A stretch of DNA of 64,000 nucleotides from Bacillota bacterium (GTDB lineage: Bacteria; Bacillota; Sulfobacillia; Sulfobacillales; Sulfobacillaceae): contig JAJYPK010000001.1 of NCBI GenBank assembly GCA_021795465.1, positions 1-64,000 on the forward strand. The letters are read 5' to 3'. The notes below the pieces were generated by a model that ran no database searches, was not told where the DNA came from, and saw only the letters and a program-made list of their open reading frames with translations. Both the position numbers and the translations under genes were made by a program. How positions within the stretch are numbered: position 1 is the first letter of the stretch; each line of letters begins with the position of its first letter. Positions 1 through 64,000 of the stretch are shown here, piece by piece.

Positions 1-1
1 C

Positions 2-79
2 CGCCGCCTGGAACTGCTCGCTTGGGTCCGCACCGGGCTCGCTCGTTATTTTGACATGGGTATGGTGATCGCCGGATGA
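2..79 (+). CDS. C-terminal end of an unidentified protein (5' truncated by window)
   Basis: An open frame enters from the left edge and gives 25 residues ending in MGMVIAG before a TGA. The stop overlaps the ATG of the next gene as ATGA, so the two genes are probably translationally coupled. In Firmicutes the gene before the PPDK regulator is often a CBS-domain repressor or another housekeeping gene. The visible tail is too short to assign, so no function is claimed. Confidence 0.5.
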   Translation, partial: RRLELLAWVRTGLARYFDMGMVIAG

Positions 80-885
80 CTAAACAAGAGGCCCGTGTCT
101 ATATCGTGTCGGACTCCTTGGGAGAGACTGCGGAACGGGTGGTCCATGGTGCTGCCATTCAATTCGAGGATCGAGCCACGATTCGGGTGGAACGCGTATC
201 GCACGTCGCGGACATCGCCGGAATTGAGCGTGTCATTCACCGTGCGGCCGATGAGACAGCGGCCGTCGTCTACACGTTGGTGCGACCGGAACTCCGCCAG
301 CATTTGCATAGCCTGGCAAGCCAACTTGGGGTGCCGCATGTTGACGTCATGGGACCGGTCTTGGATACCTTAGAAGAGGCACTCGGTATTGTTCCCCAAT
401 TGGTAGCCGGCCTCAGCCATCGGCTAGATCGCGACTACTTTGACCGGGTAGACGCTATTGAGTTTGCCGTCAAATACGATGATGGCAAAGACTCTCGAGG
501 GGTTAAGGATGCGGATGTCGTCTTACTTGGCGTGTCCCGCACGAGCAAGACGCCGGTGAGTCTTTATTTGGCTAATCATCGATTAAAGGTGGCCAATGTT
601 CCCCTGGTTCCCGAGATACCGGTGCCGGCGGAAATCTTTAGTGTGGGACGAGATAAAACAGTAGGGCTCATTATCGACCCCGAACTCTTGATGAGTATCC
701 GACGCCAGCGTCTTAAGACGCTCGGATTAGGTGCCTCGGCTCAGTATGCCACGATGGACCGCATTATGGCTGAGTTGGACTATGCCTGGGAAATTTTCAG
801 TCGCTTAAAATGCCCAGTCATTGACGTGAGTAATCATGCTGTGGAAGAGACCGCAAGTCGTGTGCTTGAATTAAAACACCACTGA
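76..885 (+). CDS. Pyruvate, phosphate dikinase regulatory protein (bifunctional kinase/pyrophosphorylase, DUF299/YqfL family)
   Basis: This 269-residue protein matches the usual length of the PPDK/PEP-synthase regulatory family. Known members use ADP to phosphorylate, and phosphate to dephosphorylate, the threonine next to the catalytic histidine of PPDK. The family P-loop-like motif GVSRTSKTP is visible near residue 153, followed by SLYLANH. The N-terminus VYIVSDSLGETAE is also typical. The ATG overlaps the preceding stop as ATGA. The target gene ppdK starts 18 bases downstream, so regulator and enzyme are very likely co-transcribed. Confidence 0.95.
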   Translation: MTKQEARVYIVSDSLGETAERVVHGAAIQFEDRATIRVERVSHVADIAGIERVIHRAADETAAVVYTLVRPELRQHLHSLASQLGVPHVDVMGPVLDTLEEALGIVPQLVAGLSHRLDRDYFDRVDAIEFAVKYDDGKDSRGVKDADVVLLGVSRTSKTPVSLYLANHRLKVANVPLVPEIPVPAEIFSVGRDKTVGLIIDPELLMSIRRQRLKTLGLGASAQYATMDRIMAELDYAWEIFSRLKCPVIDVSNHAVEETASRVLELKHH

Positions 886-903
886 TCGGAGGAGACCAGA
901 CTG

Positions 904-3534
904 ATGACCCGATACGTATTTCCCTTTGAAGAAGGGCAAGGCGATCAGCGTACGTTATTAGGTGGTAAGGGGGCCGGGTTGGCCGAAATGAGCCGGATAG
1001 GACTTCCGGTTCCCCCTGGATTTACGATTACCACCGAAGCCTGCAACGCGTTTCAGCAGACAGGAAAAAACCCGGATGGGATGATGGACCAGGTATGGGA
1101 CCAGTTAGCGCATTTGGAGCAAAAACTCGGGAAGCGGTTAGGTGACGTATCCCGACCTCTTTTAGTTTCAGTACGCTCTGGGGCACCCATTTCCATGCCT
1201 GGCATGATGGACACCGTCTTGAATCTTGGACTCAATCCTGAGACGACGGAAGGTCTCGCAGCGCTTACGGGCGATCGGCGGTTCGCACTCGACAGCTACC
1301 GACGTTTCATCCAAATGTTCGGCAATGTGGTTATGGGCATTCCGCACCATGTATTTGAAGACATCCTATCAGGTGTCAAGCGCGAGGTTGGTGTGACCAA
1401 TGACCCCGATTTAACCGCAGAACACCTTGGCGTGGTGCGAGACCGCTATCATGCACTGGTTCAAGAGCATACGGGAAGGGATTTTCCTGATGATCCGAGA
1501 GAGCAACTCGAAATGGCTATCGCAGCCGTGTTTGGATCGTGGAAAAACCCTCGGGCCATCGTGTATCGCCGTGTCAATAAGATTCCAAACGACCTGGGCA
1601 CTGCGGTGAATGTGCAGTCCATGGTGTTCGGCAACATGGGAGATTCGTCGGCCACGGGGGTCCTATTTACTCGTAACCCGAACACTGGTGAACCCGGGAT
1701 GTACGGAGAATTTCTCACGAACGCACAAGGCGAGGACGTGGTAGCCGGGATCCGTACCCCAAAACCCATTCGTCAAATGGCGATAGAGATGCCCAAGACT
1801 CATCAAGAACTCGTAGAGGTCTGCCGGGTATTAGAAACCCACTACCGCGACATGCAGGATATTGAATTTACCGTAGAAAAACAAACGTTGTATATTTTGC
1901 AGACACGATCTGGCAAGCGCACCGGGGAAGCTTCCGTGAAGATTGCGGTGGACTTGGTCCAAGACGGGATTATCAGTCAAAGGGATGCACTTTTACGGCA
2001 AGACCTGTTACAGGTCGAGCGCCTGTTATACCGTCAAATCGATCCGAAAGCCGAGCTTGACGTGTTAGCCCAAGGCTTGCCGGCATCGCCAGGTGCCGCA
2101 TCGGGTAAAGTGGTCTTTGATGCTGACGAAGCGGAAATGCGAGGGTCTCGAGGAGAGGCCGTCATTCTTGTGCGGCCCGAAACGACTCCCGATGACATCC
2201 ATGGCATTGTGGCGGCACAAGGAGTCTTAACAAGCCGGGGGGGCATGACCTCTCATGCGGCTATCGTCGCTCGAGGGATGGGTAAACCTGCGGTTACCGG
2301 GTGTGACCAGGTTCGTATTGTGCTTTCCGAGGGCTACTTGTTGGTGGGCGAGCAGCGCATTGAACGTGACACGGTGATTACCATTGACGGTGGCACCGGA
2401 CGCGTGGTGCTCGGCGTGGTTCCGACCATAGAACCCGCGTTGTCTAGAGAGTTCAACCAACTCTTAGGATGGGCCGATCTACACAAAAGACTTGGGGTGG
2501 AAGCCAATGCCGATACGCCGGAAGATGCACGTTTAGCCAGAGGATTCGGGGCCGAGGGTATTGGCCTTTGCCGCACGGAGCATATGTTTATGGGACAGGA
2601 CCGTCTTCCCGCCGTCCAGGAGATGATCCTGGCCGAAGAGGTCGAGGAACGCAAAGCGGCGTTGGCGAAGCTATTGCCTATGCAGCAAAGCGACTTTTAT
2701 GGAATTTTAAAGGCAATGAACCCCCACTCCGTGACGATTCGATTGCTCGATCCACCCCTTCACGAATTTCTCCCAGACATTGAAGATACGGAACGGGCCC
2801 TATCTATCGCGCGGACCGAAGCCCGCCATGATGCGGTAAAACGGCTGGAGGCGGTGTTGCGTCGATCTCGGGCGCTCTTCGAATTCAATCCGATGCTAGG
2901 CTTTCGGGGCGTTCGCCTGGGCATTGTGTATCCGGAAATTTATGCCATGCAGGCCGAGGCTATTTTCCGGGCCGAAGCCGCGCTTCTACAGGAAGGGTTG
3001 GAATCCCAGGTTGAGGTCATGATTCCTTTGGTGGGGACCTTAAACGAGCTTCATATGATGAAGGACCTGGTCAGTGAGGTCAACGCTCAAGTGAGCCAAG
3101 AAACTGGGCTTTCCTTGCCCTATCGCATTGGCACCATGATCGAAATTCCGCGGGCGGCACTGTTGGCGGGAGAAATCGCTCAGGATGCCGAATTTTTCTC
3201 CTTCGGAACAAACGATTTGACTCAAACCGTGTTTGGGTACAGTCGTGATGATGCGGAGAGTAAATTCTTACCCACCTATCTCGCGGATAAAATTCTTCCG
3301 GAGAACCCCTTTATGGTATTAGACCGCGAGGGCGTGGGTCGTCTCATCCAGATCGGATTGGAAGAGGGACGTCGGACTCGTCCGGATCTTATCGTGGGGA
3401 TCTGTGGAGAGCACGGGGGCGATCCCAGCTCGATTGAATTTTGTCACATCGTGGGGCTTAACTACGTGAGTTGCTCTCCATATCGGGTACCGATTGCACG
3501 GCTGGCTGCGGCGCAAGCGCAACTACGCCAATAG
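904..3534 (+). CDS. ppdK: Pyruvate, phosphate dikinase
   Basis: The protein has 876 residues, the normal length for PPDK, which interconverts pyruvate + ATP + Pi and PEP + AMP + PPi in the cytosol. The N-terminal ATP-grasp part includes GGKGAGLAEM and SVRSGAPISMPGMMDT. The swivelling phosphohistidine domain carries GGMTSHAAIVARGMGKP, with the catalytic His near residue 451. The C-terminal PEP/pyruvate barrel ends with GICGEHGGDP, with the catalytic Cys near residue 834. The threonine two residues before the histidine is the expected target of the upstream regulator. The ATG follows a GGAGGAG site and the gene ends at a strong terminator. Confidence 0.97.
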   Translation: MTRYVFPFEEGQGDQRTLLGGKGAGLAEMSRIGLPVPPGFTITTEACNAFQQTGKNPDGMMDQVWDQLAHLEQKLGKRLGDVSRPLLVSVRSGAPISMPGMMDTVLNLGLNPETTEGLAALTGDRRFALDSYRRFIQMFGNVVMGIPHHVFEDILSGVKREVGVTNDPDLTAEHLGVVRDRYHALVQEHTGRDFPDDPREQLEMAIAAVFGSWKNPRAIVYRRVNKIPNDLGTAVNVQSMVFGNMGDSSATGVLFTRNPNTGEPGMYGEFLTNAQGEDVVAGIRTPKPIRQMAIEMPKTHQELVEVCRVLETHYRDMQDIEFTVEKQTLYILQTRSGKRTGEASVKIAVDLVQDGIISQRDALLRQDLLQVERLLYRQIDPKAELDVLAQGLPASPGAASGKVVFDADEAEMRGSRGEAVILVRPETTPDDIHGIVAAQGVLTSRGGMTSHAAIVARGMGKPAVTGCDQVRIVLSEGYLLVGEQRIERDTVITIDGGTGRVVLGVVPTIEPALSREFNQLLGWADLHKRLGVEANADTPEDARLARGFGAEGIGLCRTEHMFMGQDRLPAVQEMILAEEVEERKAALAKLLPMQQSDFYGILKAMNPHSVTIRLLDPPLHEFLPDIEDTERALSIARTEARHDAVKRLEAVLRRSRALFEFNPMLGFRGVRLGIVYPEIYAMQAEAIFRAEAALLQEGLESQVEVMIPLVGTLNELHMMKDLVSEVNAQVSQETGLSLPYRIGTMIEIPRAALLAGEIAQDAEFFSFGTNDLTQTVFGYSRDDAESKFLPTYLADKILPENPFMVLDREGVGRLIQIGLEEGRRTRPDLIVGICGEHGGDPSSIEFCHIVGLNYVSCSPYRVPIARLAAAQAQLRQ

Positions 3535-3555
3535 CACGAAGGTTTCTCCGAGCCG

Positions 3556-3597
3556 TCCAGCCGATGACCCTCGGGACATCGGCTGGATGAGTTTTTT
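3556..3597 (+). terminator. Intrinsic terminator after ppdK
   Basis: A perfect 11-bp stem, TCCAGCCGATG paired with CATCGGCTGGA around a 10-base loop, is followed four bases later by six T. It lies just after the ppdK stop and closes the regulator-ppdK transcription unit. Confidence 0.9.
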
Positions 3598-3681
3598 GGG
3601 TAATCATCAGGAAAGATAGAAATCAAGCAGGAATATCACAATTAATGGCGAATTTTTGTGATGAAGTGGGAGTGATTCCGC

Positions 3682-5499
3682 ATGCCGGACCAAAAATACG
3701 AAGAATGGATTACTTCGGTTCGCGAAGCAACCGATATAGTAGAGGTTGTTAGTCGGTATGTGGCGCTAAAACGCAAGGGTAAAAACTTTTGGGGTCTATG
3801 CCCATTCCACCAGGAAAAGACGCCGTCGTTTAGTGTCGATCCTGACCAAAAACTTTACTATTGTTTTGGATGCCATGCTGGAGGAACGGTGTTTACGTTC
3901 TTGGTACAGCAAGAGGGACGAGAATTTCGTGAAGTGGTCCAAGGCCTCGCTGAGCAAGCAGGGATTGCGTTGCCCCAACGAGATTCGGGATCCCCTCAAC
4001 AAGAAACCAAACAACGTATCCGAGAAGTGCTAGAATGGACTCTCGAATACTTTTTGGTCAGTGCGCAAGAGTCACAAGCCTTCCAAGACTATTTAGCTCA
4101 ACGATCGGTATCGGGGGCATTGCGTGATCGATTTCGCATCGGGTACGCGCCAGACCAATGGCAGGGATTAGTTGAGTACCTTACTGCGCATGGAGTAGAC
4201 GAGGCGCTGATGGAGAGCGCGGGTGTCGTGGCTCGGCGTCGTCAGGGCAACGGTGTAGTGGACCGTTGGCGCGATCGTGTGATGATACCGATTTGGGATC
4301 GAGACGGGAAGATTGCGGGATATGGCGGACGCGCGTTGACTGGGCAACAGGAGCCAAAATATCTTAACTCACCGGATACGCCGCTGTTTCGGAAAGGGAC
4401 CTTGCTTTATGGGAGCCACTGGGCTCGTGCCGTGTGGCGTCGTGGCCACCGCCCATTGCTCGTCGAGGGCTATTTTGATGTCGTGGGCTGTCACAAGGCG
4501 GATCTGGCTCAGGCTGTGGCGACCATGGGCACCAGCCTGACAGATGGTCAAGCGCGATACTTGGCGCGCTTCAGTCAAGAAGTTGATCTATTATATGATG
4601 CGGATACAGCAGGTCAGGAAGCAATGGAGAGAGCGTTTCTTGTGTTATCAGCGGTAGGTCTTAAAGTCAACTCGGTGAACTTGCCGTTAGAGGTCAAGGA
4701 CCCCGATGAGTGTGTGACCAAGTGGGGAGCGGAAGCGCTGAAGAAGGCGGTTGAAGCCCGGACACCCTATCTGACGGCGGTATTGAACCGGGTGGCGTCA
4801 GATCCGACGGTGATGACACCAAGAGGCAAGGCTCAGGCGACGGAGAGGTTAAGGCCACTATGGAAAGCCATCGCCGATCCCGTGGAGCAAGTCGGGTACC
4901 TGGAACAGATTGCCCAGAAGTTACGGATAAGCCCGAGCATTTTATCACAAAGTTTTGGTGTTTGGCAAGACGCGCGGCATACATTCGGAAAAAATAGGCA
5001 TAATATGGAGAGAACGGAACCGAACCCAGCACGCCCGTCATCTTATGCTGTCGAGTTGGTACAACTCTTGTTGCGTCACCCGGAAAAAGCCCTCGAAGTC
5101 TTGGAGCGCTTACGAGAATGGGCGGAAGACGAGGCCCTGGTTCCGGTGTTGCAGGATATTGCCTCCGGAACCGCGGGTCGTGACCCGGCACGATGGATTG
5201 AATCGGTCGATCCATCACTACGCGATTTGGTGGTGGCAGCGGTGCATTATCAAGGGCCTGACGGAGGGATTTTGGCTATTAACGATTACATGGTGGCAAT
5301 TGAACGGCAAATCCAATTGAGGCGTTGGAATCAACTCAAAGAACGTATCCGCCAAGGCGATGCGACTCCCGATATGCTAGAAGCCGTGCGTAAATTGCAA
5401 CAAGAGTTGAAGGGACCTAGCAGTCGGTCCAAAGAAGCAATGAGACAGGGAAAGGAGGGATCTTATGGCCCAGGGGAAACGCACAGTACCTCAAATTGA
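3682..5499 (+). CDS. dnaG: DNA primase
   Basis: This 605-residue protein makes RNA primers at the replication fork. The N-terminal zinc ribbon is complete (C40, H43, C61, C64, in CPFHQ and YYCFGC). The Toprim domain follows, with catalytic E262 in VEGYFDV and the metal-binding acids D306 and D308 in YDADTAG. The C-terminal third is the helicase-binding region and is less conserved. The ATG has a GGGAG site upstream. The last 35 bases overlap the start of rpoD, the classic Firmicute dnaG-rpoD arrangement. Confidence 0.96.
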
Positions 5500-6583
5500 T
5501 GAAGTTCAGGCACTGATTCGCCGAGGACAAGAACGTGGCAAATTGTCCTATGGAGAAATCGTAGATGCCCTGCAGTCGATCGACCTTCCTCCTGATCAAA
5601 TTGATGCGATTTACGAGATGTTTGGCGAACTTGGGATTGAGTTGGTTGGTGAACAAATCACTTTGGAGCCGGATCACGGTCCGGGTCCTGGACCCGAGGA
5701 TGTCGAGCCTGAGGTTGAAGATACAGCCCATGAGGTGGCGGTTCCTGATGGGGTTGCGATTGACGATCCTGTAAGAATGTATCTGAAAGAAATTGGTCGG
5801 GTTCCCTTGCTCATCGCCGAAGAAGAAGTCGCGTTGGCCAAGCGAATCGAGGCAGGTGATGAAGAAGCTAAGCGCAAACTAGCAGAGGCTAACCTGCGAT
5901 TAGTGGTGTCTATTGCAAAACGTTACGTGGGTCGAGGAATGCTGTTTTTGGATCTCATTCAGGAAGGTAATCTAGGCCTCATCAAAGCAGTGGAGAAATT
6001 CGATTATCGGAAGGGATATAAATTTAGTACCTACGCGACGTGGTGGATCCGTCAAGCCATCACCAGAGCCATTGCGGATCAAGCCCGCACCATTCGGATA
6101 CCGGTTCATATGGTGGAAACCATTAATAAACTGATACGGGTCCAACGCCAACTGCTCCAGGAATATGGGCGTGAACCCGCTCCTGAAGAAATTGCTAAAG
6201 AGATGGGCATTACGGTCGAACGGGTTCGAGAAATTTTGAAAGTCGCGCAAGAACCCGTGTCTTTAGAAACCCCGATTGGGGAAGAAGAGGACTCTCACTT
6301 AGGTGACTTTATTGAAGATGAGGATGCTCCCGCTCCAGCGGAAGCGGCTGGCTATCAGCTACTCAAGGAGCAGTTGGAAGAAGTCCTCGATACCTTAACC
6401 AATAGGGAGGAGAAAGTGCTCCGCCTACGGTTTGGGCTGAACGACGGCAGGGCACGAACCTTAGAAGAAGTCGGCCAAGTGTTTGGGGTGACCCGAGAGC
6501 GGATTCGGCAGATTGAGGCAAAGGCCTTGCGAAAACTGCGTCATCCTACCCGAAGTAAGAAACTGAAGGACTACCTCGACTAG
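5465..6583 (+). CDS. rpoD: Housekeeping RNA polymerase sigma factor (SigA/RpoD)
   Basis: This 372-residue sigma-70 is close in length to Bacillus SigA. A short region 1.1 is followed by an acidic linker and [11 protein letters not shown] (region 1.2). The core regions 2.1-2.4 contain the [15 protein letters not shown] and [14 protein letters not shown] motifs. Region 3 carries [13 protein letters not shown]. Region 4.2 contains [19 protein letters not shown]. The start sits inside dnaG behind a very strong AAAGGAGG at about 5452-5459, so the overlap is a deliberate coupling rather than a mis-called start. Confidence 0.97.
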
Positions 6584-6597
6584 TCTAAAAACCCCAA

Positions 6598-6627
6598 GAG
6601 AGGCGATTCACGGGTCGCCTCTTCTTC
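6598..6627 (+). terminator. Probable intrinsic terminator after rpoD
   Basis: An 8-9 bp stem, AGAGGCGA paired with TCGCCTCT, lies 15 bases after the rpoD stop and is followed by a pyrimidine-rich CTTCTTGG tail. The T-tract is interrupted, so efficiency is uncertain. Confidence 0.65.
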
Positions 6628-6784
6628 TTGGTCCATGAGCGATTCGAATCCTCTATAAGGCCCGATGAAAACGGCCAATGGGTAGACCATCTCGTGGTGT
6701 GGTAAGAAATTTCTCATCAAATCTTCAAGTTTCTTGCACGAAGGTCTGGTAGCCTAGAGGCTAACGCCGAGGAGGCACGAAAAC

Positions 6785-8686
6785 ATGTGTGGAATTGCAG
6801 GAGTATGGCGAAAAGATCGACCAGTCCAAGCGGAAGAGCTGCAAGGAATGCTAGGGGCTTTGATACATCGTGGACCGGACGATGAGGGCCGTTTTGTCGA
6901 ACGGAATCTTGGGTTGGGCATGCGTCGTTTGTCGATTATGGACGTAGCTCACGGGCAACAGCCATATTTCTCGGAAGATCGTCAGATCATCGCGGTTTTT
7001 AATGGCGAGATCTACAATTACCCAGAATTGCAAGCGCGCGTCACGGCCGCGGGCCATCAGTTGAACAGCCACGCTGACGGGGAGGTCCTCGTTCATCTCT
7101 ACGAGGAGTTTGGGGCGGATTTCGTACACCAGATATCGGGCATGTTTGCGATTGCCCTGTGGGATCGTAGACGGCAACAACTAATTTTGACCCGCGATCG
7201 CGTTGGACAAAAACCTCTCTATGTATGGGAAACCCCCGAACGGTGGGCATTTGCCTCGGAGATTAAGGCATTTTTGGCATTGCCTGAATTTGAACCGGTG
7301 GTCGATCCCCATCTTTTACCGGCGTATTTGGCCCATCGGTTTGTGCCGGCTCCCCACACGTTGCTGAAAAATGTTACCAAATTGCGGCCTGGGGAAATCG
7401 TGGTGATGCATCGTGATGGGCGGCGTCAACGTCGCCTGTATTGGGAACCGCGTCTTGTCGAACCCCAGAGCTCTCAAGACATGACGTACTGGGTGGATCG
7501 TCTCGATGGGCTCCTCAGCGATGTCGTGACCAGTCATCTGGCATCCGATGTACCGTTGGGGATATTTCTTTCCGGGGGACTTGACTCCAGTGTGTTAGCG
7601 GCGATGGCGGCACAAAAGATGGACAACCCGATTGAAGCCTGGTCTGCGTCTTTCCGTGACAATTATCCGGGCTATGATGAATTTGCTTGGGCTGAAAAAG
7701 TTGCGGGTTCGGTCGGCGTGCCCTTACATCGGGTTGAAGTCGATATGGCGATTTCACCAGAGCGGGTCAGGGAACTGGCGTATGTATTAGATGAGCCGAT
7801 GGGAGATCCCACCGTACTGCCCTTGGATGGCGTGGCGCGTACCGCAGCCGATAAGGAAACCGTGATGATCTCTGGCGAGGGAGCGGATGAGATTTTTGCT
7901 GGTTACGCTGGATACGGTGAGGCGCAAAGCCTTCGGAGGGTGCGCCAGATCCCATCGTGGATCCGACGGTTATGGGCGCGACAAGGATGGCCCGGGGCTG
8001 GGGCCATGTCGCGCGCGGAGATTCCGATTTCGGAACGGTATCGGGGTGTGGGATATACATTTTCTCCAGACGAGCAAGCCAGCTTGTTGCAAGCGGAATG
8101 GGCGCGGTCCGATCGTCCGGGTGCGGTGGCTGAATATTGGAAAGAGAGCGGGCACTTGTCCGATCTTCAAGCCATGCAAGGCTTTGATGTGAAGTGGTTC
8201 TTACCGGATGATGTGTTGTTGAAGGCGGATCGGATCGGGATGCACTACAATCTTGAAATCCGGGTGCCCTATTGTGACCATGATGTCGTCGATTTGGCCT
8301 TGGCCATTCCCTTATCCTTGCGGCGGGGTCGTGGTACCGACAAACGGGTCCTCCGAGAGGTGGCACGACGCCATCTTCCGGATACCGTGGTAAACCGACC
8401 TAAAAAGGGTTTTCCGACCCCGCTTACCTCCCTGTTGGGCGGAAAGTTGTCGGAGATATCATGGGATACCTTGCTCGGTGAGCCCGCGACCAATCGACAA
8501 TGGTTTAAGAAGGCGTATGTGGAAGACCTCTTAAGTCGCGTCGGCCCAGACCATCCCAACGCGGCACGCCAGGTATATTCTTTATTGATGCTTGAACTAT
8601 GGGTGCAAGAATTGGTCGAGAATGGTCCTACGCAAGTGCGCCAACATCAAGACCGCTACTATGGGGCTCCCACCTCGCCCATTTGA
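6785..8686 (+). CDS. asnB: Asparagine synthase (glutamine-hydrolysing)
   Basis: The 633-residue enzyme makes asparagine from aspartate, glutamine and ATP. It starts MCGIAG, so Cys2 becomes the N-terminal nucleophile of the class II glutaminase domain; this fixes the start codon, which follows a GAGGAGG site. The N-terminal half shows LIHRGPDDEG and FNGEIYNY. The synthetase half carries the pyrophosphatase loop SGGLDSS near residue 263 and SGEGADEIFAGY. Some family members amidate cell-wall or secondary-metabolite substrates instead, and the sequence alone does not exclude that. The 3' end overlaps the convergent small gene by 28 bases. Confidence 0.93.
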   Translation: MCGIAGVWRKDRPVQAEELQGMLGALIHRGPDDEGRFVERNLGLGMRRLSIMDVAHGQQPYFSEDRQIIAVFNGEIYNYPELQARVTAAGHQLNSHADGEVLVHLYEEFGADFVHQISGMFAIALWDRRRQQLILTRDRVGQKPLYVWETPERWAFASEIKAFLALPEFEPVVDPHLLPAYLAHRFVPAPHTLLKNVTKLRPGEIVVMHRDGRRQRRLYWEPRLVEPQSSQDMTYWVDRLDGLLSDVVTSHLASDVPLGIFLSGGLDSSVLAAMAAQKMDNPIEAWSASFRDNYPGYDEFAWAEKVAGSVGVPLHRVEVDMAISPERVRELAYVLDEPMGDPTVLPLDGVARTAADKETVMISGEGADEIFAGYAGYGEAQSLRRVRQIPSWIRRLWARQGWPGAGAMSRAEIPISERYRGVGYTFSPDEQASLLQAEWARSDRPGAVAEYWKESGHLSDLQAMQGFDVKWFLPDDVLLKADRIGMHYNLEIRVPYCDHDVVDLALAIPLSLRRGRGTDKRVLREVARRHLPDTVVNRPKKGFPTPLTSLLGGKLSEISWDTLLGEPATNRQWFKKAYVEDLLSRVGPDHPNAARQVYSLLMLELWVQELVENGPTQVRQHQDRYYGAPTSPI

Positions 8687-8916
8687 TCGGGTGCCAAGAG
8701 TGCATTCTTCCATTGTGAGGATAGCGAAAACGGTCCGTGTAGCGGATAGCCCAGGGCTCCTTTAGCCTGGCGTATAACGAGGCCGACCTTTTCTTCCGCT
8801 GCGTGTAGTCGGTACACGTAATAGTCACAGTACTCCGGATCGGCTTGTAAGAAAGCTATTTCGGCTTGTTGCCATTCCAACACGGCTTGTCTTAATGCTT
8901 CCCGATAATTGTTCAT
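8659..8916 (-). CDS. Small protein resembling DUF2508/YaaL family
   Basis: This 85-residue, helix-rich protein has a middle part, PEYCDYYVYRLHAAEEKVG, that resembles the DUF2508 family known from Bacillus YaaL, whose function is unknown. The assignment is by memory of the pattern and is moderate. A GGGGG-type ribosome site and a TATAAT-like hexamer lie just upstream on the minus strand. It converges on and overlaps asnB, and is divergent from the haemerythrin-like gene. Confidence 0.65.
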   Translation of the reverse strand: MNNYREALRQAVLEWQQAEIAFLQADPEYCDYYVYRLHAAEEKVGLVIRQAKGALGYPLHGPFSLSSQWKNALLAPDQMGEVGAP

Positions 8917-9071
8917 GGATATCGCCCCCTATTATAGGAATATGCGAGAGGAGAGCTTGGTAGACTAACAAATTCGGAGGAGATCCGTTAAGCTAAGAGT
9001 TGATAGCATGAGAGGCCGATGTCTCGGGGCTCGTTAGGGGCCCCAAAAGCGACGTCGGAGGGGGGCGCACG

Positions 9072-9410
9072 ATGATGACCGCGGAGGCCATGAAGGTAGC
9101 ACATAGGACCATTTTAAGAGCCATGGAGATGGCAGGCCCCTTAGCCGCCGAGACAGAAAATGATGCATTCTTGCAACAAGTCCTGGAGCATTTTGCTGAA
9201 GAAGAGAGAGAAGTTTACCCGATAGCTCAGGCGACCGGGTGGACGGGGGGGAGCGTCGTCTCAGAACTTCGATATCAGCACCAGACATTGCGTCAGACGT
9301 TTTTAGATGCGGTACAGAATGAGAAATCGTGGGAAAGATTCGATCAACAGATCCGTGAACACTTTTCTGCCGAAGAACTCTTGGTGTTTCCCTTGATCAT
9401 CGACACTTAA
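9072..9410 (+). CDS. Haemerythrin-like HHE-domain protein
   Basis: The 112-residue protein consists of one haemerythrin-like domain. It shows the pattern H10, HFAEEEREVYP, a central YQHQTL and HFSAEELLVFP, which supply the histidines and acids of a di-iron site in a four-helix bundle. Such proteins bind oxygen, nitric oxide or iron, or act as sensors; which applies here cannot be told. The start follows GGAGGGGGG. ATG 9075 is an equally possible start. Confidence 0.85.
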   Translation: MMTAEAMKVAHRTILRAMEMAGPLAAETENDAFLQQVLEHFAEEEREVYPIAQATGWTGGSVVSELRYQHQTLRQTFLDAVQNEKSWERFDQQIREHFSAEELLVFPLIIDT

Positions 9411-9454
9411 GGAAGACCGGGGTGGCCAAAACGCTGGCGCATCCCGGATAACGT

Positions 9455-11233
9455 TTACTCGGCGTTCCAAACGAATTGTGACACGGTGTCTACGGTCTGA
9501 ATGCCATAGGCTTCCGAGGGATTATTGTGGGAGAGAATAGCCACCACATAGTTTCGGCCGTTTCCGACAACGTGACCCACGCTATTGATTTCCCATCCCG
9601 CGGCTCCAATCGGCAACCACCCATTCTTCAGCGCTACCGTGCTCCCCTGGGTGGGCCCACTAGACACGCCCCAGGCCTCCCATCCAATCACATGTTGCAT
9701 GAGATTTAGAGCATAGCTCTGTGAGGCCGGAGACAGGACGTTATTGGGGTAGCTCAAAAGTTTGAGTAAGTCCACTTGGTCGACCGCGGAGGTCTTTGTA
9801 AGACCCCAGTATCCTCCTTTACCCGGGAGCGTTGCCGTCATCCCCGCGGCTTGCAAAAAGGCTCCAATTCCAGCTGAGCGGCCGGCCGCATCCCATAAAG
9901 ATGTCGCCGCTGAATTACTGCTGTCTTCGATCATCGGGATCATGAGAGATTGTTCCGATTGTGTCAATGGGGTTCCGGCCTTCTGAGATTGCCAGAGGAG
10001 GGTCGACATGATGGTAGCTTTGACAATACTGGCGGTGTCGAAGCTCAATCCTGGGTTATAGGTATAGGTAACCCCTGTGTTCGCATTGTACACGGCTACG
10101 GAGACGACAGATTGTCTGGAGGCCAAATATTGCGTAAAGGCACTACCGAATGGGTTGCCAACACCGACTGGAAACGTGGGGGACGGAGCGGTAAGCTGAC
10201 TGGCAGCTTGGTTTAGTTGTTGGAGGATGGCAGCATGACCCGAAATTTGAGAAAGGGTTGAACTCTGAAGATACCGATTTCCTGCCGCCACCGCTGCTTG
10301 GGCTTGGCTGTAGCCGGACCATTGGCTGGTGGCACGACCTAATTGGGCTTGGAGACTGGATATGGCCCCGACCACGTCCTGAGGTTGGTTGTTCTCGAGT
10401 CCATGGCTAATTTGTCCTAATACCTGGAGCAATTGCGCGGCCGTTGGGGGTTGAAGACCTTGTAATGCGGCGGAGAGCGTACTCATCATGGGTCGATATC
10501 CCGAGAGTTCTTGGCTAGGTGCCTCGGCCAAGTAGGTCGTGGCTTGGGTTAGTGCGTCCTTTGCGGGGCTGACGCCCTGCCAATAGGCCCCCGCGTCGTT
10601 AAGCCGCGACTGTAACGCGCTCTTGGTTTTGAGGACATTGCGGGGTTGGTTCTGCGTCAGCCCCCCTCCTACGGAGGATAATTGCTGAAGCGTTCTATTC
10701 CAGGTTTGGTATTGAGATTGCCAGGTCTTCACTTGGGCGCTCAGTTGGGATGGTCTGGTGGCCGTTGACACGGTGTGCTGGATCTGTGATGCACTGAGGG
10801 TAGAAAAATTGCCTTCGGCGTGGATCAGTCGATTACCCCAGGTCGACGCAAGTCGGCGTTCATATTGCATGTCCTGACCTAATAGCTGAGTCGTGTGACT
10901 TTGGAGGGTAGAGAGTTCGTACGGCACATGGGCCAGCGATCCAAAATAAGCAGTAGGTATCCCTAGTACGCGTGCGGTTTGGATATGCGATAATTCCAGA
11001 CGCAACGCGGCAAGCGCGCTAGAAGAAACCCCCAGGGCTTTGTCGCGACTCAGCTTTGCCCTAATTTGAGTTTCGGTAGTAAGGGCTTCTGCCGCGTTTT
11101 GATGCATCCATAGACCCACACTGCCCCCTACCACACCCATTCCTAGGACCGACGCGGCAATGGCCCAAGGCCAGGCGCCCTTCTTTTTCGACCGAATGGA
11201 AGTTCTGGTATCTGTGATGTGTGGAGTAATCAT
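9455..11233 (-). CDS. Membrane-anchored serine hydrolase with class A beta-lactamase/PBP-like fold
   Basis: I start it at the ATG 13 codons inside the longest frame because that ATG has a perfect AGGAGG 10 bases upstream; this gives 592 residues. A basic cytoplasmic tail and one membrane span (WAIAASVLGMGVVGGSVGL) precede about 300 residues of Ala/Gln/Ser-rich helical sequence, probably coiled coil outside the membrane. The C-terminal domain (about residues 355-592) has SIVK as an SxxK motif near residue 402, SSN near 438 and a KNGW in the KTG position. It may be a carboxypeptidase, a beta-lactamase-like enzyme or a non-catalytic wall protein. KNG in place of KTG makes a true beta-lactamase less certain. 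Confidence 0.8.
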   Translation of the reverse strand: MITPHITDTRTSIRSKKKGAWPWAIAASVLGMGVVGGSVGLWMHQNAAEALTTETQIRAKLSRDKALGVSSSALAALRLELSHIQTARVLGIPTAYFGSLAHVPYELSTLQSHTTQLLGQDMQYERRLASTWGNRLIHAEGNFSTLSASQIQHTVSTATRPSQLSAQVKTWQSQYQTWNRTLQQLSSVGGGLTQNQPRNVLKTKSALQSRLNDAGAYWQGVSPAKDALTQATTYLAEAPSQELSGYRPMMSTLSAALQGLQPPTAAQLLQVLGQISHGLENNQPQDVVGAISSLQAQLGRATSQWSGYSQAQAAVAAGNRYLQSSTLSQISGHAAILQQLNQAASQLTAPSPTFPVGVGNPFGSAFTQYLASRQSVVSVAVYNANTGVTYTYNPGLSFDTASIVKATIMSTLLWQSQKAGTPLTQSEQSLMIPMIEDSSNSAATSLWDAAGRSAGIGAFLQAAGMTATLPGKGGYWGLTKTSAVDQVDLLKLLSYPNNVLSPASQSYALNLMQHVIGWEAWGVSSGPTQGSTVALKNGWLPIGAAGWEINSVGHVVGNGRNYVVAILSHNNPSEAYGIQTVDTVSQFVWNAE

Positions 11234-11530
11234 GGTGTCGCACCTCCTGCTGTTATACAAAGATAACGCCAAAAAACCCAGGAGGTTACATTAAACGGAA
11301 AAAATGTTAAAACTTGGGACAACCAGGAAAATACTGCCCGTTATTATGAGCCAACGGTAATTTATGCACGTACTGAAATAACGTCAAGATCGGCAGAAAG
11401 GTGACAATTTACGGAGGAACCATAATTGCCCATTTCCCAGACGACACGTATAGCCACTGGACCAGAATCAAAAGAGTGGCCTAAACGTCCCCCAAGTTTT
11501 AGAATTAGAGGAGTGATTTAGAGGTCACTT
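11234..11530. other. Divergent intergenic region without a clear gene
   Basis: This stretch separates the minus-strand serine hydrolase from the plus-strand ABC-F leader. It must hold both promoters, but no convincing -35/-10 pair stands out; a TAGAAT near 11498 is a weak -10 candidate for the ABC-F unit. A 31-codon TTG frame behind GGAGGAAC near 11426 was seen and is not called. Confidence 0.4.
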
Positions 11531-11581
11531 GTGAGAAAGGTTGGTGTCGCGATGAAGGATCTAACCCACATCAAAGCCTAA
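11531..11581 (+). CDS. Putative 16-residue leader peptide of the ABC-F gene
   Basis: A GTG-initiated frame encodes MRKVGVAMKDLTHIKA and stops at TAA directly where the following terminator stem begins. A shorter version from the internal ATG (9 residues) is also possible. Short leader ORFs in front of antibiotic-resistance ABC-F genes are a known arrangement: ribosome stalling or slowing on them controls read-through. The ribosome-binding site is only moderate (GAGG 7 bases away), so this is an inference from position and context. Confidence 0.5.
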   Translation: MRKVGVAMKDLTHIKA

Positions 11582-11612
11582 GGGGCCAGAGCAGATGTGG
11601 ACGGCCCCTTTT
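11566..11612 (+). promoter_or_regulatory. Transcription attenuator: terminator with competing antiterminator pairing
   Basis: The terminator is AAGGGGCC paired with GGCCCCTT (11580-11587 with 11603-11610), ending in TTTT, and lies 17 bases before the ABC-F start. The loop contains GATGTGG (11594-11600), exactly complementary to CCACATC (11566-11572) inside the leader ORF. Forming that pairing would oppose the terminator. An upstream GGTT/AACC pair (11539-11542/11563-11566) could in turn block it. This three-way layout suits ribosome-mediated attenuation by translation-blocking antibiotics. Confidence 0.6.
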
Positions 11613-11628
11613 AACATGGGGTGATTAT

Positions 11629-12990
11629 TTGTTACGACTATCTAATGTAACCAAACGAATCGACGAAGAGACGTTGTACGAACATGTTTCCCTCACGGCA
11701 CAATCCTCCGAGCGTATCGCCCTGATTGGGGCCAACGGTACCGGTAAGACAACGCTGTTGAAACTCATCGCAAGAGAATTACTGCCCGATAGTGGGACGG
11801 TGTGGAACGACCTGGGAACTCCGGCATACTACCGAGAACCCGACCTCGGGCGCGATGGCTCTTGGGGAGAGCGAGCCTGGAGGACGTTAGAGACCTACCT
11901 GCGAGTCAATCCTCCCTTAATTTTGTTAGACGAACCGACCCGCCATCTCGATCACGATCACCAAGAAGCGTTGTCCCGATGGCTTTTGCGCCTCCCCCAG
12001 AGTTTGCAAATCATCGTGAGTCATGACCTGGCATTTTTGGATACGGTGGTTAACCGCACCTGGTGGATCCGAGATCAAGCCATTGAAGACTTTGGAGGCC
12101 CTCCTAAATTGGCCACCGAGGTCATTGAACAGAATCGGGTTGCCTACCAACGTGCCTTTGAGGCGCAAGAACGGGAAACCCGGCGCCTCTTTTTGGATAT
12201 TCAAAGCACCAAAGACCAGGCCCGCCGTACCGAAGAGCGCACCACGGACAGCGGGCAACGGCGCCTGGCTAAGAAAGTTGCGAAAAAAGCCAAGAGTCGT
12301 GAACGCCGTCTTTCTCATCGCATGGAATCTAAGGATTATCTAAAAGCTCCGTTGGACGCCCATCCGCTGCGGTTTACTTGGGATCATATGGAGCGTATCC
12401 CAGGGACAGTGCTTCGCGTACAAGATGGGGAAATAGGGTGGTCCGGCCCCCTTCTACGCCACATTTGGTTGAATCTGAAAGGCGGTGACCGAGTGAGGTT
12501 GACCGGGCCAAACGGCAGTGGGAAGACCTCGTTGCTCGAAGCCATCTGTGGCGGCGAAGGGACAAGCAAAGGCGGGTACTTTCATGGACCTCTTGGGACG
12601 GTGGGCCGCCTCTTGCAAGTGGCTCCGCCTGACCCGCGAGATGTCTTGTCCTATTTTCGACAGGGCATCCGACTACCGATGGGGCGCGATCGTGCCTGGC
12701 TACAAGCCTATGGATTTAGCGAACGGCACTTGTCGCAATCGGTCTCCCGACTCAGTGATGGAGAGCGCATGCGACTAAATATGGCGCGACTCACCGCGGC
12801 AGGGGTATCCACGCTAATTCTCGATGAACCGGAACATCATCTCGATGGAGGTGGCTTAGAGGCGATGTGCCGTGGATTAGGAGAATACCCGGGAACTTTA
12901 ATTGTCGTGTCCCATCGGGAAGCGCTTTGCAATACGTTAGGGCTTACCATTCGATGGCACGTGGATCAGGGCACGGTGACGGTCTCCTAG
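11629..12990 (+). CDS. ABC-F ATPase, antibiotic-resistance (ribosome protection) type
   Basis: The 453-residue protein has two ABC domains and no membrane segments. NBD1 has GANGTGKTT and LLLDEPTRHLD but only a short stretch between them and a degenerate signature (SWGER instead of SGGE-). A charged 75-residue helical linker follows, the part that reaches the peptidyl-transferase centre in known members. NBD2 has GPNGSGKTS, the signature LSDGERMRLNMA and LILDEPEHHLD. Its compact NBD1 resembles the Vga/Msr/VmlR group that dislodges macrolides, lincosamides or pleuromutilins. The TTG start follows GGGGTGA. The attenuator just upstream supports the resistance role. Confidence 0.85.
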   Translation: MLRLSNVTKRIDEETLYEHVSLTAQSSERIALIGANGTGKTTLLKLIARELLPDSGTVWNDLGTPAYYREPDLGRDGSWGERAWRTLETYLRVNPPLILLDEPTRHLDHDHQEALSRWLLRLPQSLQIIVSHDLAFLDTVVNRTWWIRDQAIEDFGGPPKLATEVIEQNRVAYQRAFEAQERETRRLFLDIQSTKDQARRTEERTTDSGQRRLAKKVAKKAKSRERRLSHRMESKDYLKAPLDAHPLRFTWDHMERIPGTVLRVQDGEIGWSGPLLRHIWLNLKGGDRVRLTGPNGSGKTSLLEAICGGEGTSKGGYFHGPLGTVGRLLQVAPPDPRDVLSYFRQGIRLPMGRDRAWLQAYGFSERHLSQSVSRLSDGERMRLNMARLTAAGVSTLILDEPEHHLDGGGLEAMCRGLGEYPGTLIVVSHREALCNTLGLTIRWHVDQGTVTVS

Positions 12991-13006
12991 GTTTCTCTCA
13001 TGACCA

Positions 13007-13351
13007 TTAAGGCTTGATATAGGCGAATCCGGCTTGCTGTTGGGCCACGAGTCTTCCCATCGCCGAAGGAACGACGAGGGCGTGCGACAACAAGTCGGAT
13101 TCTTCAATGTGCTTCGCGCGCATGGTATTGTGACAAACCGAGACGATGAGCCCCCGTTCTTGCAGATCTTTGAGCTCCTGGAGATACGGGTTTCCTTCCG
13201 AAAGCGCTAAAGAAATGGCATTGCCTTGGATGACGAGTTCCGTGTGAAGCTCAGGCAATTCGTCCATTAAATTCTTGACGTTGCGCAAGACCGCCTGCTG
13301 TTTGCCAGGCGCATCTTCATTAATATGGACCACAACCCCGGATGACGGCAT
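13007..13351 (-). CDS. DsrE/DsrF-like protein
   Basis: I use the internal ATG (MPSSGVVVHI) because GGGAGG lies 11 bases before it; the product has 114 residues. The pattern VVVHINEDAPGKQQAVLRNV, then VIQGNAISLAL, then ERGLIVSVCHNTM is typical of single-domain DsrE-like proteins. The Cys in VCHNTM occupies the usual reactive position. Relatives take part in sulfur transfer or are uncharacterised. No tus or dsr genes lie nearby, so the substrate is unknown. Confidence 0.75.
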   Translation of the reverse strand: MPSSGVVVHINEDAPGKQQAVLRNVKNLMDELPELHTELVIQGNAISLALSEGNPYLQELKDLQERGLIVSVCHNTMRAKHIEESDLLSHALVVPSAMGRLVAQQQAGFAYIKP

Positions 13352-13497
13352 GAAGTAAGTGCCTCCCTTTCGCATACCTAGATGGGGATTATGGTACGCT
13401 GTCCCATGCTGTCATGCAAGTTCGGTTCCGTCTCTATCCGTACGGGATGGAATTAGGTAAAATGAAGAGGATATTGTGGAGGATCGGGGGATATGGG

Positions 13498-14004
13498 ATG
13501 CCAGAAGTGCCGGACTTAACCATGATTCGCCACTTGAAGTCCAAGGGTCGATATCAGGAAGCGCGAGACCAACTGGCCGCATGGCTTGAGGCCGATGGCG
13601 ACAATCCACGCCTCGTGCTGGAGATGGCCTTCACTCTCGACAACCTAGGGGATGAAGGCACGGCTATCGGATATTATGAGAGAGCTTTTGCATTGGGACT
13701 CGATGTCAGCCTAAGAGCGGATGCGTATATTGGCCTGGGCAGTAGCTTGAAAGTGGTAGGAAGAACCTGGCAATCTCGAAAAGTACTGGAAGATGGGCTG
13801 GAAGAATTTCCGCACCATCCGGGTATGCGTATATTTTATGCCTTCACGTTGTTTCAAGATGGGAATCCTGCCGATGCATTTCGCCAAGTTTTGGATGTGG
13901 CGATTCGGGAAGTGACTCATACGGAGTTTACTCCATACCGTAAGAGCATTCAATATTACCGAGATCATTTGACGGAATCGTGGCCGATGACGCCACGACA
14001 GTAG
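13498..14004 (+). CDS. Tetratricopeptide-repeat protein
   Basis: The start MPEVPD is chosen because GGAGGATCGGGGG lies just upstream; the product has 168 residues. It consists of about three TPR-like helical pairs, for example ARDQLAAWLEADGDNPRL and DNLGDEGTAIGYYERAF. The domain arrangement matches small TPR_5-type proteins of Firmicutes, which bind partner proteins. No enzymatic motif is visible. It is divergent from the DsrE-like gene. Confidence 0.75.
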   Translation: MPEVPDLTMIRHLKSKGRYQEARDQLAAWLEADGDNPRLVLEMAFTLDNLGDEGTAIGYYERAFALGLDVSLRADAYIGLGSSLKVVGRTWQSRKVLEDGLEEFPHHPGMRIFYAFTLFQDGNPADAFRQVLDVAIREVTHTEFTPYRKSIQYYRDHLTESWPMTPRQ

Positions 14005-14109
14005 GTACGGCGGTTAGACGCGTTTGCAAACTTTATGCGATTTTGGGTGAACGCACGGGATGTCCGTGCTTGATATAGACTCAAAGACAATGGGGAGGCC
14101 TCAATCACT

Positions 14110-14433
14110 GTGAAAATGATCGTAGCCATTGTGCAGAACGCCGATAGGGATAATCTCTCCAGTGCCTTGTCAGAAGCCCAGGTCTCTCACACGCGACTGA
14201 ATACGACGGGAGGCTTTCTGCGGGCGGGCAACACAACTCTGGTGATTGGCATTGAAGACGATCAGGTGCAAAGGGTCCTGGGAATTATCGAAAAGGCTTG
14301 TAAAGAGCGCGAAACTTTACATCGGCCCGGCCATGGAGCCCTCCACGCAGACGCCTATGCGGCTCCTGCTAAAGTTCTCGTCGGAGGGGCCACGATCTTC
14401 GTTCTCAGCCTGGATCAGTTCCGTAAGATTTGA
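14110..14433 (+). CDS. darA: Cyclic-di-AMP receptor (DarA/PstA-like, PII fold)
   Basis: The 107-residue protein has the PII-like fold of DarA. It shows the N-terminal IVAIVQNADRDNLSSAL strand-helix and the ligand-loop signature TTGGFLRAGNTTLVIGI. DarA binds c-di-AMP in Firmicutes; its downstream partner is unknown. The GTG start follows GGGGAGG. It converges with folE, whose stop is 14 bases away. Confidence 0.9.
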   Translation: MKMIVAIVQNADRDNLSSALSEAQVSHTRLNTTGGFLRAGNTTLVIGIEDDQVQRVLGIIEKACKERETLHRPGHGALHADAYAAPAKVLVGGATIFVLSLDQFRKI

Positions 14434-14446
14434 TGTCGAGCAGGAC

Positions 14447-15070
14447 TTACGGATGCAAGTTCAGCATGCGAAGGACTTGGTCCTGCTTAGTCGAATCCTG
14501 ATCGTATACCCCACGCGAGGCCATCGTAATGGTTAGGCTACCGGGTTTTTTAATTCCTCTCATGGTCATGCAGAGATGCTCCGCCTCAATCACCACCAAC
14601 ACGCCCTGAGGTTCCAGAGTTTCGTGAAGGATGTTCGCGATAGTGTTGGTCATGCGCTCTTGGATTTGGGGACGTTTAGCCACCTGATCAACGAGACGCG
14701 CTAACTTGGACAGTCCCGTGACCACCCCGTGGCTCGGCAGATAGGCAACATGGGCCTTGCCATAAAAGGGGAGTAAATGGTGCTCACAGGCCGAGTAAAA
14801 GGTAATGTCTTTGACCAGGACGAGTTCATCGTGCTCCACGTGAAAGCGAGCCGAGAGTTCATCTCTGGGATCCCCCCGGAGACCGGAAAAAATCTCCTCG
14901 TACATACGAGCCACCCGCTTTGGGGTGTCCACCAGTCCTTCCCGATCGGGGTCCTCACCGATAGCCTCCAAGATTAAACGGACCGCGTGTAGGAGTTTCT
15001 CGTGGTCCACGGTTGCCGGCGGTTCGAATGCACTGACCTCGGTCGGATGTAAGCCCAAGCGTTGTGACAT
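14447..15070 (-). CDS. folE: GTP cyclohydrolase I
   Basis: FolE converts GTP to dihydroneopterin triphosphate, the first step of folate synthesis. I start at MSQRLG, which has a GAAGGA site nine bases upstream; this gives 207 residues. The zinc and active-site motifs are complete: [11 protein letters not shown] (Cys and His), [19 protein letters not shown], and [12 protein letters not shown] with the second Cys. The N-terminal helix has [18 protein letters not shown]. No THF riboswitch was recognised in the 280 bases upstream. Confidence 0.95.
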
Positions 15071-15355
15071 GGAGTGTTTCCTTCTCTCTCGATGTAATGG
15101 GTGACGATAGGCAACCAAGGTTAGGATGGGGTATCGCTTCGGTGTTATAAAGACCGTGAGGGTCTCTTTGGGCTTAGCTCTGAGAAGCTCCTTTCAGTCT
15201 AAGATATGCTCATACCAGCCTAAGGCAGGAATAGAACGCTTGAAAATTGTACTATAATTCGTGGGACGGGTAAATCTGACGGGGAGTTTGCACGGAGCAG
15301 TCTTCACCCCGGCCCGGCGAACTGACCCTATATATCGATGTCTTCCCAGTGGCCA

Positions 15356-16192
15356 TTACACGGTTCGCGGCTTTTTGGCCCATAACCATCCACTGCTCCC
15401 CGGAACGTCAAAGTATCCAACTCGGGTGATAATGGCCTCTAAAGCATCGTGCATAAAATCGAAGAGACAGGATTTTACCCGAGGATCCTGCAACTCTTCT
15501 CGGGTTAATCCGCGTTGCCAAAACCCACTACCATAGTAGGCCAGGGCCGAGCCGACATCGGGGAACCTTAAGCCTGATGGACGCCGTTCCAACCCTACGG
15601 TGGGCGGATCCGGAAATTCCTTGGACCCGTGTTCCAAATTGTAGGTGTGGGTCGTGAGGTTCATCCGGCGCGAAAGGCAATGGGATACGGCTTCCTTCTG
15701 TAAGGCCATGAGGCTTTGTAAGGCGTCTAACCCATGCGCTAATGTCAACACGAGACCGCCGGGCTTGGTTACTCGCCAAGCCTCGGCGAGAGCAACCTGA
15801 GGGTGGGGAACATGATAGAGCATATAGTGAAGTCCCACCCAATCGAAATGATTATCCGAAAATAAAAGCCGCTCAGCATCTCCCTGGTGCAAAGAGGCCA
15901 GCGGATCATCGCCGGTTGCCTCTGTCATGGTGGCGACCATTGTCGCTGACGCATCTAAACCGATATAGCGAACGGATGGATTACAGAGGGCGCGGAGGCT
16001 TTTGTACCAGTTGCCTGTACCCATGCCAATATCCAATACGGACTGGCATGGGACTTGGCTGAGGGCCCATGTTGTCATCTCATCGAATATGAATCCCGCG
16101 CCGGTCCCGTAAAGCTCTTGGGCGCGAATCCTAATCTTGAGGGCATCGGCGGTGCCATATGCATCATGCAAAAACTCCGGGTCAGTCATCAT
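15356..16192 (-). CDS. Class I SAM-dependent methyltransferase
   Basis: The 278-residue protein has motif I VLDIGMGTGNW, an acidic residue at the end of strand 2 (IGLDASATM), a DAERL motif and the post-strand-4 motif DWVGLHYMLYHVPHP. These are features of the UbiE/BioC-like methyltransferase group. The substrate cannot be deduced. Two adjacent ATGs are possible starts, with AAAAGGAAAA upstream. It stands alone, on the same strand as folE. Confidence 0.85.
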   Translation of the reverse strand: MMTDPEFLHDAYGTADALKIRIRAQELYGTGAGFIFDEMTTWALSQVPCQSVLDIGMGTGNWYKSLRALCNPSVRYIGLDASATMVATMTEATGDDPLASLHQGDAERLLFSDNHFDWVGLHYMLYHVPHPQVALAEAWRVTKPGGLVLTLAHGLDALQSLMALQKEAVSHCLSRRMNLTTHTYNLEHGSKEFPDPPTVGLERRPSGLRFPDVGSALAYYGSGFWQRGLTREELQDPRVKSCLFDFMHDALEAIITRVGYFDVPGSSGWLWAKKPRTV

Positions 16193-16222
16193 AGGGGTCT
16201 TTTCCTTTTTGGATAAATCATC

Positions 16223-16633
16223 TTAGGGATTGTCGTGTGGTTCTCGGGTTTCGGATTGTCGCCACTCAGCCCACGCGTTGGCCAGTAAAATCCCTAATAG
16301 CGTGGCCAACAGCCCTCCAAGAATGCTACCTACTCCGTAGAGAATACTACGCCATACGTGGTGCTGCAACATGAGATGATAAAGGCCGTAGGTGAACGTA
16401 GAAAAGGTGGTATATCCCCCAAGCAATCCGACCGCGATGAATAAGCGGGCATCTTGTGAGAGAACGGCATAATCGATCACGAGAGCCATAACCATCCCAA
16501 TTACCAGGCTGCCGGATACGTTGATTACAAAAAAACTCCACGGGAACCCTTGACTCGGAATCACAAGGCTTAAACCATAGCGTAGCAAAGCCCCAATACC
16601 CCCACCTAAACCTACCCAAAAATAGGCACCCAT
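16223..16633 (-). CDS. crcB: Fluoride channel subunit FluC/CrcB (second copy)
   Basis: The 136-residue protein has four membrane segments. It carries the family signatures GGGIGALLRYGLS, FVINVSGSLVIG (pore Asn) and GGYTTFSTFTYG (Phe-box and TTFSTF sodium site). FluC proteins expel fluoride and work as dual-topology dimers; Firmicutes often carry two genes for a heterodimer, as here. The ATG overlaps the stop of the upstream paralogue as TAATG, implying coupled synthesis of the two subunits. Confidence 0.93.
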   Translation of the reverse strand: MGAYFWVGLGGGIGALLRYGLSLVIPSQGFPWSFFVINVSGSLVIGMVMALVIDYAVLSQDARLFIAVGLLGGYTTFSTFTYGLYHLMLQHHVWRSILYGVGSILGGLLATLLGILLANAWAEWRQSETREPHDNP

Positions 16634-16995
16634 TACAGCAGATTCCCGCCAAGCCAAGTCCCACCAACTACCATCACGAGTCCTAGTCCGACACTAAGAA
16701 CCGCGTTAGCCAGCGCTACCCAATACTCACCCTGTTCCAGAAGTCGGATCGTCTCATAGGAAAACGTTGAAAACGTCGTGAAGGCACCCGTAAACCCAAC
16801 GTCCAGCAACAACAGACCCACGGTATGGACAAGGGGGCTAGCGATGAGAAATCCGATAAGGAGGCATCCAAGGCTGTTGATGACCATGGTTGCGAGAGGT
16901 AGCGACGCGGAGGTTCTTTGCCCAATGTATTGACTCAAACCAAAACGGGCCATAGCGCCTCCACTACCGCCCAAGAACACCAAAACAATATCCAA
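16633..16995 (-). CDS. crcB: Fluoride channel subunit FluC/CrcB (first copy)
   Basis: The 120-residue protein has four membrane segments with GGSGGAMARFGLSQ, MVINSLGCLLIG and TGAFTTFSTFSYET, all FluC hallmarks. The start is TTG behind AAGGGGG, seven bases away. It is translated between the DUF190 gene and its paralogue and probably forms the opposite-orientation half of the channel. Confidence 0.93.
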   Translation of the reverse strand: MDIVLVFLGGSGGAMARFGLSQYIGQRTSASLPLATMVINSLGCLLIGFLIASPLVHTVGLLLLDVGFTGAFTTFSTFSYETIRLLEQGEYWVALANAVLSVGLGLVMVVGGTWLGGNLL

Positions 16996-17021
16996 CCACG
17001 GGCCCCCTTATGTTTACTCGC

Positions 17022-17360
17022 TCAGGTGTGTGTGTACTTATAAATGGTTACGGGGTCCACGGTCACCAAACCCGCCGATACCATGGTGTCGAGAATGGGA
17101 AGAAATCGATTGATATATTCTTCACTGTCAACAATTTCGATGACGACGGGTAAATCCCTCGATAGATCTAAGAGGTTTTGGGTATGAATCCGGCTCGACG
17201 GACCAAATCCTTCGAAAGCCCGCATTACCGTAGCACCAGCCATCCCCATTTCACGGGCCTTGAGAACGATGGCGTGGTAAAGCGGTTTATGGTGATAATG
17301 ATCAGACTCCCCGATAAATATTCTTAGACGTTGGGCCTGTCCCGAGATTTTAGCCGCCAT
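17022..17360 (-). CDS. DUF190 family protein associated with fluoride channels
   Basis: I use the ATG with GGAGG eight bases upstream (MAAKISGQAQ), which gives 112 residues. The protein shows LRIFIGESDHYHHKPLYHAIVLKA and the GMAGATVMRAFEGFG segment of DUF190, which has a PII-like fold. DUF190 genes commonly sit beside crcB, and here one leads the operon, 26 bases before the first crcB gene. A regulatory role for the channel is plausible but unproven. Confidence 0.88.
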   Translation of the reverse strand: MAAKISGQAQRLRIFIGESDHYHHKPLYHAIVLKAREMGMAGATVMRAFEGFGPSSRIHTQNLLDLSRDLPVVIEIVDSEEYINRFLPILDTMVSAGLVTVDPVTIYKYTHT

Positions 17361-17410
17361 GGTGGCCACCTCCGGTCCTCTTCTGATTTATTGTAGCACG
17401 AGGCATCGCG

Positions 17411-17441
17411 TTGGGTAAAATCCCCCGAAATTTAATACAAT
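17411..17441 (+). promoter_or_regulatory. Possible promoter giving a leaderless lipid-kinase mRNA
   Basis: TACAAT at 17436-17441 is a good -10 box with TTGGGT (17411-17416) as a poor, 19-base-spaced -35. Transcription starting about seven bases downstream would begin at the ATG of the next gene, which also lacks a Shine-Dalgarno sequence. The combination suggests a leaderless transcript. Confidence 0.4.
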
Positions 17442-17447
17442 AGGGGC

Positions 17448-18440
17448 ATGGAACACAAGAGGGTCAAGAGCCCGGTACTTACGTCTGATACCCCAACCTA
17501 TTTGGTGGTCAACCCCCACTCACGGACCGGAAGCGATGCTTATCCGACATTGGTGCGACGCCTGTCCAAGACATTGAATCTGGTGGGTCACTTTTTACCT
17601 GACAGCCGAGAAGAACTCAGAGACGTCATTAGTGCGGGTCTTGAACGGGGGGTCATCCGCTTTTGTGTCGGGGGTGGCGATGGTACCTTAAGTTTGGCGG
17701 CGAACACCTTAGCGCATACGTCGGGGGTTTTGGCCACGGTTCCGTTAGGGACCGGGAACACGTTTGCATTAAATCTGGGGTTGGAGTTGGGCGCGCATGC
17801 CGTCGAATCGCTACGCTTTGATGGTCCGGTAGAGGCTTTCGATTTGGGCGAGGTCCAAACCGCAACGGGTCAGCGACTATTTCTTAATGGCGCTCTGTTA
17901 GGCATTACCGAGCAACTCGTCAGGTTGTTGACACCCGAGGCGAAACGAACCCTGGGATGGGGGGCTTGGCCGATACATGTGCACCAAGCTCTAAAAGCTT
18001 CGGCGCCGTTTCAAGTGCATCTGGAATATCTTGGTCACCACCTGTCGTATCGTACACGCCAACTTGTGGTGGCTAAGGGAAGGCATCTAGCTGGTCCGAT
18101 CTTTAGCACGCCTGAAGCTCATCATCAGGACGGTCAATTGCATGTTTTCAGCCTAGGTACGCACGACTGGTGGTCTCTGGTGCGGGTCTCGTCTCTGCTC
18201 TTGGCGGGTCGCCACATCAACGACCGCGCCGCCCACTATTGTGTGGCTCCAGAAATGCATATTTCGACCGAACCCCCATTAGCCATCGATCTGGATGGTG
18301 ATCTTTACTCGAATACCCCCACGGTGTTTCGGGTGCAGCGTGAGGCGCTTTGGGTCTTACGTGGAATGTCACTAAAAAACGGTTCCGTCGCACCTAATGC
18401 GCCGGGTCGGAGATCTCCGGAAGAGAGCCGTTATTTTTAG
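17448..18440 (+). CDS. Diacylglycerol kinase family lipid kinase (YegS/DgkB-like)
   Basis: The 330-residue soluble or peripheral kinase begins its fold with TYLVVNPHSRTGSDAYP. The nucleotide-binding signature GGGDGTLSLAAN is followed by PLGTGNTFALNLGLE, both diagnostic of the diacylglycerol kinase catalytic domain. The substrate may be diacylglycerol or another lipid. The start codon lacks a ribosome-binding site, and the tail overlaps the convergent cyclase gene by four bases. Confidence 0.85.
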   Translation: MEHKRVKSPVLTSDTPTYLVVNPHSRTGSDAYPTLVRRLSKTLNLVGHFLPDSREELRDVISAGLERGVIRFCVGGGDGTLSLAANTLAHTSGVLATVPLGTGNTFALNLGLELGAHAVESLRFDGPVEAFDLGEVQTATGQRLFLNGALLGITEQLVRLLTPEAKRTLGWGAWPIHVHQALKASAPFQVHLEYLGHHLSYRTRQLVVAKGRHLAGPIFSTPEAHHQDGQLHVFSLGTHDWWSLVRVSSLLLAGRHINDRAAHYCVAPEMHISTEPPLAIDLDGDLYSNTPTVFRVQREALWVLRGMSLKNGSVAPNAPGRRSPEESRYF

Positions 18441-19411
18441 GCTATAGGAAATGCCTGGTCGTTCCCCCTGACCACTATCCGATTTTTACCTTGTCGTTTC
18501 GCCTGGTACAATGCTGCGTCTGCTAGTGAATATAAACTGCGGAAGTTTTGGCCATCTCGGGGGTACCAAGAGACTCCGGCGGAACACCCGATGTCACGAC
18601 GATCTCCGCCAAGGTTCTTTAGGATCTGTTGTACGTCGGACGTGGTTTGGGAAAAGGACTCTCGGGCGGTTAGCCAAAGGCAAAATTCATCCCCACCAAT
18701 GCGGCCCAACATATCTGTCGGGGATAGCTTGGAAGCGATATGGGTGGCGACTTGTCGCAACATCTCATCGCCTCGAGGGTGACCCTCCGAGTCGTTGATG
18801 GTTTTAAAGCCGTCGAGGTCAATGAGGACAAAAGCTCTGGGTAAAAGCGCGGATGTCCCGGCGTAGCGCTCAATGGCTTCCTCAACGGCAAGCCGGTTAG
18901 CGATGCCGGTGAGGGGGTCTTGATAGGCAAAAGACTCGAGGTCGAGGACCCGGTGGGTCATGGCCTGTAACGTGGCTTGCGCATTTTGGTCATAGGCATC
19001 GAGTGTGTCCGCGACGTCGAGTAGCCAGCGGCGTCTAATCAAAGTGAGTGGTGGCAAGCGGGTGGCGTCGACGTCTTGCTCTTCGTGATAGGATTTGAAG
19101 TAGGCGTTGTAGAGAACCAAATACCACGACGGCGGGATGCCCGCTTGGATATGGGCCCATCCGATGCGGGCACTCTCCGAGCGTACTTCTGGGGTTCTCG
19201 GATCTCCAATCAGGGTGGTGATGTGCGCTGATAAATTTTTTCTTAAGCGGTCCGCGGTGATCGTGGTCAATGCATCGTGAAAAGCGGGGTTGGAGACGAT
19301 GGTATCCACGGCGTGCATGACAAACCGCTGATGGATGCGCTCCATGCCGGATTTGTAGTGGATCATCAAGGCCTGATCCTGATCAGACCATGGTAATAGT
19401 AAGGGTGCCAT
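18437..19411 (-). CDS. Globin-coupled diguanylate cyclase
   Basis: The 324-residue protein joins an N-terminal sensor-globin domain (about 1-165) to a GGDEF domain (about 170-315). The globin part has AHIQAGIPPSWYLVLYNAYF, where the His fits the proximal haem ligand. The cyclase has DPLTGIANR, VLIDLDGFKTIN and an intact GRIGGDEF active site, so it should make c-di-GMP from GTP in response to oxygen or another gas. The RxxD inhibitory site is absent: SPTD stands five residues before GGDEF. This predicts a cyclase free of product inhibition. Confidence 0.85.
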   Translation of the reverse strand: MAPLLLPWSDQDQALMIHYKSGMERIHQRFVMHAVDTIVSNPAFHDALTTITADRLRKNLSAHITTLIGDPRTPEVRSESARIGWAHIQAGIPPSWYLVLYNAYFKSYHEEQDVDATRLPPLTLIRRRWLLDVADTLDAYDQNAQATLQAMTHRVLDLESFAYQDPLTGIANRLAVEEAIERYAGTSALLPRAFVLIDLDGFKTINDSEGHPRGDEMLRQVATHIASKLSPTDMLGRIGGDEFCLWLTARESFSQTTSDVQQILKNLGGDRRDIGCSAGVSWYPRDGQNFRSLYSLADAALYQAKRQGKNRIVVRGNDQAFPIA

Positions 19412-19552
19412 CAGAAACCTCCTTTTCTTGGAATGAATGCCGAACTTAGGTTAATTGTAACGACATCGACAAAGACAGGTCCACCTCTAGGAGATAATTA
19501 CGCCGGGTCGTGCCACCTTTTGGGATCATCAGGACGTGGCGAATATGGTTCA

Positions 19553-19580
19553 GTGACATTTTACACGGTGTCACCGTCTA
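19553..19580 (+). promoter_or_regulatory. Candidate ECF-type autoregulatory promoter
   Basis: GTGACA and CGTCTA are separated by exactly 16 bases, and CGTC is a frequent ECF -10 element. GTGACA also forms an inverted repeat with TGTCAC (19569-19574). It lies about 20 bases upstream of the ECF sigma gene, where self-activation is usual. Confidence 0.4.
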
Positions 19581-19601
19581 TGGAGATGGAGGCTCACATG
19601 C

Positions 19602-20108
19602 ATGAGTGAATGGTCCGACCAGGAGTGGATTACCGGGTGGGTAGATTCTTTTGGGGATCGAATGACCCAATTTGCCTACAGCCTGGTCCGCGACCCCATG
19701 ATGGCGCAGGATATTGTCCAAGAAGCATTCTTACGCCTCTACCAATGGCACCGGAAGCATCCGAAAGACCAGGTAGAGCTGGGATGGCTTTATACGGTGA
19801 CGCGGAATTTAGCCTATGACGCGTTGCGCGATAAAACACGTAGGCCGGCTATTATCGGTGATTTAGGCGCAATCCAGGGTCGTGATCACCGTGCGGACTC
19901 AGAACCCGATAGGACACTACGTGATGCGGTCTTGGAGGTTCTCGAGAGTTTGGATGGTCCCGATCGGGAATGTCTCACCTTATTTTACTATGCAGATTGT
20001 TCCACCAAAGAGATTGCGCATCGATTGAAATTGTCAGAAGGTAGCGTGAGAACAAGACTCTATCGCGCACGGCTACGGTTCAAGGAATTGTGGAAGGGAG
20101 ACTCCTAA
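19602..20108 (+). CDS. ECF-family RNA polymerase sigma factor
   Basis: The 168-residue protein contains sigma regions 2 and 4 only. Region 2 has AYSLVRDPMMAQDIVQEAFLRLYQ and GWLYTVTRNLAYDALRD. Region 4 has CLTLFYYADCSTKEIAHRLK and SEGSVRTRLYRARLRFKEL. The stop overlaps the next start as TAATG. The coupled membrane protein downstream is the obvious anti-sigma candidate. The ATG follows GGAGATGGAGG. Confidence 0.93.
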   Translation: MSEWSDQEWITGWVDSFGDRMTQFAYSLVRDPMMAQDIVQEAFLRLYQWHRKHPKDQVELGWLYTVTRNLAYDALRDKTRRPAIIGDLGAIQGRDHRADSEPDRTLRDAVLEVLESLDGPDRECLTLFYYADCSTKEIAHRLKLSEGSVRTRLYRARLRFKELWKGDS

Positions 20109-20875
20109 TGGACGACGAGCGGATACCGAATGACTTTGATGACAAAGAAATGCGGGACTGGCTAAAACAATATGGTCCCGGAATTCTATCGTCCCGTGTA
20201 GAGTTTGACCGTGAGCGGTTTTTTAGACAAAGAGACCCCTTTATCCCACGTCGCCGTTGGTTGGAATGGGGCAGTGTGGCTGCCCTCGTCCTGATTCTCA
20301 TCGGGGGTGCTCACTTGGTGGTGGGGCCAAATTATGGCGCGGCCGGGCATGGCGCATCGGTGTCTCAACTCCCGCACCTCCCTAGTCAGCGATCTTCAGC
20401 CATGGATGCCCCGGCACCCGCGGCGGGAGCTGTCAACGCGCCGGCCAAGGAATTTTCACCTTTGAGGTCTCCGGGGACTGTCGCGTATGACAATCCTCTG
20501 TTTCACTTTTTGGTGGTAGTGCCATCGTTTTTCTCCCCAGTAAAGACCCTGTCATCACCTCGTGAGGAGGTGTGGCAAAGCCGAAGCCCATTGGCAAAGA
20601 TACACGCGTATGGCCAATCCAATAGCCACCATGCGACGGTGAATTCATGGATTTCCCAATTGGGTCCAGAAAATTTGTTGCAACAGGGAACGAACTGGGT
20701 TTTAGCCTCCCACCTCCACATGGTAAATGACGTCAAGATGGTGACCGAGGAAAAGATCTACGTGGGGAAGCAGAATGAAGATATCTTACAAGTCCAATAT
20801 CCCTTGAAAAATCAAGGGCGCGACCGGCAGTGGGTACAACATGTCCTGCAATCGTTTGTGCCGGGGCCCCTTTAA
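20108..20875 (+). CDS. Probable transmembrane anti-sigma factor
   Basis: This 255-residue protein has a charged cytoplasmic N-terminus of about 55 residues, one membrane span (WGSVAALVLILIGGAHLVVG) and a long outside domain. The zinc anti-sigma HxxxCxxC motif is absent. The role is inferred from the coupled sigma gene and the topology. The start MDDERI is fixed by the TAATG overlap and a GAAGGGAG site. The external half, with a Pro/Ala-rich stretch, is not recognised and may sense an envelope signal. Confidence 0.7.
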   Translation: MDDERIPNDFDDKEMRDWLKQYGPGILSSRVEFDRERFFRQRDPFIPRRRWLEWGSVAALVLILIGGAHLVVGPNYGAAGHGASVSQLPHLPSQRSSAMDAPAPAAGAVNAPAKEFSPLRSPGTVAYDNPLFHFLVVVPSFFSPVKTLSSPREEVWQSRSPLAKIHAYGQSNSHHATVNSWISQLGPENLLQQGTNWVLASHLHMVNDVKMVTEEKIYVGKQNEDILQVQYPLKNQGRDRQWVQHVLQSFVPGPL

Positions 20876-20883
20876 CGAATGCG

Positions 20884-21180
20884 TCATGCAAACTCTGGCG
20901 GGCTGGCTTTGCCTGCCACGACGAGCGCTTCTCGCAATACCTGTAGCACGTCCTGCACGGCGCCAATGCCGATTAGTCCAGGCTGGGTCAGCCAGTTTTC
21001 CAAATTGCGGCGGAGGCGATGAACGGCCATCATTGTGGTATGGGGTAGGGAGCCATCTCTTAATTGCTGGAGGGTTATATAGGTAGGGCGTAGGTTTTCG
21101 GCTGGCATTTGGTCGGGATGGGAAGCTAATAAATACTTTAAATAGGTTACTTGATTCGCCAATAGCTCTCGTGCTTGCAT
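20884..21180 (-). CDS. Small helical protein of unknown function
   Basis: A 98-residue protein starting MQARELLANQ, with GAGGTG seven bases upstream. It is predicted to be mainly helical and soluble. The family was not recognised. It lies 60 bases after topB on the same strand and could be co-transcribed with it. The reading frame and ribosome site support a real gene. Confidence 0.55.
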   Translation of the reverse strand: MQARELLANQVTYLKYLLASHPDQMPAENLRPTYITLQQLRDGSLPHTTMMAVHRLRRNLENWLTQPGLIGIGAVQDVLQVLREALVVAGKASPPEFA

Positions 21181-21240
21181 CTTTGCCACCTCATCACATT
21201 GTCTTCGTCATGACTATAACGCTCGGCTGTTGCAAAAATG

Positions 21241-23346
21241 TTACAGCGACCTTTGCGCCGAAGATGTTTTTCGGGATTTCTCGGGTGTGGAAAAGATAAA
21301 TTCCACTTTACCGGTGGCGGGATCAAGATGGAGTTTGGCACTGAAGGATTTCCCCGCCTTGCTTTTAAACCCTTTTAAGATTCCCGTCGTCTTTCCCGCC
21401 AAGAGGGTCTTCACCTGTGTCTCGGATAATTTTTTTCCAGCGAGTTGGCGCCATATGGTAAATGAACAGCCTTCACGCCATCGACTACAACCGTATCCCT
21501 TTTTTCCGGCAATCACTTGACCGACCTTACATAGAGGGCAGAGCCCGAGATCACTCGCAATGACCTGAGCTTTCTGTTGCTTGGCCGCATCCACGATCTG
21601 ACTGGTGTAGCGCCGGATGTCATGGAGAAATGCAGTGGCGTCTTCACGACCTTGTGCGATGGCTTCGAGGCGCGATTCCCAGGTGCCTGTCATATCCGGA
21701 TTCTGGATGTCTTCGGGGACCAAGGCCAATAAGGATCGGCCCTTTTCCGTCGAGACCAGAGTTTTCTTTAGCCGTTCAACATAATCGCGGGCCAGTAGCA
21801 CCTCGACGATGCGGGACCGGGTTGCAGGAGTTCCGAGCCCATGTTTTTCCATTAGCGCGAGGAGGCTCGCATCGTTGAGGGCTGGTGGAGCCTTAGTTTC
21901 CTTGCGCTGCACGTCACCGTTCGCGACGTGCACGGTTTGGTTTTTTTTCAACCCGGGAGGAATTTTGGCAGCGCCATGGGATTTGGGATCCGAGTCGTCT
22001 CGGTCTTTATCCTCGGGGAGAGCCTTCAGCGCCATCCGCCATCCAGCTTCGATAACTGTGGTGCCGCGTGTTTGAAACTGTTCCGTATCGACTTTGGTAA
22101 TGACCGTAACGCGCTCATCCATTCCCGGAGGCATTAGACTCGCGATGAGGCGTCGTGCGATCAGGTCGAAAATCTTGGATTCGCGGTCCGGGAGCCCTTT
22201 GGGTAAGGTTCCCGTAGGGATTATGGCGTAGTGACCAGCCGCTGCCACTTTGGTTTCGTCGACGAGGCGTTTGACCACAAGGGGGCTGGGTAAGCTTGCG
22301 GTAAGCCCCTGATACGCATCGCTGGCTAAGATAGCTTTAAGCCGACTGCCGAAACTTGCGGCTATGGCATGGGTTACGTGGCGCGCGTCGGTTCGTGGAT
22401 AGCTTATCAGGTGTTTTTCGTAAAGGGTTTGGGCCACATCTAAGGTTTGTTGGGCCGTGAGACCAAAACGGCGATTACCCTCTTTTTGTAGATCGTTCAA
22501 GGAAAACAGCAGTGGAGGATGTATGGTGACCCGTTTTTTCTCGATCGAGACGATCACGCCTGTATCATCGGGATGAATTTTTTCGGCAATCTTGTCAGCG
22601 TCTTCGCGACTATTAAAGCGATCTTGGGTTTCTTGCCCCTCGGAGCGAAACCAGACGCCTAGATACTCACTCTCCTTGGTGCGAAATGCTACCACAAATT
22701 GCCAGTAGGGAGTGGGCGTAAAGTGAAGGATGGCGAGGTCCCGGTCGACTATCAGGCGCAATGTCGGAGTTTGGACGCGGCCTACGGATAAGGCGCCTTG
22801 CCCACGTTGCCCATGGCGTAACGTAAAAGCTCGGGTAGCATTGAGTCCAACCAACCAGTCGGCTTGACTTCGGGCTTTAGCGGCTTCGGCTAATGCGTTA
22901 TAGTGCGCCAAGGGTTTCGCAGTGGTGAGTGCCGTTCGGATTGCCGCGACGGTGTTTTCTGAGAGCCAGAGACGTTTAACAGGCACGGTTACGGCCGCCC
23001 ATTCGTAGATGTAGCGAAAGATCAGTTCCCCCTCGCGGTCGGCATCGGTGGCACTCAAAATAAGATCGGCGCTCCGCATCAAGTTGGCGATGAGCCGCAA
23101 TTGCTTTATGGTTTTGGGGACGGGCTCTAAAGCAAAGGCATCGGGTAACATGGGCAGTGTGTCAAGCGTCCAACGTTGCCAACTGGGTTGATAGACCTCA
23201 GGACTTGCTAAGGTCACCAGATGGCCAAAGCCCCAGGTGATGGTATCTGCCCCAACCGTAAGATATCCATCGTGTTGGGTAATTGGTGCCCCCAGGGCCT
23301 GGGCAATGTCGCGTCCTACAGAAGGTTTTTCGGTCACAATGAGCAC
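21241..23346 (-). CDS. topB: DNA topoisomerase III (type IA)
   Basis: The 701-residue type IA topoisomerase begins with the Toprim domain (MLIVTEKPSVGRDIAQALG, then SATDADREGELIFRYIY). It carries the catalytic tyrosine in ISYPRTDARH near residue 314. The C-terminus has a zinc-finger-like CPLC...CSRWREGC unit. It relaxes and decatenates DNA through a 5'-phosphotyrosine intermediate. The GTG start has GAGGAG nine bases before it. A hairpin ATGCCCG/CGGGCAT lies about 30 bases upstream of the start. Confidence 0.94.
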   Translation of the reverse strand: MLIVTEKPSVGRDIAQALGAPITQHDGYLTVGADTITWGFGHLVTLASPEVYQPSWQRWTLDTLPMLPDAFALEPVPKTIKQLRLIANLMRSADLILSATDADREGELIFRYIYEWAAVTVPVKRLWLSENTVAAIRTALTTAKPLAHYNALAEAAKARSQADWLVGLNATRAFTLRHGQRGQGALSVGRVQTPTLRLIVDRDLAILHFTPTPYWQFVVAFRTKESEYLGVWFRSEGQETQDRFNSREDADKIAEKIHPDDTGVIVSIEKKRVTIHPPLLFSLNDLQKEGNRRFGLTAQQTLDVAQTLYEKHLISYPRTDARHVTHAIAASFGSRLKAILASDAYQGLTASLPSPLVVKRLVDETKVAAAGHYAIIPTGTLPKGLPDRESKIFDLIARRLIASLMPPGMDERVTVITKVDTEQFQTRGTTVIEAGWRMALKALPEDKDRDDSDPKSHGAAKIPPGLKKNQTVHVANGDVQRKETKAPPALNDASLLALMEKHGLGTPATRSRIVEVLLARDYVERLKKTLVSTEKGRSLLALVPEDIQNPDMTGTWESRLEAIAQGREDATAFLHDIRRYTSQIVDAAKQQKAQVIASDLGLCPLCKVGQVIAGKKGYGCSRWREGCSFTIWRQLAGKKLSETQVKTLLAGKTTGILKGFKSKAGKSFSAKLHLDPATGKVEFIFSTPEKSRKTSSAQRSL

Positions 23347-23481
23347 GGATTGGTCTCCTCACCATCGATTTGTATGCCCGCATATCACGGGCATCGTTTA
23401 AGGGATCCTACCATCAAACCGGAAATTGTCCCAGCCTGCTTTATGGCTTGTGATTGCGTAGATTGTCGTGGTGTTGATCTG

Positions 23482-23696
23482 ATTTACCGGGCGAAGATAG
23501 CCCAAGATTGTCGGGAGGGAGGCATAGGCACACTCACCCACAGTCGCGATTCACCAATCAGGAACCTCCCGTTGCGTCAACGTCTTCCGATTCTAAGAAA
23601 TCTTGGGGGTGATTTCCCCTCCAAAACCCTAACAATTGAGGACAAGACTTGTTTCGGGCCTGTGTTGTTGCAGCGATGCATTGGGAATTCCTCCAT
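23482..23696 (-). pseudogene. Relic of an IS200/IS605-type Y1 transposase (tnpA)
   Basis: Minus-strand translation gives VLSSIVRVLEGKSPPRFLR. After a frameshift and one in-frame TGA it continues as IATVGECAYASLPTILGYLR. The order and spacing fit the C-terminal half of IS200/IS605 TnpA proteins (an IVR-LKG-S-R-L helix, then FVATVG and a final helix). The HUH motif and catalytic tyrosine helix are not recognisable. The match is by eye. The remaining sequence between topB and the next gene (23347-23907) shows nothing else except a promoter near its end. Confidence 0.45.
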
Positions 23697-23842
23697 TATG
23701 TATCACAACGCGTCAACAGCATTCTCCGGCCGACCGACGAATCATGTACGGAGAAATGTGCCGCGGGTTGACTATGCTTAGAACTCAACACATTTGGCGA
23801 ACCGGTCATCCCTCAACCACAGCGTGTATTCGCATCAGCTGT

Positions 23843-23871
23843 TTGCGGCGACGACCAGCCTCTCTTATAAT
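23843..23871 (+). promoter_or_regulatory. Sigma-A-type promoter for the oxidase-locus membrane gene
   Basis: TTGCGG and TATAAT are separated by exactly 17 bases and lie about 35 bases upstream of the first gene of the oxidase region. The predicted transcript start near 23878 leaves room for the GGAGG site at 23895-23899. Confidence 0.7.
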
Positions 23872-23907
23872 TTTGATGTGTAATGCTGTGGGTTGGAGGT
23901 GGCGTTG

Positions 23908-24999
23908 TTGGATATGAGCAACCACCCTACCGCACTAATTCTGTGGGAATTTTACGGAACCTTACTAAAAGAATTGGTGATAGGGGTGGTGATCTTTGCC
24001 TTAGTTCGCTGGCGAAGTCGTCGGACGCCCACAGAACCCTCGAAGTTTCCTCCGGAGCCGTTACTAGGGCGACAGATTCTCAATTGGGGTTTTGGTGGCT
24101 TATGGATCTTGGCAGGACTCTTGCAGGCACAGCCTTCAATGAGTACGGAATTCGTTCCACATTATTTGGTCCCGAATTTGAATGGCCAGCCCTTCTGGCT
24201 GTTTAATGTGATGGAATCGGGGATTGTTATCTGGGCCCAGCATCCGATATTTTGGGACAGCCTTGCCGTGTGGTTGCAGTTTGGGATGGGGATTGCAATG
24301 ATTTGGGGGCCAACCCCCCGATTAAGGCGGTTTACTCTCGGGATTGCGACTTTATGGTCGCTATGGGTGTGGGTGATGGGAGAAGGGATGGGCGGGCTCT
24401 TTGTGCCTGGAGAGAACAGTTGGCTCGCAGGCGCGCCAGGATCGTCGCTGTTTTATGGTTGCGCTGCGTTAATGCTGTTGATTCCTCCCGAGAGGTTTGG
24501 GGCGCCTCGCGTGAGGCGGTGGATTGCGAGGGGATTTACGGGCCTCTGGGGGTTCCTCGCTGCGATCGAAATATGGCCACCGGATGGATACTGGACCGGA
24601 AGGCTACTCTCTAGGGCGACCTTAAACATGGCAAAAATGCCGCAACCGCATTGGATATCCTCTTCGGTATATGCGACAGCACGGGTGCTGGCCGCCCATC
24701 CCCAGTTTATCAATGGGTTAATCGCGCTGGTGCTAGTGCTGTTAGCCCTAGGGTGGGGATTTTGGCCTGGTAGGGTTGTGGCCTGGGTTACGGCCGTGTG
24801 GATTCTTTTGACATGGGCTCTATGCCAAGATTTTGGTGTCCTTGGAGGATTGGCTACCGATCCGAACAGTGGGCTACCCGCTCTAATTTTTGTCGGCGCC
24901 TTTCTCTCTCTCAGCAGGGCTGACAGGGGCGGCCAAGCATTGCGTGCCTTTGGTCGGAAAGGGCACTTTCCTCGTTTTGTCCCCGATCACCAAGATTAG
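23908..24999 (+). CDS. Polytopic membrane protein of unknown function
   Basis: This is a roughly 363-residue protein with about eight hydrophobic segments. I start it at TTG eight bases after GGAGG; TTG 23905 and ATG 23914 are alternatives. The middle contains GFGGLWILAGLLQAQPSM and MGEGMGGLFVPGENSWLAGA. I recall similar patterns in uncharacterised actinobacterial membrane proteins, but cannot name a family. It opens the oxidase-region gene series under its own promoter, so a role in respiration is possible but unproven. Confidence 0.7.
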   Translation: MDMSNHPTALILWEFYGTLLKELVIGVVIFALVRWRSRRTPTEPSKFPPEPLLGRQILNWGFGGLWILAGLLQAQPSMSTEFVPHYLVPNLNGQPFWLFNVMESGIVIWAQHPIFWDSLAVWLQFGMGIAMIWGPTPRLRRFTLGIATLWSLWVWVMGEGMGGLFVPGENSWLAGAPGSSLFYGCAALMLLIPPERFGAPRVRRWIARGFTGLWGFLAAIEIWPPDGYWTGRLLSRATLNMAKMPQPHWISSSVYATARVLAAHPQFINGLIALVLVLLALGWGFWPGRVVAWVTAVWILLTWALCQDFGVLGGLATDPNSGLPALIFVGAFLSLSRADRGGQALRAFGRKGHFPRFVPDHQD

Positions 25000-25147
25000 C
25001 GAAGCGTGGCGATTGCTCGGCTTTATCGTCGAGTCGGTTGCGGTAAATGATCCTAAGCGCTTGTAGGAAAATCTAGAATCTCCTATTCTTACTATAGAAC
25101 CCGTCTCTAAGTAAGCGATGGGAGACAGGATGAGAGGAGGGCCAATC

Positions 25148-25246
25148 ATGGCCTTTGTCGATACGGTTTTTTTGACCCTGGTTCCACTCTTGGTGGCAGC
25201 AGTCGCAGTCTTGTCAGTTGCCTTGTTGAAGGATCATCAATTCTAG
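25148..25246 (+). CDS. 32-residue single-span membrane protein
   Basis: ATG follows GAGGAGGG by four bases. The product MAFVDTVFLTLVPLLVAAVA then continues with a few hydrophobic residues and ends KDHQF. It is almost entirely one membrane helix, like tiny oxidase subunits such as CydX or CcoM-type peptides. The TAG stop is immediately adjacent to the stop of a convergent 35-codon gene. It stands 149 bases after the preceding gene. Confidence 0.6.
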   Translation: MAFVDTVFLTLVPLLVAAVAVLSVALLKDHQF

Positions 25247-25354
25247 TCACGAATCGTCGCGCGCATGACCGTTTTTACGCTCCCCGATTCCTACGATAAC
25301 CACCAGGATGAGGGCGGCCAAGAATATGATGGCTGAAGCTAGGGTGAAGTTCAT
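25247..25354 (-). CDS. 35-residue single-span membrane protein (convergent)
   Basis: ATG is preceded by AAAGGAGA ten bases away. The product begins MNFTLASAIIFLAALILVVI and ends in a charged tail with RKNGHARDDS. It is one membrane helix followed by a polar tail. The stop codon abuts the stop of the plus-strand 32-residue gene without a gap. Function unknown. Confidence 0.55.
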   Translation of the reverse strand: MNFTLASAIIFLAALILVVIVGIGERKNGHARDDS

Positions 25355-25461
25355 GTGAAGCGTCTCCTTTCGGCCGAGATTCTTGATTAATGGGGGATCC
25401 CATCCCATTCATTGTAGCGGAAGACGCGATGAATGACGAGACACGAGAGGGGGGGACTGCC

Positions 25462-25695
25462 ATGAGTTATTTGGTCTGGACATACCTGGGGTTACTCGCA
25501 TCGGCAGCCAGTGGGGCTTTTCTGTTTTTTGGGTTTGCGTTATTTGGCTCGCCCCAAAGACCGTCTACTAAAACTGGTGCCGTGGTGCTTAAACGAAAAA
25601 CCTTGCCGTTTAGCTGGGTTACCCTGCATGTGGCGTTGGCCACGATCACGTTGGGACTCTTTACGGCGACTGTCATCGTGGGACATCTCCCGTAG
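25462..25695 (+). CDS. Small two-span membrane protein
   Basis: The start MSYLVW is chosen because GAGGGGGG lies just upstream, although an ATG 11 codons earlier is open. The 77-residue product has two hydrophobic segments, WTYLGLLASAASGAFLFFGF and WVTLHVALATITLGLF, joined by a basic loop. Its position within the oxidase locus suggests an accessory role. The family is not recognised. Confidence 0.6.
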   Translation: MSYLVWTYLGLLASAASGAFLFFGFALFGSPQRPSTKTGAVVLKRKTLPFSWVTLHVALATITLGLFTATVIVGHLP

Positions 25696-25784
25696 AATTT
25701 CGAGAACTTTGACGGTTCTCGAGACCGTACTCCGTCATTTGATGGCGGCGAGTCTAGAGATTTTGAAAGGGTGCGGCTTTATTC

Positions 25785-26099
25785 ATGGCTTATTGGATCT
25801 ACGTGGCGTACGGAACATACTTGGTTACGTATCTTACAGGACTAACCTTTTATGTCCGATTCGACGCCAAAAAACGGCCATTACGGCGCCGCTTGTTGGG
25901 TATACACCTCATCATGGCCGTGATAACTTTCATCACGTTGACGTCAGCCATGGCTCTTTATGCGTTTCCTAGTGCGGCGCCATACCCTGCGACTCATCGC
26001 CGCTCGACCATGTGGTATGACGCACGTCAACATCGGGCGGAGTTAAAACAGTATCAGGCAACACACTCCGGGCATCTGCCGGCAGGACTGGGGCAGTAA
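25785..26099 (+). CDS. Small membrane protein with cytoplasmic basic loop
   Basis: The 104-residue protein has two membrane segments (YGTYLVTYLTGLTFYV and LGIHLIMAVITFITLTSAMA) separated by DAKKRPLRRR. A hydrophilic tail rich in His and Tyr follows. GAAAGGG precedes the ATG. Its two-span layout echoes the preceding 77-residue protein, and they may be partners. Unrecognised. Confidence 0.6.
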   Translation: MAYWIYVAYGTYLVTYLTGLTFYVRFDAKKRPLRRRLLGIHLIMAVITFITLTSAMALYAFPSAAPYPATHRRSTMWYDARQHRAELKQYQATHSGHLPAGLGQ

Positions 26100-26130
26100 C
26101 GGTGTAAGGGAACGGAAGAGGAGGTGTTTT

Positions 26131-26910
26131 ATGTCGAAGTTGTGGACCAAATCCTGGGAGTATTCTTGGACCTATTGGCGGACTACATGGAAGCAAACCT
26201 GGCTTGTCCCCATGGGGCTTGCCGTCATCGCTCTGGTGCTGTGGTCGGTGGTGAATCCCGCCGTGGTTCCGTTTTTGTTTTTTCGGATTCAACCAATTAA
26301 CGACCCGGTGATTGGGGCGCTATTTGACCACAATCTCATCGCACTTAGGGCATCCCTTGAGCGCACCGCTCTCAGTAGTGTTGTCCTGTTGGCCCTTGGA
26401 GTGGGGCTTGGTGTGCGCGGTGGGGGGCGGGCGCTGACCATGCGGAATCGGGTCATGGGAACGATCATGGCGAGCATTCTGCTGATTTTGTCATGGGGTA
26501 CCCTAGCGATTATGGGTGTGCCGATTTTTCCCGGGAAAGGGCATTTAGGGATAAATATTGGCTTCAGTACGATCTTGATCATGGTGGTGTTGCCGATCGT
26601 ATTTTGGTGGTGGCCATGGCGTGTCTCGCATCCTAAAGGCTCCTTTGGCGACTTTGCTGGTTGGTTTATGCGATCCGTGCTCGAAAAGCTTATGATGGTC
26701 TGGGGATGGCTTTTGGGAATGGTCGTCACGGAGATGCTTGCGGCGGGAATTGCGTGGACAACGTTTTCCCCATTAGTAGGAATGGTGGCACTTTCGGCCC
26801 TATCGATAGGTTTCCTGGGATTTGTGTGGAAGGCAGCAAGCTACTATGGCATGGATATCCATGACCCCAATGACCTGGAGGTTCGGTGCGAGACAGCACT
26901 CGTTGATTGA
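26131..26910 (+). CDS. Polytopic membrane protein of unknown function
   Basis: The 259-residue protein begins with a Trp-rich amphipathic stretch (SWEYSWTYWRTTWKQTW) and has about five to six membrane segments. No motif was recognised. A GGAGG site precedes the ATG. It lies 31 bases after the small membrane protein and is followed by a 158-base gap before the cupredoxin, so it probably ends the first sub-operon. Confidence 0.6.
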   Translation: MSKLWTKSWEYSWTYWRTTWKQTWLVPMGLAVIALVLWSVVNPAVVPFLFFRIQPINDPVIGALFDHNLIALRASLERTALSSVVLLALGVGLGVRGGGRALTMRNRVMGTIMASILLILSWGTLAIMGVPIFPGKGHLGINIGFSTILIMVVLPIVFWWWPWRVSHPKGSFGDFAGWFMRSVLEKLMMVWGWLLGMVVTEMLAAGIAWTTFSPLVGMVALSALSIGFLGFVWKAASYYGMDIHDPNDLEVRCETALVD

Positions 26911-27068
26911 CCCTGAGTAATCGAAATATTGGGGTTGATGGAAGGAATTCGCAGGTTGATGTCGAATAGCTTTGGAGTTGTTCCGAATGTCTGGAGTTCC
27001 GAGGCGCTTTGTGACGGCGTATGACATGGGAAACAAGAGCGAGTCTTTCGGGATAGGAGGTAGAGTCG

Positions 27069-27710
27069 GTGGACGAACGCGAGGATCAAAAGCCTAATGA
27101 ATCGTTGACATCGTTGCCTAATTGGAGTCGGCGGCAGTTCTTAGTGGGAAGCGCAGGGATTGCGGTGGCCGGTATGGTTGCGCTATGGGCCCGCACACCT
27201 ATTGTTAGTGCAGCGCGTGGCGTGTTTGGGTCGCCCGTCGACACAGGGCTTATCCATGTCTATCAAGAAGATTATTATTTTGTGCCGAATTACATGACAT
27301 GGCAAGTAGGAAACAAGATGACCATGCGTCTACATAACATGAGCACGACACGTTGGCACGAGATGCAAATTGGGCGTCATGTCAGTCACGAGAAGACCGT
27401 ATTTGGCACGTTGACTGCGGACGGCTTCACGGAAGACTTCTGGGCAGGAGTGCCGGTTACGTTCAGCAATCCGTACAAAATCGACAACCTGGTGTACAAC
27501 AAGGCGATACCGACGTTTATCGGTCCCAAATCCGAGTATAAGTTGACCACCGGTGGAGCTTTTAGCCCGACACTGAAGCCTGGTGGGCATATCGACATAA
27601 CGTTTGTGGTGCCGGATAAACCGGGTATTTGGCAATACGGGTGTTTTGTCCAAAATGCTGCGCATTGGCGATTTGGGATGCGCGGGACTTTGAACGTGAT
27701 CAAGGCGTAA
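27069..27710 (+). CDS. Tat-exported cupredoxin (blue copper protein)
   Basis: The 213-residue protein starts at GTG behind AGGAGGT. A twin-arginine signal SRRQFLVGSAGIAVAGM is at residues 20-36. The C-terminal motif C192-x6-H199-x4-M204 (CFVQNAAHWRFGM), with H97 in RWHEMQIG, forms a type 1 copper site. It precedes oxidase subunit II by 70 bases, so it is a good candidate electron donor to, or additional copper subunit of, the oxidase, in the manner of sulfocyanin-like proteins of acidophiles. That role is inferred. Confidence 0.8.
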   Translation: MDEREDQKPNESLTSLPNWSRRQFLVGSAGIAVAGMVALWARTPIVSAARGVFGSPVDTGLIHVYQEDYYFVPNYMTWQVGNKMTMRLHNMSTTRWHEMQIGRHVSHEKTVFGTLTADGFTEDFWAGVPVTFSNPYKIDNLVYNKAIPTFIGPKSEYKLTTGGAFSPTLKPGGHIDITFVVPDKPGIWQYGCFVQNAAHWRFGMRGTLNVIKA

Positions 27711-27780
27711 ATCCCATCCCGAGTGAGGTCACCATGGGTTTTTATTCGACGGAAGATTTGAAGAAAGGAGGCTATTCCGC

Positions 27781-28602
27781 ATGGGAAGCCTAGTGGTATT
27801 CGGAATACTTTGGATTGTGGGTTCGTTGCTCGGAGAGTGGGGAGCGACGGCCTGGATCGATTCAGCACCCAACGGAACCGGTCCGTATTTTGGAACGGCA
27901 TCCAACTTAGGCTTGGTTGGAGTCCATGCTTTCGACTTCTTAATATGGGTGGCCGTTCCGATTTTTGTGTTTGTGGTGTTGATGATCCTTTTCGCCATGT
28001 TTAAATTTCGGGCGCGGCGCGACGAGAACGTCACCAATGCCCCCTCGCAAGTGCGCAACAACAAAGCCTTTGTGGGAACATGGATTGTGATTAGTATTTT
28101 GCTAAACCTTCTCATTTGGTTACATCCCAATGCCAGTGGCTTAGAGCAGGTATTTGCCGCGCAACTTCCTGCCAATAACCCTAAACCCGTGGTCATTGAT
28201 GTGACTGCTCGACAGTGGGAGTGGATTTTCAGTTATCCTCAGTATCACATTACCCAGTCGCTCAATGCCAGTGGACAAGACACCTTGTACATGCCGGTCA
28301 ACCGGCCCGTAAAGTTTGTCTTGCGGTCGTACGACCCTTTTCACAGCTACGCGCATCAAGTGGATGTTATTCACGGATTCTGGATTCCGGCGTTCGGCGT
28401 GAAGTATGACGTAATCCCGGGTGAGACCCGAATCCTTTATCTTACCGCCACGAAGCTGATGTCTACCGAGACTAACCCAATGGCCCGGGTACAGTGCTCC
28501 GAAGTCTGTGGACCAGGTCACCCTTACATGGAAGCTAATTTGCACGTGGTGACGGGATCGCAATTTGCGGCCTGGGCCAAAGCCCAGGCTGCACGGGGCT
28601 AG
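27781..28602 (+). CDS. Cytochrome c oxidase subunit II
   Basis: This 273-residue subunit has two N-terminal membrane segments and an outer cupredoxin domain. The CuA site is complete: H198 in IHGFW, then C239, C243, H247 and M250 in CSEVCGPGHPYM. Presence of CuA indicates a cytochrome c or copper-protein oxidase rather than a quinol oxidase. The start has AAAGGAGG nine bases upstream. It precedes subunit I. Confidence 0.93.
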   Translation: MGSLVVFGILWIVGSLLGEWGATAWIDSAPNGTGPYFGTASNLGLVGVHAFDFLIWVAVPIFVFVVLMILFAMFKFRARRDENVTNAPSQVRNNKAFVGTWIVISILLNLLIWLHPNASGLEQVFAAQLPANNPKPVVIDVTARQWEWIFSYPQYHITQSLNASGQDTLYMPVNRPVKFVLRSYDPFHSYAHQVDVIHGFWIPAFGVKYDVIPGETRILYLTATKLMSTETNPMARVQCSEVCGPGHPYMEANLHVVTGSQFAAWAKAQAARG

Positions 28603-28679
28603 CAGGCTGGTAGTTCGTTATCGGCTAGTCCCCTGCTGAACTGAAGAAACTAAGGTGTTTTAAGAGGAGGTTACAAGTC

Positions 28680-30563
28680 ATGGCACAACCCTTAACCAAA
28701 GAGGGACCGGACCCGGAAACCAGGCGCGTGGCCCCGTTACCTCCTGTCCTGCGAGGGTTTTTGTGGGCAGCCATAGGATTTATTGTGTTTGCTGCTTTGG
28801 CCGCCTGGCTCGATCCGAGTCGTGTCAGCCCATACATCACAGCGGTGGGAGCCGTAGCCGGATGGTTTGGTGCGATGATTGGATGGCTCTTAGGAATCGG
28901 TGGCTACGAACATGTGGTGAAGCCGATGATGGGTTACCCATCTCCAGCTGTGCGCACATCAGGATGGCGGCGCTATTACGAGTATGCGCTCGACCACAAG
29001 GTGATTGGGATTCAGTATCTTGGGGCTTCGACCGGGACCTTTCTCATTGCAGGCCTCATTGCGATGGCGATGCGCTTCCAATTGATGAGCTATCGACCGA
29101 CCCTGTTCCATTATCCCCAAAACTATCTCAATGCTGTGGGTATTCATGGAACCCTCATGATGTTTACGGTCGCAACGGTAGCCATGGTAGGGGGGCTCGG
29201 AAATTACTTTGTACCCCTAATGATAGGAACGCGAGAAACCATGTTTCCTAAGGCCTCGGGGATGTCCGTCTGGCTTGTGCCCCTAGGGGTCTTAACGGTG
29301 GCTATGTCCCCGCTCTTAGGGCAATGGACCACAGGTTGGCGCGGCTATGAGCCCTTGGCGTCGTCCGACGGTAGTGGTTTACTCTATTACTATTTAGGAG
29401 TTTTTGCGCTCACCACGTCCTCCTTGATTGTGGCTATTAACTTGACGGCGACTATTCTTTTTAAGCGGACGCGCGGGATGACGTGGAATCGGCTGCCCTT
29501 ATTCGCGTGGGGAATCCTTACCGTGTCGCTTTTGAATATCATATGGTTGCCGGAGATTCAAACCACCTTTGTCTTGGGAATGTTGGACAAAGTGATGCCG
29601 TTGAATCTCTTTAATGTGTTTGGTCAACCTCTGGGTTACGAGTATTTGTTCTGGCTGTTCGGTCACCCTGAGGTATACATTGTGGTATTGCCGGCATTGG
29701 CGATTTGGAGTGAAATCATCCCGGTCATGGGCAGGAAATCGTTGTTTGCCCGACCTATCGCGGTGCTGGGACTCGTCTTCGTGATGCTGTTATCCGGAAT
29801 GGTGTGGGCGCATCATATGTTCACCATGATGCGTTTTAGCGAGATGTTGCCGTTCTCGTTCTTCACGGAGATGATTTCGATACCTACGGGATTTGCTTAT
29901 TTGGCCGTGATTGGGACCTTGTGGAATTCCAGACTTCGCCTGACGACACCCACCTTATTGGTCCTCATGAGCATGTTCAACTTTCTGATTGGCGGATTGA
30001 CAGGTCTCTTCCTTGCGGACGTTCCTGCCAACCTTCAATTGCACAATACCTTCTTTGTGGTGGGGCATTTCCATTACACCATCATTGGTGGGATGGTCTT
30101 TAGCTGGATGGCGGCGATGTACTACTGGCTGCCGAAATTTTCGGGGCGCACCTATAGCGAATTTTGGGGTAAACTCGGAGCGATTTGGGTTTTTGTAGCC
30201 TTTAACGCAACCTTCCTCAATTTCTTCATTCTCGGTCTACACGGGATGAACCGTTGGGTGAGTGTCTATCCGAAATATCTGCAACCCGAGAACTTTTGGA
30301 CGTCTATTGCAGCATTCTTCTTGGGGGCTGGGTTCGCGATTAACATTATTCACATTGTGTGGGCTTGGATGAAGGGGCCGAAGGTTAAAGAGAACCCGTG
30401 GGACGCCAAGACATTGGAATGGCGCACATCGTCTCCCCCGCCGACCAAGAACTTTGACACCTTGCCGGTGGTGGTTGGGAGCTTTTACACCTATGGTGAG
30501 GGCGTACCCGATCCCGTGGAGATTCCAGTATCCGAGATGGAAACAAAAGGGTCTCCTGGCTAA
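28680..30563 (+). CDS. Haem-copper oxidase subunit I
   Basis: This 627-residue subunit carries the haem-copper centre. It has GIHGTLMMFTVA near the low-spin haem ligand and GHPEVYIVVLP, which gives the CuB His, the Glu of the D-channel and the cross-linked Tyr. MVWAHHMFT supplies the CuB histidine pair. VGHFHYTIIGG supplies the haem ligands near the C-terminal half. The HPEVY motif places it with A1-type enzymes. About 100 extra N-terminal residues include two hydrophobic segments. AGAGGAGGT precedes the ATG. Confidence 0.95.
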   Translation: MAQPLTKEGPDPETRRVAPLPPVLRGFLWAAIGFIVFAALAAWLDPSRVSPYITAVGAVAGWFGAMIGWLLGIGGYEHVVKPMMGYPSPAVRTSGWRRYYEYALDHKVIGIQYLGASTGTFLIAGLIAMAMRFQLMSYRPTLFHYPQNYLNAVGIHGTLMMFTVATVAMVGGLGNYFVPLMIGTRETMFPKASGMSVWLVPLGVLTVAMSPLLGQWTTGWRGYEPLASSDGSGLLYYYLGVFALTTSSLIVAINLTATILFKRTRGMTWNRLPLFAWGILTVSLLNIIWLPEIQTTFVLGMLDKVMPLNLFNVFGQPLGYEYLFWLFGHPEVYIVVLPALAIWSEIIPVMGRKSLFARPIAVLGLVFVMLLSGMVWAHHMFTMMRFSEMLPFSFFTEMISIPTGFAYLAVIGTLWNSRLRLTTPTLLVLMSMFNFLIGGLTGLFLADVPANLQLHNTFFVVGHFHYTIIGGMVFSWMAAMYYWLPKFSGRTYSEFWGKLGAIWVFVAFNATFLNFFILGLHGMNRWVSVYPKYLQPENFWTSIAAFFLGAGFAINIIHIVWAWMKGPKVKENPWDAKTLEWRTSSPPPTKNFDTLPVVVGSFYTYGEGVPDPVEIPVSEMETKGSPG

Positions 30564-30596
30564 CCCCCCCGAGATCCTTGACGAAAGGAGTAGTGC

Positions 30597-31166
30597 GTGA
30601 TGTCTGTGAAAAGTCCGGTCGCAGCCCAGGAAAACGGGCTCGAAATTAAACATTATCGGGCAGGATTTTCCTTGTTTCTTATCAGTCAAGCCGTAGTTTT
30701 CATGGTGTTGATTGCCGTGCGGTATCTTATTGCGGGATCCAAAGTGGGTCCCTATAGCCAATGGTTAGGCGCCGCGGTTACGGTCGTCATGCTATGGAGT
30801 GCCATTCAGGCTAAACGCGCGAACTTAGCCGCCGATAAAGGCGACCATGAAGCAATTTTAAAGCGATTGCAAGGGGCATTTTGGCTCGGAGTCTTGGCTT
30901 TTCTGTTAGTGGTGTTGACATGGGTCGGGGTTCGAGCTGGTGGGTACCCGATTAAACTCCCGTCCCTAGAAGTGTTCTGGGTGGCTACCGGATTTTGGCT
31001 GGTCTATGTCTTGCTGGGCCTCTTCGTCCTGTTTGCCGCCCGATCGCGGGGGATTCGGGTGGGTTACGTACCGGAAAGCCATTGGGATCTAGAGGCCAGT
31101 TCCCGGTTTTGGTCATTGGTGGCATTGGGATGGGTGGCACTCTGGGTTGCCTTCTTTTTAATCTAG
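30597..31166 (+). CDS. Cytochrome c oxidase subunit III
   Basis: The 189-residue protein has five membrane segments, the short form common in Firmicutes, and follows subunit I by 33 bases. FSLFLISQAVVFMVL and RLQGAFWLGVLAFLLV match the subunit III pattern. GTG and ATG starts lie side by side behind AAGGAG. It helps stabilise the core enzyme. Confidence 0.85.
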   Translation: MMSVKSPVAAQENGLEIKHYRAGFSLFLISQAVVFMVLIAVRYLIAGSKVGPYSQWLGAAVTVVMLWSAIQAKRANLAADKGDHEAILKRLQGAFWLGVLAFLLVVLTWVGVRAGGYPIKLPSLEVFWVATGFWLVYVLLGLFVLFAARSRGIRVGYVPESHWDLEASSRFWSLVALGWVALWVAFFLI

Positions 31167-31202
31167 ATTTTCTAAACCCGCCAAGGGAAAGGAGCGTTGA
31201 CA

Positions 31203-31433
31203 ATGCACGGTGGATTTTTTCCTTCTCTACCATTCTATATTCCTCACTCACCAGGGATCGCCCATTGGTGGGATATATTCTGGTGGGTGTTTCAACTTGT
31301 GGTGATGACCACAATGGTGTTGCTATTGCGTCACTGGGCGGTATCGTTTGATCGGGAACATCAGGCTCCGCTGGATCGCCCGTTGAAAAAGACAACGACG
31401 ATGCCCCCGGATGGTCCAGGAATTTCGGGATAG
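31203..31433 (+). CDS. Short oxidase-associated membrane protein (subunit IV-like position)
   Basis: The 76-residue product has a single span (WWVFQLVVMTTMVLLLRHWAV) and a Pro-rich tail. ATG 31203 is chosen over the in-frame TTG because AAAGGAG is eight bases away. It lies between subunit III and haem O synthase, where subunit IV or assembly peptides usually sit. Sequence similarity to a named subunit was not recognised. Confidence 0.65.
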   Translation: MHGGFFPSLPFYIPHSPGIAHWWDIFWWVFQLVVMTTMVLLLRHWAVSFDREHQAPLDRPLKKTTTMPPDGPGISG

Positions 31434-31441
31434 GGGGACAT

Positions 31442-32359
31442 ATGATGCAGACTCTGCCGTCGAGCGGTAACGGCCCTGAGGTGACTCTAAAGGAGACTCC
31501 ACGCTGGATCGAAATAGGCCGCGATTATTTGGCTCTCACCAAGCCAGGGATTGTGGTGTGGCTGATGATTACAGCGTTTTCGGCGATGCTGGTGGCGTCG
31601 CACGGGCTGCCTCCGATTGGCGAGGGGGCCGCGACTTTGGGCGGTCTCGCGATGTCGGCCGGAGGTGCCCATGCGGTCAATATGTGGTATGACCGGGATA
31701 TTGACCAAGTGATGGAACGCACCAAAAACCGACCGGTGGCCACGGGCCGAATTCCCGGGCGTCATGCCCTCATATTTGGTGTAGTAGCGGGACTAGTCGC
31801 ATTCGTCCTGCAAGCGACCGTGGTGAACTGGTTGACGGCATGGACCTGTCTCGGTGGTTATCTGGTGTATGTGTTTGTCTACACGCTATGGCTCAAGCGT
31901 CGCTCTCCACAAAATATTGTGATCGGGGGGGCGGCGGGAGCCTTTCCTCCACTAGTGGGTTGGGCAGCGGTGACGGACCACGTTGGTTTGGTGGCGGGAC
32001 TCATGTTTCTGTTGGTGTTTTTGTGGACGCCGCCGCACTTTTGGTCCTTGGCTCTCTATAAACAAAACGACTATCGCCGGGCCAAGATCCCCATGATGCC
32101 TATTGTCCAGGGATATCGCAGTACAACCATCCAGACCTTGATATATACGGGCCTTACGGTGCTCACGTCTGTCGCCCTTTTCGTGGTAGCGAGGTTGTCT
32201 TGGTTTTATCTTGTCGTGGCACTGGTCACCGGTGCGACGTTCCTCGTTTACCAGGTGCGGTTGATGACCACGCGGGATAAGACCGGATCGTGGGCTAAAC
32301 GCAACTTTAAATTTTCGTTGCTCTACATTGCGGTACTCTTTGTCGCGATGATCGTGTAA
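31442..32359 (+). CDS. ctaB: Protohaem IX farnesyltransferase (haem O synthase)
   Basis: The 305-residue UbiA-family enzyme farnesylates haem B to haem O for the oxidase. The prenyl-diphosphate motif NMWYDRDIDQVMERTKNRP is diagnostic, and the second acidic motif region is YKQNDYRRAKIPMMP. About eight to nine membrane segments are present. It starts eight bases after the small subunit gene and ends the oxidase operon. No haem A synthase (ctaA) gene is present in this window. Confidence 0.95.
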   Translation: MMQTLPSSGNGPEVTLKETPRWIEIGRDYLALTKPGIVVWLMITAFSAMLVASHGLPPIGEGAATLGGLAMSAGGAHAVNMWYDRDIDQVMERTKNRPVATGRIPGRHALIFGVVAGLVAFVLQATVVNWLTAWTCLGGYLVYVFVYTLWLKRRSPQNIVIGGAAGAFPPLVGWAAVTDHVGLVAGLMFLLVFLWTPPHFWSLALYKQNDYRRAKIPMMPIVQGYRSTTIQTLIYTGLTVLTSVALFVVARLSWFYLVVALVTGATFLVYQVRLMTTRDKTGSWAKRNFKFSLLYIAVLFVAMIV

Positions 32360-32404
32360 TGATCACCGCAGGTGGTGTTGTACCGTCTCTCCGCTTCGAT
32401 AAAC

Positions 32405-32441
32405 CCGAGGCCCCCTCGCTAGTTTAGCGACGGGGCCTCGG
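32405..32441. terminator. Hairpin between convergent ctaB and MFS genes
   Basis: A long stem pairs CCGAGGCCCC with GGGGCCTCGG, with one mismatch and five more pairs inside. No clear T-tract follows on either strand, but the position between two stops suggests a bidirectional terminator. Confidence 0.65.
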
Positions 32442-32463
32442 ATCATGCGGTGGGTAGTGCCTC

Positions 32464-33855
32464 TTATTCGTTGACGACCCGAACCATGTTACTGTTATGA
32501 TTCGATGCATCTTCCAAGTCCTCTAAACTCATCTGATTGGGTTCGGGAAGTAAGAGAGTTAAAAGAATCCCGACTAACGAAAACGCGAACGTAATGAGGA
32601 GGGTGCCACGTAAGCCCAGTGAGGCGTTTAATAGGGGAAACACGAAGACCCCAATGAAAGCGCCCAGCTTGGCGACACCTGCTGAGATACCGTGCCCGGT
32701 GGCACGCACACTGGTTGGATAGACTTCAGCCGATATCACGAACGTGGTGGTGTTGGGCCCGAATTCGGCGAAGAAGTAGCTGAATCCGAAGATGAGTAGG
32801 AACGGAACAACGTCTTTGGTCAGGCCGGGAACGAGTCCGATGACTCCAAAAGCGGTGCCCATTAAGAGAAAGCCCATCCACTGCAATTTTTTGTGACCTA
32901 TTTTATCAATCATGAAAAACGCGAGGACATAGCCCGGGACCGCAGCTACGGCGAAGATCATCAGGGACCAGGCGATGGTGGTCGTGGCGGTGGCATGGGG
33001 GGCTACGGCTTTGAGCACCAATGGGAGGGAGATAGAGTTTCCATAATAGGCGTAGTCAAACACGGCCCAACTACCGGCTGTCCCTAACAACAGCAACCAA
33101 TATCGCGACTGAGAGAGCATCTGACCGAGGGTAAGGCGTCTTACGGGGTCCATGTCTGTGGCGTGGGCAGTGGTTCCACCAGAGAACTCCGCCAATTTCA
33201 ATTGGGCTTCGGCACTTTGGCCTTTGACTTGAGCAACATATCGCGGAGATTCTGGCATCCTCCGACGTAAGATGATTACAGCCAAGGCAGGAATCGCCCC
33301 AAGTCCTAACATTAGCCGCCAAGCAATGTTTGGGTTTATCCCCGATGCCAGCAGGGTCAACGCCACAATGGGGCCTGAGATCAGGCCCAAGGCCTGCATG
33401 GAAAACACGAGACTAACCAGTTTACCGCGGTCCTTGGTATTGGCATATTCACTCATGAGTACGGCAGACACCGGATAGTCGCCGCCAATACCGAGGCCCA
33501 TAATGAAGCGAAAAATGAGGAGCCATAGAATGCTCGGACTAAAGGCCGAGAGAATCGCTCCCAGGGCCATCAGAGCGGCTTCCAGACCGTAGATGGTCTT
33601 GCGGCCAAAGATATCCGCTAATCGGCCGAAGACGAACGCGCCGAGAAAGGCGGCAAGGAGGGCCGTGGAACCTAGAAGCCCAATCATTCCACTCGTGGGA
33701 TGCCATTGTGCTTTAATAAGGACTAATGCCGCACCGATGATAAATAGATCATACGCATCCGTGAAAAAACCCATTCCTGCGGTCAGCACAGCACGCAGGT
33801 GAAAGAGTCCCAAGGGAGCTTCATTCAAGCTTTGAGTAACTGTTTTAGTGGCCAT
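32464..33855 (-). CDS. MFS transporter, sugar-porter/phosphate symporter-like
   Basis: I start at MATKTVTQ because AAGGAGG lies six bases upstream; the product has 463 residues and 12 predicted spans. GFFTDAYDLFIIGAA, FGRLADIFGRK and RFIMGLGIGGDYPVSA are typical of the group with the phosphate:H+ symporters (Pho84-like) and some aromatic-acid transporters. The substrate is unproven. Inorganic phosphate or an organic anion are the main options. Confidence 0.82.
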   Translation of the reverse strand: MATKTVTQSLNEAPLGLFHLRAVLTAGMGFFTDAYDLFIIGAALVLIKAQWHPTSGMIGLLGSTALLAAFLGAFVFGRLADIFGRKTIYGLEAALMALGAILSAFSPSILWLLIFRFIMGLGIGGDYPVSAVLMSEYANTKDRGKLVSLVFSMQALGLISGPIVALTLLASGINPNIAWRLMLGLGAIPALAVIILRRRMPESPRYVAQVKGQSAEAQLKLAEFSGGTTAHATDMDPVRRLTLGQMLSQSRYWLLLLGTAGSWAVFDYAYYGNSISLPLVLKAVAPHATATTTIAWSLMIFAVAAVPGYVLAFFMIDKIGHKKLQWMGFLLMGTAFGVIGLVPGLTKDVVPFLLIFGFSYFFAEFGPNTTTFVISAEVYPTSVRATGHGISAGVAKLGAFIGVFVFPLLNASLGLRGTLLITFAFSLVGILLTLLLPEPNQMSLEDLEDASNHNSNMVRVVNE

Positions 33856-33994
33856 GAGAGCCTCCTTATCATGGTGTTCCATTTGAACGAACGACAGCGT
33901 TTTACATGGGTAGTATGCGAGTCGTATGTTGGGATCATGCGAAGAAATCATGAACGGTTGATTAAATTCTTATGAAGAAACTGTAACGAGGCAA

Positions 33995-34025
33995 TAAAAA
34001 AACCGCACTGGCTTTTGCCATGCGG
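33995..34025 (-). terminator. Intrinsic terminator of the tRNA cluster
   Basis: On the minus strand CCGCATGGC, an AAAA loop and GCCAGTGCGG (one bulge) are followed by a seven-T run. It lies eight bases after the last tRNA. Confidence 0.9.
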
Positions 34026-34032
34026 ATTATAA

Positions 34033-34107
34033 TGGTGGGCACGACAGGTATCGGACCTGTGACCTCTTGCGTGTGAAGCAAGCGCTCTACCACTGAGCTA
34101 CGCGCCC
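34033..34107 (-). tRNA. tRNA-Val (CAC)
   Basis: A 75-base cloverleaf with encoded CCA. The acceptor arms are GGGCGCG and CGTGCCC. The D arm contains GCTCAGTGGTAGAGC. The anticodon stem CTTGC/GCAAG encloses loop TTCACAC, giving anticodon CAC for GUG codons. The T arm contains GGTCCGATACC. Confidence 0.93.
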
Positions 34108-34139
34108 GAATTATTGTCGATAGCGGTAATTTTTGTGGT

Positions 34140-34214
34140 TGGTGGGCCCAGAAGGATTCGAACCTCCGACCAACCGGTTATGAGCCGGCAGCTCTACCGC
34201 TGAGCTATGGGCCC
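34140..34214 (-). tRNA. tRNA with CAT anticodon (elongator Met or Ile2)
   Basis: A 75-base cloverleaf with encoded CCA. The acceptor arms are GGGCCCA/TGGGCCC. The anticodon stem GCCGG/CCGGT encloses loop CTCATAA. It lacks the three G-C pairs of an initiator anticodon stem, so it is either elongator tRNA-Met or tRNA-Ile(CAT), whose C34 is modified to lysidine; sequence inspection cannot separate them. Confidence 0.9.
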
Positions 34215-34221
34215 AAAAAAA

Positions 34222-34296
34222 TGGCTCCTCGAGTAGGACTCGAACCTACAACCACCCGGTTAACAGCCGGGTGCTCTACCATTGAGCTATCGAGGA
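34222..34296 (-). tRNA. tRNA-Asn (GTT)
   Basis: A 75-base cloverleaf with encoded CCA. The acceptor arms are TCCTCGA/TCGAGGA with a G discriminator. The anticodon stem CCCGG/CCGGG encloses loop CTGTTAA, giving anticodon GTT. It is the first gene of the minus-strand tRNA cluster. Confidence 0.94.
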
Positions 34297-34313
34297 GTGT
34301 TCCGACAGATGAC

Positions 34314-34342
34314 ATGTTAACAGGAGAGGGCCGTTCCGTCAA
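34314..34342 (-). promoter_or_regulatory. Promoter of the tRNA cluster
   Basis: On the minus strand TTGACG and TAACAT are separated by exactly 17 bases, and the -10 ends 18 bases before tRNA-Asn. Together with the downstream terminator this defines the tRNA-Asn/CAT/Val transcription unit. Confidence 0.8.
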
Positions 34343-34456
34343 GTGGTGGTTGGCATGGAATTTGATGGGGTCTGAGCGCGGTTAACTTTTGCGTTACAGG
34401 TAGGAAATTGGAAAAGAGCGTCGAATTGATCTCTGAGAGAAACCTCAGGGAGGATT

Positions 34457-35056
34457 ATGGTGGCTGGAAATATTAAGGTGATTACAGGGGAAATGTTTTC
34501 GGGCAAATCCAAAGAATTGTCACGACTTATTGAGCGGGCTCTGATTGCCGACTTAACGGTGGATGTTTTTTATCCCGTGTTCTCGTCACGCGAAAGTTCG
34601 CGGGATATCGAAAACCGGGTAGCAGAATTGACGGGTCAGTTAGTGGTGATGGGGGTGACCGAAGGCCGTGCCAATGACATTGTTCAATTAATGAATCCGT
34701 CGGCAGATGTGGTCGCGGTGGATGAAGCGCAGTTTTTTACGGAGGACTTAGTCGAGGTGGTGAAGGTCCTTCGGCACCAGGGCAAAAGGGTCTTAATCGC
34801 CGGTTTGGACTTGGATTACCAGGAACAACCGTTTGGGTGCATGGGATCGCTGATGTGTCTGGCTGACGAGGTTATGAAGGTCCATGCGGTCTGCACCTCG
34901 TGTAAGAAATCTGATGCATTTATTTCGCATCGTTTAACCAACGAAGCGGATCAAGTGGTGGTTGGCGAACGTAATTATACTGCGCTCTGTGTGGAATGCT
35001 ATGATCGCATTATGCGCATTAAACGGGAGAGGACGACCGATTACCAGACCGCTTGA
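34457..35056 (+). CDS. tdk: Thymidine kinase
   Basis: This 199-residue type II thymidine kinase phosphorylates thymidine with ATP for DNA precursor salvage. The P-loop is GEMFSGKSKEL. The catalytic acidic motif is VAVDEAQFF. The lasso zinc site has CTSC and CVEC, and VGERNYTALC fits the thymidine-binding loop. AGGGAGG is only three bases before ATG, so GTG 34460 is an equally good start. It overlaps the next gene. Confidence 0.94.
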   Translation: MVAGNIKVITGEMFSGKSKELSRLIERALIADLTVDVFYPVFSSRESSRDIENRVAELTGQLVVMGVTEGRANDIVQLMNPSADVVAVDEAQFFTEDLVEVVKVLRHQGKRVLIAGLDLDYQEQPFGCMGSLMCLADEVMKVHAVCTSCKKSDAFISHRLTNEADQVVVGERNYTALCVECYDRIMRIKRERTTDYQTA

Positions 35057-35714
35057 GCATCGTTTGGAAGTTTTGAGCAATCTCTGTGCACCCTATGCCA
35101 GAATCGCCGACGTGGGGGCGGGTCAGGGCCGTTTAAGCCGAAGGCTAGCGCAAAATGGAGCGATTGTGTGCGCAACCGAACGGACCCGCCATGGAGTAAT
35201 CGAACTGCAACACTACTTGAAGGACACCGCAATTTCGGTCCGCCAAGGGGATGGGCTGGGACCGTTGGTATCTTTTCCAGCGGTCGATGCGGTGGTCATG
35301 GCGGGTATGGGCAGTGTGGTGATCCAGCATATTTTAGAACAGCGTCACCAATTGTCCTATCAGCCCCGATTTGTCATTCAAGTGGTTCAGGGTAGGATTG
35401 CGGTGCACCGCTATTTGCGCAATGCAATGGCGCGCGTGCACGACGCCCACCTGATTCGAGAACGGGGACGCATCTATGCTACGTGGATCGTAACCTTTCC
35501 CGTTACCAGTGGACCCACGGGGGATTGGGACAGTCGTGGATTACTCCAAGAGTTCTGTGCAGACCCCCTGTGGCCGAGTCTTTGTGGGCACGAGGCCGAG
35601 ATCCGCCAAAATCGACTCGATCGACCGCTATCCGAATCCGAGCGTCGCCGTGTTCAACAGGAATTTCAATATTGGCAACACCAATTGCACTGGGCGATCC
35701 TAGACAAACCCTAA
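35001..35714 (+). CDS. tRNA (adenine-N1)-methyltransferase, TrmK/YqfN-like
   Basis: The protein has the SAM-binding motif IADVGAGQGRLSRRL, then QGDGLGPL and a catalytic-region VVMAGMGS that fits TrmK (m1A22 of tRNA in Firmicutes). The true start is uncertain. ATG 35001 is used here, but ATT 35040 has GGGAGAGG seven bases upstream and would give a family-typical N-terminus. The coding region overlaps tdk and is likely coupled to it. Confidence 0.75.
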   Translation: MIALCALNGRGRPITRPLEHRLEVLSNLCAPYARIADVGAGQGRLSRRLAQNGAIVCATERTRHGVIELQHYLKDTAISVRQGDGLGPLVSFPAVDAVVMAGMGSVVIQHILEQRHQLSYQPRFVIQVVQGRIAVHRYLRNAMARVHDAHLIRERGRIYATWIVTFPVTSGPTGDWDSRGLLQEFCADPLWPSLCGHEAEIRQNRLDRPLSESERRRVQQEFQYWQHQLHWAILDKP

Positions 35715-35765
35715 CCGTTTCCGCTATGTTGAGGATACGACTGGCGAGAATCGGTAGGGGAGGAC

Positions 35766-36236
35766 ATGGACCGAATGGAAGAAGAAATTCAGGTATACAC
35801 GGATGGCGCATGTAGTAATAATCAGGCTCCCGGGGGTCAACCCGGAGGCTGGGGCTGTGCCTTTGTCCATGGAGAATCCTTTTCCGGCGCCGAGCTCTTA
35901 ACGACCAATAATCGGATGGAAATGACGGCGGTGATAGAAGCACTCAGCCATACCGAAAAGGGTGCGATGGTTGCTATTTTTAGTGATTCGGCGTATGTGA
36001 TTAATGCTTTTGTGCAAAACTGGTTCAAAGGCTGGGAGTCGCGAGGTTGGAAAAATGCCAAGGGTCAACCGGTGGAGAACCAAGACTTGTGGCGTCAAAT
36101 GCGGACGTTGGTCATGGAACGTCGCGTTCGTTGGGTGAAAGTGAAGGGCCACGCGGGTGATGTGTACAATGAAAAGGCGGATCGACTCGCAGTCGATGCG
36201 ATGCACGAGTTAATGACAAAACATGCCAGACGATGA
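35766..36236 (+). CDS. rnhA: Ribonuclease HI
   Basis: The 156-residue enzyme degrades RNA in RNA-DNA hybrids. The four metal-binding acids are in place: YTDGACSNN (Asp13), NNRMEMTA (Glu), FSDSAYV (Asp) and YNEKADRLA (Asp). The catalytic-site histidine is in VKGHAGD. GGGGAGG lies three bases before this ATG; ATG 35775 is an alternative start. Confidence 0.95.
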   Translation: MDRMEEEIQVYTDGACSNNQAPGGQPGGWGCAFVHGESFSGAELLTTNNRMEMTAVIEALSHTEKGAMVAIFSDSAYVINAFVQNWFKGWESRGWKNAKGQPVENQDLWRQMRTLVMERRVRWVKVKGHAGDVYNEKADRLAVDAMHELMTKHARR

Positions 36237-36248
36237 GGAAACTGGCCG

Positions 36249-36277
36249 TTGACGCATTCCTCGATTGGGGAGATAAT
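36249..36277 (+). promoter_or_regulatory. Promoter of the RNase P RNA gene
   Basis: TTGACG and GATAAT are separated by exactly 17 bases. The predicted transcript start near 36284 coincides with the beginning of RNase P RNA helix P1. Confidence 0.8.
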
Positions 36278-36283
36278 AATACT

Positions 36284-36653
36284 CCGATGTGCGAGCTGGC
36301 TAGACGATCGCGGGCATAGTGCCGCAAGGCCATGTCTGAGGAAAGTCCGAGCTGCAAAGAGCAGAGTGCTGGATAACGTCCAGTGGGGAGAACCCTAAGG
36401 AAAGTGCCACAGAAAACAAACCGCCTGGGATGGATGAGAGCTTCCGAGGTAAGGATGAAACGGTGCGGTAAGAGCGCACCAGGGCTCAGGTGACTGACGC
36501 TCTTGGTAAACCCCACTCGCAGCAAGACCTAATAGGGGAAGGATGAGGTTGCTCGCTGACTTCCCGGGTTGGTCGCTTGAGGCCTTAGGTAACTAAGGTC
36601 CCAGATAAATGATCGTTCACGACAGAACTCGGCTTATCGGCTAACTCGCATCC
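36284..36653 (+). ncRNA. rnpB: RNase P RNA (bacterial type A)
   Basis: The catalytic RNA of RNase P, which matures tRNA 5' ends. Conserved blocks are present in order: GCGAGCTGGCTAGACGATCG, GAGGAAAGTCCGAGC (J3/4-P4), ACAGAAAACAAACCGCC, GGTAAACCCC with GCAAGACC, and GACAGAACTCGGCTTATC near the 3' end. TGCGAG at the 5' end pairs with CTCGCA at the 3' end as helix P1. Ends are approximate. It is flanked by its own promoter and terminator. Confidence 0.95.
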
Positions 36654-36685
36654 AAGAAGCTATCCTATACAGGATGGCTTCTTTT
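36654..36685 (+). terminator. Intrinsic terminator of rnpB
   Basis: AAGAAGC-T-ATCCT pairs with AGGAT-G-GCTTCTT around an ATAC loop and runs into TTTT. It begins a few bases after helix P1 closes. Confidence 0.92.
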
Positions 36686-36760
36686 GATTTCCCCCCCCAT
36701 GTAGGCAACCCGGTTCATTTCACAATTTCCGGCAGGGCATTGCTATCGCCCGAGGCTCTG

Positions 36761-37417
36761 TTATCGAGCCACGTGGGTATACCACTCGTCAAGATCGACC
36801 AGGCCACTTATGCCATCCACATGGCCCTGATCCCCATATTGCCATGCGGTCCAACGGTTCCAACCACCCACCGTCGGTGGGGCTGACCGCGCATTGTAAT
36901 AGGCGATCCACAGGGGACGTTGACTAAGCGCCGTGGTGTTGTCTAAGGCCGTCGCGATAAAATTGGGATCGGAATAGAGCATGGCAATCTGCGTTGGATT
37001 GCGCACCGCGGCATCAACATCGGCGAGCCAGTGCTCCGCCCACAACAGGAGTTGTTGAGGATTTAGGGCGTTATTGGTGGACAGCGCTAATACGGGCGCC
37101 AAGTTGTAGCCTTGGATGCCTCCTGAGCGATCTACGACCTCCAGGAACACGGCCGCTTGCTGCTGAGCGTCGCTGACGATACCGGATTCGGTCGGGCCGC
37201 CTCCCGGCTCGGCATTGTGATAAGCCCCAATGGTGAGCCCGGCATTCCGAGCCTCATGCCAGTTAAAGGAAAATGTGAGGTCTTGAAGTTTCGACCCGCT
37301 ACTCGCACGGATGTAGGCAAAGGATTTTTGGGCCCCTTTGACCTTATCCCAGTGGATATACCCTTGAAAGTCGCTGACATCTATCCCAAATGCATTATAG
37401 GCGTCGCCGTGCTGCAA
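36761..37417 (-). CDS. GH25-fold protein lacking the catalytic acids
   Basis: I start at TTG because AAGGAGGGG lies just before it; the product has 218 residues and no signal peptide. The GH25 (Chalaropsis lysozyme) framework is clear: FGIDVSDFQGYIHWDKVK, FAYIRASSG, IGAYHNAEP, WTAWQYGDQG and a final VDLDEW. The catalytic DxE, normally in a PVLDVE-type strand, is replaced by APVLALS, and the Glu of the ATEG motif is Ser. It is probably a binding protein rather than a lysozyme. The promoter resembles a sigma-E mother-cell promoter. Confidence 0.8.
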   Translation of the reverse strand: MQHGDAYNAFGIDVSDFQGYIHWDKVKGAQKSFAYIRASSGSKLQDLTFSFNWHEARNAGLTIGAYHNAEPGGGPTESGIVSDAQQQAAVFLEVVDRSGGIQGYNLAPVLALSTNNALNPQQLLLWAEHWLADVDAAVRNPTQIAMLYSDPNFIATALDNTTALSQRPLWIAYYNARSAPPTVGGWNRWTAWQYGDQGHVDGISGLVDLDEWYTHVAR

Positions 37418-37450
37418 TTTTTTCCCCTCCTTCAATCTCTTTGATACCGT

Positions 37451-37479
37451 ATTGTATGGGAAATATTGGGAATTGTGAC
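37451..37479 (-). promoter_or_regulatory. Sigma-E-like sporulation promoter of the GH25-like gene
   Basis: On the minus strand CATACAAT matches the sigma-E -10 consensus. Thirteen bases upstream stands GTCACAAT, 6 of 8 positions matching the sigma-E -35 pattern. It lies about 34 bases before the TTG start. Confidence 0.5.
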
Positions 37480-37576
37480 GGTCGGCCACAGATTTCTGGT
37501 TCCCATTCGCCGTTGCGGTATGATTAACGGGGTGGCATCGTAGGGTGCTTCTACATCAGATACCAGAAGGAGAATC

Positions 37577-38134
37577 ATGATGGGAAATTCTGCATTGCTC
37601 GTGATGGATGTGCAAAACGGGATCGTCGAGCGGTACGCAAGTCCCGGTGCCTTAAAGCCTGTGCAAGCCGCCTTACATGCTGCTCGGAGTCATGGAGTTA
37701 CCGTGATTTTTGTCCGAGTGGCGTTGCGGGCCGGATATTCTGATGTGAGTCCCAACAATCAATCTTTTTCGACTATCCGAGAGCGCGGAGGAATGATCGA
37801 AACCGACCCAGAAACCCAAGTGTGGGACGGGGTGCAACCCTTATCCGATGAGGTGGTCGTGGTGAAAAGGCGTGTGAGTGCCTTCGCGGGTAGTGGGTTG
37901 GAGGTGGTGCTCCGTGCACAGTCGATCGACCATCTGGTGTTGTGTGGGATCTCCACTAGTGGGGTGGTGCTATCCACCGTGCGTGAGGCGGCAGACCAAG
38001 ACTATCGGTTGACTGTTCTGTCGGATGCGTGCCTGGATAACGATCCTGAAGTGCATCGCGTGCTGATTGAAAAGGTATTTCCCCGCCAAACCCAAGTTTT
38101 TACCGTCAACGACTGGACTCGGGACTTAAACTGA
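37577..38134 (+). CDS. Isochorismatase-fold hydrolase without the canonical cysteine
   Basis: The 185-residue protein shows LLVMDVQNGIV (catalytic Asp) and VVVVKRRVSAF (catalytic Lys). Where cysteine hydrolases have TxxCV, this one reads GISTSGVVLSTVREAAD, so the nucleophile position is Val. A subgroup of the family with this ISTSGVV motif exists to my recollection, and its chemistry is unclear. The ATG follows GAAGGAG. Confidence 0.8.
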   Translation: MMGNSALLVMDVQNGIVERYASPGALKPVQAALHAARSHGVTVIFVRVALRAGYSDVSPNNQSFSTIRERGGMIETDPETQVWDGVQPLSDEVVVVKRRVSAFAGSGLEVVLRAQSIDHLVLCGISTSGVVLSTVREAADQDYRLTVLSDACLDNDPEVHRVLIEKVFPRQTQVFTVNDWTRDLN

Positions 38135-38243
38135 AGGGGATGATAGGCGGCCATTCATCGAATAGACGCTCCCAAGGATGCCATAAAGTCCGCGTCGCGG
38201 GCGCGGTACGTACGTTTTGAGCCAATCACGAGGGGGGAAACGC

Positions 38244-39599
38244 ATGCGAAGACGTCTTTGGGAGCCTCTCTTTATGGCACGTCAGCTACTCCGGTGGCTG
38301 ATTTTGGGATCGGGAACTGGGGCATTGGTCGGCGTGGTGGTGACGTATTTTTTACAGTTCCTATTTTGGTCGATTCATCTCACCGCGCATTGGCCGCTCT
38401 GGAGTATCGGGTTAGCACTCCCGCTAGGCGGACTGCTGACGGGGGTGTTAATCTATTACGGCGCCCCCGATGCAGCGGGACATGGTACCGAGGCTGTGAT
38501 TCGAGCCGTTCACCAGAAATCCGGAAAAATTAATTGGAAAGTGGCTCCGGTGAAGGCATTGGCGACGGTTACCACGATTGCCGTTGGAGGGTCGGCAGGA
38601 AAAGAAGGTCCCTCGGCGCAGATTGGAGCGGCGGTTGCATCGGCCTTGGCGGATCTTTTGCGTTTTTCGAAAGATGAGCGGCGCCGCATTGTTATCTGTG
38701 GGATCGGGGCAGGTTTTGCAGCCGTGTTTGGTACACCAGTGGCCGGAGCAATTCTTGGCATTGAAGTCTTGGCGATTGGGGATTTGTGGTATGAGATGCT
38801 TTTGCCATCATTCGTCTCTTCTGTTACGGCGTTCGCCGTGGCGCGACAACTAGGACTCACCTGGAACTATCCGTTGCATGGGTCACCGCTATCGCTTTCC
38901 CTGGGATTGTTCGGCAAACTAGTGCTCTTTGGCGTTGCTTGTGGAGTGGCTGCATACGTCTTGGTATTAATGATGGACGGGCTTCATCAGGGTGTGGCTC
39001 GCATTGGTCAACGTCGTCATTGGTGGCCCCCGGTGTTTCCCCTGATAGCTGGTGTGATTTTAGCGATATTGATACTGCTGGTGGGTAGAGAATATAGTGG
39101 ACTATCCTTGCACCTCTTTACGTTCGCGCTGTCCGGTCATATGGTTGGAGCGATGGCTTTTTTCTGGAAAATCGTATTTGTGGCAGTGACGTTGGGACTC
39201 GGGATGAGTGGTGGAATTATCACGCCGCTCTTTGTTATTGGAAGTACGCTCGGGGTCGTCCTGGCGAAAATTTTAGGTATTCCCTTGGGGGATGGCGCTG
39301 CCCTAGGGATGATCGCGGTCACTGCCTCGGGGGCTAACGCGCCCATTGCATCCATTGTCTTGGGGATGGAGATTTTCGGAAATATGTTGGCGCCCGAATT
39401 CCTTATCACGGCCATCCCGGCATTCATCATGATTGGCAACCATAGTGTGTATCCCAGTCAAAAAGTGAAGATGATGAAGTCGCCGTGGGTTCCCATACCC
39501 CTAGGAAAGTCTTTGGAAGAGGCTCCGCAAAAGCCACTCGGAATTCCCTGGACACGCCATCCCGGCGTCGACGCCCAATCTCAGGATCCCGAAAGTTAA
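38244..39599 (+). CDS. CLC-family chloride channel/antiporter
   Basis: I start at MRRRLWEP, which has GAGGGGGG seven bases upstream; the product has 451 residues. GHGTEAVIRA, GGSAGKEGPSAQIGA (the gating Glu in GKEGP) and GIGAGFAAVFGTPVAG are CLC signatures. MSGGIITPLFVIGSTLG and NAPIASIVLGMEIFG follow. It probably exchanges Cl- for H+, useful for acid resistance. No CBS domains are present. Confidence 0.9.
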   Translation: MRRRLWEPLFMARQLLRWLILGSGTGALVGVVVTYFLQFLFWSIHLTAHWPLWSIGLALPLGGLLTGVLIYYGAPDAAGHGTEAVIRAVHQKSGKINWKVAPVKALATVTTIAVGGSAGKEGPSAQIGAAVASALADLLRFSKDERRRIVICGIGAGFAAVFGTPVAGAILGIEVLAIGDLWYEMLLPSFVSSVTAFAVARQLGLTWNYPLHGSPLSLSLGLFGKLVLFGVACGVAAYVLVLMMDGLHQGVARIGQRRHWWPPVFPLIAGVILAILILLVGREYSGLSLHLFTFALSGHMVGAMAFFWKIVFVAVTLGLGMSGGIITPLFVIGSTLGVVLAKILGIPLGDGAALGMIAVTASGANAPIASIVLGMEIFGNMLAPEFLITAIPAFIMIGNHSVYPSQKVKMMKSPWVPIPLGKSLEEAPQKPLGIPWTRHPGVDAQSQDPES

Positions 39600-39746
39600 A
39601 TGTGCAGGACGTAAATGTTTCGAGTCCTCCCAGGAAAAGGTGTACCATGGTAATCGAGCGAGACGTGAAATCTATCCAAACGATGATAGAGCACCGGGAA
39701 ATGGCTGAACTCACGGATTCGTCGAGGGGAAAGGGGTTCGGTGGTC

Positions 39747-42110
39747 ATGCAGGCACCAGGCGCACCAGGAATAGGGACGCATTGGAGTTCCGCCAATAAG
39801 GATGGTGTGGGGACTGCCATCCAGGATGTGTCACGCGTGTGGTTTACGATTGGTCACGGCATTCTTAATGAAGTGTATTTTCCTCGAATGGATATCGCTA
39901 TGATCAAGGACGCCCAATGTCTGGTGCGCCATAGCGATGGTCGATTTTGGGAAGAAAAAATCGATTTGGATCACACCATTGCCTATATAGACGACGAAGC
40001 TCCGGCCTTTCAGGTGACGAGCCGAGAACGCAACGGACTCTTTGTGATCGAAAAGCGGATTGTGGCATCTACTACCAATGACGTGCTGGTGATCCGGATT
40101 GGCATGGACGTGTTGGACGGGGACCCGAATGACTATCGAATTTACTGGATGGTGGCTCCGCATATTGCAAACCAAAGCGATCACCAAAATGCCCAGTTGG
40201 GAAGAATTCGGGGTCAAGTGATCTTAGAGGCTTGGTTTGACAACCTATCACTGGCTGTGGCTACCTCCGTGCCTTTGAAATCGAGCAGTGTCGGGTATAG
40301 TGGGGTCTCGGATGGATGGACGGTCTTAAAGGGTCACGGAGAGCTTGACGAGTATGATGAGGCCACGGACGGCCATGTTGTGCTCACGGGTGAACTTGAC
40401 TGGCAAAAGACGCCCCAACAAACTATTTACGTGGGATTCGGACGCACTCGTCGGGAAGCGCGGTTCAAAACCAATTTGGCTCTCTTGGAGTCCTACGAGA
40501 TTATGGAGCAGCAATACATTAACGGGTGGCATGACTATTTTCAGCGTCTTCATCTGTTGGCACCGGAGCATCGTTGGGCGACGATGCAACGGATCTCGGC
40601 GATGGTGATTAAAACGCATCATGGTAAGCTCTTCCCGGGCGGGATCATTGCGTCCCTTACAGTACCGTGGGGCCCAACAGCGCCTGAAGAGCATATCGGC
40701 GGATACCATTTGGTTTGGCCGCGAGATATGGTCGAGACCTCGTCAGCCCTGATAGCCCTTGGGGATTTCGAAGGGGCCTGTCAATCCCTCAAGTATCTCA
40801 TGGCCACGCAACATGAAGACGGGTCATGGAGCCAAAACTTTTGGATCGATGGCACACCCTACTGGAAAGGCTCCCAATTGGATGAGACCGCATTTCCGAT
40901 CCATCTCGCTTGGCGTCTAGAAACCGAAGGACATTGGCCGTCGGAAGATTCGGTATACCCGATGGTTAAACGGGCCTTGGGGTATCTGGTAGCCACCGGA
41001 CCCGTCACAGCAGAGGATCGCTGGGAAGAAGATGGAGGGTATTCGCCATCCAGTCTAGCCGCCATGATCACGGCTTTAGTGTTGGGTGCTGAACTTGCAC
41101 GAAAGCACCAGGACTTGGTGGTTGCCGACTATGTGCTAAGCGTCGCCGACTATTGGCAACATTATCTGGATGTTTGGACGTTCACCCATGAAGGCAGCGC
41201 CGTCCCGGGTTTTACCGAGTACTACGAACGGATCCATCCCGAAACCGAGGTGGCTCTAGATGGCAACGTCCAGACGGGCTACGTGCCGATTAAGAACCGC
41301 GCACATTTGGATTGGATTGACGAACGTGCCGTCATTGATGGAGGATTTCTCGAACTCGTGCGCTACGGAATCAAAAGCGCGCAGGATCCACATATCCAAG
41401 CCTCGGTAGCTGCCTACGATGCTGCCTTGAAAATTGAGGGACCGTTCGGGCCCCTATGGCATCGCTATAACGGAGATGGCTATGGCGAGGGGCCCGGAGG
41501 GGAACCCTATCAAGGCTCTGGGATCGGTCGGGCCTGGCCCTTATTATCTGGGGAACGAGGGCATTATGCGCTGGCTCTCGGAGAAGACACCGCACCGTAT
41601 CTTCAGGTCATGGCAGGGAGCGCCACAGCGGGAGGCATGATTCCCGAACAGGTCTGGGATGCCCCAGACATTCCCGAAGCAGGACTTCAATTCGGGCGTC
41701 CGACCGGCTCGGCCGCTCCGTTAGTCTGGGCGCATAGTGAGTTTATCAAGTTGCTCCGGAGTTTTGAAGATCAGGTGGGCTTTGAGTGCTATGACCCAGT
41801 CCAGAAGCGATATCGAAACGGATCCGACCCGTATCGCGGGGTCGTAATCTGGCGTTTTAACCATCGTCGACGCCATTGGCGCGAAGGGGATCATGTGGTG
41901 CGGATTGTTGTGGATGCGCCGGCTCGGGTATTGTGGACCAGCGATGGATGGGTTACCCACAGCGAGGCCGTGGCAGTATCCAACGCACTCGGGGGATTCT
42001 GGATTGACGTGGAGGTCGACGCCAGTGATGCCATCGAATTCACCTTTTATTGGACCGCGTCTGCCCGCTGGGAAGGTCTCAATTACGGGCTTATCCGGGC
42101 GTCACAATAA
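39747..42110 (+). CDS. Glucoamylase-type glycoside hydrolase (GH15)
   Basis: The roughly 787-residue protein has an N-terminal beta-sandwich and a C-terminal (alpha/alpha)6 barrel. The barrel shows GGYHLVWPRDMVETSSAL, QNFWIDGTPYW and RWEEDGGYSPSSLAAMI, the last bearing a conserved Glu, matching bacterial GH15 glucoamylases/glucodextranases that release glucose from alpha-glucans. There is no signal peptide, so it probably acts on internal glycogen or imported oligosaccharides. ATG 39747 is chosen for its AAAGGGG spacing. The end overlaps the convergent exporter gene by 20 bases. Confidence 0.9.
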   Translation: MQAPGAPGIGTHWSSANKDGVGTAIQDVSRVWFTIGHGILNEVYFPRMDIAMIKDAQCLVRHSDGRFWEEKIDLDHTIAYIDDEAPAFQVTSRERNGLFVIEKRIVASTTNDVLVIRIGMDVLDGDPNDYRIYWMVAPHIANQSDHQNAQLGRIRGQVILEAWFDNLSLAVATSVPLKSSSVGYSGVSDGWTVLKGHGELDEYDEATDGHVVLTGELDWQKTPQQTIYVGFGRTRREARFKTNLALLESYEIMEQQYINGWHDYFQRLHLLAPEHRWATMQRISAMVIKTHHGKLFPGGIIASLTVPWGPTAPEEHIGGYHLVWPRDMVETSSALIALGDFEGACQSLKYLMATQHEDGSWSQNFWIDGTPYWKGSQLDETAFPIHLAWRLETEGHWPSEDSVYPMVKRALGYLVATGPVTAEDRWEEDGGYSPSSLAAMITALVLGAELARKHQDLVVADYVLSVADYWQHYLDVWTFTHEGSAVPGFTEYYERIHPETEVALDGNVQTGYVPIKNRAHLDWIDERAVIDGGFLELVRYGIKSAQDPHIQASVAAYDAALKIEGPFGPLWHRYNGDGYGEGPGGEPYQGSGIGRAWPLLSGERGHYALALGEDTAPYLQVMAGSATAGGMIPEQVWDAPDIPEAGLQFGRPTGSAAPLVWAHSEFIKLLRSFEDQVGFECYDPVQKRYRNGSDPYRGVVIWRFNHRRRHWREGDHVVRIVVDAPARVLWTSDGWVTHSEAVAVSNALGGFWIDVEVDASDAIEFTFYWTASARWEGLNYGLIRASQ

Positions 42111-42828
42111 GGAGCACGCTTGACAGCAGAATGACACCAATCACCAGGGGACGAAATATTTCCGGGCGGATCCGGCGATGTAGAGCCTTTCCCGTCCAGG
42201 CACCCATGATGATGGCGGGAATCGACGGCAGTGACCACAATAAGGTTTGCCACCCAAGCAAGTGACGGGCCCAAAAGAGGCCAAATTTGGCACCGGTCAT
42301 AATGACGTAGAGCAAGGCCAAGCTGCCAATGAATCCTTCGGGACTGACATCGGGGCTCAGCACGAAAAGCGAGAGGAGCGTGCCGCCAATGTTCGATAAG
42401 GCGCTAACTCCCCCAGCCAGAATCCCGACCGGACCACTTAACCAGGGGGCTAACCCAGAAATACGATGACCGCTAATTCGTTGATAGATCTCATAACTCA
42501 CAAAAACTAGCGCGATAATGGCAATGATCCAGTCTAATCCATGGCCGGAGACCACCACGAGAAAATGGACGCCAACCACGATGCCCAGGAGGACCCAAGG
42601 GAGGGTCCATAGAGCACGACGCACTTTCCAATGCTTACGATAATTGAAGAACGTAATCAACGCATTAACTAAAAACATTGGAGTGCTAAACGATACGACT
42701 TGGCGAGCGGGAAACCATAAGGCCAGCAACGGCATTACCAAAAGTCCCCCTCCGACACCGATGCTGTTGGTGGTGATGGCGGCTAGAAAGCCGGCTGCTG
42801 CCAGCGCAATCATCCACATTATCGCCAT
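42091..42828 (-). CDS. TauE/SafE (TSUP) family exporter
   Basis: The 245-residue protein has seven to eight spans. GFLAAITTNSIGVGGGLLVMPLL and GILAGGVSALSNIGGTLLS are the duplicated family motifs. TSUP members move sulfite, sulfoacetate or other organosulfur anions. Sulfite export would suit a sulfur-metabolising acidophile, but the substrate is not shown. GAGGTGA precedes the ATG. Confidence 0.85.
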   Translation of the reverse strand: MAIMWMIALAAAGFLAAITTNSIGVGGGLLVMPLLALWFPARQVVSFSTPMFLVNALITFFNYRKHWKVRRALWTLPWVLLGIVVGVHFLVVVSGHGLDWIIAIIALVFVSYEIYQRISGHRISGLAPWLSGPVGILAGGVSALSNIGGTLLSLFVLSPDVSPEGFIGSLALLYVIMTGAKFGLFWARHLLGWQTLLWSLPSIPAIIMGAWTGKALHRRIRPEIFRPLVIGVILLSSVLLIVTPG

Positions 42829-42888
42829 AGCTCACCTCAGGGTTTAACGTCGCATATACTCTAGCATATTCAGTGTTCGTACGACGCG

Positions 42889-42923
42889 AAAAAAGGTCCC
42901 GAACCTAGAGCCAGGTCGGGGCC
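42889..42923 (-). terminator. Intrinsic terminator of the cysteine-rich small gene
   Basis: On the minus strand GGCCCCGACCT pairs with AGGTTCGGGACC (one bulge) and runs directly into six T. It lies about 40 bases after the stop of the 53-residue gene. Confidence 0.85.
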
Positions 42924-42964
42924 TTCGAGGGGCTCTTATGAAGTGGGCATTGGTTTAAGGGTGT

Positions 42965-43126
42965 TTAAAGAAAGAAATCTGGGACCCACCACCGTAAGTG
43001 ACACACACAATCATTTTGGCATCGTTGACAAGCGGAACAGATGTCTTCGACGCATAGGGGACTCGAACAATCTAAGCATTCGGCCGTGGCTCCTTGCCCA
43101 CAGGCACAAAGTGGATCTGCGCTCAT
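42965..43126 (-). CDS. 53-residue cysteine-rich, probably zinc-binding protein
   Basis: ATG is preceded by GGGAGG at six bases. The product holds ten Cys in its middle 40 residues (CACGQG, ECLDC, PLCVEDIC, SACQRC, NDCVCH). This is a dense CxC/CxxC pattern like B-box or treble-clef zinc fingers. It then ends WWVPDFFL. A tight terminator follows and a hairpin covers its ribosome site, so it behaves as an independent regulated unit. No family was recognised. Confidence 0.7.
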   Translation of the reverse strand: MSADPLCACGQGATAECLDCSSPLCVEDICSACQRCQNDCVCHLRWWVPDFFL

Positions 43127-43133
43127 AACTCGC

Positions 43134-43154
43134 CTCCCAGTCAGATGCTGGGAG
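43134..43154 (-). promoter_or_regulatory. Hairpin sequestering the ribosome-binding site of the cysteine-rich gene
   Basis: On the minus strand CTCCCAG and CTGGGAG form a perfect 7-bp stem with a 7-base loop. The second arm contains most of the GGGAGG Shine-Dalgarno sequence six bases before the ATG. Translation may therefore depend on melting this stem, by heat or by a bound factor. Confidence 0.5.
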
Positions 43155-43202
43155 ATAGCATGGCACTTTGGGTTATCTGTTATGCAAATTCTGGCATACG
43201 AT

Positions 43203-44177
43203 TTATAACAACGATCGCACGAGCGAGGGATCCAGGTTGCCCCCGCTTAACACGGCGACTATGCGTCGGTTTGAAAACAGATGCTCCGAATCTCCCAACA
43301 CGGCCGCCACGCTTGCAGCTCCCGAAGGTTCCACTAGCAACTTATGGCGGAATAACAACCAGCGCATCGCGTCCAGGATGGCTTCATCAGAGACCGTCAC
43401 CAAGTGGTCCACTAGAGTCGTCACAATGGGATAGGTGAGATGTCCTAAGCTTAGGGTTTTGATTCCATCGGCAATAGTCTCGGTGTGCTCAAGCACGACC
43501 CGCCGGGCTTCACTTCGCGACAAAAAGGCTTTTGGAGCGCCCGCTGCTTCCACACCCACGACCTGAACCTGGGGATTGACGGCTTTTATGGCGGTGGCAA
43601 TTCCAGAGATTAGGCCCCCTCCACCAATCGGTACGACCACCATCTCTACGTCAGGCCATTCGAGAAGAATTTCCAAACCTATCGTGCCTTGCCCGGACAT
43701 CACCAATTCATCATCATAGGGAGGCACAAAAAAGAAGCCCTGCTCCTCCGCAACCAATTTCGCTCGATCCAGGCGAGCCTGGCTCGTGGTTCCGCAGAAC
43801 TCGACTTCGGCCCCATAACCGGAAATGGCTTGGATTTTGGCTTGTGGTGCCGTCTCGGGGACCACGATCCGTGCAGCGATGCCAAAGTGCCGGGAAGCCC
43901 AAGCCACTGCCTGCCCGTGATTACCAGATGAGGCGGTCACGACTCCCGGCAAGGGCTTTCCAGCCTGGCGAAAATGGTCATACACGCTCGCGATCTTATT
44001 GTAGGCTCCCCGAATTTTAAATGACCCGGTCACCTGGAGATTCTCTGGTTTAAGGCGCAACTCTGCTCCTTCAGGTACCGGCCCGCTGCGGGTGGACCGC
44101 AGGGGCGTGTGGTGAATCACTCCCTCAAGGCGAGTTCTTGCCTCTTTTATGCTATCTAAGCTGGGGGCCAGGGTCAT
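43203..44177 (-). CDS. Threonine/serine dehydratase-type PLP enzyme
   Basis: The 324-residue fold type II PLP enzyme shows LQVTGSFKIRGAYNKI with the Schiff-base Lys. TASSGNHGQAVAWASRHFG and the phosphate loop PIGGGGLISGIATA follow. There is no C-terminal regulatory domain, so it resembles catabolic TdcB or serine/threonine racemase-dehydratase rather than IlvA. The ATG overlaps the preceding stop as ATGA, implying coupling to the small unknown gene upstream. Confidence 0.88.
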   Translation of the reverse strand: MTLAPSLDSIKEARTRLEGVIHHTPLRSTRSGPVPEGAELRLKPENLQVTGSFKIRGAYNKIASVYDHFRQAGKPLPGVVTASSGNHGQAVAWASRHFGIAARIVVPETAPQAKIQAISGYGAEVEFCGTTSQARLDRAKLVAEEQGFFFVPPYDDELVMSGQGTIGLEILLEWPDVEMVVVPIGGGGLISGIATAIKAVNPQVQVVGVEAAGAPKAFLSRSEARRVVLEHTETIADGIKTLSLGHLTYPIVTTLVDHLVTVSDEAILDAMRWLLFRHKLLVEPSGAASVAAVLGDSEHLFSNRRIVAVLSGGNLDPSLVRSLL

Positions 44178-44599
44178 GATAGGGTCCACCAGATGGGACT
44201 ACTTTTACTCGGCGGATAGGAGAGAATGTCCTCGATTCGGTGTGTTTGTCGGCGGACTTTTTTGGCTAAACCGACGGAGAATGCTCGTGTGTCGTATTCA
44301 ATGGTTTTGGGCCGATAATGTTCTTTCACGTCGGACAGAAACGCGGCAATATCTCGACCGGCTTCTTGCCACTCCGACTCGGAGAGCAAGGATACATAGC
44401 GGCCTCGCCACATACTGAGCCGTACGGTAATTTTCTTGAGCCACACGACCGTTTGGGATCGTTCACCAAGTCCATGGCGCTCCATGAATGTGGTTAAGGC
44501 CTGGGCATCATGGTCTTTAGCACCCCAGATGACCATATCCAAAAAAATGCTACTGGTATCCCGCGATAGTGGCGGTTTGTTGTCATGAATGGATTCCAT
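44174..44599 (-). CDS. Unknown protein coupled to the dehydratase gene
   Basis: I start at MESIHDNKP because GAGGAG lies six bases before it; the product has 141 residues. It appears soluble and mixed alpha/beta. A stretch VVWLKKITVRLSMWRGRYVSL is followed by helical sequence. Family not recognised. Its stop overlaps the dehydratase ATG (ATGA). It lies about 100 bases after cysE. Confidence 0.6.
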   Translation of the reverse strand: MESIHDNKPPLSRDTSSIFLDMVIWGAKDHDAQALTTFMERHGLGERSQTVVWLKKITVRLSMWRGRYVSLLSESEWQEAGRDIAAFLSDVKEHYRPKTIEYDTRAFSVGLAKKVRRQTHRIEDILSYPPSKSSPIWWTLS

Positions 44600-44700
44600 A
44601 TCGTGTCTCCTCTGAACGGTGTAGGGACTCTCATGCTGCGGCGAGATGTTGTGTGTCGCGCCATGAGAAAGATCCGGGATCTCACGGTTATTGTAACATC

Positions 44701-45603
44701 TTATGGCGTGCCAGATTTTAGTTGAATTTTCGGTTGGGCGATGACCCGGGAGTACGCGGGGACACTCTCGGTGAGCCATACGTTACCCCCGATCACACTC
44801 CCTTCGCCAATGATCGTGGTCCCGCCCAAAATCGTGGCGCCGGAATAGATCACCACCCGATCACCAATGGTTGGATGGCGTTTTTGTCCACGAATGATGT
44901 GTCCATCTTCATCACGCGGAAAGTTTAAAGCACCCAGCGTTACCCCTTGGTAGAGCGTGACTTGGTTGCCTACCTCAGTGGTTTCGCCGATGACGACCCC
45001 GGTTCCGTGATCGATGAAAAAACTCGTTCCAATGCGAGCACCGGGGTGGATATCAATCCCAGTTTCACTATGGGCAATCTCTGTCATTAACCGGGGCAAT
45101 AAGGGGACTTCATATTCCCATAGGCGATGGGCTAACCGATACACCATCACCGCGTAGAGACCCGGGTAACTAGAGATTATCTCGTATCGATCGCGGGCGG
45201 CCGGATCGCCATTAAAGGCGGCATCCAGGTCTAACGTAAGCCCCTGGAGTATCAGCGGCAGATCTTGCACAAATGTCAACGCCATCTCGAAAGCTTCGGA
45301 AAGCCGCGGGCATGCCGTCATCCCGACCTCGCAACTATGGGGATTGGCCCGATGGATTTGATGCGCCAAATTCCAAGTTACCACGCCTAACAGTTCTAAT
45401 CGCGCATTGCGGCGTGAGCCTTCGACCGCATCCGACCATGCATGTTGCATTGGAAATAATAGGCATTCAAGATGCTCAATTAAACGCACGGTGGCACTTC
45501 GAGTCACCGCTGAAAACCCATTTCCATCATGAAGGGGATGGGGGTCGTGCTGGCTTAAGTTCGCAATGACACGGGAGAGACTATCGATGTCGAAGGTGTT
45601 CAT
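44701..45603 (-). CDS. cysE: Serine O-acetyltransferase
   Basis: The 300-residue enzyme acetylates serine for cysteine synthesis. The N-terminal helical SAT domain (about 1-180) includes FNGDPAARDRYEII and SSYPGLYAVMVYRLAHRLW. The left-handed beta-helix follows with DIHPGARIGTSFFIDHGTG, VVIGETTEVGNQVTLYQG and GATILGGTTIIGEGSVIGG. AAAGGA precedes the ATG. It lies 23 bases after the M20 dipeptidase. Confidence 0.92.
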   Translation of the reverse strand: MNTFDIDSLSRVIANLSQHDPHPLHDGNGFSAVTRSATVRLIEHLECLLFPMQHAWSDAVEGSRRNARLELLGVVTWNLAHQIHRANPHSCEVGMTACPRLSEAFEMALTFVQDLPLILQGLTLDLDAAFNGDPAARDRYEIISSYPGLYAVMVYRLAHRLWEYEVPLLPRLMTEIAHSETGIDIHPGARIGTSFFIDHGTGVVIGETTEVGNQVTLYQGVTLGALNFPRDEDGHIIRGQKRHPTIGDRVVIYSGATILGGTTIIGEGSVIGGNVWLTESVPAYSRVIAQPKIQLKSGTP

Positions 45604-45626
45604 CAGAATCCTTTCTCGGTCTATCG

Positions 45627-47030
45627 TTATCGGGTGGAGTCCCGGAACTGAAGCCCATCCTTTTTACTGACATAGTGCCACAGGAGCGCTAAGGTTTCGG
45701 CACCCCGGTAAAAGTTGTTTAAATGAAAGTGCTCATTGGGGGCGTGAAAATTTTCGTCAGGTAGCGCAAATCCCAGGAGAAGGGTGGGCATCTGGAGCAC
45801 TTCCTGAAAGGTTACGACGACCGGAATCGAACCACCCATCCGAATGTAGGCCGCCTTTTTGTGATAAATGTCTTCGATGGCTTGTTCAGCGGCCAAGACC
45901 GACGGGTGATCCAACGGTGTCTTGGTGCCTGGGTCGCCTTCACCACGATGAATCTGTAACTGAACCCCTTGGGGACAGTGGGATTTAAGATGGGCTTCTA
46001 TGACGTCGAGCACATGCTGCGGATCCTGATAAGGTACGAGGCGGCACGTGATTTTAGCATGGGCTTCTGCCGGAACGATAGTTTTTCGTCCCTCGCCAAT
46101 AAAGCCGGACCATATGCCATTGACTTCGACGGTGGGTCGAGCCCAGATGCGTTCTAAGGGAGTGAAGTGCGGGTCTCCAAATAGTGACGGACTACCAATG
46201 GAGTCTAAAAAGGTGTCGTGATCGAACGGTAGTGATTGGAAGGCTTCCCTTTCTTTCTCGGTTAACACTTCGACGCCGTCATAAAACCCCTCAACGTTGA
46301 CCGTGCCATCAAGGCGATGGAGTGAGGCAATTAATGAGGCTAGGGCATGCGCCGGATTCATGACTGTTCCTCCATACACGCCGGAATGCAGGTCTTGGAA
46401 GGGACCCGTGACAGAAATCTCTAAGGCGGCCAACCCTCTTAGCCCATAACACACAGCAGGTACTTCCGCGGCAAACATTGGGGTGTCAGAAATCACTGCA
46501 AAATCGGCGCGCAAATCTTTTTGGTGGGTTTCGATGTATTGAGAGAGGTGAATGCTACCGATCTCCTCTTCTCCTTCGAAAAGCACTTTCACATTGACCG
46601 GTAGCGTTCCAACGGTTTTCCACCACGCTTCGAGTGCTACCAGTTGCATGTAGACTTGACCTTTGTCGTCGCTAGAACCGCGGGCATACAACACGTCATC
46701 CACGACCGCAGGAGCAAATGGGGGGTGTACCCACTTCTCGAGCGGGTCGACGGGTTGAACATCATAGTGCCCATAAATGAGGATGGTGGGGCGATGGGGA
46801 TCCCCGATAATCGAGCCCACCACCAGGGGATTGCCTGGTGTTTCATCGAGATGGGCGTTCGTCATACCGGCCTTTATCAGGCGCTCACACAGCCAGGAAG
46901 CCGCCGACCTTACATCTTGATGATGTTGGGTTAAAGAGGAAATGCTCGCAATGGACAGGAATTCAGTCAGATCCGCCAGATATTGATCATGATGGGACCG
47001 TAAATACTGCAAGACAAGCTCTTGAGTCAT
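45627..47030 (-). CDS. M20 family dipeptidase/deacylase
   Basis: I start at MTQELVLQYL, which has GGAGG upstream; the product has 467 residues. The metal and catalytic motifs are intact: LIYGHYDVQP, YARGSSDDKGQV and LFEGEEEIGS. A dimerisation lid is followed by RMGGSIPVV and ending residues around FHAPNEHF. It resembles CNDP/DapE-like dipeptidases with a two-zinc site. It is followed by cysE at 23 bases, perhaps supplying amino acids. Confidence 0.9.
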   Translation of the reverse strand: MTQELVLQYLRSHHDQYLADLTEFLSIASISSLTQHHQDVRSAASWLCERLIKAGMTNAHLDETPGNPLVVGSIIGDPHRPTILIYGHYDVQPVDPLEKWVHPPFAPAVVDDVLYARGSSDDKGQVYMQLVALEAWWKTVGTLPVNVKVLFEGEEEIGSIHLSQYIETHQKDLRADFAVISDTPMFAAEVPAVCYGLRGLAALEISVTGPFQDLHSGVYGGTVMNPAHALASLIASLHRLDGTVNVEGFYDGVEVLTEKEREAFQSLPFDHDTFLDSIGSPSLFGDPHFTPLERIWARPTVEVNGIWSGFIGEGRKTIVPAEAHAKITCRLVPYQDPQHVLDVIEAHLKSHCPQGVQLQIHRGEGDPGTKTPLDHPSVLAAEQAIEDIYHKKAAYIRMGGSIPVVVTFQEVLQMPTLLLGFALPDENFHAPNEHFHLNNFYRGAETLALLWHYVSKKDGLQFRDSTR

Positions 47031-47119
47031 GAATAGTCCTCCGTCCTCGAAATACCCCAACGCGTGGTGAATACTTCTGCCCAAACTGTATCCGTTTAGA
47101 GTCTCTAGAGCAAGCGGGG

Positions 47120-48340
47120 TCAGAACAAAAAGGACCCGGCGGCCAGTAGCACGAACAGCGAAGCAATCGCCCAAAGCCACCATTGTTGTCTAGGACGAAG
47201 GACCAGGGGGCCCATCAGGTGCAAATCGTGGGCAACCACAATGAGCATACCGAGACTGATGGGCATCCATAGAGCCCCTAACGCCTGAGCCCAAAGGGCG
47301 ATGGAACCCACCGCGAGGTGGGGCCACAGGACAATCCCCGCGGTGATGGTAAGGGTCAACATGTGGATCCACCGCGAGCGCCCACCCGTAGGCGTAACGG
47401 CTTTAGGAGGAGGGGTGCCATGTAGAGCCTCGCTTAACATCCAAGCGGATGAGAGAGAGATGGTGCAAGCCGCTAGAAATCCCGCATCGAAAATCCCCAG
47501 GGCAAATAACTGACTAACGGTAGGACCTGCGGCCTGTTCCAACCAGGTCAAGGGGCTTATCATCGGACTTCCCGTGGTTAGGGAGAGCGCCCCAATCAGC
47601 ATGACAATGATCGCCATGGTGACTTGGGCCATGATTCCGATACGGATATCTTTTTTTCCCAGGTCCAAAGAAGTGACGCTGCCAGACCACACGGCATTCT
47701 GTTGCCAATAGATCATCCATGGAGCGATGGCGTTACCGGCCAAAGACAACAAAAGAAAAAATATCGGAGAGGAGATTCCTTGACCCAATGCAATGGCCCA
47801 GGCATGAGGGGCGGGTTGGAGGTACAACAGGGCGGGAATAAAGGCTAAATTAAAAATCGCGAGAACCAGTAATAGACGCTCGAGCCCGGGATAGTGGCGA
47901 TACGACGTGACGGCAAGCACCAGCACCCAGGAAAGAAACAGCCCAACCCCCCAAGGTAAACCGATGAGATTCAAGGCTGACGTCATCCCGAGGAACTCGG
48001 TCACCAAAATGAGGCCATTAAGGAAATGGAGCACCGTCCCATTGATGGTGGCACCGACGCTCCCAAATTTGGCACGTAGTAATTGGCTATAGGGTTTTTG
48101 GGTCGCAACGGCGACCCGTAATGCCAACTCTTGGATGGTATAGGTGATGGGGACCATCCCCACTACAGCTCCCAGAAACCACAAGAGGTGATGGGCGGCT
48201 CCGGTTACCAAATAGGACACCATTCCACCCGCATCGTTGTCGGCGGCTAATCCTAAAACACCGGGACCAATGGCTAACACCCACCACATGGTAGATCGCT
48301 TGCGCGGCGAGCGATTGGCTTTGGTGGCATCCAAATACAC
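47120..48340 (-). CDS. Nramp-like divalent-metal transporter with variant motifs
   Basis: The 406-residue protein has about 11 spans. The first span reads GPGVLGLAADNDAGGMVSY, where canonical Nramp proteins have DPGN. The sixth-span region reads GNAIAPWMIYWQQNAV, lacking the usual MPH. It belongs with the divergent Nramp-related group annotated generically as divalent-metal transporters. Selectivity could be Mg2+ or other ions rather than Mn2+/Fe2+. The GTG start has only a weak ribosome site. Confidence 0.78.
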   Translation of the reverse strand: MYLDATKANRSPRKRSTMWWVLAIGPGVLGLAADNDAGGMVSYLVTGAAHHLLWFLGAVVGMVPITYTIQELALRVAVATQKPYSQLLRAKFGSVGATINGTVLHFLNGLILVTEFLGMTSALNLIGLPWGVGLFLSWVLVLAVTSYRHYPGLERLLLVLAIFNLAFIPALLYLQPAPHAWAIALGQGISSPIFFLLLSLAGNAIAPWMIYWQQNAVWSGSVTSLDLGKKDIRIGIMAQVTMAIIVMLIGALSLTTGSPMISPLTWLEQAAGPTVSQLFALGIFDAGFLAACTISLSSAWMLSEALHGTPPPKAVTPTGGRSRWIHMLTLTITAGIVLWPHLAVGSIALWAQALGALWMPISLGMLIVVAHDLHLMGPLVLRPRQQWWLWAIASLFVLLAAGSFLF

Positions 48341-48484
48341 TACCTATCACGTCCTCTTTGGCCGGGGCCGAATCAAGGTCATGATATGTTACCATGGCAC
48401 TCGAGGTGCTCCGTATTACCTAGTTGCACTGCTGCAAAAGACGGGATACCATGAAACCAAACGAAAGGGTTGGAGGCAACGAGG

Positions 48485-48742
48485 GTGAATTCACTGGCGT
48501 TTGGGTGGTTGGAAATCGCAATTGGCGTTCTGGGGATTGTGCTCGGGGGGCTTGGGAAAATGTCACGAGCATCTGTCGTCATCTCAGTGGGTCTCATTAT
48601 GTTTGGACTAAGTCATATGGTATCGCACCATCTCCTGGGCCTTTTTAATGACGGCGGGGCCCTCATTGTTCTATTTGGTATCGGGATGTCGATATCCCTG
48701 ATGCGACGCCAACGCCGTGGGCCAAAACCCCCACGCCAATAA
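48485..48742 (+). CDS. Small membrane protein
   Basis: The 85-residue product begins at GTG (VNSLAFGWLE) eight bases after GGAGG. It has two to three spans (AIGVLGIVLGGLG, VVISVGLIMFGLSHMV, GGALIVLFGIGMSISL) and a basic tail. No family recognised. Confidence 0.55.
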   Translation: MNSLAFGWLEIAIGVLGIVLGGLGKMSRASVVISVGLIMFGLSHMVSHHLLGLFNDGGALIVLFGIGMSISLMRRQRRGPKPPRQ

Positions 48743-48782
48743 CAGCTTAGAGAGACGCTTGAAATAGGGTATGCCATTGTCC

Positions 48783-48855
48783 CGTGATGCCTCGCCGAGG
48801 CTTACACAACAGCCTAGAGATCGGGTGCGAGAAAAGAGACGCCTCGGGCATCACG
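48783..48855. repeat. Inverted repeat between convergent genes
   Basis: CGTGATGCC and GGCATCACG form 9-bp arms 55 bases apart. A smaller GCCTCG/CGAGGC palindrome lies at the left arm. The position between two stops suggests a structured 3' end or an element relic. No T-tract is present. Confidence 0.4.
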
Positions 48856-48898
48856 ATCCACCGCCCTCGGAGTCTCAGGAAGATCACCCGTCCACCCA

Positions 48899-49393
48899 TT
48901 AGCCTTGGGGGGATCCTGACTCTGTCCGCCAATTGGCACTCTCAATGGCGTCAGATAATCGGTCCGCCCAAGCAGCGAAACGAGTGGCATGTTCTCGTGC
49001 CACCGTGATAGATACCTGGCGTACTGCCGGAATGGACTCTCGCTGACCCATCGCCATCCACGGATGGTGGGTCGAAGACACCCCGTCCTTGGCTACTGAA
49101 TCCCAGATGTTTGCTAATTGACGCAGCGCCTCGGCCTTGATCCGGGCTTGATACACGCTAAGCGTCTCGTGATCCACCGTAATCATGGTGGTCACGTTCG
49201 ATGTCATGAGTTCTTGTTTATTCGTAAGCGATTGGTTAAGTTCGGCCAAAATCTCATCGTTCCGCAGTTCGGGATCGAATGGGGGAGGTTCTGTTCCCGC
49301 CAGGGTTACGGCATCGCGAACCAATTGGTCCTGTAATTGTATGCGATATTTATCTCGTCGAGCGATATCTCGGCGAAGCTGTCCCATTGTCAT
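48899..49393 (-). CDS. Hypothetical helical protein
   Basis: A 164-residue, polar, helix-rich protein starting MTMGQLRRDIARRDKYRIQL, with AAAGGA upstream. No membrane segment, signal or catalytic motif was seen. Function unknown. Confidence 0.55.
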   Translation of the reverse strand: MTMGQLRRDIARRDKYRIQLQDQLVRDAVTLAGTEPPPFDPELRNDEILAELNQSLTNKQELMTSNVTTMITVDHETLSVYQARIKAEALRQLANIWDSVAKDGVSSTHHPWMAMGQRESIPAVRQVSITVAREHATRFAAWADRLSDAIESANWRTESGSPQG

Positions 49394-49750
49394 AGGGGGG
49401 GATCCTTTCTATAAAGTTATAGGAGGTCCGGGTAAACGATCGAAATGAGGGAAAGGGCAAAGGTGATGGGCTACAGGTATAAAAGTGGTGGTGGCATTCA
49501 CGGGTCGGTTGCCACTGCACCGCGACATTGGGCAGTAAACCCAGAATTTTCGTGAGACGGATGTCTCGCGGCATCGTTTACCTCAATGCGGAGGATTTCG
49601 TCGTCAGTCTACCCGGACAGCCTTATTGTATCATTGACAGAGGTAAAACGGTATCTCCAAAACCTGATTCTGGAGTTTATGAGGAGAAATGGCGTACGTA
49701 ATAAGGGGACGGGACCATGGTCGGGTGCGCTCCGGTCTCTTTAGAAGTTA
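49394..49750. other. Intergenic region, no supported gene
   Basis: The 357 bases contain short minus-strand frames whose N-termini read somewhat protein-like (MPRDIRLTKILGLLPNVAV) but soon become low-complexity. No ribosome site and frame together are convincing. It should hold the promoter of the helical hypothetical gene. Confidence 0.4.
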
Positions 49751-51070
49751 TTAAGGCATGCGCATCGGTTTGGCTTCCCGGGCCCATTTTAGGAGCATCT
49801 CGGGTGAAAAGCGGGTGGGACGTCCATTTTCAATGACACGCCTGCCTGCCACAAACACCCCGTCGATGGCGGTAGGGGAGAGTGCATACACCACATGAGC
49901 AATATTGGGTGGGCCGGGCAGTAATGATGGATCATCAAGATCTAGCGTCACCGCGTCGAACCATTCCCCGATGGCTAACGTTCCCGAATTTACCCCGAGC
50001 GCCTTGCTGCCAACTTTTGTCCCCATATCGAAAACGGCCTTCGCATTAATGATGTGCCCATTGTGATGGGCGACTTTTTGAAGCAGGGCGGCTTGTCGCA
50101 TATCATCAAAGATACTATGGCGGTCATTCGTGCAACCTCCGTCGGTACCAAGTGCCACGGGGATGCCCTGTGCCAACATGGTCACGATGGGAGCGATACC
50201 GTCCCCGAGGATCATGTTGGAGGACGGATTATGTACGACAGTTGCCCCTGAAGCCTTCAAATGCTCGAGATCCTGGTCGTCAACCCAGACGGCGTGAATG
50301 GCCAAGGTTTTTGGCGTTAAGGCACCCAAATCGTCGAGGTAAGCAATGGGCGTTTTTCCCGTCTGTTTCAACACCGTCATCCGCTCGTATTCTCCTTCGG
50401 CGACATGGACATGTAACCGGGTGTCTAATTCGTGTGCGGTGGTGACCGCCGACTCGATCATGGCGGCTGACGCTCCGTGAGGACTGTGTGGGGCAACTTG
50501 TACCGTAACGAGGGAATGCTTACGTAGTGCCCCCGCCAACGCCAGGGTATTGGCTCGCGCTTCACGCGGGGTCTCCCGGTATCGACTCGGCGCACCTTCC
50601 CAGTCGTAAAATGTACGAGCTAGAGCAAGTCGAATACCGATTTCCCGAGCAGCTTCGGCAATGACCATCGCATTTTCGAGCCCTTGGTCATTAAGATAGA
50701 AGAAGTCGGCAACGGTCGTGACGCCGTGGCGAAGCATATCCCAGTACGCCAAGAGGGCCGATTGATAGATCTCATCACGAGAGAGGTTTTGAGATATGGG
50801 ATACAACACATGGCTACGCCAGCCCATGAACGTATCATCTTCGCCCATTCCTCGCATCAAGACTTGAAATCCGTGATTATGCGTATTGACTCCACCCGGC
50901 AACAGGAGGCGTTGGGGCCATTCTTCCAGCGCGATGTCGGGATACTGCTGCCGCATAGAGTCCACGAACCCGCGGTCATGGATGCGACCTGACTCGTCAA
51001 CGACAAATCCGATGCCGCGGTGCATCTTGCCATCAAAGTAGCTCATGGACGGGACGTATAGAGTCATCAT
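49751..51070 (-). CDS. Amidohydrolase, deaminase-like (TRZ/ATZ family)
   Basis: The 439-residue metal-dependent hydrolase shows the metal ligands NTHNHG (HxH), LHVHVAEGEYE (His) and LGTDGGCTND (Asp), plus the substrate motif APHSPHG. It belongs with cytosine/guanine/8-oxoguanine, S-adenosylhomocysteine and atrazine-type deaminases. The exact base is unknown. The first ATG overlaps the upstream stop as ATGA, coupling it to the carbamoyl hydrolase. Confidence 0.85.
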   Translation of the reverse strand: MMTLYVPSMSYFDGKMHRGIGFVVDESGRIHDRGFVDSMRQQYPDIALEEWPQRLLLPGGVNTHNHGFQVLMRGMGEDDTFMGWRSHVLYPISQNLSRDEIYQSALLAYWDMLRHGVTTVADFFYLNDQGLENAMVIAEAAREIGIRLALARTFYDWEGAPSRYRETPREARANTLALAGALRKHSLVTVQVAPHSPHGASAAMIESAVTTAHELDTRLHVHVAEGEYERMTVLKQTGKTPIAYLDDLGALTPKTLAIHAVWVDDQDLEHLKASGATVVHNPSSNMILGDGIAPIVTMLAQGIPVALGTDGGCTNDRHSIFDDMRQAALLQKVAHHNGHIINAKAVFDMGTKVGSKALGVNSGTLAIGEWFDAVTLDLDDPSLLPGPPNIAHVVYALSPTAIDGVFVAGRRVIENGRPTRFSPEMLLKWAREAKPMRMP

Positions 51071-52302
51071 GGTCGGTGGACCTCCCCCATTCCGGCCAGT
51101 TGCTTCGCGGTTTCGGCGAGCACTTCCGCGCCTTGTAACACATCATCGAAAGCCGTCCACTCTTCTGGAGCATGGCTGATGCCTCGGTGGCTGGGGACAA
51201 ACAGCATGGCGGCGGGGATGACGTGGGCTAAGATGCCGGCATCATGGCCGGCCCACGATACGAGTCGTGTGTGGGAGAACCCTAAGCCTTCCGCTGCGTT
51301 TTCAATAACGGGCAACCATGCCGTATGCATATGAGCCGGGGAAACCTGGTGATAGACGGACACCGTGGCATCCGGGTCCCTGAGAGCGGCGTGCTCTCGG
51401 ATCCATGCTACCGCCCGATACAACGCGTGTTCGTTAGGAGATCGGACATCGATGCGAAGCTTGGCTTGGCTCGGGATGACGTTGGCGGCGTTGGGGCTGA
51501 CTTCGATAGAACCAACGTTGCCGACTATCTGAGGCTCTTGGGCAATAAAATCCTCCAGAGCCAATATAAAACGGGATGCCGCCAACAGCGCACTATGGCG
51601 GTCCTCTTTGGGAGTGGTGCCCGCATGATTCGCCACGCCAAAAAACGTCACGAGAATCTGGGCGATGCCCGTGATGTCCGTCACTACGCCAATATCGACC
51701 CCGCTGTTTTCGAGACGAGGGCCTTGTTCAATATGAAGCTCTAGATATCCATAAAAGTCGGGGAGTGTGGCTTTTACGGATGGGAGGTTATCGATGGAGA
51801 AGCCGTACTCTGCCATGGCTTCGGCCAAAGACCGTCCTTTATCGTCGTGGGCATTTTTACACTGATCAAAGTCCAGGAGGCCGGCCACGGCTTTCGAGCC
51901 CAAAAGTCCTGTGCCAAATCGTGGGCCCTCTTCATCGGTAAAGGCCGTGATCCGAATGGGACGCGTGGGTCGGAATCCGCTATCCTGTAGAGCCTTTATC
52001 GCGGCGAGAGCCGAGAGGACACCAAGCCCCCCATCATAGTTGCCGCCCGACGGTACGGAATCCAAGTGGGAGCCGATGGCGAGCGCTGGTCCTTCTCCAA
52101 TATCCCATTGCCCAAAGCTATTACCAGCACCATCCGTCCACACGCGTAAACCCAGAGCTTTAAGTCGGTCACGAAACCACGAGTGAGCGTGCCGCTCATC
52201 AGGAGACCACGCAAGTCGGTAATACCCCCGTTGATCGGCACGCGATCCAATGTGACCGAGTTCTTCTAAGGCGCCTTGTAAATAGTGAGAGTCGATACGC
52301 AT
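51067..52302 (-). CDS. N-carbamoyl-L-amino acid hydrolase/allantoate amidohydrolase family (M20)
   Basis: The 411-residue zinc enzyme has LAIGSHLDSVPSGGNYDG, AFTDEEGPRFGTGLLGSKA and YGYLELHIEQGPRLE. A dimerisation domain contains FFGVANHAGTTP, and the C-terminal SWAGHDAG motif follows. This set defines the hydantoinase/carbamoylase branch of M20. Substrates may be N-carbamoyl amino acids, ureidopropionate or allantoate. Together with the coupled deaminase-like gene it suggests nucleobase or ureide breakdown. Confidence 0.88.
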   Translation of the reverse strand: MRIDSHYLQGALEELGHIGSRADQRGYYRLAWSPDERHAHSWFRDRLKALGLRVWTDGAGNSFGQWDIGEGPALAIGSHLDSVPSGGNYDGGLGVLSALAAIKALQDSGFRPTRPIRITAFTDEEGPRFGTGLLGSKAVAGLLDFDQCKNAHDDKGRSLAEAMAEYGFSIDNLPSVKATLPDFYGYLELHIEQGPRLENSGVDIGVVTDITGIAQILVTFFGVANHAGTTPKEDRHSALLAASRFILALEDFIAQEPQIVGNVGSIEVSPNAANVIPSQAKLRIDVRSPNEHALYRAVAWIREHAALRDPDATVSVYHQVSPAHMHTAWLPVIENAAEGLGFSHTRLVSWAGHDAGILAHVIPAAMLFVPSHRGISHAPEEWTAFDDVLQGAEVLAETAKQLAGMGEVHRP

Positions 52303-52465
52303 TACCGACGGCCATCCTTTCAGTTGTTACGATAGGGTAGGATTCCTCGAATCTGGGAAAACAAACCTTCTCCAGATGGATTTATCATAACATTTAAATG
52401 GGGGTGCATCTTAATGGTCTGTTCCAGAGGGTTTTTTCTCGATGGACAAGGATTTTCTCCGTAGC

Positions 52466-52480
52466 GTGGCGAATCGCCAC
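52466..52480. promoter_or_regulatory. Perfect 15-base palindrome upstream of the HD gene
   Basis: GTGGCGA-A-TCGCCAC is an uninterrupted 7+1+7 palindrome 47 bases before the start of the HD-domain gene and in the divergent region with the M20 operon. It could be an operator; it is too compact for a terminator. Confidence 0.35.
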
Positions 52481-52527
52481 AAGGACGCAATGGGAATTTG
52501 GGTTGCTATCACCAAAGGGGGACGACC

Positions 52528-53829
52528 ATGCCATCCGCTTCTATGTCTGAAGACGAGAAGGTATTCAAGGATCCGGTCCATGGATACATATATGTGCACG
52601 ATCCGGTCATTTGGGCGCTAATTAACACCAAAGAAGTGCAGCGACTCCGAAGGATTCGGCAGTTAGGAACGGCATCGGTGACGTATCCGGGGGGAGATCA
52701 TACGCGGTTTTCTCATTCTCTCGGCGTCTATGAGGTGATTCGGCAAATTCTTTTGGCATTCGAGCGGAACAACTACGCCTGGCCTCATCATCTCGATCGC
52801 CTGGCCATGGTGAGTGGACTCTTGCACGACGTGGGGCATGCCGCGTATTCTCATGCACTGGAACCGGTGATCGGGATGCGGCACGAGCGATGGAGCGAGC
52901 GTATCATCCTAGACCCTACAACGGAAGTCCATCAGGTGCTCAATGAGGTGTACCCAGGCTTCGCACAGCATGTGGCGGATGTGATTGGCAAGCGATATCC
53001 TAATCCCCTCGTGGTTTCTCTTGTAAGTGGACAACTTGATGCGGACCGCCTCGATTATTTGATGCGCGATTCGATATTTACCGGGGTGGATTACGGCAAG
53101 TTTGATCTCGCGCGGATTATTCGCGTCATGCTGCCGAAAGAAGACAAGATCGTGGTGCGTAAGTCTGGATTACATACCGTGGAGGCATACTTGTTAGCCC
53201 GCTACTTTATGTACTGGCAGGTATACTTTCATCCCGTGAATCGATCGGCAGAGGTTATCTTACGCATGATCTTAGAACGCGCCAAATTGATTCACGAATC
53301 TTTATTCATGCCGCATCCTGCCCTTAGAAGGCTTCTGCGGGAACAGAGTGAGATGAGCCTGGAGGACTATTTGGCGATCGATGACAACGTGCTAACGAAT
53401 GCGTTCAACGTCTGGTCTTCTGCGACGGACGTAGTTTTGAGCGATTTGTGCCGCCGGTGGATGGGCCGTCATTTGTTTAAATATCTGGAGTACCCCACAT
53501 CTAATCTCAAGGCCGTTTTTGACATTGGGCAAGATGTCGCGTCGCTTGGCTTCGACCCGCAATATTATTGTGTAGTCGACGAAACGGGCACAGTCTATTA
53601 TGATTATTATGTAGGCGGGGAAGGTACTTCCGGAAAGGAAGGGGCCTTATTCTTGTGGGATGACGAAAAGGCTCAATTGATTGAGATGTCTCGACTGTCA
53701 AAACCCATCAGTGCCATCGCACGTGAACGCCAGATGGTGAGGCGGCTCTACCTACCCGAAGAAGTTTTGTCACATCCGATCATTGGTCCCCGTATCGTAC
53801 AGCGAATGGCACCAAGCGACGTTCGGTGA
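52528..53829 (+). CDS. HD-domain phosphohydrolase (dGTPase/YwfO-like)
   Basis: I start at MPSASM, which has AGGGGGAC before it; the product has 433 residues. The HD metal site is visible as TRFSHSLGVYEV, GLLHDVGHAAYSHALE and a later LDADRLDYLMRDS. The N-terminus KVFKDPVHGYIYVHD is typical of YwfO-like and SAMHD1-related dNTP triphosphohydrolases, which trim dNTP pools. Confidence 0.88.
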   Translation: MPSASMSEDEKVFKDPVHGYIYVHDPVIWALINTKEVQRLRRIRQLGTASVTYPGGDHTRFSHSLGVYEVIRQILLAFERNNYAWPHHLDRLAMVSGLLHDVGHAAYSHALEPVIGMRHERWSERIILDPTTEVHQVLNEVYPGFAQHVADVIGKRYPNPLVVSLVSGQLDADRLDYLMRDSIFTGVDYGKFDLARIIRVMLPKEDKIVVRKSGLHTVEAYLLARYFMYWQVYFHPVNRSAEVILRMILERAKLIHESLFMPHPALRRLLREQSEMSLEDYLAIDDNVLTNAFNVWSSATDVVLSDLCRRWMGRHLFKYLEYPTSNLKAVFDIGQDVASLGFDPQYYCVVDETGTVYYDYYVGGEGTSGKEGALFLWDDEKAQLIEMSRLSKPISAIARERQMVRRLYLPEEVLSHPIIGPRIVQRMAPSDVR

Positions 53830-53920
53830 CACCCAAAACCAGACAAAGGACGCACGTTGTTTTCGTGCCGAACTTTGGGCTTAACCACATGATCGAATTT
53901 AGTCGACCCGACCCCGTATC

Positions 53921-53977
53921 ATTTAGTGGTCAATATTGGACCCTATAATGAGGCCATGTGCTATATATAGACATGGC
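53921..53977 (+). promoter_or_regulatory. Probable promoter and 5' hairpin of the glycosyltransferase operon
   Basis: TATAAT stands at 53944-53949 with a poor -35 (ATTTAG, 17 bases upstream). A transcript starting near 53956 would begin within the stem GCCATGT/ACATGGC (53953-53959/53971-53977), which can extend inward through CTATATATAG. The remaining 295 bases before the gene hold no other gene. Confidence 0.4.
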
Positions 53978-54124
53978 AACGTTCAGACACACCGCCATGG
54001 AGATGTGGCAGGGCGTCTTCAAGACAGGTGGCCATTGTGATCGCGGCAAATGTTGTATTATTATCACTAGACACTCTCAGTGCCCGTGACAGATTTATGA
54101 GATGAGGGACGAAAGGGACGAGAC

Positions 54125-55123
54125 ATGCAGGTTGGACTAATTATTCCGGCGGATACGCCGCCTACCGGAGGCAATAGCATTTCAGCGCGGCGGCTACAAA
54201 CGGGACTACAAAACGAAGGCATCGCCAGTGTGGTGGAGTTATATCACGAGCATTTGGCCTCGTTTGACGTGTATCATGGATGGAACGCTAACCGTGTCGG
54301 TGTGGCATTGGTCAAGGCCGGGGTGGATCCACGCCGAATGGTGTTGACATGGACAGGAACGGATCTGTGGCAAGACTGGGTGCAGGATTATCGCCCAATT
54401 GCCCAGGCACTCGAGCCCGTAGCGGCACAAGTCGTGTTTACCGAAGATGCTCGCGACCGGATTCTACAGGATATGCCCAGTTGGGCCGATCGCATCCATG
54501 TGGTGCCCCCCTCAGTCGATGAGGACGTGTTCCGACCAGAGCCTGTATCCAAAGAATTTCCCCATCCCTTAGTGCTCTTGGCGGGCGGGGTCCGACCCGT
54601 GAAACGCTCGGCATGGGCGGTAGAATTGGTCGAGGCAACCCGCAACGCGACGGGAGCGGATATTCACTTGGCAGTGGCGGGTCCGGCACGCCACATTGGC
54701 GAATGGGAGTTGGTGCGCGAGCGTGCCAAAACGCGTGCTTGGGTACACCTCTTGGGCGAAGTACCCAAAGAAGACATGGTGGCCTGGTATAACAGCGCGG
54801 ACGTGACGCTAAACACGTCGGCCGTCGAAGGGGTGTCCAACGCGCTCATGGAGGCATTATCCTGTGGGTCGTTGGTGCTTTGCAGCAATATCGCAGGGAA
54901 CCGCTATTTGGTTCAAGATGGTGTCAATGGCCTCTTATTTGAAACTCCCGACGAATTCGTGTCACAGCTATCGCGAGCACTAGAATCCGATAAAACGATG
55001 AGAGCCATTCGCACTACAGCCCGGAATTGTATTTTGGCTCGCCATTCTCTTACGCGAGAAGCCCAAGATTATGACGAGCTTTACCAACAGTTGCTCGCCA
55101 TGGCGCCTGGCTGTCGGCGATGA
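54125..55123 (+). CDS. Glycosyltransferase family 4-like protein
   Basis: This 332-residue GT-B enzyme starts MQVGLIIPADTPPTGGNS after GAAAGGGACGAG. The donor-binding half contains LAGGVRPVKRSAWAVELVEA, HLLGEVPKEDMVAWYNSADV and NTSAVEGVSNALMEALSCG, where the EGVSNAL Glu pair matches GT4. It probably transfers a sugar to a polysaccharide or wall glycan. The stop overlaps the next start as ATGA. Confidence 0.88.
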   Translation: MQVGLIIPADTPPTGGNSISARRLQTGLQNEGIASVVELYHEHLASFDVYHGWNANRVGVALVKAGVDPRRMVLTWTGTDLWQDWVQDYRPIAQALEPVAAQVVFTEDARDRILQDMPSWADRIHVVPPSVDEDVFRPEPVSKEFPHPLVLLAGGVRPVKRSAWAVELVEATRNATGADIHLAVAGPARHIGEWELVRERAKTRAWVHLLGEVPKEDMVAWYNSADVTLNTSAVEGVSNALMEALSCGSLVLCSNIAGNRYLVQDGVNGLLFETPDEFVSQLSRALESDKTMRAIRTTARNCILARHSLTREAQDYDELYQQLLAMAPGCRR

Positions 55124-56490
55124 AGGCGATTGGTCTTGTACGCTATGATGTCGAAGATTATCTGACGGTGGAATCTCACGATGCCCTAGGATCCATTGTT
55201 GACGCCATGCAAGGAGCCGGGATCGCTGGGTCTTATGGCATTGTGGGGAAAAAGGCCGAGGCGTTAGTCCAAGGCGGATATCATCGGATCCTCGATGCGC
55301 TCCGCAACGAACCGGCCCTGGGGTTTCACTCTTGGAGCCACTCGGAGCATCCGACGATTGCGGAGGAACTTCAACACCTGTCATATCGGGAAGGCATCCA
55401 AGCCTTCGTGGAACGTGAAAAAATCGGTGTGAAGATGGTGGCGGACGCTATTCGACCCCCGGTTTATTTTACCCAGCCTGGTGCCAATTGGGTGCCTGCT
55501 GCGGTTGAGGCCCTGCCGCAATTGGGAATGGACACGTTTTTTAGTGATGCGTGGAACAGCTATATTGTCGCTTTGGATGAACCGGTATGGTTAGGATCGG
55601 TTCTCCATCTTTCGCCGCCGGTGATGACACCGCGACCATTTTTACTAAAGTTTCCAGATAATCTTAACGAAGCGCTTGAAGCCATTGATGAGGCCGCGAC
55701 GCAGTATTCGGGGGGAAAGGTTTTCATGATTATGGCGCATCCCACGGAACTGGTTTCCACCAAATTTTGGGACGCCGTCAACTTCTCTCACGGAGCAACC
55801 GCGGATGTGCTGCGACCGGCGCCGCTGCGCAGTCGGACCGAGCAGAATCACGCTCGAGATGCGTATCGAGAATACCTGCAGGCGATTGCTGGCCGGTCCG
55901 ATGTAGAATGGCTCAATGTCGTCACGTTGCGAAGTCGCGTGATCCCCCTTGGTGACCGTCAGGTTCAACTCGAACGTTGGAAACCTTATCTTAATCGAAG
56001 GCTAGGGCCCTTGCGCGTGGATGGGGTCTCGTTGTCGGCAGCACAAACAGTCTATCTGCTGGCCCGCGCGATTGACCAAAACCACCAAGCTACGGAAAGG
56101 ATTCCAGCCATATTACCTCCGGAAGATTGGGCCCCTAGCCTCAAAACGGCACTACCTTACGATGCGGTGCCAACTCGAGTGGTGCATGATGCGAGTCGGT
56201 GGTTGGTCCGAGAAATTGGTGAGACGGGTCGCCTTCCGGCCATGGTGCCGTGCGAGCGGGGATCTTGGCCCATAGAAGTCTTCGCCGGCTACGCCCAGAC
56301 CTTGTGGAAAAATCCCCAGGCGACCGAGGTAACCGGGTTACCGCTCGCATTAGACTTCTTGGACTTCATTCAAGAACCAGAGCAGTTACACTGGGATTGG
56401 CCCATATTCCCCCAGGGATTTCAGCCGCTCCGATTGTGGCATCAGGCGCGGTCGATCGCATGGTCTCTTGCTTGGGTAGAGTGGCGATGA
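55120..56490 (+). CDS. NodB-type polysaccharide deacetylase-like protein with extra C-terminal domain
   Basis: The first 280 residues of this 456-residue protein form a CE4-like barrel with metal ligands Asp in RYDVEDY and His pair in FHSWSH, plus FTQPGANWVPA and IMAHPTELV. The last 160 residues contain VSLSAAQTVYLLARAI and ASRWLVREIGETGRLPAMVP. These resemble the spacing of pseudomurein-binding-type repeats by eye. No signal peptide is seen. Overlap with the glycosyltransferase implies they act together on one glycan. Confidence 0.75.
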   Translation: MKAIGLVRYDVEDYLTVESHDALGSIVDAMQGAGIAGSYGIVGKKAEALVQGGYHRILDALRNEPALGFHSWSHSEHPTIAEELQHLSYREGIQAFVEREKIGVKMVADAIRPPVYFTQPGANWVPAAVEALPQLGMDTFFSDAWNSYIVALDEPVWLGSVLHLSPPVMTPRPFLLKFPDNLNEALEAIDEAATQYSGGKVFMIMAHPTELVSTKFWDAVNFSHGATADVLRPAPLRSRTEQNHARDAYREYLQAIAGRSDVEWLNVVTLRSRVIPLGDRQVQLERWKPYLNRRLGPLRVDGVSLSAAQTVYLLARAIDQNHQATERIPAILPPEDWAPSLKTALPYDAVPTRVVHDASRWLVREIGETGRLPAMVPCERGSWPIEVFAGYAQTLWKNPQATEVTGLPLALDFLDFIQEPEQLHWDWPIFPQGFQPLRLWHQARSIAWSLAWVEWR

Positions 56491-56557
56491 CATCATAGGG
56501 GCAATCTGCTACAGTGTGATTAGGTAAATTTATCCAATCAGGAAGGTGGAGGATGGC

Positions 56558-57574
56558 ATGCGTGCGGTACAGGTTCACGAACCGGGAGTAGCCACGGTTT
56601 TACAATACGAAGAGGTGGCCACGCCTGTACCTGGGTGCGGCGAAGTACTCATCCGGCTGCGAGCAGCCGGCGTCAACCATCGAGATATTTGGGTACGGCA
56701 AGGGGCCTTTGGAGGCTTTCCAAGCCCTAGAATTTTAGGCAGCGATGGTGCCGGCGAAATCGAAGCGGTGGGAGATGGGGTTGTCGGCATTCAGGTGGGA
56801 CAACGTGTGGTGTTGAATCCGGGGTTGGCCTGTGGATCCTGCCGTTTTTGTTTGGCCGGGCAGCAGCCGAGTTGCGCCAAATTTAAAATTTTCGACGGCA
56901 CTTATGCGGAATATGCTGTAGTACCGCAATCGAATGTGGTTCCTATGCCAAGCGGACTGACCTTTGCAGAGGCAGCGTCGGTGGGCGTACCCTTCATCAC
57001 GGCTGAAGATTTCTTGCAAAAAGCCGAAGTCCAGCCAGGGATGACCCTTTTGCTATGGGCAGCTAACGGAGCCTTGGGACTAGCGACGTTACAGTTAGCC
57101 AAACGACGTGGGTTAAGAGTGGTTGCCGTAGTGCGTTCAGGATTCAAACAGGTCGACCGTCTGCGCCAATTTGGGGCGGATGAAATTATCCGCTGGGATG
57201 CTGGAGATGATGTCGTGACAGAAGTCATGAACCTCACTCAACAACAAGGCGTAGATATTACCGTCGATTCGTTAGGGCAAGCTTCGTTCGAACAATCGTT
57301 GGGCGCGACGCGGCGTGGCGGGGTCGTGGTGTCCGTAGGTTCTACGACCGGGGGGCTAGTGAGCTTTGAACTCGGCCAACTGTTTCGTCGTAGGCAAAGC
57401 ATTATAGGCGCTTATCTCGGTAGCAGTGCGATCTTACCCCGTATCTTGCCGCTGTTTGCTCGCGGTGAACTCGTTCCGGTGATTGACCACACTTTTCCCT
57501 TGGAGCAGGCCGACCAGGCACACGAACACCTAGAGACGTCAAGTATTTTTGGAAAAGTCATTCTTGAACTCTGA
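56558..57574 (+). CDS. Zinc-containing MDR family oxidoreductase (alcohol dehydrogenase-like)
   Basis: I start at MRAVQVHEPG because GGTGGAGG lies five bases upstream; 338 residues. The GroES-like domain has GVNHRDIWVRQG and ILGSDGAGEIEAVG. The structural zinc lobe has CGSCRFCLAGQQPSC. The Rossmann domain reads WAANGALGLATLQLAKRRG, where the usual GxGxxG is altered. The catalytic Cys of zinc ADHs is replaced by Asn (GVNHRD), as in quinone reductase-like members. Confidence 0.85.
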   Translation: MRAVQVHEPGVATVLQYEEVATPVPGCGEVLIRLRAAGVNHRDIWVRQGAFGGFPSPRILGSDGAGEIEAVGDGVVGIQVGQRVVLNPGLACGSCRFCLAGQQPSCAKFKIFDGTYAEYAVVPQSNVVPMPSGLTFAEAASVGVPFITAEDFLQKAEVQPGMTLLLWAANGALGLATLQLAKRRGLRVVAVVRSGFKQVDRLRQFGADEIIRWDAGDDVVTEVMNLTQQQGVDITVDSLGQASFEQSLGATRRGGVVVSVGSTTGGLVSFELGQLFRRRQSIIGAYLGSSAILPRILPLFARGELVPVIDHTFPLEQADQAHEHLETSSIFGKVILEL

Positions 57575-57583
57575 CAGGGCATC

Positions 57584-57610
57584 ACCGCGGTATCCCGGAG
57601 GATCCGCGGT
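57584..57610. terminator. Hairpin between convergent MDR and spore-protein genes
   Basis: ACCGCGG-T-ATCC, a CGGA loop and GGAT-CCGCGGT form an 11-bp stem with one bulge. It sits between two stop codons; no T-tract follows, so terminator function is inferred from position. Confidence 0.6.
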
Positions 57611-57637
57611 AATCCCTAGGTAACCGGGCGTACTGAT

Positions 57638-57856
57638 TTACCGACGGCCGGCCATTTGTTGCTCGGCCATTTCGATCATCTTCTTTACCATGTGACCACC
57701 GACCGCCCCACATTGTCGGGACGGGATCTCACCCCAATATCCGTCTTCGACGCCTTGTAGACCGAGTTCGCGTGCGACTTCGTACTTAAATTGGTCTAGC
57801 GCACGGGTCGCGCCTTGCACTAGTGCGCGATTTCCTGTGTTGCTACCACGAGCCAT
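57638..57856 (-). CDS. Alpha/beta-type small acid-soluble spore protein
   Basis: I start at MARGSNTG because GGAGGTGA is close upstream; the product has 72 residues. FKYEVARELGL carries the germination-protease cleavage site, and YWGEIPSRQCGAVGGHMVKK is the DNA-binding SASP motif. These proteins coat spore DNA in the forespore. This is the best single proof that the organism makes endospores. The Cys in SRQCGAV is common in clostridial-type SASPs. Confidence 0.95.
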   Translation of the reverse strand: MARGSNTGNRALVQGATRALDQFKYEVARELGLQGVEDGYWGEIPSRQCGAVGGHMVKKMIEMAEQQMAGRR

Positions 57857-58033
57857 TTTTGTCACCTCCATGAGATCGACATGGGATTAGTATCACCGGA
57901 TATTGCCGGAATACCCACGTTTTCACGGAGTCTCCATGGCCAATTTTTAGCGGCCTTGGCAATGGCTACGAAAGGTTACCGTTATTTCCCAAACATTGCA
58001 GGATGTCTAATCAAGACTGGGGAGGTGTCTTTT

Positions 58034-58815
58034 GATGAACCAGGTGTTAACGGCTTTGGCGATGTTAGACCAAATTCTAGATGGAACCAGCGCCATCATT
58101 GGGGCACCGGCCATCCAGTCGGTCGTATGGTGTGGTCAAAGGCGACCAGTTTAGTCGGCATCTGGACTCGATCTCCCGATGGGACCTGCCAGAATTAGCG
58201 TACCTGTGTACTCGTCGACAGGCCGATCACGAACCCGTTCTGGGTGGCATCCGGTTCCCTCTAAGTCAAGCCGTCATCGCTCTACCTAACCGCAGGGGTG
58301 TATCCTCCCCCAGTCGTGTGGCCTGGCAAGAGTCGCGGGCGGAGGCTTGGGAGTCGCTACAGCGATTTGGCCAAACCCACAGACGCTGTCCCCATACCTC
58401 CGGCGGCGATGGCCCATGGTCATGGCGATTGCGGGCAATCGCAAGACTATTCCACAGCATGGTACTGGTTAGAAATCGTGCGATCCGATCCCGAACCATG
58501 GACGGCAAAATTATGAGTGAAGTGGGCCATGCTGCTAGCGATTCAGCATCGATGGAGCGAAATCTCCCCTGTACTAAAGGTCCTTGATGCTTAGCCTCCC
58601 CAAGCGCGGATGCCTGAGATCGCCTCGTGATGGACCTCTGACGCGCACATCTTTTGCAGGAACCCCTGGATCCAGCAGCCATTCAAGTGGCGATTAAGGA
58701 AGATTGTGAAGAACGGCTACCCCCTTGTGCTCGGTACGCTGTGCCACATGCTCGCTCCCCCGTTTACCCCCTAATAGACGGGGGCGTCGATGGTCACCGT
58801 TTCGGTCGGTGAGAT
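58034..58815 (+). pseudogene. Decayed gene of unknown family
   Basis: A perfect GGGGAGGTG site precedes ATG, and the frame starts MNQVLTALAMLDQILDGTSA but stops after 39 codons. Protein-like sequence continues in the other frame (VVKGDQFSRHLDSISRWDLP), returns to the first frame (YSTAWYWLEIVRSDPEPW), and after an in-frame TGA reads VKWAMLLAIQHRWSEISPVL. It then resumes from about 58651 as LLQEPLDPAAIQVAIKEDC to a final stop. At least three frameshifts and one nonsense change are implied. No known family was recognised. The rest of 57857-58994 shows nothing else apart from the terminator. Confidence 0.45.
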
Positions 58816-58933
58816 ACATTCAAACAAATGAGTCAAAACCCGCGAATACACCGGCTCGAAACGGTCAGTTTATCTTGGCGCACCGAATCATAAGTTAAGA
58901 TCAACGCGATGCGAGGACACTCGATAAAGCAGG

Positions 58934-58972
58934 AAAAGAAAAGCAGCAGGGAAGGGTCCTCTGCTGCTTTTC
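58934..58972 (-). terminator. Intrinsic terminator of the secreted-protein operon
   Basis: On the minus strand GAAAAGCAGCAG and CTGCTGCTTTTC form a 12-bp stem continuing into CTTTTCTTTTCC-like T-rich sequence, shortly after the stop of the secreted-protein gene. Confidence 0.85.
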
Positions 58973-58994
58973 TTCCAGTGAGGATGGGGTCCTT

Positions 58995-59960
58995 TTAGAA
59001 TACGCGCACGATGAGCGACGTGGGTCCCGCTTCATGCACCATAACCGGGGTCCCCTGAGGAACCTGGCTTAGCGTTGCAGACGGGTGATGTGGCCAGATG
59101 ACCTTAACGGTCTTGCCAGTTAATGGGATGGTCTCTGTGCCCAAACTAGTGGTCACCACGAAGTTGCCGGTAGACGCCGAAGTTAATTTCCCGACCGCGA
59201 ATCGAGTCAAACGTTGATATGGTCGATGGGATACGGGCAGGACAGCCAACGGCGTATTGGTAACGGGGTCGAGCACCAATATCACGTGACGCCCGACTTT
59301 GAGTTTGCCCACCCACTTAGACATGGGTAGTTTAGCTGCGGTGAGTGTTACGGACGTTGCCTTAGGGGTCTTGACGGTGACAATCCCATTTTGATTGGAA
59401 ACCACGGTGGCACGCACATGCGCAGGCGGGGCCGCCAACGCGGTTGCGGTTAGGGTTGTTCCCGACCGTTTCCCAAAGGCCATCACTTTGGCCCCGTTAG
59501 TTACGCTGGATACTCCGAGTAAGGTCGAAGGGGTCTTGGCTAGAGTGAGCGTTTGCTTTTTTGGCGTGGTTAGAGTCCAGCTTCCATTGCTCGCGGCTGT
59601 CAGCGTGCCGCGTGCCACGGGAAGCAGAACCACTTGATTTTGATAGGCTACCACGGGTGCCCCAACTTGCAGGAGCGAGGCCGAAACGGGATAGGCTAAA
59701 GCGCGCACCGTGACCTGATTGAGGTCAAAAGTATGGGTGCGGTGGCCGTGATATCTGACGGTCACGGTGGTCGAGGTGATAGCGGTAATGCGTCCCCGAT
59801 GGTGCATCATCTTCCGATGGCCATGAGACTTGGAATGTGACAGGGTGCTCTGAGGATGACTGCTTGGCGCCGGGGACGCCGCAAATGTGGTCGCCCCAAC
59901 GGCGAGCATGCCGGTTGCGACGATGCTTGCCACCAGCGAGACCAGAGTCGCTTTCTTCAT
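58995..59960 (-). CDS. Secreted beta-rich repeat protein
   Basis: The 321-residue protein has a signal peptide (MKKATLVSLVASIVATGMLA, cleavage near TFAASPA). A His/Ser-rich linker follows, then repeated strands of the type GRITAITSTTVTVRY, GTLTAASNGSWTLTT and GKLTSASTGNFVVTT. This is reminiscent of DUF5666-like OB-type repeats. It is probably exported and wall- or metal-associated. AAGGAGGT precedes the ATG. It follows the histidine kinase by 86 bases, so it may be the target or partner of that system. Confidence 0.75.
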   Translation of the reverse strand: MKKATLVSLVASIVATGMLAVGATTFAASPAPSSHPQSTLSHSKSHGHRKMMHHRGRITAITSTTVTVRYHGHRTHTFDLNQVTVRALAYPVSASLLQVGAPVVAYQNQVVLLPVARGTLTAASNGSWTLTTPKKQTLTLAKTPSTLLGVSSVTNGAKVMAFGKRSGTTLTATALAAPPAHVRATVVSNQNGIVTVKTPKATSVTLTAAKLPMSKWVGKLKVGRHVILVLDPVTNTPLAVLPVSHRPYQRLTRFAVGKLTSASTGNFVVTTSLGTETIPLTGKTVKVIWPHHPSATLSQVPQGTPVMVHEAGPTSLIVRVF

Positions 59961-60046
59961 TCAGATTACCTCCTTGGATTTGGGGTCCGTGGACCCTAAG
60001 ATATTGTGCCGCATGGACCTGAAGCTCATCCCAAATAATGCTAAAG

Positions 60047-61462
60047 TTACGGTGAATTTTGGCTCAAAATTGGCTTAAGTGGCAACAAGACCCGCATCAG
60101 GGTTCCGTGTTCAGGCGCCGTCCGAATGCTTACGTCAACCCGTCCACCATGGGCTTTAACTAAGGCATCGACGATAGAAAGACCAAGCCCCGTACCTCCC
60201 GAGGTGGAGGTGCGGGCCCGATCACTACGGTAAAAGCGCTCAAACAAATGGGGAATATCTTCGGAAAGGATGCCGGGGCCCCGATCACCGATTTCTAAGA
60301 CCGCGCTGTCCTCGTGGCGATACAAGCGGACCTCAATGGGCATATCAGGCGGAGAGTAACGGGCGGCATTTTCGACCAGGTTCAAGGCAATTTCCGTAAG
60401 CCGGTCAGGGTCGGCTACGACGGAAATCGACTCCGTGCTGAACGTAAGGGGATGAGGCTGTGCCACGCTGGTTAGAACGGGCGTGACGGCTGTCAACCAT
60501 TCCTCTAGATTGAGTGGAACCGGGGCAATGGCCGTTGTGGGAGCCGTGTCGATGCGGGACAGGGTTAAGAGTTGATTCACCAACCGACCCATCCGCTGAC
60601 TTTCTCGTTGAATGGTCGCAAGTCCCTGCGCTTCTTCTTCGGGGCTAAGTTCCGTATTGCTCAGAATTGAGAGGAAACCATTGATGGCAGTGAGGGGAGT
60701 TCGCAGTTCGTGTGAGGCATCCGCAACAAACCTTCGCATTTGTTCGGCGAGTAATTTTTCCTGGTCGAACAGGTCTTTAATCGATAACGACATGGTGTTG
60801 ATGGCATCGCTCACATCTTGGAGTTCCAGCGGTGCATCACTCAAAGTTGTGGTGTGACCAATTTCCCCTCCGGCGATGCGCGCAGTGGCAGCACGGATGG
60901 CTTCCAATGGCTGAAGGCTCCGGCGCACCAATACGGAGCCAGCCAATGCGGTGACCGCCAGAGTGAGGGCTCCTAGAGCGACGACAAGATAGAGATCACG
61001 CATTAGAATTTCGTGCATCGGTTCTAGATGGGTTAAGAGCCAGAGGCGTCCATCTGTGAAATGAGGATCGCCTAAACGTGCGCTCACCACCAGATATCCG
61101 TGCCAGAGAAAGTAGTGTCCGGCTACGATTGGAGGGGGCGTGGGGCTTATAAGGCGCGATGATGTGGAGACCAACTGTCCCGTGCTATCTGCGATAATGA
61201 GGTTGATGCCAGATGCCGTCAACCGAGCGCTTAGAAGACTGGCTAAAGATTGAAATTTCGGGGGGCCACGGTGAAGCAGGTCATGGTGAATGAGGGGGGC
61301 CAGCACAGCCATCTCTTGGTGCAAGGTTCGGGCTTCCGATGAGTACAACACCGCCCGCAAGATGATGTACTGACTCGCGGCGATAACGATCACTAATACG
61401 GCCAGCAAGAGCACTTGACGACCAATCAGTTGATCGGTCAATGTCCTGCGGTTTTGGGACAT
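60047..61462 (-). CDS. Sensor histidine kinase
   Basis: The 471-residue membrane kinase has two spans flanking an outside sensor of about 130 residues. A HAMP domain follows, then the H-box ASHELRTPLTAINGF. N-box NLVENAARYSPP, G1 GDRGPGI and G2 GGTGLGLSIV form the ATPase. The ATG overlaps the regulator stop as TAATG, so the pair is coupled. The signal is unknown; the downstream secreted protein is a candidate link. Confidence 0.93.
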   Translation of the reverse strand: MSQNRRTLTDQLIGRQVLLLAVLVIVIAASQYIILRAVLYSSEARTLHQEMAVLAPLIHHDLLHRGPPKFQSLASLLSARLTASGINLIIADSTGQLVSTSSRLISPTPPPIVAGHYFLWHGYLVVSARLGDPHFTDGRLWLLTHLEPMHEILMRDLYLVVALGALTLAVTALAGSVLVRRSLQPLEAIRAATARIAGGEIGHTTTLSDAPLELQDVSDAINTMSLSIKDLFDQEKLLAEQMRRFVADASHELRTPLTAINGFLSILSNTELSPEEEAQGLATIQRESQRMGRLVNQLLTLSRIDTAPTTAIAPVPLNLEEWLTAVTPVLTSVAQPHPLTFSTESISVVADPDRLTEIALNLVENAARYSPPDMPIEVRLYRHEDSAVLEIGDRGPGILSEDIPHLFERFYRSDRARTSTSGGTGLGLSIVDALVKAHGGRVDVSIRTAPEHGTLMRVLLPLKPILSQNSP

Positions 61463-62133
61463 TAGACGCCCAAGCGATATCCAAACCCACGCACCGTTTG
61501 GATGAGAGTCTTATCGCGGTCTCCGACTTTATCTCTCAGGGAAGAGATATGGACTTCAACCAGATTGTCGTCGCCGATATAATCATAACCCCATACATGC
61601 TGTAAAATTTGGGTCTTGGACAAGACAAGACCCGGATTTAGCATGAGGTATCTCAACAGTTCATATTCTTTTGCAGTAAGGGTTATAGGCGTGGACCCGC
61701 GGACCACGCGGTGGCTGGCGTCATCCATTGAAAGGTCTTCATACTGCCACAGTGTTGTGTCGTCACGATGCACACGACGTAAACCCGCGCGCAGTCTGGC
61801 CACCAATTCGTCAAAATCGAAAGGCTTAATTAAGTAGTCGTCGGCCCCTCCTTCAAGGCCCTGAACCCGATCCGAGACCGCGTCGCGTGCGGTCAACATC
61901 AGGATGTAAAGGTCGGGATCTTGCCGCAGGCGCCGGCTCAGTTGGAACCCATTGTCACCCGGCAGCATCACATCGACTATGGCGGCGTGCGGGGTGAATT
62001 GTGCCAAAGATGCCAAAGCTTGTTCGGCGTCGGCACACGTTTGCACCACAAAACCCCGATGTCTAAGCCCCATGTCCAGCATTTCGCGAATGGACCGCTC
62101 GTCGTCGACGACCAAGATGCGCGCGGCGTCCAT
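61462..62133 (-). CDS. OmpR-family response regulator
   Basis: The 223-residue regulator begins MDAARILVVDDERSIREML. The receiver has DD, the phosphoacceptor Asp in AIVDVMLPGDNG, and Lys in YLIKPFDFDEL. The winged helix shows LTAKEYELLRYLMLNPG and VEVHISSLRDKVG. The start is fixed by a TAATG overlap with the upstream small gene; its own ribosome site is weak, so it depends on coupling. Confidence 0.95.
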   Translation of the reverse strand: MDAARILVVDDERSIREMLDMGLRHRGFVVQTCADAEQALASLAQFTPHAAIVDVMLPGDNGFQLSRRLRQDPDLYILMLTARDAVSDRVQGLEGGADDYLIKPFDFDELVARLRAGLRRVHRDDTTLWQYEDLSMDDASHRVVRGSTPITLTAKEYELLRYLMLNPGLVLSKTQILQHVWGYDYIGDDNLVEVHISSLRDKVGDRDKTLIQTVRGFGYRLGV

Positions 62134-62531
62134 TAGCGGTTGCCTGTCTTGTCTAAGGGATGGGGCGACATGAAATATTCTCCGGTGTCCCATCCTGCGC
62201 GGGCAATCACGCGGTTAAGTAGAGGGCGGTCGGCAGTAAGCCAATCGGTCTCATGGTCAAAGGCTAGTTTTTTCGGGGGAAGACTGGATTCGAAGTAGGT
62301 ATAGAGCGCTATCCGAACGTTGAGATGAGCCGCTACGCGATTGGCCTCCCCAACATTAAGTTGGCTAAACGGCACCTCGCGTCCAAGAATAGCCTTAGTA
62401 ACATCTAACTCATCGACAAAGTTAACCGTTTGGACCGCGTGATAACGGTCTACCAACTCATTCAGACGTTGTTCTTGATAGGATGTAATCGGACGGTCCT
62501 GGGCGTAACCCCACGAGCGAAGAAATGACAA
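62133..62531 (-). CDS. Small unknown protein coupled to the two-component system
   Basis: The 132-residue protein starts at TTG behind AAGGAGG eight bases away. It is soluble and alpha-rich, with MSFLRSWGYAQDRPI at the start and VAAHLNVRIALYTYFE in the middle. Its TAA stop overlaps the regulator ATG. Family not recognised. The coupling suggests a role with the regulator or kinase. Confidence 0.65.
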   Translation of the reverse strand: MSFLRSWGYAQDRPITSYQEQRLNELVDRYHAVQTVNFVDELDVTKAILGREVPFSQLNVGEANRVAAHLNVRIALYTYFESSLPPKKLAFDHETDWLTADRPLLNRVIARAGWDTGEYFMSPHPLDKTGNR

Positions 62532-62697
62532 TCTAAATTCCTCCTTAATGATCTCACGAGTCTTCTTCGGATATTGTGCCCCGAAGCGGTCCCACTGTCT
62601 AGAGTATCCGCTATCCTTCTTAATATTTCGGACTTCGCTCCATACTCCGGTAAAATGAGTTTTGAGATGATCACCGTCGGGAGGGAAGTACCGTCAA

Positions 62698-64000
62698 ATG
62701 AAATGGGATGAAACGTGGCGAGCACTTGGGCCCCAAATCTTGGATGAACTGAATCAATTGGAGGAAAAAAATCGCACGACGTGGATCGCTGAGTGGCGCG
62801 GTCGTGCGTTGCCTTATACCGAATTTGTAAGGATATTATGGCGTTGGGTGGTGTTGCCCCGTGAATCCGAATCCGAGGCGTATTTAACCGATATCGTAGA
62901 TTTTGGGATCCTGACGGAAAATTTGGTTCAACATCCCATGGAGACGGGGTGGATGATTGTCGATAGGGTCCTGGCCCGTCTATTGGAGCGGCGAAGTCGC
63001 TTGTTGATCAACCCCTATCCTACCCAAGAATCCCGGGGTCTTGAGCACGCCTGGGGCACCCATCGCCCTGATGTCGCAGACTGGGAGACCAAGTTAGTTC
63101 TTGAGCGCGAAGGGCTATCAGGATTGTTGGATCGGGTGGTGAAGTATCCACTGCAGCATGATATAGGGACCGGGTTGCCCTCATTGTGGCGAGTGAGTCT
63201 TAGCCTGGCTTCGTATTGGGCTGGAGAGGAGCCGTGGGCCCTAGTCCGCCTAGCGTCACGTTGGCAAGCGATGGAAAAAAATATGGTTACGGGTCGCGGA
63301 CTGATTGGGTGGGCCGTCGAAGAATCGCACCTCACCCGACCGTTAGATTACGAGCGATATTTCCGCGGTATATTTGAGGAGTCATTGCGCGAAGCAAACA
63401 GCCATACTGGGAAGCCGTCAGTCCAAGAATATTTTGAAGAGAGTCAGATTCAAGATCTCTTGCAACGATTCGCTGACGTGTCCTCTGGTTTGAAGACCGC
63501 AGATTTGCGGTGGTTCGCAAGCTATTTGCTACTCGAGGCCCTGAGTGACGCGAATCCCAGTAGCTTGGATTTTTTATCACGACATGTTCTTGGAGCGATA
63601 GACGTCATGAGATTGTCGATGGCGCAACACTCCCCAGCCGAAGAGCGACGTTTGGTGTGGTCAGCCTGGGGATGGGGTCTTACGGCGTTTTTTGCCGTCG
63701 GTCATAAAATGAGGGCCCAACCCGCACTCCCGACCGTCCATCAACCGTTGGCAGTAGAGGAGTTGTGGAGTGCCATTGACCGCGGAGACAGCGAAACCGC
63801 GTTCGCGATGGCGCAGGGATTGGGTGGATCGGTGGGGGAATTATGGCCCCTTTTGCGTGAAGAGGCCAGCGTGGTTGGCGACTTTATCTCGATACGCATG
63901 ATGGCGGCGGCCGTATTATCCCGACGTTTCGCGCCGCCATTGGCGGACCATCGCCTGTTTCCCGTAGTGGTGAAACTCTTGGCACGATGTCGCATCAAAG
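62698..64000 (+). CDS. Large unrecognised protein, 3' end beyond the window
   Basis: ATG 62698 opens 434 codons that run uninterrupted to the window edge. The product begins MKWDETWRALGPQILDELNQ and is soluble and strongly helical, with frequent Trp, Arg and Glu (for example YTEFVRILWRWVVLP and RLVWSAWGWGLTAFFAVG). No motif was recognised. GGGAGG lies 13 bases upstream, a long spacing. It is divergent from the small gene of the two-component operon. Confidence 0.7.
   Translation, partial: MKWDETWRALGPQILDELNQLEEKNRTTWIAEWRGRALPYTEFVRILWRWVVLPRESESEAYLTDIVDFGILTENLVQHPMETGWMIVDRVLARLLERRSRLLINPYPTQESRGLEHAWGTHRPDVADWETKLVLEREGLSGLLDRVVKYPLQHDIGTGLPSLWRVSLSLASYWAGEEPWALVRLASRWQAMEKNMVTGRGLIGWAVEESHLTRPLDYERYFRGIFEESLREANSHTGKPSVQEYFEESQIQDLLQRFADVSSGLKTADLRWFASYLLLEALSDANPSSLDFLSRHVLGAIDVMRLSMAQHSPAEERRLVWSAWGWGLTAFFAVGHKMRAQPALPTVHQPLAVEELWSAIDRGDSETAFAMAQGLGGSVGELWPLLREEASVVGDFISIRMMAAAVLSRRFAPPLADHRLFPVVVKLLARCRIK

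Follow-up and report, generated by a model that had tools for sequence, protein, structure and literature searches.

A conserved cysteine-rich mini-protein gene of the order Sulfobacillales with a leader predicted to pair with its own ribosome-binding site

Introduction

Is a short open reading frame crowded with cysteine codons, on the reverse strand of a Sulfobacillales contig, a genuine gene, and if so, what might it encode and how might its translation be controlled? The question arises in a window of 64,000 nucleotides, by which we mean the whole stretch of DNA that was analyzed. A preliminary description of this window had singled out the frame as a free-standing mini-gene with a concealed ribosome-binding site.

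Results

Conservation of the reading frame

Read on the reverse strand, the frame (Table 1) translates as MSADPLCACGQGATAECLDCSSPLCVEDICSACQRCQNDCVCHLRWWVPDFFL, a protein of 53 aa whose ten cysteines all fall within residues 7 to 42, in agreement with the earlier reading of this strand. That standard gene callers would overlook it, as was also proposed, is doubtful, as the usual length limit of such programs lies below 53 codons with a strong Shine–Dalgarno (SD) sequence. Of the 42 genomes of the order, 35 carry a homolog according to a profile search, and the 112 genomes from elsewhere in the class yielded none; a protein search placed homologs in nearly all genomes of the same family and in the order's other families. 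Across approximately 400 genomes of the phylum, matches were confined to two, both belonging to that family, and about 396 gave none; a tblastn search of plasmids for the gene returned no match. Wherever present, the gene occurs once per genome. Four of the seven genomes of the order that lack it are more than 90% complete. In two of these four, G117 and G027, the dehydratase gene that commonly lies upstream is in place, with the cysteine-rich gene absent beside it, and the other two, of genus g3, carry only a more distant dehydratase (43–44% identity). At the G117 locus (L089), a possible ferredoxin-like frame was observed downstream of the dehydratase, on the opposite strand.

Within the genus, dN/dS is 0.038 (17.5 synonymous and 4.5 non-synonymous differences), and values of 0.03 to 0.06 were obtained for several other pairs; two close pairs gave 0.27 to 0.34, based on few changes. 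The frame is thus conserved in relatives, with its cysteine pattern retained, and the open reading frame is a real gene under purifying selection; lack of conservation, which the preliminary description had named as grounds for refutation, did not apply. A literature search found no paper on it. Its products constitute a new, unnamed, lineage-specific family, even though the general kinds to which gene and leader belong, a small cysteine-rich metal-binding protein and an SD-masking leader, are known.

Possible identities of the product

Alignment of 26 homologs revealed that C9, G10, C17, C20, C25, C30, C33, R35, C36, C40, C42, W47, and P49 are invariant and that C7, the only cysteine not fully invariant, is retained in more than 90%. 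Positions 28 and 39 alternate between aspartate and histidine among homologs, which might reflect interchangeable metal ligands. Together with the ten cysteines, these residues would bring the number of possible ligands to as many as twelve, which would suffice for three zinc ions. No family cut-off was passed by the gene or its leader in Pfam, NCBIfam, or Rfam. A profile search of the PDB returned L32, ferredoxin, and PsaC at chance level only, and these candidates were set aside.

The best Pfam match was the ANCHR-like B-box (PF22586), with an E value of 0.0013 in one homolog over residues 6–28; the gathering cut-off of 27 bits was not reached, the best member scoring 19.2 bits, and at E values up to 1, three of the 26 members matched, the window protein not being among them. 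The pairs C7/C9, C17/C20, C25/[DH]28, and C33/C36 could fit the cross-brace order of PF22586, as judged from the alignment (an AlphaFold model built from four sequences reached a pLDDT of 47 and was unusable). Zinc is therefore a plausible metal, a reading that we infer from the cysteine spacing, the sub-threshold B-box match, and the alternation at positions 28 and 39.

An iron–sulfur cluster in the C-terminal half, which would make the protein a miniature redox or Fe–S carrier instead of a zinc finger, appears rather unlikely. The series C30-x2-C33-x2-C36-x3-C40, present in all homologs, reproduces the bacterial ferredoxin spacing CxxCxxCxxxC, weak matches to 4Fe–4S families were obtained (HydB 0.019, AsrA 0.033, Fer4_4 0.12), and ferredoxin and PsaC matches (0.18 to 3) cover profile positions 26–43. 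However, all 4Fe–4S family matches, even the best, lie below cut-off; bacterial ferredoxins usually carry a proline after the last cysteine of the motif, where these proteins have [VILFA]-C, and the N-terminal cysteine pattern is unlike that of ferredoxins. We consider it less probable still that the protein buffers metals in the manner of a bacterial metallothionein, serving life in an acid habitat rich in metals and being translated upon exposure to them. Its share of cysteine (10 in 53 aa) would suit such a role, as would the acid, metal-rich habitats that record titles, so far as they are informative, indicate for its relatives, but no bacterial metallothionein family was matched in Pfam or NCBIfam (only a eukaryotic metallothionein, E 0.46), and the copies are never multiplied in any genome. 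Moreover, the strictly invariant glycine, arginine, tryptophan, and proline and the aromatic C-terminus argue for one fixed fold and partner over a metal sponge.

Gene neighborhood and transcription

The gene stands last in a cluster ordered Nramp transporter, M20 dipeptidase, serine O-acetyltransferase, 142-aa protein, serine/threonine dehydratase, and cysteine-rich gene; the dehydratase gene ends 76 nt upstream on the same strand (Table 1).

Table 1. Features of the cysteine-rich gene and its upstream neighbors in the window
Feature	Coordinates	Strand	Remarks
Intrinsic terminator	42889..42923	-	GC-rich stem 42923..42895, U6 run 42894..42889
53-aa cysteine-rich protein gene	42965..43126	-	ATG 43126..43124, TAA 42967..42965; conserved frame, dN/dS 0.038 within the genus
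SD-masking hairpin (predicted)	43133..43155	-	5' arm UCUCCCAG 43155..43148, loop CAUCUGA, 3' arm CUGGGAGG 43140..43133 with SD GGGAGG
Candidate -10 box GCATAA	43180..43185	-	similar element in relatives
Serine/threonine dehydratase (PALP family)	43203..44189	-	directly upstream; homolog in 22/28 loci
Conserved protein, about 142 aa in relatives	44174..44779	-	between cysE and dehydratase in 17/28 loci; no Pfam or NCBIfam match
Serine O-acetyltransferase (CysE/EpsC type)	44701..45603	-	above NF041874 cut-off; in 21/28 loci

The terminator attributed to the gene was recovered, and terminator-like hairpins follow the gene in several relatives as well. Of 23 family homologs, 16 have a -10-like box between -45 and -66, compared with 11 of the 164 control leaders; this pattern was chosen after the sequences were inspected, and no good -35 element was found for the candidate promoter. 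Because this box recurs and several genomes carry the gene without an adjoining dehydratase, the gene probably has its own promoter. The description of the gene as free-standing accordingly holds in part: its terminator and probable promoter support it, whereas the conserved upstream cluster and the proximity of the dehydratase do not.

The gene downstream varies by lineage and may encode TauE, a SLAC1-type exporter, an FMN reductase with HxlR, or others. In genera g1 and g11 the position after the gene is held by TauE/SafE (42091..42828 in the window) and in g8 by SLAC1/TDT (L041), which are unrelated anion-exporter families.

Ten cysteine codons beside cysE and near exporters of the TauE or SLAC1 type could also suggest a leader peptide that senses cysteine, with ribosomes stalling on these codons when cysteine is scarce and thereby controlling the neighbors. 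This is extremely improbable, given that the frame is the last of the cluster and has a terminator of its own behind it, that the downstream gene differs between lineages, and that residues other than cysteine are under selection as well.

Structure of the leader

The claim that the SD sequence GGGAGG lies within a perfect hairpin of 7 bp was borne out by the sequence, by folding predictions, and by covariation in relatives. The repeat CTCCCAG/CTGGGAG forms 7 bp, or 8 bp when a G–U pair is counted, with a predicted energy of -12.4 kcal/mol, and the predicted probability that the SD is unpaired in the window leader is approximately 0.01. Perfect 7-bp inverted repeats occur about once per 1.3 kb in the window, near the rate in shuffled sequence, and are thus not rare in themselves. 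Among 184 control genes taken from the same loci as the homologs, two matched the window gene in the strength of the SD stem and 182 had a weaker one.

Across all homologs, strict statistics on stems overlapping the SD were by themselves unconvincing (p 0.07), since the conserved helix frequently stops at the start codon, with only part of the SD inside it; they were replaced by folding z-scores and an arm-swap test. The mean folding z-score of the family leaders was -1.35, compared with +0.12 in the 184 control genes (p 6e-6), and z fell below -2 in 33% of family leaders versus 3% of controls. MAFFT alignments of the leaders mis-paired the arms, and base-pair counts were not taken from them. 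As stem sequences vary from genus to genus, the arm-swap test was alignment-free: in silico hybridization paired the upstream portion of every leader with its own SD region and with those of other leaders. Native combinations averaged -14.0 kcal/mol and permuted ones -11.2 kcal/mol (sd 0.46), an advantage of about 2.8 kcal/mol that none of 5000 permutations reached (genus-level Wilcoxon p 0.0015). The corresponding native–permuted difference in control genes was -0.04 (sd 0.44), so base composition does not explain the native advantage. Species of genus g5 illustrate the pattern, with the differing arms GACAA/TTGTC, GGTA/TACC, TGAA/TTCA, and AAACCCCCTCC/GGAGGGGGTTT; these different stems appear to serve the same job. 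Such comparisons establish the predicted SD-masking pairing as real, covarying, and under selection though its sequence changes.

The hairpin is absent from four of six sampled g8 leaders (L018, L024, L101, and L102) and weak in g9 and g10, while in g6 the paired arms flank or enclose the SD and do not cover it; masking is therefore not needed everywhere. Leaders widely carry a CUACC-like motif; it sits in the loop, not the stem, in L103 and reads GCTAG, CCTAG, or GCTACC in f2 and f3 leaders. Searching Rfam gave no match above the gathering score, the only hit being ctRNA_pGA1 (20.3 bits versus 45).

The repeat is symmetric and separates the putative -10 box from the start codon, which would also suit a DNA operator bound by a repressor, and in L022 and L025 the repeat begins 2 nt after CATAAT, such that the first arm might not be transcribed. 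Nonetheless, the repeat sequence differs wholly between genera while the pairing is kept, behavior that a fixed operator would not show, and the loop lengths vary; an operator in place of an RNA structure is very unlikely.

Temperature response, one of the two kinds of response proposed earlier, was not supported by in silico folding across temperatures. The in silico probability of an unpaired SD in the window leader stays between 0.01 and 0.04 from 25 to 70 °C, and the SD is likewise predicted to be paired over this range in three other leaders. In silico SD accessibility is near flat in nine of ten leaders of relatives, with only the unstructured leader L024 changing. An RNA thermometer, in which heat opens the hairpin and the protein is then made, would be in keeping with an SD paired directly before the start codon; against it stand the flat predicted accessibility in the window and stems that pair GGAGG with CCUCC-like arms and lack fourU and ROSE features, and we judge it highly improbable.

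Discussion

Taken as a whole, the explanation that we consider probable is that the Sulfobacillus lineage possesses a core gene, specific to the order, for a small folded metal-binding protein, most likely binding zinc, whose translation would be held down by the leader hairpin. The first half of the protein, CxCG-x6-CxxC-x4-C-x2-[DH], could form a B-box-like or cross-brace zinc knuckle, and the second half, C-x2-C-x2-C-x3-[DH at 39]C-x-C, may supply further ligands, with the invariant aromatic tail WWxPdFF as a putative packing or docking site. At the RNA level, the short mRNA leader is predicted to fold such that the SD pairs with an upstream CUACC- or CUCCC-like arm, which would keep ribosome entry low unless the hairpin is opened. 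Heat would be a less likely opener than a protein or a different RNA. We infer translational repression, a signal that opens the hairpin, and a tie to the neighboring genes of cysteine, serine, and threonine metabolism; control by metal, by redox state, or by the protein itself is possible.

A bolder version, speculative and on balance unlikely, is that the leader constitutes an RNA switch not yet described, its structure kept while its sequence is free, and that it would permit translation of an order-specific three-metal mini-protein only upon a signal from metal, thiols, or redox state, or through self-binding of the protein to the leader, in connection with cysteine and serine metabolism.

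A single-copy gene that is strongly selected throughout an order of acidophiles and absent from the other genomes searched points to an unnamed, lineage-specific need. Its leader is a clean example, open to testing, of translational masking that would be conserved by structure and not by sequence, in a group whose post-transcriptional control is little known.

Several known systems provide points of comparison. The first two thirds of the ANCHR-like B-box model align with one homolog, with paired cysteine knuckles followed by C-x2-H, whereas the CxxCxxCxxxCxC block and the aromatic tail are absent from the model. Bacterial [4Fe–4S] ferredoxins of the Fer4 type share the spacing from C30 to C40 but differ in that the mini-protein has a single motif, no proline after its last cysteine, a different N-terminal half, and no significant match. 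Bacterial metallothioneins of the SmtA/BmtA type are similar in size and cysteine share; in contrast, the mini-protein has strictly conserved glycine, arginine, tryptophan, and proline residues with an aromatic tail, and matches none of their families. RNA thermometers such as fourU and ROSE resemble the leader in placing the SD in a hairpin immediately upstream of the start codon and in their limited sequence conservation, but the strong GC pairing with the SD and the absence of predicted melting distinguish it: in silico, the window leader does not release its SD through the growth range, as members of that class do. With an SD that is predicted to pair with the upstream leader, in a pairing conserved through covariation though not in every lineage, it instead has the features of an SD-sequestering cis-regulatory leader.
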